The translations under genes and the position numbers were made by a program. Shown here one piece after another: positions 1 through 64,000 of a stretch of 64,000 nucleotides of DNA (positions are counted from its first letter, which is position 1; each line of letters begins with the position of its first letter). The stretch comes from Polytrichum commune (taxonomy: Eukaryota > Streptophyta > Polytrichopsida > Polytrichales > Polytrichaceae). The DNA is taken from contig OX485806.1 of the NCBI GenBank assembly GCA_950295325.1, positions 23,746,001 to 23,810,000 on the forward strand, in the 5' to 3' direction. Under the pieces are notes generated by a model. It had not been told where the DNA came from and searched no databases. It saw nothing but the letters and a program-made list of their open reading frames with translations.

Positions 1-145
1 AATAATTGAACCTTTTCTAGTTAACTACAGTTGTTCTTGAAATCAGTTTCAAATTTTTCCAGTTAATTATAATTGTTCCCTAAAATGTATTGAAAAAAAA
101 AATCTAGTTAACTATAGTTAATTTGGCAGTTGTCCAAGGTCTGAA
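1..145. repeat. Dispersed AT-rich repeat, TAGTTAACTATAGTT family
   Basis: The segment repeats a degenerate unit of about 50 bp built on TCTAGTTAACTATAGTT followed by a TTGTTC-like tail. The same succession of units recurs in the same orientation near 63340-63515, with shorter pieces at 45830-45900 and 62990-63130. It is probably part of a transposon end; the class is not determined. Confidence 0.7.
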
Positions 146-1889
146 GTGGTATTTAGAGCTAGTGATCACGGGTGTGATCTGAATGTGACACAACTAGCCG
201 GGGACATCTTGCCACTCTTTCATAATGCACGTCAACATGCGTCCGACTTTCGCATGATGGTTGATACGTTACTTGCAGCTCAATGCATGGGAAACTCATC
301 CCAGTTTCTCAACTGTCAATTGGGACTCGGCCCATTCTGGTGATGGCAATGAATTGAAAACTGATGACAAAAGTCCTCGCTACGCATTCACTTCAAACCT
401 AGCAATACTTCTTTATACAGGTTCTCATAAAAGGTGAAAGACCATCACTTTGATAGGCGAGAGGTGTAAACACCGTGAGGTTTGAAACAAGGCTTACGGC
501 CCTTGTTGAGCTTACTCGTTTCGGGCTGATTCGATGTGAGCTCAATTTGTGCTTTTTGGCCAGCGTATACACAGCTAACGAGGGGGGACATCATTCATTC
601 AGGCTACTTTAAGCGGTTTAATCTGGGTAATCCTTCTGTAGATCCAACTCCTTTTGATGAATGGAACCTTCGGATTCAAAGCGATCGATTGGGAATAACC
701 CGGGAATTTTAAGCAAAAAGTTTCCTGTTGGAATGTGGCCTCCAATTGTCGCCAGAAAAAACAAAGAATTGACATACGGTGGAAATGTGGCATTTGCAAG
801 GGCCCTAGCACACTCTTGCAGCTGATACTAGCGTTGCGCTCTCCTCTCAAGAACTTCCAAAACAGCACGCTGCAGAAGCCATTCGATAAAAGAGACACAA
901 ATGTATGCATATATGTATGTTTGGTACTTGAGCTCACCACACATTCTTGACATTGACAAGTAGGAGATGTGTGTGGGTGCTTGGACCACTTCAAAAGCTC
1001 TGTAGGCTAGGCTATCCACTCCATCCAGAGGCACATGGAAGTGAAAAGCTGTGGTTGTGAAGCTGTAGAGCAGTGCCCAGGAAGTTTTTGGGCATAGTCG
1101 GTCAAGATCCTAGTGATTCTGAATCTAACCGGTTACATGTTGACATCTTCTGGTTTTGCTTAATTCATTTGAGGCATTTCCTATAGATTCGTCTAAAATG
1201 ATCGGCAATCCTCCTGAAGTCTCCAACTTCAACCGGTTATTTCTCAAACTCAACCAGTTCATCTGTAACTAATCGCCAGTTCCAGTGAATGGGGGTGGGA
1301 TTTGAAAAATGAAAATACCAAACCAAATAGTAACTCACTACACATGTCCTTTACCTTATTACTTTAGTAAGGCTTGGAAAAAGAAAACAACCGAGGTTGA
1401 GTCTCTCCTTGTTGTTGGGTGGGCTCCAAGCAAGCAACCCCATTCCTAGGCCCACGCCATAAACTTGGCAAGGGACTCTATGCCATGGCACCCCCGCCTC
1501 CGAGGGCGCCGGCACATCCAAGCCATGAAAACAATTTGTCAGTAGTCATCCAACAATAAGCGCTAGGATTCCCACCTGAAAGGGATGGGCCCAGCCCGGA
1601 ATCGCTATAATGAGTTACTTTTGACACCACCAATGATTCCTTGATCACAATTGTCGGTCCCCACATGAAGCTCTCAAGAATGAAAAATCAATCTCGCGTC
1701 TTATAAATGAACGGCTGCAATATAGGTTATTTTGAAGCAATTCTATTCATATATGTATTTGAGTCTTAAGTTATATATTTTACATTTTAAAATTAAACGT
1801 TTTCGTATTTTTATTGAGTTATTTATAAATTTATACTTGGACTTTTATATTATCTATTGTTTATTATTTTTAAAATTACGATACTTTCT
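146..1889. other. Intergenic DNA, no supported gene
   Basis: Short open frames exist on both strands (for example 146-343 plus and 599-994 minus), but none has a recognisable domain, convincing splice signals or coding-like composition. No structured repeat was noticed apart from the boundary repeat at 1-145. Confidence 0.5.
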
Positions 1890-3706
1890 TCAATTAGAAA
1901 CGTTAGGGACGATTATTAGGTTTCACCCGTTCATTTTTGGCATCTGTTTACCCGTTCTGACAAACCCGTGCTTGCTTCTCCCCCTTTCTCTTTTTCTTCT
2001 CTCCTGTTTGCTTGATGCCTCGGACGCTTCGCTTAACTTAAACATTCTCTTCTTTGCATCGCAATTTATCATGCGCCTTCGATATATCTGTTGATATCGC
2101 ATCCTTAGGCGCCTTGTGTTGTCGTAAATTTGAATTCGAGTTGAACATCTCAAGTTTTGGTGGTTACTACACTACAGGTTGCACAGGTATGTTGGCGGAC
2201 CAGTGCGCGATGTAGCTCCTGCATTTGAAACCCTAAGTATTTAACAGGCGAAAAAATGGATTATGCGCTTGTATGCTAGAACATCGATGAATTTTAAGGT
2301 CTAAGATTGTGTAGATTAATTTCTTTTTGATTTTTTTTTTCTAAATTGTTTTCACTCTGTCTCTGTTTGCGCTCTGTTTTTTTTTCTTCGCTTCTTCCTT
2401 GTTCTCTCCCCCTTGTAAGTGCGATATCCGAGCTGAAATACTTAGAGGTTTTCACCTGAAGCTAAAATTCGGTGCTGGAGCAATTTGTAAGAAGGTTTTG
2501 GGCTGTGTCGCTCTGTATCGACAAGGCTTTAGGGTTTAAGAGGGTGGGGATTGGTATGTGTTCAGGTAGCTTCTGCACTTCGGACTGCATAGGTTGGTTT
2601 GTTGACGGAGATGTGAGTTCACGGTTGAAGTCATAGGAGTGGTTTGTAAGTTTGAACGTTGCGTGGAAAGTTATGTTGGACTCTGTGACGTTAACGTTAC
2701 TTACTCTTGTGGCGTGTTAATAATAAGCATTGCTACGAACTAGAGCAGGAGTTCTTGAATACTTTTAGTTGTGGTGAATTGTATGCTTTGGTTTTCAAAG
2801 AATTCTCTTTATGGACGACGTCGTGGTCACGGACAGGTGTCTTTAGTTTGTATTTGATCGCAATCACTTCAAGAAAATGATGCTAATCTATGTGGAGGGA
2901 CTGGAGCAGAACATAAGCCGGAGAGGTGTAGTCGACGTTCATGTAATGGTTTAGATGCCGTAAATTTCTGCATAATAGATGTGCACAATTTTTAATTTCA
3001 AATTCAGTGTGTGTCGTAGTAGCTTACAGATGGAGTTACTCTTCAATTTTATTGTGATCGCAAGCTGTTGTTTGAAATTGATGTTAATCTATGTAGAGAG
3101 ACTGGAGCAGAAAAGAATAAGCCAGAGAAATGAAGTTGACGTTTATTCTACCGTTCAGATGCCGTACATTTTCACATAAGGTGATAGATGTGCTCAAAAT
3201 TTCAATGTGTGTTGCTTTCTGGAAGCTTCTTTTAATGTGTGTTGTGGTAGCAAACGTCTGCATAAGATGCTGGATGTGCTCAATCTCACTTTCAATTTGA
3301 GTGTGTGTTGAATTCCTGGAAATTTCTTCTCTCACCCTCAATTCGTGCTGTTTGTTACAGGTAGGCTAACATTCAATAAAAAAGAGTCTAAGGCCTGCAA
3401 ATAGAATACATATTTATATATGCTGCGCCCTGCAGCCTTTTAAGTAGCTTGGAATTGCGCATGTGTAAATTTGAGTCAAGCTATCTGAAGGATCATTGAG
3501 AACTTTGAGCAGCAATATCGTGTATATCTCATGCTTGTAATCCCTCTTGTGGATGGAAACAATCGGGATATTTCAATCACAATATTTGTTGTTGAAGGGT
3601 TGAAGATTGATGCTTCCTGTGTTGTATTTAAATACTATTCTGTGTTAGAACTTGTTGACAAACCTATATTTAGGAAGTCGATGTTGTGAGAAAGAGCAAT
3701 TAGGGT
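1890..3706 (+). promoter_or_regulatory. Probable orphan promoter and 5' leader with introns
   Basis: A pyrimidine-rich stretch at about 1970-2050 resembles a plant transcription-start region. It is followed by a possible donor (CAG|GTATG near 2188), T-rich intron-like DNA, an acceptor-like TTTGTTACAG near 3360 and another ATATTTAG near 3674. A short open frame starts at 3707. This arrangement is typical of a plant leader with spliced 5' UTR. No downstream gene body follows in the window, so the region may be a gene head cut off by rearrangement. This is inference from signals only. Confidence 0.35.
2855..3320 (+). repeat. Tandem duplication in the leader region, about 190-bp unit
   Basis: Two diverged direct copies (about 2855-3050 and 3055-3245) share GATGCTAATCTATGTGGAG / GATGTTAATCTATGTAGAG, the following ACTGGAGCAGAA block and the GATGCCGTA block. 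A third, partial copy (GTCTGCATAAGATGCTGGA) lies at about 3250-3320. It sits within intron-like DNA. Confidence 0.7.
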
Positions 3707-3838
3707 ATGCATCAGGGCCAATTTCCACCTCAAAGGCCCTATGATTGGTACTTTGGGCCTCCAGCAATGCCTCTAGCTTTCAAGCCGCACCCTCACAGCA
3801 TTGAAGAGAAACGTAATATCATAACAATCTATTATTAG
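3707..3838 (+). CDS. Short unrecognised ORF, possible first coding exon
   Basis: A 43-codon frame begins MHQGQFPPQRPYDWYFGPP and is rich in proline, glutamine and aromatic residues, unlike the AT-driven frames around it. It lies just after an acceptor-like site near 3674 and after a leader-like region. It stops at TAG soon after entering AT-rich DNA, and a weak donor (AAAC|GTAATA) occurs shortly before. It could be the truncated first coding exon of a host gene. I do not recognise the family. There is no coding continuation on this strand nearby. Confidence 0.3.
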   Translation: MHQGQFPPQRPYDWYFGPPAMPLAFKPHPHSIEEKRNIITIYY

Positions 3839-4327
3839 TTCAGAGGGATCCATCCCTACAGGAGAATTAAAAAACCAAGGCAAGTAACAGACTTGCACCC
3901 AATTCTTCACTTACACAACCCATCTTAGAAGGCATGAGTCTCTTCAATTGTAGACTTCCGCACCTAAAACAAAAACTGCAACCTCAACCCCGAATGATGT
4001 AGGCGACAAATTGGCGAAATAACTACATCTATGTCAACAAGAAACGCCTTATGAACAATTGCTTGAACATGCAGCAATGCCCTGAGTAAATAGATCCATT
4101 CCACGAGGATAGGTAACGCTATTCAACAATGGAATTAGGTCAAAACCAGGATCCAAGTACATAGTATATAAAGAATGAGAATATAGTAAGTGATTGAAGA
4201 TTCAAGTAGAAACATCGATTGCACACTATTTCCGTTTGTGATGGTGTATATGGTGGGCTACACTATAGGGATGTGAAGGGTAAGACACATAATACACATA
4301 TGCTCACAGTATTTACCATATTCAATG

Positions 4328-4573
4328 GGCCGGGGATTCGTGGCACTCAAGAAAAATCATCCGTGCGGATGAAAAAAACACAGGAATCATCTAAATGGCT
4401 ATTTTTGGGCAATTTGATTCTGGAAATAGAGTCAAAGGCCCCGAATTAGTCTAGTGATGTCACATTCGAATGAATCGGCCCTCAACCCCATAGGGGGGCT
4501 TTTTTTATTGGAGCCACTTCATCCACGATATCTTGGATGGATGATTTTACTTGAGTGCCACGAATCCCCAGCC
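4328..4573. mobile_element. Mutator-type MITE with 9-bp target duplication
   Basis: The 246-bp element starts GGCCGGGGATTCGTGGCACT and ends with the inverted version, giving a terminal inverted repeat of about 35 bp with few mismatches. It is flanked by the perfect direct repeat TATTCAATG at 4319-4327 and 4574-4582; a tenth base, G, also matches. A 9-bp duplication is characteristic of Mutator-like elements. There is no coding capacity, so it is non-autonomous. Related ends bound a longer element at 22664-24046, and one unpaired end occurs near 61638. Confidence 0.85.
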
Positions 4574-4794
4574 TATTCAATGGAGGTCCAAAAAATTCAG
4601 TACACAGAAAAAGATCTACAAATTATCTGATGACGAGTCATGTGTCTGTGACAATATGATGTATAAAATATCTGATCAGAACTCAATATGAAGACATAAC
4701 ATTAGCCTAAAATATTTTAGTCTTTCTTCTCCTCACAAGATGCATCTGACAATAGTCAATTTCTGGATATTTGAAATCTTCACAGTGTCTCTAT

Positions 4795-4849
4795 TTGAAT
4801 ATGTCTCTATATTTGAATATGTCTATAGATTTCCTAGAGACATATTCAA
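4795..4849. repeat. Perfect 15-bp inverted repeat
   Basis: TTGAATATGTCTCTA at 4795-4809 pairs exactly with TAGAGACATATTCAA at 4835-4849 across a 25-nt loop. The loop carries a second partial copy of the left arm. It could form a hairpin; no function is assigned. Confidence 0.8.
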
Positions 4850-5628
4850 GTAGAATCCACCCAACTCGGTTGGATAGGCAATGCACACTTAATCATTTCC
4901 AAAGAGAAACAACAGTATTAATGGTACATGTCTGATTTATACATAACATTTTAACACTAAAACATGCCAAGGCTTCAAATATTCTCAAGGCAGTAAATGA
5001 ATGAGAACCTGTAAAATGCGTATGAATTTAATATTCTAGTATCACAATGAGTGACCTCACAAATGATGCAAATTGTTGGATTCTCCTTAATCCAGTCATT
5101 GTCACATCCTCCATAGTGAGGACTCACAATGGAGTCAGGTCTTCCTGCTGGAAATTCTCCGACGATTGCAGTTGTGAATCATATTAGAAAGCGCCCTTCC
5201 TATGGAAATCCTTCATGACGCAATTTAACACATACATGAGAGGGAGAAGTTGAGGTAGTTGCAATCCTCCATAAGAGAAGTCAGTTGTTCCCTTCACAAT
5301 TGTTGGTAGAGTCAGCAAGACATGCCTAATTTCAAAAAAACAATAATATAGAAACATATATTTGAGTGATATGTGGCTACCTGTGGATCTAAGAACGGAC
5401 AACAAAAAGACATGTGGTTAAAAGAGATTAGACTATGTGCTCAAAATAGGCTAACCATTCTAGGCTCAATGGCCAATATGATTGGGGGACCTACATGACT
5501 ACTTAATGAAGACAAGAATCTTCACTTGCATAATGAATAAGATATTCATATGAGCATCAAAAATTATGAAGCAAATGGCTAATCGTCTCACACTAATTGC
5601 ATGTTTCATATCCAAATAACATGAGACA
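4850..5628. other. Intergenic DNA, nothing recognised
   Basis: A 73-codon minus-strand frame ends at 5184, but it has no recognisable motif or splice support. No repeat structure was noticed. Confidence 0.4.
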
Positions 5629-5793
5629 TTATACCGAGTTAAAAAATGAAGGCTGCAAACAGTTCTGACACGTCCCCCAAAAGATGTCAATCCCTGCCTC
5701 CTGGATCTCCTGCTCACTGGATGCCACCAACAAAGGATCAACCCTCGACAAACCCCTCCCCACAGCTGTCACTGATATCCCATACTTGCCCAT
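5629..5793 (-). CDS. Exon-like reading frame, family unknown
   Basis: From ATG at 5793 the minus strand encodes 54 residues including TAVGRGLSRVDPLLVASS and an acidic QEIQEAGIDIFWG stretch. The composition is soluble-protein-like and balanced, unlike the surrounding AT-rich frames. An acceptor (TATCAG at 5772-5777) would start an exon at 5771 in phase 1, which fits the phase of the upstream exon-like piece at 6018-6079. Both may be exons of one captured gene. I do not recognise the family, and no complete gene is present. Confidence 0.35.
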   Translation of the reverse strand: MGKYGISVTAVGRGLSRVDPLLVASSEQEIQEAGIDIFWGTCQNCLQPSFFNSV

Positions 5794-6017
5794 ACTTGCC
5801 ATACTGGAGTGTTCTCTTTTATCAATAATAAAATAATAAAAGCAATATAATAAAAAGCAACATAATAAAATATAATAAAAGCAGGGGAGGATTACATATA
5901 ATAAAAGCCACTGAGGGACGATCTAATGCATGAACACTTGCCAAAACTGATCAATCGAGATACTCTTACATCCAGACATACATGCATCAAGGAAAAACAG
6001 CAAGGATGTTCATTCAC

Positions 6018-6079
6018 CTGCACGTGTAGTAGGCATCTCCACAGCGGTAGCCTTCGCTGTCATCGATCTCCTTCCAGCC
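6018..6079 (-). CDS. Exon-like fragment, family unknown
   Basis: A 62-bp minus-strand segment is bounded by an acceptor ATCAG|G and a donor CGTGCAG|GTGAATG. It reads AGRRSMTAKATAVEMPTTRA without stop and ends in phase 1, matching the next exon-like piece at 5771. The phase fit and the splice signals are the only support. It belongs to the field of gene fragments between 5.6 and 11.1 kb. Confidence 0.3.
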
Positions 6080-6388
6080 CTGATTTCGTTATGCAGAAAA
6101 TACACAAACGATCAAAACCATACACAACTTCCCCATCAACGAACTACCATACTTAACCCAACACATGACTACCCAACACCAAATGGCATCAATAAGGATG
6201 CCTACACGACAATACCATCAGAAACCCTGAATAACCCCTTCAAAGAGCATTAAGCCAGTTTCTTTTACAAGACTGATTTGAAATACTAATCATTAGAAAT
6301 ATGGAATACTGTTACCACTATCACAAACTGCTTCTTCCTGAGAAGGAGTTTTGTTTACAAGCGTGAACTGTTCCAAATTTCCACATAC

Positions 6389-6463
6389 CCAAGAGTTGAG
6401 AGCGACTTGTTGATATTGGCTGCCTCCTTCAACCGTTCACCTTCAGCACCTGAGTTCTTTTGT
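6389..6463 (-). pseudogene. Orphan kinesin motor-domain exon
   Basis: The minus strand reads QKNSGAEGERLKEAANINKS followed by LSTLG, bounded by acceptor TTTGCAG|A and donor CTTGG|GTATGTGG. This is the stretch just after the LAGSER loop of kinesin motor domains, running into the helix after switch II; plant KIN-12-type kinesins have a closely similar sequence. Exons encoding the P-loop, DLAGSER and the later VPYRDSKLT motif are not visible nearby. It is therefore a single captured or left-behind exon, not a working motor. The kinesin assignment is firm; the subfamily is inference. Confidence 0.75.
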
Positions 6464-6728
6464 CTGCAAAGAACGTGTTGGTAGCATTAAGGAAAACTGA
6501 CCTCTGTTGAGTTTCAATGATATCAGTGCCAAATTTAGAATACCAACCCTACAAAAGTCCAAGAGGAGCTAGTTCTCAGATTCGAAATCGGATTAATCGC
6601 TTGCATAAATATAAATTCCTTATTATATACAGGCAAGTATGTCCTGGCTCATAAGTTCTGAATTTAGCAAGGAAAAAGGAGGAACTACCTATCTTTTGTA
6701 ATTGGCCATTGGATTGTTTACTTGGATT

Positions 6729-8959
6729 TCAAGACACAGAAGCTAGGGTAGAAGTTCGTAGATGAGTGCCTCGCTCTGATACGTCGTTCTGATCCATTGC
6801 AGGGTTCCACCATGGTTCCATAGGGAAGACATGAGATGCTGCAGTCAAATTGAGAGCTACGCCACCTGCTCTTAAGCCCATCAAGAAGACCTGTATGAAA
6901 TGATCCACACAAAGTTCAGATAAAATATGCATCTAAACTTGTGTGTTACGTTGAGAACAATTCTTCCTGTCAATATGAACATTGCACCCTTCAGTGCATT
7001 GAACTTTCTTTACATAGCCTTAAAATCTAATTCCACTTTTGTACAACAATTTGAGTATATATGTAAATTTTAAAACTCAACTTCAAATATGAAGGAGGGG
7101 TATAAGCTGACAGATGTTGCATCAGCTCTAACTTAAATTTCTGTTGTAGACCCAGGGAATTTACCCTTGCTTCAGCATCGTTGTTGAAGGTGTCAATCAC
7201 CTTCTCACGAGTTTTCATGGGTGTTCGTCCATCTAATGCCACCGTCTTTATTCCTGTCCATCATCCAACTCTTTTAAGTAAAGTGTGTACAAACGAGTTG
7301 ACTACATATACCATCATACCTCTCTATCTCCACTGAAGTGCAAAGAAATACATATCGTGGTGCTAGTCTGCTGATTCGGTCAAAGAAAGTAAAAAAAACA
7401 CCTTATCACAATGAGGAGAGTGCAAGGTCACCCTTTTGCTATACCACATTAAGACCTACACTCATCAGTCTTCAGATTTACTAAAAGCACTTGCATACTT
7501 TCTGCAAGAATAAACGTCTGCAAGTATCTAATTCAGATGTTTACCTTATGTAATCCAAACCCAATGAGGTCGAGCATTGATGTGAATTGACTGAATACAA
7601 TACCCTTAGCACCTGAATCCTTCTGCAGCATCATCATTATCTCCTCTTTCTGCAAGCACCATTTGCATACATCAGAATTAATACATGAGTGTTATCTCTT
7701 TTAGGAATGTATTCTATAAATAGCTGAATAATGTACAACAATAAGGTCTCCCCAAAACAAAGGGGACCAATGTGTGGTAAACCATAATACATATTTCCAG
7801 TGAAGGAATTACGTTTCAGCAGTTATCCTACTGTTGATGGAATCATTGGCACTCATGTCACTTCAGTCACTCTATTGTTGTTTATGAACATTCATGTTGT
7901 GCCTGATAGCCCTACCTGTCAAATATATACAAGTATGTTTTTGGCTTCCCCAGAAACAAGATGTATGATCCTAGGCATAAATCTGAAAATGCATGTCAAC
8001 TTTCATAGTTGTGGATTGATTAGTGGATATGTTTTCCGAAAGGACATGGATTTTGTGTCCCATTGCTTTACACTATAGTGCACACAAACAAGTGCCAGTT
8101 TTGGTATACTTAAAACTGGGTTCAAAAACATAAGAGTGGATGTGGGATGAACATACCAAGGCATCTATTTTTGTGCTGCTTTGGAACTTGTCTAATTTGA
8201 TGCAACTCGGAATGCTGTTTTTTGTATACTCCATATCACATGTATCTTCTGTCTTTATACATTCTTCTATATCCACCGTTAAAGGCTTTTGGCATGTTGG
8301 GCACTCCACAACATCCTCTCTGCTGTTCACTGGCCCAATGTACTTAGATATACATTCTCCACAAAATGGATGGTGGCACTCTGATATCTGTGTCAGAACA
8401 GAAAGACATAGAATCACTGCAGAGTTAGAAAACTGGAACACTGGTAAATTCTTTGACATGTATAGACAGTTCATTTGTATTTATCAAGTTAAAGAAAGTT
8501 TTTACACTTGAATTTCCTTCAATAGATTGGTTGGATAAACTCGAACTTGACAAGATGTACTATTTCGTCTTCAACTGGCTCATTGCAGATGCCACAATGC
8601 CAGGCTAGGCGGCGCTTTTGTGCTGTTGGTGAAAACTCAATCAAATATGGATGATTTACAGCCTGATGAACAGATCATGTCAGATAAAACTGTCAAAGAA
8701 AGAACAATTGTTGATCAAAATGTGATTGTAGGTTGAAGTGCTATTGTAGTCAGTTGTGAGAAAAAGTGATATAAGAGTGCATGAAGATCATGAAGATTTT
8801 GAAATTTGATACCTCCACTTGCTCTCATTAGCTTTCAATAAGGCCTATCTGAATTCTGGTGCTGAAAGGCTTGGCAGAAGAGTGATTACCTGGCGAAGTC
8901 GAATGAGAAGTTCAAATATGTGTGCATAGTTGTTGCTGATGGTTCCAGCTTGATCGTAA
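6729..8959 (-). pseudogene. RAD16-like SNF2 helicase, RING and helicase-C half, damaged
   Basis: Six minus-strand exon pieces read in family order: 8959-8890 (YDQAGTISNNYAHIFELLIR), 8662-8561 (HPYLIEFSP then HCGICNEPVEDEI), 8387-8157 (ECHHPFCGECISKYIG and CPTCQKPL), 7649-7545 (GAKGIVFSQFTSMLDLI, helicase motif IV), 7253-7165 (TVALDGRTPMKTREKVIDTF) and 6890-6729 ([20 protein letters not shown], motif V). Together they form a C3HC4 RING and the C-terminal helicase lobe of RAD5/RAD16-type SNF2 proteins, which act on damaged DNA in chromatin. Lesions: the splice between 7545 and 7253 is out of phase, and after [10 protein letters not shown] the QAQDRIHRIGQ motif VI is destroyed and the frame stops. 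The N-terminal lobe is absent on this strand; a matching piece lies on the plus strand at 10307-10672. Confidence 0.85.
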
Positions 8960-9378
8960 CTGCATGGACATAGTTAACAGAGTTCAATACACTATCTTTT
9001 TGGTTCAAATAATGCAGCCAATCTCGTTTACAAATAAGTGTAGCAAATCAGTGTCAAATTTAAAATCTCAACCCTACATTCGTCAATCAGGGCTAATATT
9101 AGTTTTGCAATCGGATCATGGAGCTCTTCAAATCCTTCTCAATGCTGTAGGTTAGGCCATAACCTACAGAGTTCTCTCATACAAGACAAGAAATCTTGCA
9201 GGTCGTTCGGTGTATCCCTGAGTCCTAAATGCATTTCCCTAGGCACTTCGTGATGAAAACTCCATAGCCATCAATTAGGGGAGGCGGTGGATAAAAGTGA
9301 GCAACATACATACCTCAAGCCTTACTGCATGTTCAGCAGCACTGCCGCCCACACCGTCGCATCTCGCGTTCACCAAGG
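8960..9378. other. Non-coding stretch with one hairpin
   Basis: No continuation of the RAD16-like gene is visible upstream of its first recognised exon. A perfect 10-bp inverted repeat (CTGTAGGTTA, loop GGCCA, TAACCTACAG) lies at 9145-9169. It resembles neither a terminator nor a verified Helitron end, because no CTRR tetranucleotide follows at the right distance. Confidence 0.5.
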
Positions 9379-9755
9379 ATGTGCAGGACACAAACCATAC
9401 ATAAAGGCGCGCCTCTTTCGAAACAGGGCACTCTCAAATGCAATGTTGCAAATCTGAGATATTAGAGACTAGTCGCACACTCTTCCTTGTACCTATTGCC
9501 CAGAAAACCTTGACGTGTCAGCACTGTCTCTTCCGAACTCTTCCGGTGAGTGTGTGAGGAGGTATTGGAGCTAAGGTCCCCCTAAGGTGCTGTAAAGAAC
9601 TGCATACAGCAGCTCACTACTAAATTGGAGGAGACGAGTTCAAAACCTCGACACCTTCTTGCAATGCCATTGAACTGACCATCGTCAACACCGCCACTTC
9701 TCGCACTTCGCAAGATTGCCGCAAGAGGTCGAAGAACTTAAAAACGGTCCGATCA
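9379..9755 (+). repeat. Segmental duplication, short copy
   Basis: 9379-9546 matches 10099-10276, and 9627-9755 matches 11049-11170, in the same order and orientation with a few per cent differences. In this copy the two blocks are only about 80 bp apart. In the other copy they enclose about 770 bp that contain the helicase and zinc-finger fragments. Either this copy lost the interior or the other one gained it. Confidence 0.85.
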
Positions 9756-10306
9756 CGCACTACGGCGAGCCCGCAGAAAGTACAGATCTTAACCACCGAA
9801 CAAAAAACAATATAAACAACTTAATGTCGAAACCAAACTCAGCAAGAAACAGCATCAATCGAATACTACTCCCCTTGACCGTACTATTCAACGTAAAACT
9901 GCAGAGTTCCTCAATCTACGCTCGATGGACCGCCCTAACCTTAATAACATACAGCGGACTTTGAGCGCCGAACTGTTATTGTTGATTCATGGTGAACAAG
10001 CAGCACAAGGGCCAATGAAGATAGAAACTACTAAAGCAATGCTGACCCTGTCATTGTGTCAGATCACCATCAAGGTTATTTATTAGTTAGAGAGTAAGGA
10101 TGTGCAGGACACACGCCACACATAAAGGCGCTCCTCCTCCGAAACAAAGCACTCTCAAATGCAATGTTGCAAACCTGAGATATTAGAGACTAGTCGCACA
10201 CTCTTCCTTGTACCTATTGCCCAGAAAACCTTGAGGTGTCAGCACTGTCTCTCCGAAGTCTTCCGGTCAAAAACCTGTCAAGGAAGAAAGCCGATTTGTA
10301 AAGTAG

Positions 10307-10672
10307 AGACGCGGGGAACTTGAACCAGAGCTGTATTGGGAAAAATGGGAAGACAAAATGAAGAAAACCTTTCCACCCTGGCAAAATGACTTTGACGAGG
10401 TCAGTATGCTGAAGTCGGCTCAAGCGAAATTTCCTTTAGAACAGAGAGAGCCGCCAACACAGCTGCTCCTTCCATTGTTTCCTTTTCAGAAGGAGTGGAT
10501 AGCATGGAGTTTGAGGCAGGAGTACATTCATGGGGGTGGAATACTTGCAGACGAAATGGGCATGGGAAAAACTGTTCAAGCTCTTTCACTTATTGTTACT
10601 AGCCTCGTCGAGGAGGGTGTACTGAAATCTGTTCGAGACAGTCCACAGACATTTAAAGCAATATGTGTGTGA
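10307..10672 (+). pseudogene. SNF2/RAD16-like N-terminal ATPase fragment
   Basis: The frame is open from 10307, after a stop at 10304, to 10672. It reads ELEPELYWEKWED, then LFPFQKEWIAWSLRQE and GGILADEMGMGKTVQALSLI. This is the helicase Q-motif region and Walker A (motif I, DEMGMGKT) of SNF2 proteins; EMGMGKT is typical of RAD16/RAD5-type members. The frame ends before motifs Ia and II, and no DEAH-like motif is found nearby. It is on the opposite strand to the RING/helicase-C half at 6729-8959, so the two cannot form one transcript. They may be parts of one ancestral gene split by an inversion, or two separate captures. Confidence 0.8.
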
Positions 10673-10810
10673 AACGCTGGAGTTTGAAATATGTGTGCCA
10701 AATCTGTGTAATTCAAAACCAGGAACCTCTCTAACCACCACCAAATTGCTTGGTAATAAACAACGTACTCTATATGGGAAGTTGAGAAACGAAAACTTGC
10801 CCTTCGATCG

Positions 10811-11041
10811 ATGAAGTTCTGCCAACAGTGTGGGGAGCAATTTCTTTCTGATAGATCGATCCATCGCGAGTGTCAGGATTGATCACGACCTGCTGCTGGT
10901 GAAAGATTGTCGGTTCAGAATAATGATGGGGTTCAAGTAGATAGCAGCGATCACTTCATGCAGTCGCAACACAAGGGAGTGGAAGTGCAGTTCGTAGATG
11001 TGGACAAAGGAGAAGATGAATCTCAGAGAAAAAGAAAAGGT
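10811..11041 (+). pseudogene. Zinc-finger exon fragment, C2HC-like
   Basis: ATG at 10811 opens MKFCQQCGEQFLSDRSIHRE followed by CQD and a stop, giving a C-x2-C-x12-H-x3-C spacing typical of small zinc-binding fingers. After the stop, a separate frame (10907-11041) reads acidic VQFVDVDKGEDE and then basic QRKRKGK, ending at a donor-like AAAAG|GTAAATTG. The two may be pieces of one exon broken by the stop, or neighbouring exons. The piece lies in the same duplicated segment as the SNF2 fragment. The finger family is not certain. Confidence 0.4.
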
Positions 11042-11170
11042 AAATTGCAACCTCGTTGCAACCTCGACACCTTCTTGCAATGCCATTGAACTGACCATCC
11101 TCAACACCGCCACTTCTCGCAATTCGCAAGATTGCCGCAAGAGGTCGTAGAACTCAAAAACGGTCCGACC

Positions 11171-11876
11171 TATGTTTGGGGAAAACCGACGGCTAGTTCA
11201 TTATCAGCCGATGGATTTCCCCTCATGGCCGGTCCAAATTTCCAACCATCGGATGGCAATCCGACTATAATTTCAGTCCTCCGGCAATTAGCCAATGGAC
11301 CAGAAAATGTCCCGGAAATTTAGCCGATTCTTCTTGTGAGTTACTGGATTTCAGCCGAAAGCATCTAGAGCGCTATTTGTGTGGGGCATTTGATGATGCA
11401 CTTGAGGAAGTACCCTAAACCTTAAACTTTTTGAATTATGCAACCTTTCCATGACCAAATCCAATTGCTTCTATGAAGAATTGGGGGACCCTTGGCCTTC
11501 AAGCGGTGAAGGCATTGCTAGGTTCAATTCCTGCCAAGGATATTAACTCTTCAAATTTAAAGTTTTGAACATGCATTTTCTTTTCACTTATTCAAGATTT
11601 TGTACTAAGAAATGATTTCTAATAAGTTTTCATATATTTTTAAAACAATTAGTGCCGATATAAATTCCATTTAATCGGATATTGGCCAATGAAAATATGA
11701 AAATATAGGCAATTGGCCGATTGATTTTACAAAAGACCGGCTCTTGCTGATGTAAATTGGAAAAAATCCGACCCTTCATAGCAACTACCGGCAATTAGCC
11801 ACTAAGGCTTCAAAAACTTCCCGAACTCTGGGTCCGACCACAGCCCTCACCCTAAAAACGACGGCGAACCCTAACC
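11171..11876. other. Spacer downstream of the NB-LRR gene
   Basis: AT-rich DNA with repeated GGCAATTAGCCA / GGCAATTGGCCGA-like words, suggestive of a decayed inverted-repeat element between about 11186 and 11800. A telomere-like AACCCTAACCCTAAA occurs at about 11867-11881, overlapping the stop codon of the NB-LRR gene. No gene is recognised. Confidence 0.4.
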
Positions 11877-14800
11877 CTAAAATTTTGAGGTGACGTGGCC
11901 GCCTGCGAGGGCGGCATTTCGGGAAGAGGCTATAAGCCTTCTCCTCCAAGAGGTGAGGTTTCCAAGTCCCTCGGGAAATGTTGTCAAACTTGAGCAATCA
12001 TTCAAATCAAGCTCCGTCAAAGAAGTGAGGTTTCCAAGTCCCTCGGGTAATGTAGTCAAGCTTGAGCATCCTCCCAAACCAAGTTTTGTCAAAGAAATGA
12101 GGTTTCCAAGTCCTTCAGGTAATGTTCTCAGGCTTGAACATCTCCACAAATAGAGCTCCGTCAAAGAAGTGAGGTTTCCAAGTCCTTCGGGTAATGTAGT
12201 CAAGCTTGACCATCCTCCCAAACCAAGCTTTGTCAAAGAAGTGAGGTTTCCAAGTCCCTCGGGTAATGTTGTCAAACTTGAGCAATCATTCAAATCAAGC
12301 TCTGTCAAAGAAGTGAGGTTTCCAAGTCCCTCGGGTAATGTAGTCAAGTTTGAGCATCCTCCCAAACCAAGTTTTGTCAAAGAAATGAGGTTTCCAAGTC
12401 CCTCGGGTAATGTAGTCAAGCTTGAGCATCCTCCCAAACCAAGCTTCGTCAAAGAAATGAGGTTTCCAAGTCCCTCGGGTAATGTTCTCAGGCTTGAACA
12501 TCTCCACAAATAGAGCTCCGTCAAAGAAGTGAGGTTTCCAAGTCCCTCGGGTAATGTAGTCAAGCTTGAGCATCCTGCCAAACCAAGCTTCGTCAAAGAA
12601 ATGAGGTTTCCAAGTCCCTCGGGTAATGTTCTCAGGCTTGAACATCTCCACAAATAGAGCTCCGTCAAAGAAGTGAGGTTTCCAAGTCCTTCGGGTAATG
12701 TAGTCAAGCTTGACCATCCTCTGAAATCAAGCTTTGTCAAAAAAGTGAGGTTTCCAAGTCCCTCGGGTAATGTTGTCAAACTTGAGCAATCATTCAAATC
12801 AAGCTCTGTCAAAGAAGTGAGGTTTCCAAGTCCCTCGGGTAATGTTGTCAAACTTGAGCAATCATTCAAATCAAGCTCCGTCAAAGAAGTGAGGTTTCCA
12901 AGTCCCTCGGGTAATGTAGTCAAGCTTGAGCATCCTCCCAAACCAAGTTTTGTCAAAGAAATGAGGTTTCCAAGTCCCTCGGGTAATGTTCTCAAGCTTG
13001 AACATCTCCACAAATAGAGCTCCGTCAAAGAAGTGAGGTTTCCAAGTGCTTCGGGTAATGTAGTCAAGCTTGACCATCCTCTGAAATCAAGCTTTGTCAA
13101 AGAAGTGAGGTTTCCAAGTCCCTCGGGTAATGTTGTCAAATTTGAGCATTCATTCAAATCAAGCCAGGTCAAAGAAGTGAGGTTTCCAAGTCCCTCGGGT
13201 AATGTAGTCAAGCTTGAGCATCCTCCCAAACCAAGCTTTGTCAAGGAAATGAGGTTTCCAAGTCCCTCAGGTAATGTTGTGAAGCTCGAGCATTCTCTCA
13301 AATAGAGCTCCGTCAAAGAAGTGAGGTTTCCAAGTCCCTCGGGTAATGTAGTCAAGCTTGAGCATTCACTCATATCAAGCCACGTCAAAGAAGTGAGGTT
13401 TCCAAGTCCCTCGGGTAATGTAGTCAAGCTTGAGCATTCACTCATATCAAGCCACGTCAAAGAAGTGAGGTTTCCAAGTCCCTCGGGTAATGTAGTCAAG
13501 CTTGAGCATTCACTCATATCAAGCCACGTCAAAGAAGTGAGGTTTCCAAGTCCCTCGGGTAATGTTGTCAAGCTCGAGCATTCTCTCAAACCAATGTTTG
13601 TCAAAGAAATGAGGTTTCCAAGTCCCTCGGGTAATGTAGTCAAGCTTGAGCATCCTCCCAAACCAAGCTTTGTCAAGGAAATGAGGTTTCCAAGTCCCTC
13701 AGGTAATGTTGTGAAGCTCGAGCATTCTCTCAAATAGAGCTCCGTCAAAGAAGTGAGGTTTCCAAGTCCCTCGGGTAATGTAGTCAAGCTTGAGCATTTA
13801 CTCATATCAAGCCACGTCAAAGAAGTGAGGTTTCCAAGTCCCTCGGGTAATGTAGTCAAGCTTGAGCATTCACTCATATCAAGCCAGGTCAAAGAAGTGA
13901 GGTTTCCAAGTCCCTCGGGTAATGTTGTCAAACTTGAGCAATCATTCACATCAAGCTCCGTCAAAGAAGTGAGGTTTCCAAGTCCCTCCGGTAATGTTGT
14001 CAAGCTTGAGCATCCTCCGAAACCAAGCTTTGTCAAAGAAGTGAGGTTTCCAAGTCCCTCAGGTAATGTTGTCAACCTTGAACATCTCATAAGATGAAGT
14101 TTCGTCAAGGAAGTCAAGTTTCCAAGGCCCTCATCCAATGCTTCAAGCATTTTGAATCCCTCTAAATCAAAGCTTTCCAATGAACGCAATTCCCATAGTT
14201 GCTGAGGCAATTGTTGAAAGATACCATTGATAAATATGGCCTTCAATTGACATGATTGTTCTTGAACTTGTGAAAGAAGAACTTTGAATAATTGGAAGTC
14301 GGTTGATGCATGGGTCACATGATCATGAATTGACAATAGTCGAAGGTTGCTGAGATCCAAATCTAAATAATAATTTAGATAGCACTGCGATCTTTTATAT
14401 AATATACCTTCCACTTTATTGGTTCCCTGCTTTGCAAGATGTACAAATCATATCAAAATATATAGATTATTAATAAAGTCATTGCAAAATGATGGAATAA
14501 AGTAAGCCATTGCAAAGACTAAAGAAAAATCTAAATTAATTATGAATATCTTGACCGTCGTAAACATGAAATTAATCGTCACATAAAATCTAATTCAAAT
14601 TGCACATTTGGTTTGTATAAACTTTACAAAGGTTACATGGAACAAGCATTGTCATACAAATCGTTCGTATCAATTCATACCTTGCTTGTAGATTGAGTTG
14701 AAGGAATTGAGTCAACACTCCAAACTCGAGTGCCCAAGTAGTCTTCATCCGTTTCCACAATCATTCGTCCCATGTCACGTAGTTGGTCGTGAATTTCTAT

Positions 14801-17580
14801 GTTTCTATATCTATCAACATTTACCAATGACCGCTCTATCAACACTTTGAACGATTCTATTTGTGGGATACCTTTAATGGTCCACACGTGCAAGGCTCTA
14901 CCTATTGACATGCCTTCAGGGTAAACGTCCTTGCAAAAGAAGCACGCTATGTCCAAAAACATATTTTTTTCATGCATTCCCAATCCATCAAAGCTTATTC
15001 TCAATGTGCTCCAAAGTTTCGTGTTTTCAAATTCTTCTTTGTTACCATCCAAACATCTCCCCCTATTAATTCTTCGTAATGCTCGCTCCCAGCTTCGCAA
15101 CCTCCATTTATCCCGCAAAAATGCACCCAATACGCTTAGGCTTAAAGGCAAACCACTGCAAGCTTTCACTATTCTTCCTCCTATATCACAAAATTCAACT
15201 GGTAAAGAACCTCTGGTCCCACATGAATGATGGATAAAAAGCTCCTTTGCTGCATTTTCATCCAATGTGTCCACGTCAATTTTTCCCTTCTCTTCGACAC
15301 GGTCTTTAATCTTGTCCCAATTGCGGGTTGTTATAATCAATGTGATGCCCACATTGTCACTCAAAATATCCCGGTGGAGAAGAGTGTCTAGTTGACCTTG
15401 ATCCTTGATATCATCCAATATTATGAGAACCTTCTTATCAACCACAAATTGCTTCAACATGCTTTGTGCATCCACCAAATTTGTTGGGAGGCTTTCACGA
15501 TCTTTTTTAAAGTCAATTAACATGTCACATAAAATCTCAAAGGAATCACTTTTATTCTTCAAGTCTTTGACAAAACATGATGCATTGTATGAAAACTTCA
15601 ATTCATCAAATACCGCATTTGCCAATGTAGTCTTCCCAATTCCACCCATGCCAATGAGACCCAAAATCCTCACTTCCTTGAGGCGATCCTTGACTTTTGT
15701 AAGGCTTCGTTGAAGACCAACCACCATGTTGTTCATTTTCTTTTTTGTTTCTTTCACCTACATAAACAATGCATGCAATTAGAACCTACTTTTGATTCAA
15801 ATTACATCCTCAATGACCTACATTTTAATCCAAATAAATAGAAATGACAAGCTATCCATATGAAAACAATTTTTATTAGGCATTTGAACACCAAAACGGT
15901 TCGCACCTCTATAATAGGTTTCTCTTTGACCTCCTTTGCCTTCTCAATTCTTGAGTTCCTTTGGAGCAAGGCTCCATCCTTTTCAAACTTGGGACATAGG
16001 GTTGCCGAGTATGTTCCTCTCCAAAACATTTTCTTCAAAGCTATCAATTTTTCACAAATTTCAAAAAATGTCGGCCTTTGTAAAGGATCCTCCACCCAAC
16101 ATTCCTCGATCAACCTCGTAAGCTCTTCACAATTCATTGGCAATTCTGGCCTCTCAAATTTCTCAACTTTTCTCAAAACGTGATTGCGGTTGACGGGATT
16201 GCTCCCAAACGGAGTAGTTTGTGACAAGATCTCTGAACATGTCATAGCAAAGGACCATACATCAGCATGAAATAGACTTGCATGAGATTCAAGGTTTTTT
16301 TGGATTATCTCCGGTGCCATATACTTAATTGTACCAACACAATCGCAAGTTTGTTTCTTGAGAATTTTGCTTTGAACCTCAGTTTTGGAAGTGCCATAGT
16401 CAACCAACTTGACCAAAAATTGGCTAAAATTCAAATTTCCTCCTTTAATGGAATCGGATTTCATGAGCACATTGTCCGGCTTTAAATCAAGATGGGCAAC
16501 ATGCATGTCATGAAGATAACACATGCCACATGCAATTTGATGCATGATATCAATTGCAACAAGATATGATAACGGTTTAGATTGCTTCTTCAACATGACA
16601 CTCAAGCTCATGTCCATGAACTCCATCACCAAATACAAATTTTCAAGATTTTGGTCATTTCCTCCTTTGCATTTCCGTAAAACTTTGAGAGGCCAAGAAT
16701 ATAACTCGTCTATGCTCCCACCCACTCCACAATAAATGAATTTGATGAGATTCGGATGGCTCAAGCCTGCTAGAATACCGATCTCTTTGCGACAATTTGG
16801 CTCTTGCAAAATCTTTGTTGCACATAGAAAGCCGAACCATAATGATTCATAGACCGCACCATATGCTCCTTTCCCAATCATTTTAAGAAGTTTTGGTTTC
16901 AATGAATCAATGACATTCGGAACCCCCACACTATCGAGCTCTCCACCTTCTAGTTGCAAGTCCCGCAATCTTTGCTGTAAATATCCTCTCAATTCATCGT
17001 TGCTATCATCCTTGAGAGTTTCTTGAAGAACCTTTTCATCGTGCTCAATCTCTTTCAAGGTGGGCATGTCAAGTTCAATGGTAAACCTCGAAGGATGCAA
17101 CCCTGGATGGCTTGCTGAATGCATCTCATATATCACATCCCAACACCACCTCAAATCGGACACAAGTTCTCGAAAAGCCTCTTTGTTATTTATTTGGAAT
17201 GCAATTGCTCGACACCGATTTTGATTCCCGCATTCACGCACCACAACTCCCATTCTTTGTGTAATGCGACATAGCTCCTCAAGTGCAACACCAAGCTCTC
17301 GAACCTCACTACTCAATGTGACAATCTCACCAACACATTCTACGACTTTCTTAAGTTGGGTGAGAAGATTTTTACATTGCTTCTTATTCAATACTTCATT
17401 TCCATTCAAAATCTCTTCAAGTGTACGTATTTCTTCCTTTTGCCATTGCAATAAACCTCCAATGTCATATTCGTAAATGGATCCTCTTTGTCGATATGTC
17501 CAAAACATCATAAAGCAAGTGCCAATAAAATCCCAAAACCTTGATAGTTGCTCAAAAAATAATTGTAAAAGCTTCGCCAT
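11877..17580 (-). CDS. Protein kinase-NB-ARC-LRR immune receptor (moss PNL type)
   Basis: Three exons splice in phase 0: 17580-15907, 15757-14681 and 14426-11877 (1,766 codons). Exon 1 starts at ATG (MAKLLQLFFEQL); about 230 mostly helical residues precede a kinase with GKGAYGAV loop, ATK lysine, HLDLKPDN catalytic loop (HLD for HRD), DYG for DFG, and MAPE. Exon 2 is NB-ARC: GMGGIGKTTLA P-loop, VLIILDDI kinase-2, LIITTRNWD, CSGLPLSLSVLG and IHDQLRDMG in the MHD position. Exon 3 opens GTNKVEGI, the usual NB-LRR linker motif, then about 30 24-residue LRRs. The aspartate rather than tryptophan ending kinase-2 places the NB-ARC nearer TIR-type receptors. Predicted role: intracellular pathogen sensor with a kinase output domain. 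The last LRR is cut off and replaced by 24 unrelated residues. Possible 5' UTR acceptor near 17685. Confidence 0.93.
11950..14100 (-). repeat. LRR-coding tandem array, 72-bp unit, about 30 copies
   Basis: Every 72 bp encodes one LRR built on TLPEGLGNLTSLTxL plus a variable tail ending CSSL. Twenty-nine full units follow the core closely, preceded by one degenerate unit (EALDEGLGNL) and followed by a truncated one. Variable tails recur in blocks: the pair ELYLRECSSF / KLGLGGCSSL occurs twice, and ELYLWRCSSL followed by RTLPEGLGNLIS occurs four times. The array also leaves long open frames on the opposite strand; those are by-products of the repeat. Confidence 0.95.
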
Positions 17581-17625
17581 GATGAAATATTTGCTAGACA
17601 ACAAAATTGTCTCGATCGCCAACAA

Positions 17626-20044
17626 ATGTCCAAAGAGAGGGTAATCTTTGTAGTTCCAAGCATATAAAAGTGGTCACTCCATCTGCAAACATCCATGTAA
17701 CATCAAGTCATAGTAACAACCACATAAAATATCCACAACTATGATAATACATGAAAACAACTACATACAAATTGTCATGAAAGTAAGCAATAAGAGATGG
17801 ATGCATATAATTTTACTTAGTCTTGGCCCCAAGTGCACTCTTATTACGAATATATGAAACATGCCAAGATCATCCTCACTTCTGTTCCGTATGCACATGT
17901 TTTTTTTTTTTTTAATCATTTAGTTGGGGGCTATCATGCTTATTTCAAGGTTTTTCCAACATACTCTCCAATCTATAAAAATGTGACATTCGATACCGTT
18001 CCCGGGGTATTAATGCAATACACCTAACACTACATAAGTGTCATTCGTAACACAAGTGAGTCCACTTTATGAAAACTAGACCCTGCTCCGCCGAAATAAG
18101 ACTTGGAGTTCTAATTTACATACAAGAATACAAATTCTATTTTATGATATTTGTACTTAATGAAAACTAAAGCAAGGTTATCAACTCAACGTAACTCGTC
18201 AGTCCCTAGCATTGATATATAAGCCACTTGGGGCTAAAAGTGGGTGGTCACCCAAACGCAAGTCATCAAATGTAAGAAAGCAACACTTCATTCAATGTCC
18301 CTTACAAAAACTTAAAGCAACTTCTTGCAAATTACAGTTCTCATAGTGCAAACTCATAATTTTAGTTGATAATTATACTCCTGTTTTTGTCATGTTCATC
18401 AACCCCATATCAACATCCTTGTGTTGAGTTCAATAGGGATTGACAATGGATGCAATGAAGATGAATGACATGAAATTACCTAGAAATTCATCAAAATTTG
18501 AAGATCACAACAATTTAAGGATTAAATAAAGGTGCACATTCAAATTGATGAAGCTTTCAATTGCATACCTTCCATTCATTAGTTGCCAAAGATAAGTTCT
18601 TTTAAAACCATAAAAGGAAAAAAGTCAAGTTCACATTGTCAGTAAATCGTAGTGCCAAATTTGTATATCATCATATAAATATTTAAAATTACTTGATTTC
18701 AAAAGACCATTAAAGAATTCTAATTCTAATCAACGCATAAGACTAGCCGCTACTCCAATCAAGACTGTCAATATGGTGCATGTTACAAGGCCAACAAGTT
18801 TATGTATCAAATGCAGAATGAAGAATCTTCACTCTATTTTCGTAGGCTCAATGAAATTACCTAAAACATCTTTGTAGAAGAAAAAAACGATCCTGAGAGG
18901 AAGACAAAAACTTCTTCAATGTATTCTTGCTTATTTAGAAATGCATCAAATGACACCAGTACCAAAGCTGCAACAAAGTTTGACCAATGTTTCCTTCGAT
19001 GATAAGAACAATGCCTACAAACATGAGATGTCAACCAACTGACAAAAACTTCTTACCTCATGCTCCAAAGAAAGGTTCATCTATTGCAAACACCCTAGAT
19101 CATAAGTAATCGGACATCATGCTCCACATTTGTAATACATATGATGACATGTAGGTGTTTACGTGCTAAAACACAATTCCAAATGAATTCTCGCAATGGC
19201 TTCAATATGAGATTTCCAACAAAGTGCATGATTGTCACTTTCTAAGGCTCTCTACTCTAAACGGAAATAAGATAGGGTTCATAAATTGCAAATGAACCCA
19301 AATAATATCTCAACCAAGATCACACTTTATGCAGTGTAAAAACCAATTAAATCTTTATGTGCAGATCTTCTTCCATTGAGTGCTTATATTTGATGTCTCT
19401 CACATCAAACTCCAGCTTGGTCTCATGCAAATATGGTTTAGTTACTTAATGCTAAATCAAAAAACTTCCGAGACTCATTGCCAAATTCAACACTTGTGAA
19501 AGAAAGAACTCTTACAGTCCTTATTCTAGAGGGAGCTCTTCTATTTTCCTCCTTTCTGACTTCACCAACAACTAAAGAACAACCACTTGGTCCTTGCACT
19601 TCAAATTAACATCAAGGTTTGAGCTACTTTAAAACGCCTTGCAACTACCATAGTACCATGGAAGATCGAACACTAATTCATTGAATTTGCCTTGGTGACA
19701 ATGACAGTGCAATGGTGTGATAAAACCATTAATGAAAGCAATGACAATGCTGACATCGCACATGTTTGAAATTCGAAGTTATTGAAATTTGAAATTGCCA
19801 TGAAACTACAGGATATAAGTGATGTGTTGTTCAAAACATGCAATAACCACCAGAAACTCCAAGTGAAATGACATCATATACATGACTGATTAAACATTCA
19901 AGGACACCATCACTTGTTTCCACAAATAACACAAAATCATTGCAGTCACTGCAAATCATTGTAATGTTAGACACCAAAGACACATGTGGCTGGAGAGTTG
20001 TGGTTACAACATGCAGTGGGAAGGATAAGCTTTGCACAACTTAC
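17626..20044. other. Upstream region of the NB-LRR gene, no further gene
   Basis: An acceptor-like TTTGCAG near 17685-17690 on the minus strand suggests a spliced 5' UTR for the kinase-NB-LRR gene, with its first exon somewhere upstream. A T run lies at 17899-17912. Beyond this I see no coding exon, repeat array or RNA gene up to 20044. The continuation of the FORKED1-like gene, which would be expected here, was not found. Confidence 0.4.
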
Positions 20045-20604
20045 TCTTCCTGTTCTTTGTCAGGGCTCCCCTCATGTGTTTGCTTTGCAGCCTTACAGTG
20101 ACTTGGCCAGTCTTGTTCAAGTAGACAAAGACATTCCTCCAGTGCAAATTGCCTGAACAAGCAGATTCAAAACCCAGCATTAGTTACATTGTCATGAACT
20201 CCCCAGAAGAACTTTAGCAAGTTGCAATGAACAGGAACTGAAACATCAAAATCGGAATAACCTACAGTTTTGAGAATAGGTAAGGTTCTCCAAAAACCGA
20301 ACACTTGAGTAAGCGTGTACATTAAATGTCTTACCATTTCTTGAGCGCTTCAGAAATTCACAACCTCTTGAAAGAATGTCCTGGCAGTTATACTCAGCTT
20401 CAATTTCTTCTGCTTCGGTATCTTGGCCACTGAACGATATGGAGGGGCAACTGGTCGCCCTCTCATAAGGTGTAACTGCAGCTAAGCTCCGAGCCTCTTT
20501 TATCCTTCGCGCCCTCAACGTTGCAGCTCCCCTCAGTGCTGATGATGGAGGCAAGGCAGTCCAGTCAGTTGCGCAATGGTAGTCACCAGAGCCGATGTAT
20601 ACTC
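20045..20604 (-). pseudogene. FORKED1/VAN3-binding-protein-like fragment, two exons
   Basis: Exon 20604-20335 reads ALRGAATLRARRIKEARSLA then AVTPYER, the end of the plant DUF828 (auxin canalisation) domain, and runs to CEFLKRSRNG. A phase-1 intron (GTAAGA...TTCAG) joins it to exon 20152-20045: NLHWRNVFVYLNKTGQVTVR then LQSKHMRGALTKNRK, the first strands of the family's PH_2 domain, followed by a perfect GTAAGT donor. In Arabidopsis this family links phosphoinositides and ARF-GAP VAN3/SFC to vein patterning. The N-terminal DUF828 part and the rest of the PH domain were not found in about 2 kb either side. The stretch between GSGD and SSALRGA looks frame-shifted against the family. Most likely a truncated copy; a gene with unusually diverged exons is possible. 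Confidence 0.65.
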
Positions 20605-20780
20605 CTAATGTGACATAGGGGCTATTTACATGAGGGCAGGAGAAGCAGAGACAAATAAACAATCTTCTATTGGTCTTCAGCTCATTTAACCATGTGAATT
20701 ACAGGGAGGAAGCACCACTTGCAGGTAACCTTGTATCAACATGTGGATGGCTGCCTGTATCAAGTAAGGAAATTGGACTA

Positions 20781-20851
20781 CATAACAGGCGAGAGGAGTG
20801 CATGACGAGCTGAGATAGCAAGGAGACATTCATCAACTCTCGCCTGTTATG
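20781..20851. repeat. Perfect 15-bp inverted repeat
   Basis: CATAACAGGCGAGAG at 20781-20795 pairs exactly with CTCTCGCCTGTTATG at 20837-20851 across a 41-nt loop. The flanks (AATTGGACTA and ATACATAATTGGTC) show weaker pairing outside the stem. It could be a small foldback element or an RNA hairpin. Confidence 0.8.
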
Positions 20852-21536
20852 ATACATAATTGGTCTACCCATGGATGTGAACTATAGATTGTGAATAATG
20901 TGCCCTCTATGTGGACACTTTACAGATACAGGAAACCAAGAAACCATAGAACACTAAAAATGAGAGATGGTTAACTCGAAGATTCTAGGGTTACATACTC
21001 GATACAGAGCAATCGGAAACTAGAATAACAAGAAACCGAATGACACATGTGGTGATAGCCGAATGGTGGCAAGCCAATTGCCCAGGGGCCAAAGATAACG
21101 GGAAGACTTGAGCAATGTTATAAACACACGTTACACCACTCATAACCCCCAAAAGATAATGACAGAACAAGTTGCTGTGGCATAAGATTTTGATTTCCAT
21201 ACTCTATAAACCTGAACCTGTTTGCTACAAGCACCTTCAACCAAGTTGCCTTGATCTTACTTCACGACAAAGTAGGATTACAAGATGGAGCTTCATACAT
21301 GAATGAAGGAGACATTCCAATCCAACAACGAAGGGAGAAAAAATAGAACCGTCAGTTGGCACAACAAAAAGAAAGGAATAGTTTATGTCCAACTCATCAA
21401 CCACAATGTCCACCTGTTCAGTAAGAACAGTTAAAATATAGTGACAAAATATATAAATCCTGCTAACGTAAGCATCATAATTGTGAAAACTCTGGCAGGC
21501 AATTATACCGTTTCCACTTGAAAGCACATCACCATA

Positions 21537-22640
21537 ACATCACCATAACATCACCATCACCAAGTCAACTTCACCAGACCAGTTGTCACCATATCAAAGA
21601 AGAATGCTAGAAGTGCGAAGTAAGGTTAGAAGCCTGCTTTCTAGATCTGTCAGAAAAAAGATATCGCAGCAATCTGTGCAACATCGTAACCTACACATTT
21701 AACATGGAGCAAGAATGCCGCAATTCACAAAACACTCCACGACATGACGCACGAGTTCACTGCTGTACCAGAGGCCGACCTCCGACAACCCCGCTCTCCA
21801 CAAAACATGGATTAAATTAAGGAATTTCTACAAAGTACCTCTTAGTATCCACTTGACATTATCAAAGCGTGCGTTGCTCTGATGTTGCTGCAGACGAATC
21901 GTGCGCAGGCTTAAGAAAATCAACAACCTCTCCCCGACACACAAGAAGAACGCCTCGAGAAACGCGCGCACGATCGAAAAGGCCTCCAAGCTCACCACGC
22001 CACAAAGAATTGGCCGGATTCTGCCAAACCAGGGCTCTACAACAAGATTTTTCGACAGAGCTCGCGCTCCGACACTCGCACTGACAGGCCACAACCAAAG
22101 AGATCCTTAAGGACCTCCTTTCTCAAGCTCCAAAACCAAATCCGCCACAAGCCACCACGAGATCAGCCCCCGATTCACAGCCACGATACCACAAAAGCCT
22201 CCTTGTGCCGTCCGCCGCAAAACCTGCCCCCCTGCACGCGATGAGACCTCAATTCCGGACCGAAACCTCGCCAGCACCAAGCGCCAGCGCACAGCACATC
22301 AACTCCTTCACTACAGCCAAAAAGGAACACCGCGACACAACGCGAGACAAGCAGTGCGCTCTCTCTCTCTCCCTTTCCTAAGTAGCCACACTTGCGGTCA
22401 GTGCACGACGCGCATGAACATCTCCTCCTCGGGCACGCAGAGAAGAGGAGAAAGGGAAGGGTAGGGTTACGTGGTAGGCGAGAGTGGGAGCAAGTGCGAG
22501 AGCCTGGAGCCTCCTTTGTTGCGGACTCCCTGACTTTTTCCTTCACCTGGACCCCAGCTTTCCATTTCCACATTTTCCGTTTCCTTTCCGTTCTCTTTCC
22601 GTTCGTTAGCCTACCTTGGTCACCAAGTCTACATTTACCT
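21537..22640. other. Simple repeat and GC-rich stretch without assigned gene
   Basis: A 12-bp simple repeat (CATCACCATAAC, about three copies) lies near 21530-21565. From about 21840 to 22640 base composition is clearly more GC-rich than the surroundings, with overlapping open frames on both strands and a CT run at 22361-22372. This resembles a plant promoter or leader region and could be the start of the damaged FORKED1-like gene on the minus strand. No convincing coding exon was identified. Confidence 0.4.
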
Positions 22641-22663
22641 CGATACCCAACCCCCCATCTTGG

Positions 22664-24046
22664 CCGGGGATTCATGGCACTCAAGTAAAGTCATCCGGTA
22701 ACAAAAATCGGATGAGTCCATCAAGAAGCTCGGATGGAGCTTACTTTAGTGAAACACCTCCGAGTTGGCATGTAAGACCTATTTTCTCCCTCATATCTAT
22801 TTTGTAAATATTAATTAGTTGGCAAGGGGCAATGATATGGCCTTGGATGCTCTAAGCCTATTTTCTAACCTCCCATGAGTTATTTCCAAGGCCATGATGT
22901 GGCTTTGAATTCCACATGGTTATTTTGATAAATATCGCAAGATATCAATGTGTGCAAAATATAATTATGACGTGTTGTCATGAACATTTTTTTTTTGTTC
23001 ATAATTCATTTATTTTGCATGGGTGTGATTGCTCAAACATTTGTAATATGTCAAAATAATATATATCACCTTATGATAAATCGGTGAACTAAAAAAATCA
23101 ATCATATTATATTATATTATTATGAAATTTATTTTAAAATAACTAATATATACCATGTGGCAAGGATAAATTATTACAGTAATTCAGATTGGCTATAGTC
23201 AGAAACTTATGATTTTCTGAGTATACCCCATCCATAACGTTGTCCCACAAGTCTAATTCCAAATAACATATCATTTATTTATACCTTATATTATATTACC
23301 TAAAAAATAATATTTATATTTATATTTTTTTGTTCTATGTTTTCTATTCTATCTTCATTGTTTTATTTTTGTCATCTTATGAACACTTGCACTAATCTAT
23401 CATTAGAATGACATATAATTTTAAATGGTCACAAAATTATAACCTCAATGTTAATGAGGATTCTGTAATGTTTTTGACCTCCAAGTTAATTACATGCTTC
23501 ATTGATGGTTTCACTTCCGGAATGAAATCCCAATCAATTGCTTATTTGCTAATTGGAAGTGCACATATATATTGGATTTTAGACCTTGAAGGTGAAGTGC
23601 ATTCAATATGGGATTTGTAGTCAAGCGGCCTTCAAGAATGCAAGGGCAATGTTTTTTATGAAGTTGGGCAAGGCGGACAACAATTTTTGGTCGGGTTTAG
23701 AAAATTTCTAAGGGTTGCCCCAAAGTTCATGAGGGGGTATTTAACGTCCACCCATGTTAATTTTTCTTAAAAATAACGGGAATAGTAGTGATAGGTTGGC
23801 AACACATGATGCCCCCACTTGCTTCTATATGAGGCATTATTTATGTTTTTATGTCTATACCCCTTTATATTGATGCCTTAAGTATTAGATTAGACTAGGA
23901 TTTTTAAAACTACTAAAACTTGGTATTTTTGAAACCCTTGAGACAAGGAGCCGACGACGTATGGAAGTGTCTAAAGTGGTTCATCTCATCCGCGAAGATG
24001 AATGAACTGTCACTAATGAGAATACATGAGTGCCACGAATCCCTGG
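22664..24046. mobile_element. Mutator-like element with the same ends as the 246-bp MITE
   Basis: The left end (GGCCGGGGATTCATGGCACT, from 22662) and the right end near 24020-24048, whose inverted form is GGCCAGGGATTCGTGGCACT, match the ends of the MITE at 4328-4573. The flanks are CCATCTTGG (22655-22663) and CCCACTTGG (24047-24055), a 9-bp pair with seven matches, consistent with an old target duplication. The interior is AT-rich. One 70-codon plus frame (23408-23620) has no recognisable domain, so no transposase is evident. Borders are uncertain by a few bases. Confidence 0.65.
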
Positions 24047-26109
24047 CCCACTTGGATGGATGACTACTTATGTTGCTACTCTTACAATCCACGTCTAAGA
24101 ACTCTAGTGGGAATCACATTGATGAACATCTCTAGAATGGTCATTGGTGATGTTTGTGAATTCTTATTCCAGCTCTTTGTTCCTCCTCCATTGTGCAGTT
24201 AATTATGCTAATATCTTAATTGTTGGAACTGGAATTTTTGGATATGATTACATGATGTGGGGGTGGGGCTCCTTGCTTGGGGTTACTGAGTACGTGACTG
24301 AAAAACACACGATTTTGGACTAGTTAACCAACGAGGGAAGAGTAGATGATGAGTCGAGGGAGTTGCAAGTCACCACCTCCTTGAATTGGTTATAAATCAT
24401 AACCAATAAGCTGATGAACAAAATTTGATAGTGATGGATAATATCACACCTCCATGGATGACAATTCTGACACGTTCTTATAACCTTCTGCTCTTGGATG
24501 AATGATCAGTTATGTTATGGTAGAATGGTAATGCAAGTTGAACAATTTGTCTTACTGACCCCTTCATCTCCAGTGGGACGGTCTAATGAAGGACTTTCTC
24601 TCATCACTAGCAATTTGGATGATTAAATTGTTATTACATGTTGACATAGGTGCTGGTGGAGGGAAGGAAGGATTTAAATCCAGAAAAACGAAATTGAACT
24701 TGGAAGGTATGCAACAATGAGCCGAAAAGGTTGGAGCTTGGAGGTCAAGATTTGAGTGCAAGACTTAACGGTTGCCAAGCAAGGGCACTACACCATACAC
24801 TCGATTTGGTGTGGTCCACACTCTTCATCACCGACCCACAAAAATTGTCAGCGTAGAATAATTGGGTGGCAACCAGAGAAGGTGGCATGCCATACTTGCT
24901 GGTACATGACACGTCAATTTTAATGCCAGACTACATCAGATATACAGTGTACTTTGCTGATCAAGTGCGTGCAGAAAACCTAGCTCATTTTCAAACCACC
25001 ACAGAAACATTGACTCGGCGCAATTTGGGATTTAACATCCTTGGAAGTAATACCGTGGAACAAACTTCTTGATCTCTGTTTTGCGTCTATGACAATTGAA
25101 AAGGTTTTTCAACTTCGGGAGTGTGCACAATCTTCTGTACCGTTACTCCCAGAGTCAATGCTCTCTGCAAGCAGGTGCCCTTCAGTGGGGTGCAAGCAGT
25201 TTGTCACTTCCGCCTCGAGCAAATGAGTTCATCTGCAAAGCATAGCTCAAAACCCTCCTTCAGATTGCAGAGCTATCCTCAATCAAAACCCTCCTTTAAT
25301 TTCATGTTTGGCTGACACATCCATGGCACGACCAAGAACTCTTCCCTCTGGAGTTATGGATGTGTAAGCCAAACGTGAAATAAAAGTAGGTGTCTGAGTG
25401 AGGAACGGGCAATACCAATGAGAGGACATAGAAACGACTGCAAATTACAGGTAACATGTCAAAAAACGATGGTTGTGTTGAAGTCAGGAATATTAGGAAA
25501 TACGTACAGTAGTGTACACGGCAAAATTGATGCTATGCAAATAGTACATGACACCACAAAACGTCTGTCTCATCAGCAGAACCTGAGGTTACCAGAAAGC
25601 GTCTTGGTGGAGTAACTCGACTGTTGATTCACTACTTCCAATGTTGCCGGCTTAGGACCGCCAGCTGGATAGATGACGGACCTGACGAAACTGCTGGCCT
25701 CATAACCCCTTGTACATAATCTCTTGTGGATTCCTGAAGTAAACTACTGGGATCCTTCAACAGCATGAGTGGGGTGCTTGGCACCAATCGGCTCAAGCAG
25801 AATTGGGCGGTCATGATGTACATTGTCATGATTGATGAAGTTGTACATGATGGACGATGTCAAAAAATCTTTTATGCCGTTCCTTCCAACCTCCAGTTTT
25901 AAAATTGGCAGGTGTGTTGAACCACATGGGCGGCCTCTCCACTTCGATGAGGAAACATTTGGCTGTCGAGGTAGCGAAGCAGTGGCATCTTTTCACTTTT
26001 TGTGACGTATCGCCTCACCCCGGAGGGTATATCGTTCTCAAAGAAACCAACACCCTTGCAGTCAGTACACGATCGGAACATTAGCCCTCGAAATTATTGA
26101 TGATTTGAA
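24047..26109. other. Region 3' of the NHL gene; one long foldback
   Basis: No second gene is recognised. Short frames on both strands lack family motifs. The 3' UTR of the NHL gene (minus strand) should lie in the upper part. A long imperfect hairpin lies at 25295-25386 and is listed separately. Confidence 0.4.
25295..25386. repeat. Long foldback, about 30-bp arms and 31-nt loop
   Basis: The left arm (25295-25324), including TTTGGCTGACACATCCAT, pairs with the right arm (25356-25386), including ATGGATGTGTAAGCCAAA. About 28 of 31 positions pair, with an intervening loop of 31 nt. Size and near-perfect pairing resemble a MITE or a plant microRNA-type foldback. Expression cannot be judged from sequence. 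Confidence 0.6.
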
Positions 26110-26931
26110 TCAATGTACCCACTTGCAGGACTTGGACAACAATTGGGCACCCTCTGGAGCTGTGGGAGGGCTTGCCCGCACATTACACACCACATGGATC
26201 CACATTGAGGGTGTTGTCCACGATCCTATCTGCAGCGCTCCCTGCACGGTGATGCGCGCAAATAGAGGCACATCATTGTTGGTGATTGCAGTCTGTAGTG
26301 CCTGTCCTTGGCTCTGTGACAGAGGAGAATTCGTGGCCTTCATGTCAGCCACCACATCAGTGGTACTGTTGCTTCCTTGGTAGAATGGCGCTATTTGACT
26401 CTGCGCAAATGTGGTGCCCTGATACGCCACAAAAACACTAACATTCTGGTAATGAATGCCCAGCTTCGAATTTGGATTTTGTGCTCTTATGGTGAAGGCT
26501 ATGTCTGTGTTGAGGACAGGATCATGCAGGTCAGAAGGACTGGAGATGGGGCCCCCAGCTCTGTTGGTGACATTCAGCTCTGCTATTCGAACATTCTGGA
26601 CGCTGTACACAGGCATTCTAGGTTCGAAGACTGCGTAGAATACAAGAACAGCAAGTCCTGAAAGAATGAGCAGGATCACAAGAATTGAGAACAGGACGGT
26701 GAGAACGTAGCATGGGGAGCAGGATGACCGTCGACGGGGTCGGCCGTATACAGCAGGAGGGGGTAGTGAGGGGCTTCTATAACCAGGCTTCCCCCATTCC
26801 TTTGAAAGTTCATACTTCTTGCCATATTCACCTTTTGAGGGTGTACCGAAGGTGGGTGAAGGAGACCGGAAGGAGGATGCAGGAGAGTCATACATCATGG
26901 GATGGATCTTATCTCCTTTTGGTGACTTCAT
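26110..26931 (-). CDS. NDR1/HIN1-like (NHL) protein, LEA_2 domain
   Basis: A single coding exon of 273 codons starts at MKSPKGDKIHPMMYDSP. Residues about 1-70 are a proline/serine-rich cytosolic tail ending in a basic RPRRRSS cluster. Residues about 72-100 form one membrane segment (VLTVLFSILVILLILSGLAV). The rest is an LEA_2 domain with the family landmarks VQNVRIAELNVT, FTIRAQNPNSKLGIHYQNVS and FYQGSNSTTDV, then a C-terminal LLSKSCKWV, where SKSC is conserved. Predicted single-pass membrane protein of the plasma membrane or ER; relatives take part in pathogen and stress responses, though individual members are often uncharacterised. Length and motif order match the family. Upstream, a spliced 5' UTR with uORFs is predicted. 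Confidence 0.9.
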   Translation of the reverse strand: MKSPKGDKIHPMMYDSPASSFRSPSPTFGTPSKGEYGKKYELSKEWGKPGYRSPSLPPPAVYGRPRRRSSCSPCYVLTVLFSILVILLILSGLAVLVFYAVFEPRMPVYSVQNVRIAELNVTNRAGGPISSPSDLHDPVLNTDIAFTIRAQNPNSKLGIHYQNVSVFVAYQGTTFAQSQIAPFYQGSNSTTDVVADMKATNSPLSQSQGQALQTAITNNDVPLFARITVQGALQIGSWTTPSMWIHVVCNVRASPPTAPEGAQLLSKSCKWVH

Positions 26932-26971
26932 GACGTTCTCTGCCTCGACTGTTTAGAGGCGAAAAGAGCAC

Positions 26972-29913
26972 CTGCAAATGTCATCAACGGTCATTTAATA
27001 CCGAAATCCTTCAAATGAGAATCTAATACTCAAAATCACCAAATCACCAAATCACCTCGAAGCAGGGATCCTAAGGCCGACTTCAGTGTATAATCTCACC
27101 TCTAGTTTAAAAAAATGATGGATTAATACAGCGTCACAATTGCATAAAACCAACCGTAGGGGTGTATAAGGGAATCGTTAAAAAATGAGTACAACCCTAC
27201 ATAACAAACGAAAGACTCTGTGGACAAGAGTAGAAACAGTTCAAGGCCTCATGGAGGGCTTTAAATTACTACATTTTGAGATAGCAGCAAATGTATGCGC
27301 TGCATAAAGATACATCCATGCAGTTTATACGGCGTTGACTTGAGATAATCTATTCTAAAATGCCATGGAATCGAGTGGCGCATCATTTTAAGGTTCTATT
27401 TGGAGGACATACCACATAGTATTCAGGCTTGGGTATTAATTTGACACCGAGCAACACTCTACTATCCAAGTAATTCTGGAACATCGACAATGATTGTGTG
27501 GATCGACCACAGCAGAAAATTTAAATCCAATTAACACATTTGAGTGTAAAGAGTTGCTGACCCTCACAGAAGGATCCGTCTTATATTAGGAGAAACGAAT
27601 TGAACCAACACTAGATCGACAAATACTGACAGCAAGTATGAAACGGAGGGAGATGAGAAGGATACGTTCATGGGATTCAAGCCAGAGCGGTAAGGTAAAG
27701 GTACCATCACTTACAGGATGATGCAATGCACTGCAGGATAGACCCCTCGCTCTAGAAACCAAATTAAGCAGTTCGAGCTCGGACAAGGGAAGGCCGGCCT
27801 GCGATGGTTGCACACAAATGCTCAGTTACGACATACTACAATATCAAATGCATTCACATTCATGTCTAATGTTCATACCAATGTTGGACTGACATAGAGG
27901 TGAATGCATCGTATCAATAATATCAATAATGGCATCAAAGAACCTACCCCACTGGTAGGAAATTTGTAATACCAAATATTGATATTTAGTGAGTATCTTG
28001 GGAGAATCTTCTTATTCCAAGTTTTATTTGGGTCATTCACAAATCTAAACCTTATTGATACTAGGGTGTTTTTTTCCTACTGTCGGTATGAAGATTATCG
28101 GATGGTATATACACCCGAATGGTATTGGAAACAAAAATATCCTTGGATACCCATACATGACTGGTATCAAAAAAATGTATATATTAATTATAGATACCCA
28201 AATGGCATGTATTAAAAACAGATAATAGCAGTCAATACTGATTAATAAGGACACTGACGCATCAGAAGGCCTATCCAAATTGATGGGAAGTCCTGCGATG
28301 CATCTCCAAATTCTGGAAATATGTGAACTGCATTTTAACTTACAGAAACACACTACAAGAAAGCAGCTTAAACTTCGTTGTTCTTAGGAATTCGATGTGC
28401 CATGCTCGTGGCAGCCGGCTGGCTAAACTCTATAGAATTCTCGGCCACGACAAATGCGATAGTCTTCACAGACAAAGTTGTAGAGCAATGAAACGGAAAT
28501 CAGTGGATACTTCGAGGCGATTATGAGAGCGGGTGATACATCTTACGTTGTTGGATGAATAAACTACCGTTATATGTAAGTAGCACCACTACTTACTAAA
28601 TCCCGAATACAGAATCTGTTGAGCATGATAATCCTCAGCTATTCATTATACTATCACTCAAACCTTCTGGCAATACAAGTTAAGAGCACATATTTCGCTG
28701 CTGCTCTGTTCTATGTCGACCTGCAAGTAAGTCCAAATGCAGGAATGCTTGAAGAAAGTGCAGTACAAGTTGACGAGGTCCGGAGGAAAGTGCTCACCAA
28801 GGATGCTGCGCCAAGAAGCAATCTAATCGACCGATGTCAATGCAATCATGTAAACCGGTAGTAACCAAAGCCGTACGACTACCGCTCACGGTTCTTAACA
28901 AAGGAAACCCACCTCTCGCAGCCTGTGCACGAAGACCAAATCGCAGAATGCAACCACCAGTTGAGAGGCCAATGTGCTCCAACAAAGTCCACAAACTCTA
29001 AACAAAAGCTATATATCTTCAGGCCAGTGATGAGGTCGAGCGCCTGTCAGTGACGATAGACAACGCAACCGCAGTCGGAAGCTCTGGACAAAAGCGATCC
29101 ACGTTTCTCACTCTGTGCTCAAAAAAGAACGAAGGAAGAAGGAGAAGGGAGCCAAATGCAGCCACACTGTACGTGAGGAGGGAAAGTGGAATCCAAATTA
29201 AGCAGGCAAGGAGGTCTAAAGCAATGGCGATGCAACAGCTCTGTGCAAGGGCGATCCACCTTTGTCCACCAAAATCACGAAGCACAATGCTACTAAACTG
29301 TGAGAAGGAGGAGGGCAAATCAGTAAGGCCAAATTGAGCAAGCAAGGGAAGTCTCAAGCAACGGCAATGCAAAAGCGATCCACCTTTCTCACTGTATGTT
29401 CAGGAAGAACAAAGGAGGAAGAAAGCGCGCGAAGGTAGCAGAAGTGCAGTCTTTGTGCAGAAAACGCCGAATGTAACCGAACTCTGAGAAGAAAGGAGAG
29501 GGGCAATCAATGCGGCCAAATTGAGCAAGCAAGAAAAAGTCTTAAGCAATCGCCACGCAAAATCAGACAATCTCTATCACTCTGGACTTCAAAAAAAGAA
29601 GGTGAGGGAAGCAGAAAACGCCGAAAGCAACGAAACTTCGAAGCGAGGCGGAGAATCGCTATAGCGTAATCAAGCAGGCAAGGCAGTTTCAACCAATGGC
29701 GATGACGCAACAGCTCTGGACAACACCAAAAGAACAAGAGGCGAACAAGAAGAAGATGAAGAAGAAGAACAAGTCCAGACACCACCAGCCTAAACGCAGA
29801 AACGCCGAATGCAATAAACCTGTGTAAAGGAGGGAGGGTCGGTGGTATGAGTATGGCCAAATTAAGGAAGCAAGGAGGTCTTAAGCAGAGGCGATAATGC
29901 AACGGATACTTAC
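26972..29913 (-). other. Predicted 2.9-kb 5' UTR intron of the NHL gene
   Basis: A perfect donor (AAAAT|GTAAGT, at 29913) and a good acceptor (TTTGCAG|GTGCTC, at 26972) on the minus strand would join a leader exon at about 29914-30060 to the exon holding the NHL start codon. No convincing coding exon lies between. The first 870 bp of the intron form a degenerate tandem array. The pairing of these two sites is inference. Confidence 0.5.
29040..29910 (-). repeat. Degenerate tandem array, about 135-190-bp units
   Basis: Units beginning AAATTAAGCAGGCAAG or close variants start at 29195, 29331, 29518, about 29667 and 29859, with a partial unit before 29195. Shared words include CAACAGCTCTG, GCGATCCACCTTT and ACGCCGAATG. 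Spacings are 136, 187, 149 and 192 bp, roughly alternating short and long. The array lies directly downstream of the predicted transcription start of the NHL gene. Confidence 0.7.
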
Positions 29914-30112
29914 ATTTTCATGTGGAGCCGGAGGAGGAGGATGCTGGAACTACTGCTCCAACGGGAGTCCGCAAGCGCAGGATTAAAGATCCTTTTACAT
30001 GCTTCCCGCGACTCGGGCTCTAATTCTCCTCGCCATCTCTCTTCCTCCTCCTCCTCCTCCTCCGGTGTCTCCTCCGGTGTTCCTTGGGGTGGCTGATTGG
30101 CGGGCCTTTTAT
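29914..30112 (-). promoter_or_regulatory. Predicted NHL leader exon and core promoter with uORFs
   Basis: A CTC-CTC-CTC run at about 30045-30063, which reads GGA on the minus strand, marks a GA-rich leader. On the minus strand AATAAAAGG (30104-30112) could act as a TATA-like element and GCCAATCAGC (near 30088-30097) contains a CCAAT word. The leader contains a 13-residue uORF, MARRIRARVAGSM (30036-29995). A second short uORF (MKMCSFRL) would form across the predicted splice. These could lower translation of the NHL protein. Inferred from sequence signals only. Confidence 0.4.
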
Positions 30113-30441
30113 TGCTTGCTCCTGGTCGGAAGGAAAAATGCCAACGGCCATTTATATTGGCACTGTAGTCTGTGACCGTAACCTATTTTATTCCGTAGTG
30201 TGTACTGTATTCACAAGAATAATGAAACGATACTGTAACGGTCGAGTGCTGGTCTACGACGCCACTGCTACGCTACGCTACACACCTGACGACGGAGGGC
30301 CGGGACACACGTGTCCCAACTCCTAAGTCCCAGTTCACTTGTGGTCAATCCGTGCGATCTCGGCCGTTGAGAGCATGGAAGTTGGGGCAACCACTTCACA
30401 CGGGTTCCAAGTCCCAAGTATGACATGGACGACTGAGGTTA

Positions 30442-30835
30442 AGACATCTATAACCGATAAAATAAGAGAGTTTAAGTATGGAGGAATAATAGCGGGGGAT
30501 TGTTTGTCTTCTGAAGAGAAACATATTCTAAGGAGAATGTAAAAGGAAATTAAGGATTTTAAGCGTTTTTTCCATGAATATGGAAATTGCTGCAAATTTT
30601 GATGTGGTAAAGTTTATTGGGGCACACGATCAATCTATAGGTTGACCCATAACCGCCCATCTAAATGTTATTCTTGGTTACGACAGTTGTCAAAGCTTTT
30701 ATGAGGGTAATCAAGCATAGACCACAACCACATAAACCTTAACTTCGTTGGCCTAAAATACATAGACCAACAACATATCTCATCCATGTCAGCTTTGCAG
30801 GTACCCTAGGGAGCGGTTAAATGGACCTGGTCAAC
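30442..30835. repeat. Dispersed repeat, about 390 bp, plus copy
   Basis: Matches 56755-57150 in inverted orientation over nearly its whole length. Shared blocks are CATCTATAACC, TAAAATAAGAGAGTTT, TTCTAAGGAGAATG, ATATGGAAATTG, CAACAACATATCTCATCCAT and GTTAAATGGACCTG. Flanking AAGTCCCAGTTCAC (about 30328) and TGAACTGG (about 31084) might be degenerate terminal inverted repeats of a larger 780-bp element. Class unknown. Confidence 0.75.
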
Positions 30836-31129
30836 TATGGATGCCTTGACCTTACATGGCAACACTTTTTAAGGGTGAGGCTTGAGACTTGTATTGAGAG
30901 TTCGGTCGAGCAAAAAGTTAGACCTAAGTCTCAACATAAGAGTTGCAAAAAAAATTGCATAAAATAATCAAGATGTGACTTTAATGGATGTAGACCACAT
31001 TTCGTGATTTTTTTAGGCTTAGAAGTTGGGACTTTGCCTGCATGTTGGGACTTGCTAACATGAGAGGGACTTGGGACTCCATGTGAACTGGCCCCTAGTG
31101 TGTGGCATTCAAATTGGTGTGCCATGTTA

Positions 31130-32460
31130 ATTAGAGTTCTTTAAACTCTTCGTGACTTGTCAAGTAGTAGCACCAAGTGTCATGTGACATCTTCTCTAGT
31201 TGTCACCTAGTGACTACAAGATAAATAACGTGGGTCCATGATGAATAGGTAGTGTGAGCCCCAGGGTGGTCTCTTCATATAACACATGAACTAATGTGTG
31301 TAGAATATGAAGGGGTATTATTTGAGGCATTAACATGCATAGTATACATAAGGGAGAGGTATTAGGTTTTTCTTGTGTGTAGATTAGAAAGGCTATTAAG
31401 AGTTTTGAAGTAAATGTAAATGTACAAGAGGGGGCCCTAAGATTTAGAGAAAAAATTGACAATAGATGTGTTAAATTCATCCAATTCAAGTTTTCATCCA
31501 TGGTTGTCATATGGTAATAGTCCTCAATGACTACCTTGTCATCCTTGTTAGGGCTTGCAATTGGGTTCTAGGTTTTACAAATTGGAGACTCTTGGAGCAT
31601 TCATGGGCTCCCTTCAATTTTGCTCTTTGGATTGTGGCTAAGTTAAATGTGCTCTTGTCTATGTTTGTTTGATGCAATCGATGAGTTACATGCTATTGAT
31701 GAAAAGACGTACAACATTTGATTTTCTCATTGTAACATGAAAGTGGATTTTATAAGCAATAAAGGCCTATTTAGTCCACGGTTTTGTATATGTGGTGGAG
31801 GCATTTATCACATTAAACTGAAAAACATTAAACAATATTTGTTCACTTATTCATAAGAAGTGCCATCCAAAAAGTTAGCATAGTGACATAAAATACCATA
31901 TGACACTAAACATCATATTTAGCGTAGATGACATTGTCAAACTTGAATGGTATTATCATCCATATGTGGCTCCATCACTCCAGTGATCTCTTGGAAATTA
32001 AATATTTAAGAAAATGCACTACTTTATCCTTATCATAATCTTGAACCCCTTCTAAATGTTTTATAGTAGAGGTGCCTATTTCCAATTAGGAACCCATCGG
32101 CAATCTATAGGGTAGCAAAATTTCGATCAAGCTGGGATTGGATTCCAATCATGTTGGGATTGAATTTCAATCAAGCCATAACCAATAGTGCCATGACACA
32201 TGTTTTGGTTCTGAATGCTAAAGTAAGGGGGAATGAGCAGTTAAAATGAACGGTTACCACGAACTCTAGACATTGGTAATATGTTCGGGTGAACTTTTGG
32301 CTTCAAAATTTTACAATAATTTCAATTGAAGGAATAAAAAGTAACAAAAAAAAATTGCAATCCTCTTGATTTCTATCTTCCTACACGGGAAAAATTTTCA
32401 CCGCCTTATAGTTCTCTAGATTTAGCATAGAATCTCTTAAATAATCAGTTATGCACACCT
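31130..32460. other. Intergenic DNA, nothing recognised
   Basis: AT-rich sequence without a supported open frame, RNA gene or clear repeat array. Confidence 0.4.
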
Positions 32461-32464
32461 CTAT

Positions 32465-33200
32465 TGTAGTCTAACCTCGTTAATACAACACTCGCTTATA
32501 CGACACCCTCAACATTACAACACATTTTTGCGAGACCAAACTTTTTAGTTCAAAACTCCTTCTTTTATACGACTACGACACTCGAGAATGCGACATTTAG
32601 AATCTTCATTTTGTCGTATTAAAGAGGTAGTTAATGCTAAAATTCCTTTCATCTATGTTATGCACATCTTAAAATACATCCATTTTCACTTGGGAACTAC
32701 TTGGGAACCTCACTTATCATTGGGAACTTAGTGAGAATTAGGGTTACTAATGTAGAATGGACATGGTTAAGGTTAGAGTGATGCTAAACGCCATGCATCA
32801 TTGTTGTCTAGTTTCTTACTTGAAAATTCTTTATATTTTGGTGTTAATGAAACCGTTGGTTTTCAAAAGTTAGCAAGGAACCCAAACAAGATGACGGTTG
32901 CTAACTTGGGTAGGCAACACCAGAGATCTTTGGACTCCTAGTTCAAGAGTTCTACAGAATATTTGTATTTGTTTGAAATTACAAGCCATTATTTCATACC
33001 ATCTATATTGCTCAAACTCGTTGTATATATTTTGAAGCTCGTATTACTTACGTTTCCATAGTCCTTCCATAATACGACATTACAACTTTACGCCATTTGT
33101 CATATTAATGGGAAGACGACACCTCAATAAGACGACCTTTTTTGTGATTCCCAAACGTGTCATACTAAAGAGGGAGAAGAGTACTCTATATCACAGTCAA
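32465..33200. mobile_element. Pogo/Tc1-mariner-like element remnant
   Basis: The left side carries TAACCTCGTTAATACAACAC followed by CTTATACGACACC. Inverted counterparts are GTCGTATTAAAGAGG at about 32616 and GTCATACTAAAGAGGGAG at about 33155. CCTCGTTATACGAC-type ends are typical of pogo/Tigger-like elements. A further 70-bp match to the right end (33110-33190) lies inverted at 63850-63940. No transposase frame is recognised; it may be two nested MITEs. Class is inferred from end sequence only. Confidence 0.5.
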
Positions 33201-33339
33201 CCCTTGTAATAAGCTGACATCAACACATGTGAACTTGGTCAAAAGAAGTCAACACAGTTGGTCAAAGTGCTGGTAATTTATAACAGTGTCGGTCCACTTA
33301 GGAGTGGGCATTATGCAGTGGTGGTACATTGTGGTAAAT

Positions 33340-33815
33340 AATATAGTGGTAGTTAGAGTAGACCAACCCATTTCCGTTAACCGTAAGCAATTTCTCATAA
33401 GTTTAATATATGAGTGTGATACTAGAGTGATTTTTCATAGGTCTGGAAATTGATATCACAATGCTCAACAAAAAAAAAATCATCATCTAATCTGTTTTTT
33501 CCGTTTTGATATTATCATCATAATCGTTTCCAATACAAGATTCTCTCGCAACCCATGTTTGCAGCATAGGTCGATCTGTTTCCAATAATTGGAAGACGAA
33601 AACTGGAGTACGATCAGTGCCCTCTTCAAGGAATTGAAACTCGTGTCCTTTTTTGACCTGTTGTTTTCATCACATCAAATGTGAAGGTTGCATGTGTGAT
33701 TCTTCACGACTACATGTGTGGAACTTCACGGCTTTAGGGGGCTCTATGTATTAAGATTGGGGGGTTACCGGAAATGGGTTTGTCTACAATAGTAGTACAT
33801 TGTGATGCCCCATTT
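33340..33815. mobile_element. Inverted-repeat element candidate
   Basis: TAGACCAACCCATTTCCG with TTAACC at about 33358-33381 has an inverted counterpart GGTTACCGGAAATGGGTTTG at about 33764-33783. Both are flanked outward by GTACATTGTG words. This fits a MITE of roughly 400-470 bp. No target duplication was identified. Confidence 0.45.
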
Positions 33816-35027
33816 CTATGACATGGACCTTTTCTTTTCTTTTCCCTTGCGTCATTCAACTTCATAAGATTGGTGAGGGTCCACCTCCAACTTACCTTGA
33901 ATCACTAACGGCACACACTATTTCCGAAAGTAGAAAATAAACATTCGATGTAGTCCATATGATATATTGCTTCATAATTGATCAGATAGGTCGGTCCCCA
34001 CTGCCTAAGGTCTGTATTTGTCATGCTCATGTCCATTGAAGATACTATTAGAGGAAAAATTCTCCATGTAGAGAAACAACAATAAGCAATGATTCTAATT
34101 TTTTAGAATTTCTTTTGGCAATAACCAACTCACTTTGACATTTCTAAGTGGATATTCTCTTCAACCTATACTCATGATATAGGCTACACTCTTTATGATC
34201 ACCTACCGATTACAAAACACTCAATTCTTGTAATCGATAATTGTGTCACTTAAAATATGCTTGCAATTTAAACCTAGTTGCCAACTTAGCCATGGACATT
34301 TGGTTAAGTTGGGATTTGACCATGACATGTCAGCACTAATCAGAGATAGATATTGTGTTGCACGGAACTAAGCTGTGAAAATGGTGGTGGCTAGGAATGG
34401 GTCGGCTACCTTAGTGGATAGTAAAAGGCTCATTTCTTTAAACAACTTTGCGAATTTCTACAAGTTGCTTAAGAAGTTATTCTTTTTTGAAGAAAAAATT
34501 AAATTGTAGATTCTTTATAGTTTTGCATATCTATGGGAATGCTTTGACATTTTCCAAGCTATATCACTTGCTTGCAATAGCAAAAGTTTCTCAAAGTGTC
34601 GCTTTTAGGCTCAACTGCCTTACTAGTGCATGGGATGGGTGAAGAGCATATTCATAGAACAATGAAGCAACTGCTAGTTACAAATCGACCAGTTGAAGTT
34701 CAAGACTTCAAGAAAGTTACTCATCGTTTTATAGAAATTTATAGAACATACACCAATTTAACAAATGAAAAAAAAAATTGAAAGATGTCAACATGTAACC
34801 GGTTGGACTTGGAAGCACTAGGACATCGACCAATTATGCCCCACAATCTCCCCGGACATTGTCATAGAACACTCACTCCTTTGCATGCTCCGGCCACCAC
34901 CGTGTCCACGTTGGACAGCCACGTCAGCAGCTCACCCTGCCAGGTGAGCAGATGAGCTTCACCAAAGATTCCACATGGCACGGGTGAAAAATATTTGGTG
35001 GCACATGTGGTAAGTGACTTAAGGGGT
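33816..35027. other. Intergenic DNA, one unexplained short frame
   Basis: The plus frame at 34596-34781 (61 codons, ending TYTNLTNEKKN) has soluble-protein-like composition but no recognised motif. The plus frame at 34448-34642 overlaps it. Neither is called as a gene. Confidence 0.35.
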
Positions 35028-36050
35028 GCTTCACAATATGGCCAAAGGTTGAGAGGCCGTTGATTTCCACCAATCAAATTGCAAGAAACCAAGAGTTCAG
35101 CCTCTCGACCCTTCACACTATGGCCAAACTCCAAAGGTTGTCGTAATTCTAAAATGCTTACATTTTGAAGAAGGCGACATACTCTCGAAGGAAGTTTGGG
35201 TCGGATGGGAATGGAAACCCAAACTATGGTCGAGAGGCCGTTGGTTTGTTTCAATTAAAAAATCGATCATTGATGAGATCTTGGCCGTTAGATTGAAGAA
35301 GTTATTTTGAGCAAGGAATCAAGTGCGATGTTCCTTTGGGTTTGGACTTTGGGCTTGGCCTTTGGAGGCTTCACACTATGCCCGGCCGAAGGCTCCACTT
35401 ATGCCCCCTCCCCACCTAACTTTACCAAATAACCAAAGTCTTTCCTAAAACCCGGGTAAAGCTCCCTCGGTTATAGGGGAGGCATCCGGATATCCCAATG
35501 CACCTACAAGAACTTGCTCCAGAGATTTTTGAGTAGGTTTTAGTTAAGTAGCTTTCACACATGTTCATGGTTTGTTCTACCAAGCAATGACATGTTGGAT
35601 AGTTTTTGTCCCATCCCCAAATCCCTTACTACTCACCTATCTTACCATCGGCTTTTGCTAATGGAGCTCCTCGTGCCCTCATAGCTAAGATTGAAAAGCC
35701 ACCAATCACAAGGGCATGATGCGACACTTTTAAAAGTCCTATATTCTTGCCTCATGCCTAGGTACCGATGGGAGGGAGGGTCGGTGCTTGGGACTTAAAA
35801 CCTCCACTTGTAAGCCATGCCACATCATTTGCCAACTAGGCTCGGCACTAGATGATGTCGATGGCGTGGAGGCCGTGTTTCCAGAACCAACTTTTAGGCT
35901 ATGCTAAAGTCAGGTGGGGAGGGGGCATTATCATATTTTATTGGCTGTCTATTTTCAGCTCATTTCTTTGGACTCTCACCAAAGTTTGGCCACTCAATCC
36001 CACAGCCTCTCCACTTGGACGGCCTTAGTGTGAAGCAGCCCTAATAAGTA
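35028..36050. mobile_element. Nested inverted-repeat cluster, GGGGTGCTTCACA type
   Basis: GGGGTGCTTCACAATATGGC at 35028 and GGCTTCACACTATGCC at about 35369 are opposed by an inverted TGCTTCACACTAAGGCCGT at about 36020-36045. TATGCCCCCTCCCCACCT (about 35400-35418) is matched by inverted AGGTGGGGAGGGGGCATTA (about 35912-35930). The paired signals define at least one 690-bp element with long inverted ends, with a smaller GAGAGGCCGTTG palindromic unit beside it (35038-35250). No coding region or target duplication was seen. Confidence 0.5.
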
Positions 36051-36234
36051 TAGATAGAAAGCTCATGCGCTAGTGCTAGTGCGGCTGAAATCCACTCTGC
36101 ATGTGAGTGCGAATTCCTCAAAGATCCTCGTCAGTGTTCCCTCACACTCAATCCTAGCAGGTGATTTTACATGTAAGTAAATGTGAATGTTCTTGGGCGA
36201 GGAGTCAATCATAGGTCTGTGACCCTATTTGTGA

Positions 36235-36795
36235 GCACTTCCGACTCCCAGAAATTTTGGCCGTCGAATCAGATTGGGAATATTCTCATCCAGTTGACGA
36301 GTTGGAATCCCCAAAGATTCAAGTTTCGTTGCAAGTTTCAGAATTGGAGTTGAGATGTAGAGCTTGTAAGAGATCAAAGTGAAGATTGTTATTTCTCTTT
36401 AGAATAGGATCACTTGAATATAGACGTATGATTAAAAGACCCAGTGGAAATAAGGTTCGCACACCTATAAGACCATGTTGTGGGCACTTTCTAGCTCCAC
36501 GACACTCTGGTCATTGGATTGCACCTGGAATCATCTCATCGTGTTAGCGATTGTGAGTCACAATAATGGTCTTTTCAAGTTTCAAAATTTGAGCTGATGC
36601 GCTGAACTTGTAAGAGGTCGAAGGGAACAGTCTCCTTTCTCTTGAATGGATGGGTAAATTGTATTTTAGGAATATAGTCGAATCTCATCGGAACACATGT
36701 TTATTTGGTGCCCATTCTTGACTACAAGCCTTGGCATGTACCATGCAAATAAAGATGTCACAATTAATACGAGTGACTACGTAAGGCCCACATAC
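36235..36795 (+). repeat. Dispersed repeat, possible LTR fragment, copy 1
   Basis: Two related blocks lie in tandem (36235-36420 and 36480-36660), sharing CAAGTTTC and GTAAGAG. The second block and the following TATAGTCGAATCTCATCG ... GAGTGACTAC ... GGCCCACATAC also match 53370-53690 in the same orientation and order. Retrotransposon LTR origin is a guess from the dispersed, non-coding nature. Confidence 0.6.
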
Positions 36796-37720
36796 CCTGG
36801 TTTAAATTGTTCAATATCCAAGTTGCGGTTGAGCGTGGTGGGACATTATTGGCAGCACAGGACACAAAAGCAAAGGTAGGTAAGTGTACATATGCAATTC
36901 AGCACAGGACCAGCAAGACAAAAGTGGTGTATAATTGATTGTATGATATATGCTCTGACTAGAAATATAATACTCTCAAGAAAGAAGATGCAAAATAACT
37001 CAAGATGTGTAACAAATCTAAGGGTTTTATTGCTAGAGGGATTTTTTCCATTGATAGCCTTGGGAGCTTTCAAGTGCAATGCTAGGGTTTAGAATTGAAG
37101 GTTTTGTCAATGATTAATACAAGAAATTGAGAAAAGTGCTTCAATCTTGGCCCAAAATATCACGTATTCAGACAGGTGTTAAAAGACTCCCAATTAAATC
37201 CTAAATATTTCATCTCCTAGTAATATTTCATCTCCTAGCAATATTCCTAGAGAAGTACAAGGTGACCCCAGCAAGAAAGGTATGACACATTGAGTGAGAA
37301 GACCCTTTAGCGAAGAAAATTTCACATGTAGGAGATAATTCTGTTTCTGCTCTGACATACATCCTTCCTTTTGATGTGCATACTGATAAAATCTTGAAAA
37401 GGTCAAACAACTATATGGACATCTTTAATTACAGAAATATATTCATGGAACTCATGAAAACAAAATTGAAAGCAATGGACCTGTTGTTCTCTGATCCAAA
37501 CTATCTTTACAAACGACGAAAGTGGCTCAAAAGTGGTATCCTTCTTATACGCATGATAAAGAGAATCTACAAGTGATTTAGCTTGAAAACAATTCGAAGA
37601 AAACTGCCACCTTGCAATGCAAAGTGCTCAGGACACTTTACCACTTTGCCACTGTGCTCATGAACTCAGGCCCCGTATTCTCACCCGCAATCTCATTTTG
37701 ATTAGTTTACAACACTTCTT
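36796..37720. other. Spacer 3' of the PS synthase gene
   Basis: A duplicated word TATTTCATCTCCTAG occurs twice at about 37205-37235. No gene is recognised. The 3' UTR of the PS synthase gene probably occupies the upper part. Confidence 0.4.
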
Positions 37721-40700
37721 TTAGGACTTCTTTTTGTTCTCTGCCTCCTCAATCTCTTCACCCCGTTGACTATCTACATAGATTTTGATGGTCCAGGCAC
37801 TAAGAAACAAGATCAGGGCCATGACGACCGATGTCCAGAACCAGAACACGTATCGTGGCATTGGTTTGGGGTAGAGACCTGAACACAGGACAGCAGTGAA
37901 TTAGAGAAGGGCATACAGTATCTGGCGTTCATCAATCTCAATGCTAACCCTTACAGGACCAGGGTGTGTTTAAGGGATACTTCACAATGACAAACATCCA
38001 ACAAGAAATGCACCTATTAAGAGGAAGAGAAAATAAAGTCACCTAAGACAACATTGATAAGAGATATACGTGGTATGTATTTGAGTCTAGGTCATTCATA
38101 CACGTTCAAATCTCCCTATACTTCATCCCACATATATATATGCTCCAATTAGAGTAATGCAATAGATAAATGAACTAATTTTAGCTATGGCCTCTTTTGA
38201 CAAATTTAAGCTAAATATGAAGAGGTAATCTTAAACCCCTCTATATGACACCTGGAGGCCCAGAATGGGCATCTCGGGCCAATCAGCTGACATACTCTCA
38301 CAACAACTGATCGTTTTTGAAAGCTATGAAAATTCAAGCAGAATGTGGTTGTTGTACCTCGTCCAAATTTTATACAGATTAACGTCTCCACAATAGCAAT
38401 TGCAAGAGCCAACCAACAGAATGCACCAAGCTTCTTGATCGGCTTCCTGGTAACAATAAGGAGAACAATCAGGTGTGTTAAATTCGCCATAATTTCACCA
38501 TCCTCTCTTTTTCCAAAAATTACATACTAGGCTAGAAAACCTCCACGAGCACTGCTGGGATGGAGAAATTTCAACGATGTTTGAGACAGAAACTCTACTG
38601 TGTTGCCATTAAATCATGCATCTCAGCAAGTCTGCTTGACATCTCCAACCAACTAAGGTTCAAAAACTTCTCAAATTGCTGCTGCATAAGGTAAGTTAGA
38701 ACATGACTCCTACCTGTCCTGAAGAAAGCTGTTGTACTCCCGAATTGCAGGATTTGCAATCAGCCACCAAATGATGAGCCGATATGAGTTGAGGGGGTTC
38801 AAAGGTGGTATCCACAAACAGAACTTGAGGAAAAATGCATTCACCTCAACTGTCAGAATAAGAAGCACCAAACCAAGAACTTGAATAAATCGCGCAGGAC
38901 CCTGCAGTGGGTTCCACTCATCCTTATCCCAGTATGCCGGAGTGAATTGCCCAAGCGACCTCCTCACCTGTGCTTGCCCACACAAATCAAAATTAATAGC
39001 TAAATTTTCTCAAGTATGTGCTGTGCAAGTAATCAGAAGGTTCAATACAAAAAATAAGCCACTAGAAAGCAAATTGTCTTTAAATGCCCAGTACACAATC
39101 TTATAAGGTCAACAAATGTTCTTCCTATATGCTAAGCGGGCCTAATCCGGTCACTTATCTTGATCAGACACCTATAGTTGCGTGTTGTGTGGTTAGGTGT
39201 GGATCTAAGAACGACCACCACAAAGATGTATTCAGAAGAGATTGGACTATGTGCTCAAGTTTATTAACCATTCGAGGCTCAATAGTCACATAGTTTAGGG
39301 GGCCTATATGATCATCTAAAAAGAAATAGATACTTCTCTTTGATATGAGCTCCAATAATATGAGGAAAATAGCTATGGCCTTGTTTGAATTTGCTAATCA
39401 TCTTGCATATATAATATCTATGGAGTAGGTGTAGAGCTTGAAGTGACTGTTCTAGGCCCACTTTCCTTAATAGGGATGCAGCTAATACAACCAAATGAGG
39501 TAACAGGGTCTGCATTTAGATGTAAAGCTGACCAATGTCCTTTGTCAAGTTAAGGAAGTTGGGAAATAGGAAGAAAAAAGGCACCCAAGAAAATGCATAC
39601 CTTACCGAATATAGACTTCTGCTGACTCAGACCAACCCATGCATAGGTCTTCCCATCAAAGTATTTCACTGTCTTCATTCCGGCCCAGATACCTGTCCAA
39701 CCAGAGCCTCAAAATGTGCTCAATTGTGTGGGCAGAAGCAATTGAAATACATGACCTCACCTTAGAAATGAAAAGAACATCACACACCCTACAATAAAAA
39801 AAAATAGTTCACTTGAGGCACAAGATGTGTTAAATTTGCAGCAGATTGGTTCCTTCTTGCATGACTAGATAGATAGATATAGACGCCAGGTCCCTAGGTG
39901 GCAAGCATGAAGGGAGAATTGCTATGGCTGATGACACTGAGTTATCATCATGTGATTTCATTCACTTCACAAAATTTCTGTGGAGAAAACTCCCAGAAAC
40001 TCCATGACATTGAGGCTTACCAATCCAGTTGCAACAGAAAACATCAAGAATAATGCTGTCCCACCAACATTCGTTGAAGTTTGGAAGCATATGGTTGAAA
40101 GTCACCTGTAAAGCCAGAAATTTACTAAATATCAGCTTTTCTTTACATTACATAACTTTAATAAAATATCATTTACTTCTAACCCATCAAACCTGTAATC
40201 TTTATCATGATCAAAGATTAAGGCCATAATTCTCTTCTGAACCCAGTTGAAACTTCCAAAGATAAATCTCATACAACAAGGAATAACAAGATAACATGAT
40301 GACCTGGTTAAACATCATCACAGCATAACAATAGTCATTACAAGACTGCACTTGCAAGGAATAAAAGTACCAAACCATTGGCTACTTACCTCAGCCATTT
40401 CAAAGCCAATGGAAAGAACCCAAAGGAGAGGCAGGTTCCGAACCATTATAGCCTTTCCCCACCACCCCAAAGTGTGCGCAATCACAAACTCATCAAATAA
40501 GGTATCCTGCAAAGCAAAGAAACTGCCACACTCAGGTCACCCAGAATACACAGAATAAGTGTCGACAACGATTAGGCTTGAAATAAGTGGTGGCCAGATT
40601 GAATTAGAGATTTAGTGCTACAAAGTGACTCATTGTCCTCTCTTGTCAGAATTTTTGCCAAGCCAGACCTACACAAATAAAGGAGACACTGTATGTCTCC

Positions 40701-43390
40701 ATGTTGAAACATTAACAAATCGGAGGCAACAAAAACAGACGTCTACCAATAAGAGTTATTTTCTACTTACATAGACATTGGAAAACTTGTTCGATTTTTC
40801 TGGAGTATAGATTCTGCAATCCGATCCATATGACCGTTCCTCCAACTCTGAAGAAATTCCAAATACATCGCAATAAATTGTTTGTAGAAGATGATCATAT
40901 CAATTAATCCAAATTTTGAGAATCTGTTCGCCCGCCTTTCCTTCAAAGTATCTAGTATATCCTCATAGTACGGCCTCACTAACTTTTTATCAAGCAAAAT
41001 ACACTTGACCTAGACTCTCCAACCCAGTGTCTGGCTCTATAACCAATATCACCCCCTTTTTATGAACTAAACTACAAATGGAAGCAATAAAACACTATCC
41101 ACAGGTTGAAAGTCATGATGTACAAAATGATGCAAGTAAAGGCATCAACAAGTACCAACACTGAGATCTATAACCACTATCACCCCTTTAAGTGAACAAA
41201 ACTACAGATGGAAGCAACAAAAAATTATCCAGAGATTGAAAGTCATGATGTACAAAATGATGCAAGTAAAGTCATCGACGAGTACCAACACCGAGATCCG
41301 GATGAAGAAACCTCAACATTTGCCGTGCATCAGTCCGCTTCTGAGATCAAGGTACACAATAATTCAGGTTACACACACCACTCTTATAGCAAAGTGGAAA
41401 ACTTTGTGCATTTACTGTGCCTTATTCAGCCTGTACCTCTGTTCTTTGCAAAAACTTGAAAATAATCTCAACTTCCATGATCATCAATTTTTCTCAATAA
41501 ATTCTTTGCCACTAAGAAAATAGATGACAAACAAAGACACCATACATAAGATAGAAACACAAGCTTTCCTTTAATTAAAGGTGCTGTAATTACTACAATG
41601 AGGAACAGAAAGGTCCTTGCCAGTGTAAGCCATGCAGATGGAAAGGTTGACATTAAAAAACTGGAAGAAAAGGAAAGAAGAATATCAAATAAAACAGAGG
41701 CACAGATCAACTTGATATAAGCAAGTAGGGCTAGGGGAAGTAACTGACCTGAAACAGGAGAAATGTGAGAAAGACCAAATATATAACAGCAATTCCATGG
41801 ATAAATCGCCAAAAAGCAGGGTGAGGTCTAACAAGTATCCTGAAAAGAAGAAAAACTTTAAACAAGTGAGCATATTGATTTCCTTAAAGACCATGAGGTC
41901 TTAACTGTGTGTCCCTGATGCCATTGCATAAAATGAACTGATATGATTCAGATCAATGATTTCCAAACATACAATAGATGATACAATAAGTATCCTGCTG
42001 CAATAAACAGGCATGGAAAACCACAAAAATCACCGTAATCATCAGACTGCCAAAATCTCCCTATGAAATATGGAATGCCTGGCTTACGTGGAGGGAGCTT
42101 GCAGCAAACAATAACCCAGAAAAACTGCAACTGTTGCCAAGACACCCCTAGCCAACAGAAATAAGTCGATTAGTTCAGCTCAAAAAATGCAAATTAAGTT
42201 TTCAAGCTGACCCAAGGCCCTAAGGTTGTTACAAAATGAGTAGCTCTCCTAAATGTTTCTAAATCTTCAATTCACAGACACAACTACTGTCATACCTTTT
42301 TTCGTTTGTGTCACTGTCTAAATCATGTTCCTCTGCCTGAAGTGCTCCACTTGCCCACCTGAGCATCAGATGACAGATTTGAATGCAGTATAAGATACAA
42401 TGACCCGCCTGATTCTTTACTGACGAAGTCTAAAACCCTCACATCCTTTGTCAGAGAGATTAAAACTTCCACCTATCTGCACAATCAAACTCTTCATACA
42501 AGAAGAAACTAGTAGGGAGCAGAAATAACTTGCATTTGACAATTGCTGCTAAGAAAGTCCATGTATTTCGAAGTGCCATAAGACAGGAAAATTCACTTCA
42601 GTATCGGCACTGCACGAGACATCAGAAATGCAACCACCAGCGAACAATATGGCCTGAACCCAACAATCCAATAATCCTTCTAAGCAGGTCCTCCTTCACA
42701 TGTAGAATCATCCTCCTTTACTATAACCTTCAATACTGATACTTTCACAGACAGAACTAGGGTAAGGTAAGGCTTACAACAAGGAAAAGAGAGACGTGAA
42801 TATGATGAGTAGTAGGTTAGGTAGAGAAATTGCTACCCAGAAGGTCCATTAATTTCGTAGCACCTAAAACGGGGCAATTCAGTAGCGGGGCACATCAGAA
42901 ATGCAACCACCAGCAAACCATATATGGCCCGAACAATCCAGCAATCCTTCTTCTGAGCAGGTAGGGTGGTCCTCTACCACATCCAGAAGGTCATCATTTT
43001 ACCCACATGTAGAATAGAATTCATCCTTATTTATTTCCTTCAGAACTGGTAGTTTTACAGGCAGAACTAGGGTAAGGTAAGGTTTACAACAAGGAAGAGA
43101 TAGAGAATTAGAGATGGCAAGATGGGTAGTAGTAAGTTATGTAGGGAAAAGGTCACGTACACAAGAAGGCAAGCCCCTGCCATAAGAACAGTCACTGTGT
43201 GAGGGCTGTATAACCAGGCTGTCCATGGATCCAAATCCTTCATAATACTCCATGCCTTGGCTTCACTGTCCTCCCTCTCTAACCTCTTCGTTTCACCATA
43301 TGAACTCGACCTTTCCATCCCCTTCCAGTCTGAGGATCCTCCCTTAAACTCTGCAGCATCAGCCTCCTCGAGGCTGACTTCTCTCCCCAT
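37721..43390 (-). CDS. PSS1: Phosphatidylserine synthase, base-exchange type
   Basis: Twelve exons, all with GT-AG borders and consistent phase: 43390-43161, 42358-42296, 42147-42088, 41839-41749, 41340-41286, 40847-40771, 40506-40390, 40105-40021, 39692-39601, 38967-38714, 38446-38358, 37878-37721 (1,371 nt, 456 residues). The enzyme swaps the head group of phosphatidylethanolamine for serine in the ER membrane. Landmarks in order: [16 protein letters not shown] with the first membrane helix, [137 protein letters not shown]. Multiple hydrophobic helices fit the PSS family (PF03034), and length is close to plant PSS1. The start is the ATG of [15 protein letters not shown]; an upstream in-frame ATG (43438) was not chosen. 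No lesion seen. Confidence 0.95.
41038..41298 (-). repeat. 131-bp tandem duplication spanning the exon 5 donor of PSS1
   Basis: 41038-41168 and 41169-41298 are direct copies with scattered differences, sharing GAAAGTCATGATGTACAAAA. The PSS1-proximal copy contains the last 13 bp of exon 5 and its donor. The intronic copy repeats this exon end and a donor-like site, but with no acceptor or reading frame ahead of it. Confidence 0.9.
42531..43140 (-). repeat. About 300-bp tandem duplication in PSS1 intron 1
   Basis: Copies at about 42531-42832 and 42833-43140 share CATCAGAAATGCAACCACCA, CAGAACTAGGGTAAGGTAAG and TTACAACAAGGAA in the same order. They differ by substitutions and small insertions. 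Confidence 0.85.
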
Positions 43391-43391
43391 C

Positions 43392-44257
43392 GTTGTGAGC
43401 TTGAATGTGCACCTCCAGAATATTCTCTCAAATTCCAAAGAGGTTCTTGTACCTTCACCCTAACTTTCCACCAACGAAAAACCTGAACCAATACATAAAC
43501 ACCACTAAAAACCTCTCTGTGAGCTACGAAGCTTGGATTTGTGCAAAAGCTCCCGTATATGATGATGACACAACCTGCAACACCCGATTTCCAATTTAGC
43601 GCAACAGAGCAAGCAATCAATTAATGTGTTGTTGAGCTGATACGATGTCTCTGAGAGCAAGATAAGATAGCTCCAGCCAGAGTGCACAATTCTTCATAAG
43701 ACCTTCACGATTTGATGTTCAGTTTTACTCAGAACTCGAGAATTTGGCCTACACTTATGAACCTCCAAACTATTCCTGGGCTAAGAATGCCTCAGGAACA
43801 GAAATCTTATGTCAACTTTAAAGGCTGTATGAAGCTTCGTGAGTTTGTGTGCGCAACACCAGAATGTTCATTCAAATTCCAAAGAGGTTCTTGTACCTTT
43901 ACCCTAACTTTCCACCAATGAAAAATATCTTAATCGGTGAGTAAACACCACTGGAAACCTCTCTGTGGAACTACAAAGCTTGGACTCGTACAAAAGACGC
44001 TATAGCGCAAACAGAGCAAGCAATTTATCAATGTGATTTTCATCTGACACTCGATGTCTCCAAGTACGATGACTCTGTGCGTGCACAATCCTCCAGAAAA
44101 AAGTCACGATTCGATGTTCAATTTTGACTAAGAGCTCGAGAATTCGGCCTAAACTTGTGGATCTCCTAGTCATTCCTGAACTAAGAATACCTGAGGAACA
44201 TAAAATCTTATATCAAGTTTGAAGGATGTGTGAGGCTTCATGTACCATTTCTAAGAG
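43392..44257 (-). repeat. About 440-bp tandem duplication of the PSS1 promoter/leader
   Basis: Copies at 43392-43830 and about 43838-44257 share TCAAATTCCAAAGAGGTTCT, CCTAACTTTCCACCAA, ACAGAGCAAGCAAT and CTCGAGAATT in order. The proximal copy begins two bases upstream of the PSS1 start codon, so the duplication doubled the leader and promoter but not coding sequence. Confidence 0.88.
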
Positions 44258-44545
44258 ATGCACGCAGACATTCACATGGGAGTGGGGCAATCCAGTGGAA
44301 AAATACAAGAAACTTCCAATTGTTGGGCAGCTGGTGCAAACCACAAGCAACAAAAGCGATGCACTTCACCTCCAACAATCAATGACCAGATTGCTTGAAG
44401 GTCAAAAAAACTCCACTAAACTAGTTGCTAAATCCGTAAGCAGCTGACTCCCAACAGGCATTGAATGATTTCAAAGACGAAGTTAAAGTGACAATCAAAA
44501 AAGGAGGAACACGGCATCTGGTACCAAAGTTGTCATCGCGATGAC
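44226..44545 (+). CDS. Unrecognised coding-like frames
   Basis: The plus frame 44226-44447 reads KYKKLPIVGQLVQTTSNKSD and RLLEGQKNSTKLVAKS. About 10 bp further on another frame reads ALNDFKDEVKVTIKKGGTRH and stops at about 44545, preceded by an acceptor-like CCCAACAG. Charged, soluble-protein composition is unlike the neighbouring DNA. The joining of the two frames is uncertain because the apparent intron would be too short. They may be a gene fragment. I do not recognise the family. They lie just upstream of the duplicated PSS1 promoter. Confidence 0.3.
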
Positions 44546-46850
44546 TTCCAGAGTTGGCTCTTGAATCCAAGCTCCTAATTGACGAAACAGTAATTGCACA
44601 ATTACGACATCCGATGAATCTCAAACCCGGCTTCCCCCAACCGGAAACCCAAAAGATTGTACAAAAACCCTAAATGCGAAAATGGAATAATGTTCAATTT
44701 TCATATCCCCGCACCGTCAGCATGAACCATTTTGGCATGAAGGAAGGTTACATGCGCTTCATGAATCATAGGTAGGTCACCTACGGTAAGGCATCGAATA
44801 GGCAACTTCTTAATATTCTCTTCATAAGTTAACAACTTAACATTCTTTTTATTAGCTCTTCACCATTTATGGTTTGTAGTGTCACATACACTATTGGCGA
44901 ACAATCTAAACTAGATGTCCAGATGTTTTCAAGTGTCACGGCCGCTGATAATCACATGATATCAGTCATCAACATACGGAACTTTCTGAAGTGATATATT
45001 GTTTATATTAAGATAATTCATCTAGCACACTGGGATACTTGAGACGATAGTGTTGTGATCTAGGTATGCAAGGGAAGACATTACTGAGCATACCAATGGC
45101 AAGTGTCATGTGTTTATATTTCAGTATGCAAGAGGAATGTATTTCTGAACATATTGATGTCAAGTGTCATTTGTGTACAATACATATTCAGTCAAATTGT
45201 ATATTGTTGCGTGACATAGGCTTACACCTCATCACATTACTAAACACATTTGTGCCAAGATATTAGTAAGCGCACTTGACATCCAAGTGTCATGAGGTGA
45301 CACAAATGATGAAGCTATTGAATTGTAGTGTAACCTAGCATACGCCTCAAAATAGGGGAAGCGACACTATTATGCATGTGACATTAAATACCATATACGG
45401 TGTGTTGTCATGAATCGCGTTTCCCTTGAAAAAATGCACCTCGTGTTTGTAGACAAAGTGGCTATCAAGATATCTTGTTTGGGACTTTTGCATGCTAAAG
45501 ATAAGTGGGGGCTCCGTAGGTTTCGTAAAATCTTGCCACATGGAACAAAAAGCTCTTGGCCTAGGCTTGGATGGTTTGAACTTCATTCATGTGCCACCTA
45601 TGAACCTCAATACGGATGTACTTCATCTTTTTTGTTGGCTCTGTCTGTAGGACAGAGGCTATGCATCAACTTCTTCGTTTCAAGAGCAAATTTCCTAACC
45701 ACTTTGCGTTCACACTTGGACGTTTACTTGTTCTTGTTATTTTTGGTCCACTTTATTTAATGTGGATGTTAACTATAATTATATATGTATATGTGTGTAT
45801 GTATGTATATGTATATGTATATATAAAACTATAATTGCTCCCTAAAATGCATTGAAAGAAATCTAGTTAACTATAGTTATTTCGGCAGTTCTTGATTATA
45901 TCTAAAAATTTCGGGTGATATCAAAATCCTTGACCTGCATTGGAGAAGAAGGTGCACAAAATCCAAGAAAGGTTTGGTATAGTAAATAGCCATGGATTGG
46001 CATGAGCAAAGTGGACAACTGTAATTGTAGTCTTTCATAGTAAAGGACAAAGCCTCACGGTTCTACCGTTTTCTTGTTAAGCTACATTCATTCCTTTCCC
46101 TCTCTTATATCTTTTTCGGAAAGCGTTTCATTTCCCTTTTGGGACATTTAAGAGGAGCCTTGTCAAACAAAAGATACTCAACCAAAGTTACTTGATTAAT
46201 CTCTCATGAACCACACATAATATTACCTAACATGTCATGCACTTCTCCTTTTTTCCAATTTAAAGAATAAGGTTCGCATGCCTTATACAAAACACTAGTC
46301 TTATGCATATGTTTATATTTGACTGGTATATGGCAAGGCTTATACTTAAGAACAGTTTTCAAAATAAACATTTGTTACGATGAGTTGTGCCATGTGCTCA
46401 AAATAAACATTCCATTTTAGGTTTAGTAGTTGATACAATTGGGAGGGCTCATGTGATTAGAAACAAAAATTTAAAAGATTAAGAAAATCACTTTCACCTC
46501 TAATATGTATTGCATCTCAACAATCTTCATTGCTCACCATTGCTAACCAGATGAGGCAGTTCACAATCCCATCCAACCGCCAAAAATTGAATGTGAAGTT
46601 GGAAGTGTCCATTATAGGCATACACAACTTACCCACATGTGCTAATGTCATTGTTGTTGTAGTTGTTGCGATCAAAAAACATGAGATCACAAATGAACCA
46701 TGAGATGTGTTGCATCCCATCATAAGTGCCTTGAATGTTCTTGAATCTCAAATAATCTTTGAATAATTCTCTTGTAATTCCCTCATATATTTGGACCCAC
46801 GTCACAATTGCTCATTGCTAAGAATATTATGCAATCATGTCAGTTTTACT
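44546..46850. other. Intergenic DNA with a short dispersed repeat
   Basis: A piece of the TAGTTAACTATAGTT family is at 45830-45900, after a TATATGTATATG simple repeat at about 45780-45825. A 116-codon plus frame (45410-45760) has no recognisable feature and is not called as a gene. Confidence 0.4.

Positions 46851-46851
<1 letters not shown>

Positions 46852-46882
<31 letters not shown>
46852..46882. repeat. GA microsatellite
   Basis: A run of AG dinucleotides of about 30 bp with one interruption. No context suggests a regulatory role. Confidence 0.9.
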
Positions 46883-46889
46883 CATCTAA

Positions 46890-47560
46890 AGTTGGCATGA
46901 ATAAAAGATGCTTCACCTTGACCATAGCCACAAGCTCATAGATGAACCCAAGACGGGTACTAGGCGGGGCAATGGGACAAATGCTATTGCCTCCTATCGG
47001 ACATGGTCCCTATAGATAACCAAAGACGAAGGGGGGGGGTCAATGTTGGGGCTATTTGTTGTTTTGTTGGCATGATGATTGGTGTGTACGTATTTGTGGA
47101 TCCATGTGTATTTTGGGAGTGGATGTTATGATGTTTGTGTTTGGTATATTGTGTTGGGTTTGATTCATGGAGGGTGGCCTTTGGAGGTCGTTCGTTCCTT
47201 TATTGGAGTTGATTGAATAATCATCAGGTTGTGGGATTTAGTCTTGGGATTTTGGTGTCAATTTGGGGTTTTGTGGTTGCATGGGTTGAAGTTATTTGTT
47301 GTTGTTGGTTTTTCAATTTTTGTTTGTTGATTATGAGTGAGGCGAGGTATTTGATGGTTGCAAGGTAGATTTGTTGCATGCATACATGCATGGGCACTAG
47401 GGGGATGTAACATTGTTTGAATGAGTTGGCGATGTTGTATGTGTGGATGCCTCCTTGGATGCCTATTATGAGGATATTGAGTATTACATAGCATTTGGCA
47501 TTTACAAAGGTGTCCACTAGTGGTTGGCATTTGAATTTTTAGAATTTGGACTATAGTGGC
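46890..47560 (+). repeat. Dispersed repeat, about 650 bp, copy 1
   Basis: Matches 61960-62600 in the same order and orientation: ACCATAGCCACAAGCTCATA / ATCATAGCCTCAAGCTCATA, CAATGGGACAAATGCTA / CTATGGGACAAGTGCTA, GTATTTGAT, TTGCATGCAT, GGGCACTAGGGGGAT and GGATGCCT-TTGGATGCCTAT. The minus strand has frames in both copies that resemble each other (PHNRHPRRHPHIQH against PHNRRPRQHPYKQH), but no transposon domain is recognised. Internal G run at about 47031-47039. Confidence 0.75.
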
Positions 47561-48840
47561 TAGGTCCCGATCTTGATATAAAGGTAAATTCAATGAATTT
47601 TAGGCTTTGAATTTTGGTGGTATAATATGTGGTTTCTCTAGGGAGGTGGTATTGATGATTAGGATGTCAAATTTGAGTATGTTTCGGTTTTTTGTAGCAA
47701 ACAAAAGTTGTAGAGGGGATGGATATTGGGTGGGCGAGTGTGTGTTTTCCTTGGTAGCCCATGTACTATATGTATGGTAGTTTGAGGGTTTGTGTGTATT
47801 GTGCATCTATGCATTAGGGTTTTGACCATGAGTACTTGGAGATGGGAGAATGGACTAGTGGGTTGTCAAATCGTTATGCTTTATATGGATTATGGGTAAT
47901 ATTATTCATTTGACAAGGTAATGTTGGAGATGGATTTACCATTGTGGTGTATTAGGATGGTGTAAGATGTTGCATCTTTTTGGTCTTTCGAGAAGTTGTA
48001 GTTGACTAGTTTTCCCAATTGCCATATATTCGAGTTCTTGTTGTAAATCTCCATCATCTTCACAACATAGGAACTATCCATCCCAATTGAATTGGCTTGA
48101 GGCTCACCTTGTATAATTGTATACCTTTAATTATGAAATTCGTTGGTTTGCTCCCCCTTGCACAACATGTTATAATTTCCATAAATGCATTTTTTTTTTG
48201 CTTACACAATGTAGGAAGTTGCATCTACTTCTACTTTCGAGCTTCATAGTTGTCTCAAGTCATGAAAATATTGTGCTCCTAATTATTAATGGTCCTACAT
48301 ACCATAGAATTGGAATTTTCAAGATTACATTATTAATTAATCATCTAAATTTTATAGATATAAAATCAACAAATGATAGTGTTGTATACATATATGATGC
48401 TTATGAGATACTCATGTCCTCACTTGAACCAACTACATCTTTGTTTTTGGGATTCCGTGGCCTCCCATGTCTAAATTTTGTCCTTGACATGTTGGCTTAA
48501 ACTAGAGCAACACTACTACGAGCGCGAGGTTAAGAGATACGTCCAAGAAGTAATCAAGGGTTGAAGGCAAATTAGAGATTTTTTTTTGATGGCATTCAAC
48601 CTAATTGCATCTTCTATATATTCATCACCTACAATTTTCATCTTATCTATTATGAAGAATTCTAAACTCAACTCAACATGTATCTAATTTAACTTTACCA
48701 ATTGATCTTGGGTTTGAGAAACATTAGGCTCAACCTCTAATGCATGCACATGTAAAATATGAAGATCATAGTTTTGTAAACCAATGCCACTAATGAATAA
48801 AAATAGAGAAATAGGTTCAAGGCTTTGTGGAGGAGTAACT
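47561..48840. other. Intergenic DNA, nothing recognised
   Basis: AT-rich DNA. The plus frame 48117-48500 (127 codons) is hydrophobic, AT-driven and without motif or splice support, so it is not called. Confidence 0.4.
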
Positions 48841-48842
48841 AT

Positions 48843-49136
48843 TTAATCTTCTCCCACATCATCAAAGTTGTTTACAAGTCCATCTTCTTCAATATGCAAC
48901 ATGCAATTCAATGAAATGAATTCCTCCTCCACCAACTTCCTCACATCAAGGACTTGCTTGCAAATAGATATTCTATCCTCATACTCACAACACTTAGTGT
49001 CTACTTTCAATGCATACCAAGGCTCATGCATGGTTTGGCTATGAATTAGAAATTTCATACTAACATTATCGATAACATGGAGGTGACCTAGTGGATCATA
49101 CTTTAACCTCTCTACCATGGTATTAGCTCTTTGCAT
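48843..49136 (-). pseudogene. Unrecognised exon-like frame, possible transposon remnant
   Basis: The 97-codon minus frame reads MVERLKYDPLGHLHVIDNVS, EPWYALKVDTKCCEYEDRI and an acidic tail IEEDGLVNNFDDVGED. Balanced charge and low hydrophobicity look protein-coding rather than random. It is reminiscent of proteins encoded by plant CACTA-type elements, but I cannot match a named domain. Similar isolated minus-strand frames follow at 50919-52440. Confidence 0.35.
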
Positions 49137-50918
49137 GTGAGCTATGTATTATATATCTCCTCCCCTCATTGAATACTTTCATGAATCGCTTAGTGCATTC
49201 ATATACATGTAGAGCTCTATCAGTGTACTGCCTTCAACCCTAGAGCGCGTTCTAGGTTGCCTTGCACATCAAAGATAATGGTGAAACATAAATCAATATT
49301 AATATTGTATAAATATATAAAATAAAATAAACCATATTTTAAAATAAAATGATCACAAATACCTATGAGCGTCAAAATGAGTTGATCCCAAACTTCTATT
49401 CTTTTTTAATCAAATAAATTATATTTTATGAAATGTCACAACCCCTCCTCATGATTTTATTGTATTAATAAATCCACACTCGTATAGACTATTGAATCGT
49501 GGCCCGATGCCACGCCACTTATAGCATCATGCCCATCCGCCTGTAATATTATTCAAAACTAACCTCTCAGCCACTAATGTAGCTTTAAATTCATCATATT
49601 TTGAATTGAATTGGAACTCTGTGAGACATTCTAGAAGGCCCCATATATCACGATAAAACTTGGTTTCTTTAATCTTGTCGAGTCATATAGGACACAAGAT
49701 GTTCTATCCATGTTTTTTAACCATGAAACCAACACAACATTAATTTGAATTAAACTTTCTCACCACCTAGGGTGTTGTTTGCCCAAAACCATGGTTCATC
49801 ATTAGTCATTGTTGTGAGGGCTCAAGCTTGGTCAAGTACACAACTCCATTACCTTTCATAGGTTTACGTAAAAGTGTCACTATATTCGTTAATTTGGGAT
49901 TTTTTCGGCATTTTGAGACAGTTACAAATATAAGAACATGGATAAAATCACACAAATATTGGAGAATGTTGTAAGATGCAAATACTTTGAAGCGGGTGTT
50001 CATATGAAGAACCCAATTAAGAACTCATATCAAAATGGTTTAGGTAGGACAAACCAAACATTAGACCATGTTGTGGTGGTCCATATATTAATTTGAGACA
50101 AGAGAAAGTCTCAAATTAACGAATATAGTGATTGATGTAAAACTATATACTGACTTTAAATTTTGTCGAGGGAAAAATAATAATATTTGAGAAACATATT
50201 GATCTACAAAGCCCAATAAATTATGTCAAAAAATATTTTTTTGAAGAAAAATCTATATGTTTCAAAAGATGGTGCAAGTAGGTACATTTAACACATAATT
50301 GTCTATAACTTATTTAAAATATCATAGAATTACATTGACTTTATTTTTTTTTAATGAAATTTTGTAATGGTATCCTGGAGTTTACTATAATTTTAAGGAT
50401 TAAGGAAAATAATTAAACTTAAAAATATTTAAGGTCATAGAACCTACATCCAAAATCAAATTTAGCCATTACCTTTTTGAGCAATACTTTTAAGGATAAG
50501 TTTTAAAGATCTCATCTTAACATTTTATGTTTGAATACCTAATACAACAATAAAGGGCGCCATGAAAGAAATTCCAATTTAAATTTTATTTTGCTAATAT
50601 TTTAAGGTGTTTGACCAAAAATATATATATTTTTGGTATACCAAAACACTTTTTAAATACTTGATCACGCATGCTCCTATAAAATTGTTAAGCTTTGTTT
50701 CACTCTTGCCAATCAATATTGCATTGGATCTAACATGCCTCTATTTTCTTGACCACTGCCCTCAAAGTGTGCCTCAACACTATTGGCTCATGACCTTTCA
50801 AATATTTTTTGGAACAAGGCATAAGATAAATTTGCAAACTATATCCACGGTTGTTAGATTACATTGTAGCATACAATAGTAGACCGTACTAGTTGTTTTT
50901 GAATGTGTTATCCATCAT
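49137..50918. other. Intergenic DNA, nothing recognised
   Basis: AT-rich DNA with several A and T runs. Short frames have no support. Confidence 0.4.
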
Positions 50919-52440
50919 CTAGGTCGAGTTCGGTGTAATTTGGATGGGAAGCTCCCGCACCCAATCGCTCTGCATGACTAACACAAAAGTACATTCTTTT
51001 GGAACTTCATTGCCAAGTTCGTAAGTTTGGAAATAAATAACCAGTCCATGGTCATTCCAACTATTTAGTTGGTTGTGTATGTTGGTCCAATTATCATCCT
51101 TCACCGGCCCACCTTTTCGCACATAATAAGCTAAACTAAAACCTCTTTTGGGGTAAGAAAAAACCTACAGGAAACCTTTTCATGAGGCCCAACTTGTTAC
51201 AAAATTGGTGCCATATTTTGAGCTACCGCAACTATTGAGTTAACTTTATTCATGTTCTACAAGTTCTCTTAGAGATGATGAACAACCAAATGATGCAAAG
51301 GTAAGAAAAATACATCCTCCATTGAATTGGGAGCATGTCCAAGGTGCTATTTGTGAAGATGAAGATTTTACAATCGATTTCAAAGTAGATACAATATCAA
51401 AATATGCAAAATTAACAATAATATATATCAAAATACAAAAATAAACGTTATAAAAATATGTAAAAATAATATTAGATATGAATGAATTTGGAAATATTAC
51501 CTCTGCAATTCTATCAATAATTTTTAAATGTACAATTTTTATATAAAACTCACATCCAATGTACATTGCAATGTTGTGTTGTCATTCTTTTGTATTTGGT
51601 GGAGCTAGATTGAAGTTGCATATGTTTTTTTGTTTTTTTGTTTTTCCTTTTCTTTTCATAATGGAAATAGCTTCACGGATTCGAATAAAATGTAAGAAAT
51701 AAGAATGAAATTTACCTTATGTTTGAAGATGAGGTCTTTCAAACTTTCATCTAGATTATCAATAGGCACATAGATAATCTCATGATAATGATAATGTTTT
51801 TTTGCTTTATTGCCTGTGGACCTTTCTTTGTAGAGCTCAGAAAACATTGTTGGCAGATTTTCCTGATGTATTTGTGGGGGATTTAATTATGAGAATATCC
51901 ACGTTCAAAAACCACCCTTTTGCTTTGATAACATTTGGGTAGAATTCACTCCATGGTGTGGCACTTCACTGGTGTGGGGCTTAAAATTACAATGCTCTCA
52001 CACTTTTCAAAAAAAAAAAAAAAAAACCAATTTTGAGATTTTGCATTTCTATGGAATGGTCCTTTGTAATTGTTATACTTTGCTAAATGTAAACTACTCT
52101 CTAATTTCCTCCAATTTTTTAATGCATTGCATGGACAATAGCTAATGAAAAGTTGGGTTTGGCAAAAGACGGGTTTGCACTTAATACCACATCACATGTG
52201 ACCTCAATTCTACATTGCAAATATAAAACCATGTAGGAATACAATCTCTTTTTAAAAATATAAAAATTACATACAACATGTTCCGCAAGTGAGGATATGT
52301 AAGACCCTTTGGAACATTGAGATCCCCAAGCTCTTGAACGTTACCCTCAACTACGTTTGCATCTATGAACTCATTGTAATCCATGTCAATATAATCGTCA
52401 TCTAGGATATCATCCTCAATGGCCTCATTTACTTCTATGT
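50919..52440 (-). pseudogene. Cluster of unrecognised minus-strand exon-like fragments
   Basis: In minus-strand order: an acidic stretch ending DMDYNEFIDANVVEGNVQEL (about 52440-52270); PTMFSELYKERSTGNKAKKH then IIYVPIDNLDESLKDLIF (51847-51720) with a good donor AAG|GTAAAT; MYIGCEFYIKIVHLKIIDRI (51566-51500) before a donor GTAATA; VKSSSSQIAPWTCSQFNGGC (about 51380-51246); KDDNWTNIHNQLNSWNDHGL (51122-50919). Plausible donors and coherent composition suggest a decayed multi-exon gene or a transposon gene. No family is recognised, and the exon joins are not established. Confidence 0.35.
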
Positions 52441-52479
52441 CTTCAGTTCATTAGCTTTTGCCCTCCGGTGCACCCCAAT

Positions 52480-52950
52480 ATATATATATATATATGGACA
52501 CAAAACAATGAGAACTCAAAAGATGTTGCAATTTGAAAAATCCCGCAACAACTTAAGTTGAAGCTCTTATGTCTTCAAAATAATTTTCACATTGCTTTTA
52601 TGTATAAGTGTTTATGTTGTACTTTTATATTTGAGTAACATAAAAGTAAAAACTACTTAAGTCAATATTCTAATTATTTTGTCAAGTGATCGTTAAATTC
52701 CCTCGTAAACCCCTCCTACCCACCTTATAAGCCCGTGGTTAGGCTTGGTGGCTCACTTAACTTAATGTAAGATAGTTGTGCCTAATTCCAGCTTAAGAAT
52801 AATTAGGACGCCTATATTTGAGTCTATGTGGCTCCAAGAACAGAGCTCAAAACAACACGCATTTAAAAAAGAATGTACCACATGTTCAAATTGTAATAAG
52901 TTCTTTGTGTCGAATAGTCGACATTATTGGGGGACGGGGGGGGGGGGGGG
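52480..52950. repeat. TA microsatellite and 15-bp G run
   Basis: ATATAT repeats at about 52480-52494, and an uninterrupted G run at 52936-52950 preceded by GGGGGAC. The G run could adopt a quadruplex and is a likely site of sequencing or assembly length error. Confidence 0.85.
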
Positions 52951-53369
52951 TATATTACTATTTAATCAACACAAAATTCCTTACTTTGACAATAAATACG
53001 ATATTCATACAAGCTTTAAAAACTATGAGGAAAGGTGCCATATCTTCAATCTAGATTTGCTAAGTGCTTCATGCTAATTACTTGTTTCATATCTTAGAAT
53101 ACGTATGCTAGTTAATATTGTCTAAAACCTATCTACCTTAGCACATGGGCCCAACTTATTAAGTATGTACCTCGGTCTCATAATGAGGTGGGGTTGGTGG
53201 CGTAATGAGGCCATGGCTTTCCCATGGGGGACCCCTCCACCTATGACAGGCATGGCAAGCCTACAATGCCCCTTGCCCAGGTCCCATCCATGGCCATTGA
53301 TTCACCCAAGGCACCCCCATGGTCCAAATTCCCTATGCGCTTGGGCTCATGGGGCTCTCTAGTGACATA

Positions 53370-53690
53370 AGTAGAATCAAGCGCAAATCATCTCATCTAA
53401 ATTATGATTGCAAATCACAAAGGTTGTTTCAAGTTTCAGAATCAACGTTGAGATGCAATTGTTGTAAGATGTGAAGAAGATCGTGCCTTTCTCTTTAAGT
53501 GATTGCATAGGGTTTAGTGTTCGTTATTGAACTTAGGATTGTGTTTGTAATTTTGAGCACATCATAGTCGAATCTCATCGCAATACATTCCATCTTGGTC
53601 TTTGTTTTGTGCTACAAGCTTTGTCATTCATATACTACTCAAATGCACGTGTTCAATAATGACGAGTGACTACATAAGGCACACATACAT
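53370..53690 (+). repeat. Dispersed repeat, possible LTR fragment, copy 2
   Basis: Matches 36500-36795 in order: ATCATCTCATC, TTTCAAGTTTCA, CATAGTCGAATCTCATCG, CTACAAGC and GACGAGTGACTACATAAGGC. Only one of the two tandem blocks present in copy 1 is found here. Confidence 0.6.
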
Positions 53691-55091
53691 TATGTCAATC
53701 CACCACATTTTAGGGTTCACAAGGCACGGATAGGAAGAAACATGTGGTGTTTCAATGTTGTAATTCTACACATGAGCCGAGAAATTCAGCTAGTTGAGGT
53801 GTTGGGTTGCTCAGGAATTAGTTTTCCCTTGCGTATCTTGATTCATTGGCACGGTACCCATTTCCCATACCAAAAAGATTTCGCAAAAGAAAAACTAAAT
53901 AATGAATGATTCGGTTCGTGACAAAAGTGAAGTCTTCCTTGGAGGTTGGCTCTTGAGTGCAAACTTGTGATTGCACAACTTAGTTGAAAGGACAAGACCT
54001 CTTGAAGAAGCTTGCTCTTGTCTGTGTGCATGCAACCACTTTTCATTTTTGAAGCATCCAAGTGCTACAATGACTAGCTTACAAAAGCAACGTGGGACAC
54101 TTGCTGCTACATGAAGCCATGGATGTCCTTCTAATTTGACATGGCATATCAATTTTATTTTATTTTATTTTATCTAAAAAGAATCAAGGTAGATTCATGA
54201 TTTAACAAACCAAAAAGGGAAGAGCATCAATCACTAAAAAAGAGGGATTGTCTTGAGAGGTGAGCATGGCACATCAATTTAAGTGTTTGCACTGAATCAT
54301 ACATACAATGTAGCGACCCCTTAACATGGGAAAGACGGATTGATAAGCTACAAACACACCTCTCATCCACCCAAGATGGAAACTTGACCTCTTGTAAATT
54401 TGTAGCCGATTTTTCTTAAATGATGTGGACTAGACTAATTCAGGATCTTTAAAGCGAATTCCAATGTCAAACTTAACAAGATGTAATAATCTCTTGGGTT
54501 GCATATTATTTTAGGGCTTTTATGTTGGATGCATGAGAGGTACGCTTGTATATGATAATTCCCTCTCTCCCCTTAGCATGCAAGAGTTCCTACAGCTACC
54601 ACAACTTCCTCACCACCTGCTAATGCTCCTGGGTAATGAAGCAGATTGAATAAGTTGGAGCTTCATCCCCGGATCAGGAGGCCCGTTGAATTTTGAAACC
54701 CACTTGCCCGAATTATATTTCTTCAAACTTCCACCTACACTTGAATGTCGGTCGAGTATTAAAGGTGGTGCGAACTCATCGTTCAAATTTGATCTCCGGA
54801 AATGCCAAAATGATGAATACACGCCATGCGCGCAGTTCATACAGACAGACCTCAAATTAAGACAAAAAGTCACGCTTGGCACCGACTGTTCGTTGATTCA
54901 ACCTCCAAGATTTTACCAGCTCATAACTAACATGTTGATCATGATTACAACGCTTGCAACACTTCATCTACATTAATGGTAAGAGTTATCTAGTGCACTG
55001 AGCAGGAAGCAATTGCAAGAACATGCATGTCAATCCAAATCTTAGCCTTACATAATCTGAGATGGGTCGACAAGTTGCTGAGATAGTGTCA
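53691..55091. other. Intergenic DNA, no supported gene
   Basis: Overlapping frames on both strands at 54610-54976 look mildly coding-like but conflict with each other and show no motif. A TTTTA pentamer repeat lies at about 54152-54173. Confidence 0.4.
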
Positions 55092-55790
55092 AGAGATCTC
55101 CTAACTTCAAGCACCCATCCAACACTTGGAAGCCTATCGTGCTTGCTAGGGCCCGAGAATATGGTAGTATCACTGGAATCCAGTGGATTTAATGTCATAG
55201 TCGTTTGTCAACTTTGTGACATTCTTAGTTTCCACTGAGAGAAAGTGTCATATTTGTGGCAGTGTTGTGCTCAATGAGTTGACATTAACGCAGTCAAAAC
55301 GCGTTAGTATATTCAACTTAGAGAACTAGAATAAGGTAAAGGTACTATTGGGTCATGAATGTCATAATGCAGTTACTTATTGATGAGTATGAGATTTCGG
55401 GTTTCTCCTTTCAGGAGATCTCCTAACATCAAGGCCTCATCCCAACGCTTGGAAACGTACTGACTTCAGAATGTTGGAATGCAGTTACACATACATTGAT
55501 CACCGTAGCTACTAATTCTCATCCTCACGCAAAGTTTGTTCGAGGTGATTAGGGTTGCATGATGGTAATGATGAGCTTGAGGTTCCAGTACTGAAGCTGC
55601 CTCTTGCAAGAGATCTCTTAAATTTCAAGGATCGGACTCATCCCAATGCTCGGAAACATACCGACATAAGAATACTAGCTCGAATGCAGTTATATATACT
55701 CGATGATCACCGTAGCAAAGTCACCTTCCCATCTTCAATGCAAAGCTTAGGTCGAGGTGATTAGGGTTGCATGATGATGACGATGGTAAG
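55092..55790 (+). repeat. Tandem repeat, about 195-bp unit
   Basis: Two full units (about 55414-55608 and 55611-55800) share GAGATCTC, TCATCCCAA, GGAAAC, AATGCAGTTA, GATCACCGTAGC and GTCGAGGTGATTAGGGTTGC in order. A partial unit (AGAGATCTCCTAACTTCAAG) lies at about 55092. Confidence 0.8.
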
Positions 55791-56649
55791 GTTGATGGTT
55801 CCGGCACTCCAGTACACAACGACGAAGTAGGTGAGATGATTCTCGTAACTTAACCTACCACATCTCGGGCGGGCACATCTCATGCCTGCCAGGGTCCAGT
55901 AAGACAGAAATACCATGAACCGTGAAAATAAGGTGATTCGCATCGAAGATATGGTCTTAAAAGCATGAGATAATTTTCCAAGATAGACGAGAAGGATTCA
56001 TGAAGAATGCAAGTTGTTTCATACTTTTATTCCCTGTAAAGAAAAAAATCTACAATTTTTCAAAGTGGAAAGTTTGTGAATCTCCCTACTCGTTCACCAG
56101 ATTCTCCTTAAACCGAACACGGCAATGCTCATTTCTACACAGAACTCACCCAAACCAGTTAACACATGAGTACGTTAAACTGTGATCGATAATAGTTCAA
56201 ACATGATTAGATTCAGCTAAATTGATTGTACACGCATATCAGCTTCCAACCTCGCAATTATCGGTTTCAGAAATGGCACTTCACTATTCTGACAGAAGTC
56301 CACTACCCAGGTAGCAACTTCCGTAACGATGTATAATAAGATGCAGGAGCAACAGTGTGATGCTTGTATGCTACACACTCATCATCGACAGCCTGATGAT
56401 CTCATGAACCCGCCGGGAATCAAGATTAGAATTCGCACAAATACGGTAAGAGTATATATACAAGTGACAAACCTAAAAGTATACTAGCATGCGGCTATGG
56501 CGAATGTAGGAGAATATTACATGGCACATGCGTTTCCTTGCGGCAAGGTGACGCGGTATATATATATAACTTACATCAGTTTATCTTGCATGGAATTTCA
56601 TTTATTTAAGGTTGAAGGATATGCCTGGATTTGACTTATGATACTTGCA

Positions 56650-57345
56650 GCCCCACTTGAGCTTGGGATTTGTGGGCTTTGCGTAAACTCATCCATTGTG
56701 GATGAAGGGGCTCCAGCGAAAAAAAAATCCCTAAAGATCGAGGGATTCATAGTCGTTCAGGTCCATTTAACTGCTCACTAGGGTCACGTAATGTTGACAT
56801 GGATGAGATATGTTGTTGGTTCATTTTTTCGAGCTTAACGGAGTCGAGGTTTATGTGGTGGCAACTTCTGATTGACTATCCTCATAAGAGTTTTGACAAC
56901 TGTTGTAGCCAAGTAGTAGCATTAAGATGAGTGGTTATGGGTAAACCTATATATTGACTATGTGTTACCCTAACTTGAGCACTTTGAATTTGTAACAATT
57001 TCCATATTGATGGATTTTTTTTAAAAAAAAAATTGCATTCTCCTTAGAATTTTTCTCTCTTCCTAAGAAAAATATTTATTTTATGCTAATACTCCTCCTA
57101 AATACATGCAAACTCTCTTATTTTATTGGTTATAGATGCCTCGAGCTTACAAGATTGAGTACCGATTCGTTCCAATTGAACATCACTAGACTAATTCGGG
57201 ATCTCTGACTTTATTTTTGAAATGAAAATGTCTAAAAATAGAAATATGCATGATATGATATAATTCATTGTGTTTTCACCTTCACAATGGATGAGTTTGC
57301 ATAGACACCACAAACCCCTAGGCCCCCACTGGTGACTCCGATTAA
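56650..57345. mobile_element. Inverted-repeat element containing the 390-bp dispersed repeat
   Basis: TTTGTGGGCTTTGCGTAAAC then TCATCCATTGTGGATGAAG at about 56670-56710 is matched in inverted form by CTTCACAATGGATGAGTTTG and the following CATAGACACCACAAACC at about 57288-57325. This makes terminal arms of about 50 bp with several mismatches. The interior at 56755-57150 is the inverted copy of 30442-30835. No target duplication was found. A related arm (CATCCACAATAGATGAGGTT) lies at about 61862-61881. Confidence 0.55.
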
Positions 57346-57349
57346 GCCA

Positions 57350-58195
57350 ATTATGGGAATTTGAGGAATATGTATTATGTATGACATATGTCCAACTTTG
57401 CGGACCGGTCCTTACTCATTGGTGATTTGGCAGTTGGTCTTCATCCCCAATGTATGTTTATTCATTGTGTTGTATGTATGAAACTAAACCATTTACGGTA
57501 TTTAGTGTCACTTACTATTTGAAATTACGCAATGCAATAACTTCTTACTCTTGACTGCAATATCTACTCACAAAAGTTGAATAAGTTGTTCGGACATTAT
57601 AGAACATAGATGACTTTGCTTGGTGAAATTTTACATTCTCAATAAACAGTTATAGCATTGTGCAACTCCGAATAGTAAGTGACAACTAAACACCATGAAC
57701 GGTGTAGTTGGACTCGTGCCGTCCCATGCACGCTTGGAACCCACTACCTACATACCTATCTACCTACCTAATGTCCTAAATTTTTACCTACCCTAAACCC
57801 GCCCTACCCCCTACCTTTATCTCCCCACTCTTAGCACCCTATTCCCCCCCCCCCAAGCCCACCATCCCTTCCAATGTTTACCAAGTGTCATTTTCTCCCA
57901 CATCACCACCACCACCACCATGTTGCTCATTGAATACAAATTTTGGCCTCCAATGTTGTGCTATCAAGGTTTTTCAAGAAAATGGCCTATTTCAGTTTAA
58001 AATGTCATTTTGTAACACTTAAGCATGAGAGAACATTTGTATTGAAGAAATTTGCTCACAATGTTCCCCAAAGTTCGCTTGCATGTTTCAAAGTATTAAT
58101 CACATATGAACCTTGAAATACATGTGGTCCCGCCACTTGTGCACATTAATCACCTTTAATAAATAACAAATTGGGCCTAAAAAAAGGTTTGTCAT
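57350..58195. other. Intergenic DNA with simple repeats
   Basis: Contains a CTAC-rich stretch (57730-57820), an 11-bp C run (57844-57854) and a CAC repeat (57902-57920). No gene recognised. Confidence 0.5.
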
Positions 58196-58680
58196 CACTA
58201 CAACAGAACACGTCTTTTACAACTGGGTTTTTCAACTTCTACAAGTGAAAAAACCCAGACTTTATTGACGTGGAAAACGACCAGTCACTTCAGACAAAAA
58301 GTAAAGTGTGGTTATAGTCATGTCGGACAGGACGTTCCCAATGGACACGTTCCCAATGGCAGTGAAGTTTGGGGTGCTCCAGTGCTTTACTTCTTAAAGT
58401 CGTGTCCTACTTCACTACACCTCGTCAATATAAGTAAGATAAGACACACGTTCATATAACTAGGCCTAGTGGACTCATGACACTGGCACCAGTCATGTAT
58501 GGTGTTTGCACTTCACTACACAGAGTCATAACATGTAAAATGCATATATATACATTCCAAATTACTAGTCAATGTTAACAACGTGGTTGAAACAAATAAG
58601 TTTCATCGTGGCAATGATTAGTTGAAATAATTTTCACACATTACTGTTTCCCGTAATCGCGGACAACAAAGTGGGAAGTC

Positions 58681-59335
58681 AATAACGTTGCGTAGTAAGC
58701 GTCTCTGACTGCTAATAGTAAATAAATACAACAAATGCATTTTTTTTTACTACATGTCGTGATATCTACTTCACTGAGTGGAGTAATGTTTACATCAACC
58801 AGTGATTTCTGGCCTACGTTGTGAGGTCATGTGGTTGTCGTATGTCTTTGTTATGTATTACTAGTAGTGAAGTGTATATGACTTTGCCAAGTCATATGTT
58901 TTTAATGCAAATGATTGCGTTTACTGTATCGAGTGACATGGGGTTCATTTGACATAGTGATATGTTTCTGACATACACATTATATTGCCACTGGTCATAC
59001 TAGACAATAACTTTGTGTAGTAAGCGTCTGTGACTAGTAAGAGTGAATAAATATGGAAATGACATATATTTCTTACTTGACGAAGTGATATCTACTTTAC
59101 TATGCAAAGTAATGTTGACAACAAACTTTGGTGTTTTCCCTACGTTGTGAGGTTATATGGTCTTCATATATCTTTAGGATTTATTACTAGTAGTTAACTT
59201 CATGTTCACTTTGCTAAGTGTCATGTTTATGATGCAAATGATTGCGTTTACTGCAACTAATAACATGAGGATCACTCAACAATGTCATATGTTTGTGGCA
59301 TGCACCATATATTACCACTTATCATACAAAATACA
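58681..59335 (+). repeat. 325-bp tandem repeat inside the CACTA element
   Basis: Units start at 58681 and 59006, both with AATAAC, GTAGTAAGCGTCT, GTGATATCTACTT, CCTACGTTGTGAGGT and GATGCAAATGATTGCGTTTA in order. A third, partial unit (CAATAACTATACGTAGTAAG) begins near 59952. Such subterminal repeats often bind the element's own DNA-binding protein in CACTA families; that role is inferred. Confidence 0.85.
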
Positions 59336-59529
59336 GTCACCTACGAAATGTAGTCACACAAACATGGTAATGATGTTAAAAACCCAAATCATATTTATAC
59401 AATGGTATGTCATAAATGTTTCACAAATCGCTACTAACAATGGTAAGCACTAAACTCCAAAGGGGTCAATATCTAAAAATCAATATAGGTCTACAAATCC
59501 ACTCCACACTCACGTATCCGTACACAACC

Positions 59530-59699
59530 TTACCCAGTCACCTGCCCAAAGAATGAAATGGTCCTTTTCTTGGCCAATTGTAACCTCCCCTTCGTGGCAA
59601 GGGGAGGTTTATCACCCCGACGCTTATCCATTAATTTTTTGTCTCCTTCTTTCTTCATTTTCTTCGAGCCCTTTTTTGATGGGCTAGACCTCAATTTCT
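59530..59699 (-). pseudogene. Lysine/arginine-rich terminal exon within the CACTA element
   Basis: After an acceptor TTGCAG (59700-59705) the minus strand reads SPSKKGSKKMKKEGDKKLMD then KRRGDKPPLATKGRLQLAKK and RTISFFGQVTG before a stop at 59532-59530. The many basic clusters suggest a nuclear, DNA-binding tail. A perfect 11-bp inverted repeat (AACCTCCCCTT ... AAGGGGAGGTT, 59582-59609) lies inside it. Not matched to a named domain. A TNPA-like role is speculative. Confidence 0.5.
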
Positions 59700-60079
59700 C
59701 TGCAATGTTTATTCAACCATTTTAGCCTTACATTGATTAATGCATTGTAAACTAATGTAGAGAAAGACATTAATGTTAGTTCTACCGAACATGGCCGAAA
59801 GTTTTAGAATTTCCTACAGCTGGTTCTTGGTATGCACCACTTCCTACATAAATGTATATCTCTTAAAATTCATCTCTAATGTCTAAACACTTCATGGCTT
59901 TATGGCTATCACATTACTGCTTCTAGTACTATAGGACAACTATGTTACAGGCCAATAACTATACGTAGTAAGCGTCAGTGACTACGGGTAGTAAAAAAAT
60001 ACGACAATGGCCATTATTGCATACTGGCTACGGTGATACTTCACCATGTGGAGTTATGTTAACATAAAAATATAACTTA

Positions 60080-60205
60080 GCATAAATACTCAGAATAATG
60101 CAACCCCCTTTGTAAGAACGTAACATTTCTGCAGCATTGCACCGGCCTCCAAAGTTAATTTCTCATCTTCACTCAGACGTATACGCTTTGGTTTAGGTCC
60201 CCTCT
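60080..60205 (-). pseudogene. Basic exon-like frame within the CACTA element
   Basis: The minus strand reads RGPKPKRIRLSEDEKLTLEA then GAMLQKCYVLTKG with a stop soon after. It starts next to a CA-repeat that reads TG on this strand. PKPKRIRL resembles a nuclear localisation signal. The exon borders are unsure. It probably belongs to the same remnant gene as 59530-59699, lying upstream of it in transcription order. Confidence 0.45.
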
Positions 60206-60207
60206 TT

Positions 60208-60790
60208 CACACACACACACACACACATTTTCATTCATACAAATATACACATACCTTTGTCAATGCATTTGGTGAAGACATTAGATTACACATTCCAAAC
60301 CCCAACCTTTGGATTATTTCTCATATCCACACTAACATTCTTATCATTACACTCACACATATATTCACACATACACACACACATTTTCATTTATACAAAT
60401 ATACACATACCTTTGTCAATGCATCTGTTCATATCACAAGGAGAAGAGAGAGATTACTAATTCGAGACCGAGCATATTAATGAGACACGGTAGTTCTCAA
60501 GCGAATATAAATTTACATGATGTCTCATCGTGAGTCTTCTTAGCTAATTACAAAGGAACGACCCACGGCGTCCATCAACACTTCCATTCTCACACTCACA
60601 ACTATATTTTCACTCCTACCCACATACACATTCTTACACTAACACATACATTGTCACATATTCTCATTCACACTTTCACACTCTCATACTCACACACATA
60701 CATTGTCATTCACACTTTCAAACACATTCTCATTCATATTTTCACATACTCCCTCACACTCCCTCACACTCACACACTCATACACACTAA
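60208..60790. repeat. CA-rich low-complexity and a 50-bp direct repeat
   Basis: CACACA tracts at 60209-60227 and 60371-60385 are each followed by the same stretch (ATTTTCATTCATACAAATAT then ACACATACCTTTGTCAATGC), so about 50 bp is duplicated 160 bp apart. 60585-60790 is a CA/CT-rich tract of ACACTCACAC-type words. Confidence 0.8.
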
Positions 60791-61058
60791 CGGGTCATTT
60801 TTGTGAGTATTCTGTCTAAAACCCTGAAACACATGACAATTGGATTTAACATTCTCTCCATGTGGACCATTTCACTACCCACAGTCATGCACGTTCTACT
60901 GGACGTTCCCAAACACGTTTACAAGAGCGTTCCCAACTGAATTGTTGTCCCACTTCACTACTATGACTCCGCAAAGTTAATTCGGACATCAATATAGTAG
61001 TAAAAGACATGTAGTGAAGTAGGTGTTGGAATAAAAGACGTGTTTTGTAGTAGTGCAT

Positions 61059-61959
61059 GAGCGTCATAGTCATAATATGGAGGTAGCTTTCCACTAGAGA
61101 GTTTGGTTGACATGAAGTGCGTTGTATAATTGAGGTGTCATAACATGGAAAGTAGATTGTAGTAGCCAAAGTGGCAAATGGCGATCATTGTCATAAGAAT
61201 ATCTGATTGTGTGAAACTTACTTGGATAGACATAACATTATTCAGTCGAGTGACCAAGTTGGGTGGGGTTGGGAATATGTCACATGAGGTGCTAGAATTA
61301 TACCTTACGCACGCTTGGCAATAAGTACATTCAGTCTAAAACGAGGTAGATTTGGGTGAAGCAATATCCCTAAATATTATTAATATAGAACAACTAATAA
61401 TTGCTAAATAATGTTGTGGAATGGGACATCTATTTTAAACATTGCTAATTTTAATGGGTTTTTAGGGCATTATTAAACTTTACCTCAGAAAAAAAAAATT
61501 AGAGGGGAATATTCATTATAAGATACTACGTTTTGAAGATTTTGAGGTTGCCTTGTGACGAGATACCGCCAAATTAACGGCACTGCTTTAACATCTTGGA
61601 TGGGTGAAATGTTTACTCAATTACCAATGCCCAGATTCGGCCAGGGATTCATGATGTCTATGTAGACTCAATTACATGTATTGGGAAGATGAAAGAGGTG
61701 AAAACATAGTGGAGTACTCTACATCTTAGAAATGGAATTTTTTTTCTCTATTATTTGACTTCATAAATAGCATCAAGAATGCCGAATCAACCTACTTTTA
61801 TTCAATTGGAATGGATCAACCCTCAACTTATGTAAGATGGTTTGTTTCCAAAGGTTTTTTTCATCCACAATAGATGAGGTTATAACACACGTCACAAACT
61901 TGAAGTTGTCCAAATCCTAGTGTTTATAGAGAGACAACGCCAACCACGAGGTTGGCGTG
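61059..61959. other. Intergenic DNA with one unpaired MITE-type end
   Basis: CGGCCAGGGATTCATGATG at about 61638 resembles the ends of the Mutator-like elements at 4328 and 22664, but no partner end was found nearby. No gene recognised. Confidence 0.4.
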
Positions 61960-62600
61960 ATTGAGGGACATTTCACTTTGATCATAGCCTCAAGCTCATA
62001 TGTGAACCTTAAGCATGTTTATTGAGCAGGGCTATGGGACAAGTGCTACTACCTCATGTCGGAGGTGGACCTTATTAATAACAAATGACAATGGGCACCA
62101 TTGACTCAGTTGGGGGAATACAAGTTTTGGTTTGGGAATGTTGTGCATCTCAAAGGTGGGTGGGTGGGTGTTATGAAGACATGGTGTCTAGACTCGTGGC
62201 AACCTATGTACAGTTCAATTCTCAAGGGTGTCTCCGGGAGGTTGTTTATCGCCTTCATTGAGCTAATTAAGTGGAATTAGGCATCACGTTGTAGGATTCA
62301 TTATTGGAATTTTTTAGTTAATCTGTGATGGGTTTGTTTCCAGTTCAGGGAATAAAACTCAGTTTTCCAGTCTTTATATGTTGAGCATGAGTTGGGTGAG
62401 GTATTTGATAACCATCGAGTGAATATATTGCATGCATGCATGTATGTATGGGCATTAGGGGGATTTAGCATTATTCGAAGAGGTTGATGATGTTGTTTGT
62501 ATGGATGCTGCCTTGGACGCCTATTGTGAGGATAATGAGTGTTACATACCATCTGCCATCCTCGAGAGTGTCTACAACGTGTGATATTTTAGTGTTTTCC
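61960..62600 (+). repeat. Dispersed repeat, about 650 bp, copy 2
   Basis: Same order of conserved blocks as 46890-47560, including CATAGCCTCAAGCTCATATG, TTGCATGCATGCATG and GGGCATTAGGGGGAT. Divergence is substantial, so the copies are old. Confidence 0.75.
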
Positions 62601-62989
62601 TTTGGATTTGTTGTGGTGTTGTGTCTCTAAGTAGTTGTGCCACTAGGACTTAGAAGTTGTTCCGATCTCTAGGGTTAACATGGATGTACCATTTCGTCAC
62701 TAGACAAATATGATGGACTTCAAGGCCCTTGTGTCCTGATGGTCGCGAGTTGCCAACCGTAATATTTTTTATTTTTTTTGAAATTTCATGTATATTTGTC
62801 TCAAAATCCAGCTTCCTCGTATACAATGCTTGAAGCCAGGATGGTCTCAACTGAAGGTACGTGGGCACTTTGAACTCTAAAAATAATTTAGATCATCGGA
62901 TCGGATCACGGATTTTCTTGTTTGATTAGCAATTGCAAATCCAACACATAACATTCTACAGCTTGTCACTGTAAAATGTTTCAGACTTT

Positions 62990-63515
62990 GGACAACTAAC
63001 CAACTAATTCAACTATAAGTTCACTAGTTGTTTATCATAACTATAATTGTTCGCGATTTGACCTGTCAAAAATGTAGTTGATTATAGTTATAATATCTAG
63101 TTAACTAAATATCGAATCGACTAAAGTTGAGTGCAACCTATTCACGGAGCTTTGTTGTAGTGTTGTAGTGTCACTAGTGTGTTATTTGTGTTGGTGTACA
63201 TGAAGGTTGTTCCACAGCCCAACACCGTGAGTGATTGTATAAAGGCGATTCTTGATGACCCTTAGCGGCCCAAGCATATTAAAGAGCCTCAATATGCAAC
63301 AAATGAAGACGCAAACTTCTTTATATATAACAATACTTAGAATTTTTCTAGTTCACTGTAGTTGTTCTTAAATGTGGTCTTAAATTTTTCTAGTCAACTA
63401 TAATTGTTCTTCAAATCGGCTTGAAATTTTGCTAGTTACCTATAATCGTGTCCCTAAAATGTGTTGAAAAAAATTCTAGTTAACTATAGTTATTTTGACG
63501 TATGTCCAAGGTCTC
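62990..63515 (+). repeat. TAGTTAACTATAGTT-family repeat, right-hand copy
   Basis: 63340-63515 matches 1-145 in order and orientation (TTTTTCTAGT, AACTATAATTGTTC, CCCTAAAATGT-TTGAAAAAA and TCTAGTTAACTATAGTTATT). Diffuse units of the same word lie at 62990-63130. Confidence 0.7.
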
Positions 63516-63849
63516 AAATGTTTCTTTGCTATTCACAATTGCAATGCTCAATAAGACCCAAATTCAAACTGAACTTTTAAGACTATTAGTATCGCAAGGA
63601 CATGATTCCAAAACCCCAAAGCTTAAGATACTCATGGCCCACCACATTGCAGTGACAAACTTTAAAATTAAACAAAGATTGTCATCTCGAATTTCATAAT
63701 CTAAAATTGTCGGAGGCCAAAGTGAATATTTTAGTGCCCTCCCATCCCTGAGTGTTAAGCTTTCTCATGTACGGAATTCTCTGAGGTTGTTAGACATTCG
63801 TGGATTATAATTTATGCTGTGGATTCGGTGAATGGGAATGTGGGAAATG

Positions 63850-63960
63850 TGTACTTTTCTCCCTCTTTTAGTATGGCACGTTTGGGAAACACATAAAAAA
63901 GTCGTATTATGGAGGTGTTGTCTCACTAGAAGAATTCTTGTCCATTCCAACCATGATATC
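63850..63960. mobile_element. Pogo-like element end, continues towards window edge
   Basis: CTCCCTCTTTTAGTATGGCA then CGTTTGGGAAACACATAAAA and GTCGTATTATGGAGGTG matches 33190-33110 in inverted orientation over about 70 bp. Only one end is seen, so the element may extend beyond the window. Confidence 0.55.
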
Positions 63961-64000
63961 TTCGACTCGTTGTCTTAAACAACTCATTAAACGACTGCCA

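What the first reader, a model, noticed from the sequence alone, without database searches (positions are those of the whole stretch)
11877..17580. Intact kinase-NB-ARC-LRR receptor with an extended helical N-terminus
Kinase, NB-ARC and LRR lie in one phase-consistent three-exon gene. The class is known from mosses, but the roughly 230 residues before the kinase (hydrophobic start MAKLLQLFFEQL, then helical, heptad-like segments) are not explained. A helical bundle followed by a kinase recalls plant MLKL proteins, whose HeLo-type bundle disrupts membranes. If this is a HeLo domain, the receptor could join sensing, kinase gating and membrane attack in one chain.
Basis: partly seen in the sequence, partly recalled or inferred. 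Interest (0 to 1): 0.75.

Follow-up and report, generated by a model that had tools for sequence, protein, structure and literature searches.

The report
Moss immune receptor with MLKL-like front
A moss gene fuses what looks like a cell-death kinase module (an MLKL-like helical domain plus a kinase that looks active) to a plant NLR immune sensor, so detection and killing could sit in one protein; I found no description of the helical domain in this known receptor class.

Summary
Window 17580-11877 (minus) is a three-exon, phase-0 gene for 1,766 residues: ~231-residue N-terminus, kinase, NB-ARC plus winged helix, 30 recognisable LRR units. Domain order and both phase-0 introns match the published moss PNL class. 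The unexplained N-terminus is homologous to the HeLo (DUF1221) domain plus brace of MLKL-type kinases: 36% identity over 87 residues to a standalone DUF1221 kinase of the same genome (E 1e-9); profile-profile E 8.9e-13 over 165 columns; a standalone-kinase profile hits 35 of 35 PNL N-termini and 0 of 385 controls; a profile of 15 NLR-fused copies ranks Arabidopsis MLKL 6lba, HeLo part, first among solved structures (E 9.5e-4). The kinase keeps its catalytic residues. A relative encodes kinase, NB-ARC and LRR in one frame. Against: no Pfam HeLo-type model passes on this protein; four of seven MLKL_N places of this genome are not matched by PNL profiles; both structure models are low-confidence without matches at E <= 0.001; membrane attack is untested; the 3' end stops mid-repeat beside a high-copy repeat. 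New variant of a known kind; mechanism inferred.

The parts
17485..17577 (-). Residues 2-32: conserved hydrophobic/aromatic N-terminal helix, upstream of the HeLo-homologous part
   Evidence: W16 and I19 invariant in 29 of 29 rows of A1; dN/dS 0.26 in the close clade (0.39 in the ~50% clade); best 19-residue Kyte-Doolittle mean only 0.77 here (a kinase segment of the same protein scores 1.25), up to 2.16 in the ~50% clade; amphipathic (moment up to 0.62)
17110..17463 (-). Residues 40-157: HeLo-like (DUF1221-homologous) helical domain with LNxxQC and NNxEAFRELxxDL motifs
   Evidence: helices 40-59, 67-88, 93-110, 133-157 in a low-confidence model
16888..17109 (-). Residues 158-231: brace-like helices between HeLo-like domain and kinase
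   Evidence: hhalign A1 vs A4 alignment extends into this region, to residue 206; helices 173-188 and 195-210 in low-confidence model
16045..16887 (-). Residues 232-512: protein kinase, predicted active, without the HRD arginine (G-loop GKGAYG 236, K256, E266, HLDLKPDN 363, DYG 394, APE 422)
15907..17580 (-). Exon 1 (HeLo-like domain, brace, kinase)
   Evidence: homologues
15758..15906 (-). Intron 1, 149 bp, GT-AG, phase 0
   Evidence: class-typical position and phase
14681..15757 (-). Exon 2: NB-ARC and ROQ1-type winged helix
14427..14680 (-). Intron 2, 254 bp, GT-AG, phase 0
11877..14426 (-). Exon 3: 30 recognisable 24-residue LRR units ending mid-unit, then 23 non-LRR residues and stop
11400..11831 (.). 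High-copy repeat close to the 3' end of the gene (start of the repeat lies further left, not mapped)
   Evidence: 39 other copies in a capped list, 97-98% identity

Best explanation
This is a moss PNL-class NLR whose N-terminal half is an MLKL-type module: an HeLo-like helical domain with a brace, then a kinase, fused to NB-ARC and LRR. Shown here by sequence: gene model, domain order, homology of the N-terminus to DUF1221-type (plant MLKL) domains, retained kinase catalytic residues, NLR fusion across many paralogues, purifying selection. Inferred: the LRRs sense a ligand or a modified host protein; NB-ARC exchanges nucleotide and oligomerises; this clusters the kinases, which phosphorylate themselves or neighbours and release the brace; the freed helical bundle, helped by the amphipathic N-terminal helix, engages a membrane and permeabilises it or passes calcium, killing the cell. 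Sensor, activating kinase and executioner would then be one chain. I put the homology assignment at about 0.93, HeLo-mediated membrane action as an output at about 0.55, and the ordered kinase-gated version at about 0.3; the confidence given is for the composite (HeLo-like module that executes immunity at membranes after NB-ARC oligomerisation).
For: Window N-terminus vs standalone DUF1221 kinase L001: 36% over 87 aa, E 1e-9 for the single comparison; L001 passes Pfam DUF1221 (26.3 vs cut-off 25), and DUF1221 is described as the HeLo domain of plant MLKL (PMC8559963 passage; PMC10951266 passages). hhalign PNL (A1) vs nine standalone kinases (A4): probability 97.8, E 8.9e-13, 165 columns; vs A2 (L001 plus three MLKL_N kinases) 97.2, 4.3e-11; vs L001 alone 95.4 and L006 alone 77.2. 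HMM test at database size 30,000: A4 profile hits 35 of 35 PNL N-termini at E <= 0.01 (window 1.5e-10, weakest 1.3e-5), 0 of 385 reversed or shuffled controls; in the other direction A1, chosen only by likeness to the window, hits 7 of 12 standalone N-termini and A5 11 of 12, 0 of 252 controls. A5 (15 NLR-fused copies) ranks AtMLKL 6lba, residues 20-129, first in the PDB, E 9.5e-4, next 0.12; mixed profile A3 4e-8. Tree: 15 NLR-fused rows plus 3 without detected NB-ARC form a 98/95 clade beside nine standalone HeLo-kinases. Catalytic residues kept. dN/dS below 1 in every region of exon 1. A P. patens Pkn-NLR N-terminal construct gave a modest, variable HR and, with the other kinases tested, mild ion leakage in N. 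benthamiana (PMC11218826 passages).
Against: No Pfam HeLo-type model (DUF1221, MLKL_N, RPW8) is listed for the window protein, and none reaches its cut-off in the 29 members of A1 as far as the output shows (best RPW8 E 0.011); the best NLR-fused case is L055, RPW8 26.3 bits against 30.4. Of the seven MLKL_N places of this genome, PNL profiles match L003, L004 and L006 but not L002 (the best MLKL_N match), L005, L007 or L008 (A1 E 320, 0.069, 3.6, 34; A5 560, 0.02, 0.14, 26; hhalign with L007 1.6). A1 alone finds no MLKL in the PDB; A5 does so only with six rows (L051-L056) that were found through L001. Both structure models are low-confidence and their fold searches gave no match at E <= 0.001 and no MLKL among the 50 rows shown of each. 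Membrane action was not tested. The kinase may signal to separate substrates. The 3' end may be truncated, so this copy may not work. Some relatives have lost the DFG aspartate (L017, L030, L039) and others the DFG glycine (DYD in L021-L023, L027, L028, L031-L033).
Confidence: 0.5

Rival explanations
1. The kinase is the executor: NB-ARC oligomerisation activates it, it phosphorylates downstream immune proteins, and the HeLo-like bundle now serves only for dimerisation, docking or autoinhibition, having lost membrane activity.
For: Catalytic K, E, HRD-Asp and DFG-Asp are retained in most copies examined, unlike AtMLKL, whose 6ka4 row reads HGEL and GFG at the HRD and DFG places. A review calls phosphorylation the straightforward output of kinase-NLRs (PMC10952240 passages). 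Tsn1 kinase HR depended on its HRD motif (PMC11218826 passage). The L051-L054 lineage lacks the hydrophobic first helix.
Against: Three PNL copies have lost the DFG aspartate; two of them (L030, L039) are in A1 with a normal N-terminal domain, as is L017. The first helix is the most constrained part of exon 1 in the close clade (dN/dS 0.26), though not in the ~50% clade (0.39; brace 0.30).
Confidence: 0.32
2. The HeLo-kinase module is an integrated decoy: standalone moss MLKL-type kinases are effector targets, and the fused copy baits effectors while output comes from elsewhere.
For: Kinases are among integrated domains known as effector targets (PMC11218826 passage); standalone HeLo-kinases exist in the same genome.
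Against: The module is at the N-terminus, the usual executor position, and is present in whole clades (77 of 78 exon-1 genes are followed by the NB-ARC exon), not in sporadic receptors.
Confidence: 0.1
3. This copy is a degraded, non-functional NLR: the LRR array was cut by a repeat insertion or deletion.
For: LRR array ends mid-unit 30-45 bases from a high-copy repeat; several paralogues have stops or frame changes in their LRR arrays (L057, L059, L062, L063, L064) or in exon 1.
Against: 1,766 codons remain open, splice sites and catalytic motifs intact.
Confidence: 0.25

Closest known systems
PNL / PK-NBS-LRR / Pkn-NLR class of mosses (Xue et al. 2012 PMC3352924; Chia et al. 2024 PMC11218826; passages read)
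   Same: Kinase, NBS, LRR; phase-0 introns between kinase and NBS and between NBS and LRR; expanded in mosses (PMC10952240 passage).
   Different: The published class is defined by its kinase; the passages read do not mention an HeLo-type domain in front of it (the word HeLo does not occur in the main text of PMC11218826).
Plant MLKL family (DUF1221/HeLo-kinase; AtMLKL 6lba, 6ka4; Pm13)
   Same: HeLo-type domain, brace, kinase in the same order; detectable sequence homology in HeLo and kinase parts.
   Different: Fused to NB-ARC-LRR; catalytic residues kept, whereas 6ka4 has lost HRD/DFG residues, though Pm13 is predicted to be an active kinase (PMC10951266 passage); extra hydrophobic N-terminal helix. 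PMC9950082 describes the MLKL family as conserved across seed plants; PMC11218826 already counts MLKL among NLR-associated proteins sought in its wider species set.
RPW8/CC-NLRs (RNL, CNL)
   Same: Helical-bundle-type N-terminus on an NLR; weak sub-threshold RPW8 matches (best 26.3 bits, cut-off 30.4, L055).
   Different: A kinase lies between bundle and NB-ARC; the winged helix is of the ROQ1 (TIR-NLR) type.
Fungal HeLo-NLRs
   Same: HeLo-type domain on an NLR (PMC10952240 passage; PMC9815663, search listing only).
   Different: Different kingdom; no comparison was made here. Analogy only.
Tsn1 (wheat kinase-NLR)
   Same: N-terminal kinase on an NLR, kinase domain gives HR (PMC11218826 and PMC10952240 passages).
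   Different: PMC11218826 reads monocot kinase-NLRs as a hint of independent acquisition; no HeLo part known to me (recalled, not tested).

Membership tests
Moss PNL (PK-NBS-LRR) class | N-terminal kinase, NBS, C-terminal LRR in one gene | tested here: met
   fusion in one frame in L052
Moss PNL (PK-NBS-LRR) class | Conserved phase-0 introns between PK and NBS and between NBS and LRR | tested here: met
   against PMC3352924 passages
Plant MLKL (HeLo-kinase) | N-terminal domain homologous to DUF1221 (HeLo) | tested here: met
   but the Pfam models themselves are not listed for this protein, and four of seven MLKL_N places of the genome are not matched
Plant MLKL (HeLo-kinase) | HeLo four-helix fold | tested here: inconclusive
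   Single-sequence models pLDDT 45.8 and 51.5, no fold match at E <= 0.001
Plant MLKL (HeLo-kinase) | Brace then kinase directly after the HeLo domain | tested here: met
   Colinear alignment into the brace; kinase 232-510
Plant MLKL (HeLo-kinase) | Kinase domain is a pseudokinase (as 6ka4 reads; not so in Pm13) | tested here: not met
   K256, E266, HLDLKPDN, DYG all present; therefore not filed as an MLKL protein, only as carrying an MLKL-type module
Plant MLKL (HeLo-kinase) | Membrane action / cell death by the HeLo domain | not testable with these tools
   Needs expression assays
RPW8-type RNL | Pfam RPW8 domain | tested here: not met
   Not listed for the window; 8 of 29 A1 members at E <= 1, best 0.011; L055 26.3 bits vs 30.4
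MADA-type CC-NLR | MADAxVSFxVxKLxxLLxxEx motif (consensus from PMC9950082 passage) | tested here: inconclusive
   With residue classes and an optional gap of my own, window matches 7 of 8 positions (32 of 5000 shuffles as good); seven other copies tested 3-6 of 8 (452-4206 of 5000), not significant

The most novel reading that the evidence does not exclude
Moss PNLs are single-chain necrosomes: an active, RIPK3-like kinase and an MLKL-like HeLo executioner fused to an NLR sensor, so that NB-ARC oligomerisation triggers kinase-dependent release of membrane-killing helices within one protein; plant MLKLs and PNLs share one HeLo-kinase ancestor.
Probability: 0.3. Interest if true: 0.88.

Novelty: new variant of a known kind. 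Interest (0 to 1): 0.66.

Why it matters
For kinase-NLRs, the class expanded in mosses, direct involvement of the kinase in immune execution still lacks experimental proof, and phosphorylation of other proteins is the usual assumption (PMC10952240 passage). If their N-terminus is an MLKL-type HeLo-kinase module, they link NLR oligomerisation and MLKL-type killing in one chain and give a directly testable model, with point mutants in the HeLo motifs, the kinase and the N-terminal helix. It would also bear on where plant MLKLs came from, since fused and standalone HeLo-kinases are sister groups in this genome's tree.

Tried and rejected
Pfam on the N-terminus alone: only noise for the window (DUF1815, TerB). 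PDB search with the single sequence (a designed protein at 0.0044 and a hydroxylase at 0.08) and with A1 alone: no MLKL. AlphaFold2 without alignment for residues 1-231 and 36-160: low confidence; Foldseek lists uninformative. VIA-align and the viral fold library were not run because the models were too poor. PF06760 and PF22215 genome searches did not list any PNL, so the link rests on profiles, not on those models directly. L007 had been meant as a negative control for hhalign but itself passes the MLKL_N cut-off (27.7 vs 27), so it is a miss, not a control; one search added the other unmatched ones. MADA-like reading of the first helix: weak, window only. One search counted NB-ARC neighbours with the capped NB-ARC list (1 of 36 and 36 of 42); superseded, which used the exon-2 search. 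Papers: Mahdi et al. 2020 (plant MLKL) is not held, so its content is known only through other papers and recall.

Rows dropped: of the 32 exon-1 paralogues fetched (L009-L040), L025 and L037 (no G-loop match by my pattern) and L011 and L014 (left out by choice) are not in A1; the tree used 30 of 55 module sequences (one search counts 55). L027 is in A1 although no NB-ARC exon was listed within 1.2 kb of it. Starting methionines of paralogues were picked by a pattern, so M1 conservation is partly by construction. In one search, pairs with saturated dS were left out (152 to 171 of 171 used in the ~50% clade). A5 holds six rows (L051-L056) that were found through their likeness to L001, so its hits on L001-type sequences are not fully independent; A1 is.


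Full report
Gene. On the minus strand of the window, exon 1 (17580-15907), exon 2 (15757-14681) and exon 3 (14426-11877) join at two GT-AG introns of 149 and 254 bp, both phase 0, to give 1,766 residues. Pfam finds a kinase at residues 232-510, NB-ARC and a ROQ1-type winged helix in exon 2, and LRR families in exon 3, but only sub-threshold noise in residues 1-231. The published PNL class of mosses has kinase, NBS and LRR with phase-0 introns at these two places (PMC3352924, passages read), so the gene is a PNL. The host is probably a moss: 408 Mb and many PNLs; the species is not given, and this is inference.

Is it one gene? In the same genome, exon 1 has 94 matches (capped, a lower bound), which I merged by hand into 78 genes. 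An NB-ARC exon lies within 1.2 kb downstream on the same strand for 36 of 36 genes of the >=70%-identity clade and 41 of 42 of the ~50% clade (with 79 of the 114 exon-2 rows). A more distant relative, L052, encodes kinase, NB-ARC, winged helix and LRRs in a single uninterrupted frame of 1,827 codons. This speaks against separate kinase and NB-ARC transcripts, although no RNA was available.

What is the N-terminus? In 29 aligned copies (the window plus 28 paralogues) it carries, among other invariant residues, L64-N65, Q68-C69, C117, Q129, N132, E134, F136, E138, D142-L143 and W147. Searching the genome with the Pfam models DUF1221 and MLKL_N gave one and seven places. Five of these eight encode such a domain followed by a kinase (L001, L003, L004, L005, L006); L002 is an N-terminal open frame alone, L007 a U-box/ARM-like protein by eye, L008 unresolved. 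The window N-terminus aligns to the DUF1221 kinase L001 with 36% identity over 87 residues, E 1e-9 for that one comparison, and more weakly to L006 (20% over 101, E 4e-4).

Profiles make the link firm. hhalign of the PNL alignment A1 gives probability 95.4 (E 1.7e-8) with L001 alone and 77.2 (2e-5) with L006 alone, 97.8 and E 8.9e-13 over 165 columns, into the brace, with nine standalone kinases (A4), and 97.2 and 4.3e-11 with A2, which is L001 and three MLKL_N kinases. An HMM of A4 hits 35 of 35 PNL N-termini at E <= 0.01 (database size set to 30,000; window 1.5e-10, weakest 1.3e-5) and none of 385 reversed or shuffled controls. In the other direction A1, chosen only by likeness to the window, hits 7 of 12 standalone N-termini (L001 5.3e-14, L004 3.6e-6, L006 6.5e-6, L003 8.1e-4 among them) and A5, 15 NLR-fused copies, 11 of 12, with none of 252 controls. 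Against solved structures, A5 ranks Arabidopsis MLKL 6lba first, at residues 20-129, E 9.5e-4 with the next at 0.12; the mixed profile A3 gives 6lba 4e-8 and 6ka4 0.12. That PF06760/DUF1221 is the HeLo domain of plant MLKL is stated in PMC8559963 (passage) and PMC10951266 (passages).

Limits of that link. The remaining four MLKL_N places, L002 (the best MLKL_N match), L005, L007 and L008, are not matched by PNL profiles (A1 E 320, 0.069, 3.6, 34; A5 560, 0.02, 0.14, 26), nor by the standalone profile A4 (450 to 680 and 32; L007). So the kinship is with DUF1221-type kinases and three of the seven MLKL_N places. A1 alone finds no MLKL in the PDB, and A5 owes its hit to six rows (L051-L056) that were found through likeness to L001. 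L041-L050 were also found by full-length likeness to L001; L001, L003, L004 and L006 were found independently of PNLs.

What failed. No Pfam HeLo-type model is listed for the window protein, and the best such match in the 29 members of A1 is RPW8 at E 0.011; the nearest NLR-fused case is L055, RPW8 26.3 bits against 30.4. Foldseek found nothing at E <= 0.001, and no MLKL is among the 50 rows shown of 398 and of 92. The fold test is therefore inconclusive.

Ancestry. In a tree of 30 HeLo-kinase modules, the 15 NLR-fused rows plus 3 without an NB-ARC exon in the stretch fetched (L047, L048, L049; about 2 kb downstream) form a clade with support 98/95, beside nine standalone kinases (93/94), together 100/99 apart from the three MLKL_N kinases that I set as outgroup. 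The label needs 4 changes on the tree; one fusion followed by losses or missed exons is the simplest reading, not proven.

Kinase and constraint. The window kinase keeps the G-loop, K256, E266, HLDLKPDN (no HRD arginine), DYG and APE, so it is predicted active; AtMLKL 6ka4 reads HGEL and GFG at the corresponding places. Among relatives, L017, L030 and L039 have lost the DFG aspartate, and L021-L023, L027, L028 and L031-L033 read DYD. Ratios of mean dN to mean dS in the close clade are 0.26 (residues 1-32), 0.63 (33-157), 0.49 (158-231), 0.51 (kinase) and 0.39 (linker); in the ~50% clade 0.39, 0.45, 0.30, 0.36 and 0.54 (pairs are not independent). All these are below 1, as under purifying selection.

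First helix. Residues 2-32 are aromatic and hydrophobic. The best 19-residue Kyte-Doolittle mean is only 0.77 here, less than a kinase segment of the same protein (1.25), but reaches 2.16 in the ~50% clade; the helix is amphipathic in the window (moment 0.62). It lies upstream of the part that aligns with MLKL, and the L051-L054 lineage has short, different sequence there. It resembles the MADA pattern in the window copy only, a hint at most.

3' end. The array has 30 recognisable 24-residue units; variation is concentrated at positions 6 and 8-11, around the LxLxxC strand, with some at position 2. It breaks off inside a unit, 23 unrelated residues precede the stop, and from 30-45 bases further on the sequence belongs to a high-copy repeat. 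Some paralogues run longer (L060 at least 1,177 codons, L061 at least 1,186), others have stops in the array. 'Intact' is therefore doubtful for the C-terminus.

Mechanism. Most likely, sensing by the LRRs and NB-ARC oligomerisation deliver an MLKL-type module to a membrane, with the kinase gating or co-signalling. Only the anatomy is shown; every dynamic step is inferred. The only experimental hint is published: a moss P. patens Pkn-NLR N-terminal construct, synthesised up to the NB-ARC, gave a modest, variable HR, and mild ion leakage was seen for all kinases tested except one Tsn1 mutant (PMC11218826 passages); whether that construct held the HeLo part is not stated in the passages read.

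Literature. Eight searches of the held library did not show a paper that describes an HeLo/MLKL domain in moss kinase-NLRs. Only the top 3-20 rows of each listing were seen, and of the papers named here only passages were read; preprints and most subscription papers are not held. So the claim is only that I did not find it.

Noticed in passing
window 11400-11831: High-copy repeat (39 other copies in a capped list, 97-98% identity) 30-45 bases from the stop codon; the LRR array probably lost its end here.
   Followed up: partly
window 11948-14132: 72-bp LRR array, 30.3 copies; amino-acid variation is concentrated at positions 6 and 8-11 of the 24-residue unit, i.e. around the exposed strand, while most other positions are nearly invariant.
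   Followed up: partly
window 11881-14097 (+): The strand opposite the LRR array also holds repetitive open frames of 90-143 codons, a by-product of the 72-bp period.
   Followed up: no
L054 (G000:C4:11942600-11952200): A relative with an uninterrupted open frame of 2,924 codons containing HeLo-like domain, kinase and NB-ARC.
   Followed up: partly
L004 (G000:C1:60215500-60219500): Standalone open frame with an MLKL_N domain followed by two kinase domains, a tandem-kinase HeLo-type protein.
   Followed up: no
G000:C5:49253320-49399110: Cluster of tandem HeLo-kinase-like genes related to L001; only one pair was read (L041), whose DUF1221 match is below cut-off.
   Followed up: partly
window 10307-10672 (+): Fragment with the start of an SNF2-related helicase domain.
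   Followed up: no
window 26110-26952 (-): Open frame of 280 codons with a LEA_2 domain.
   Followed up: no
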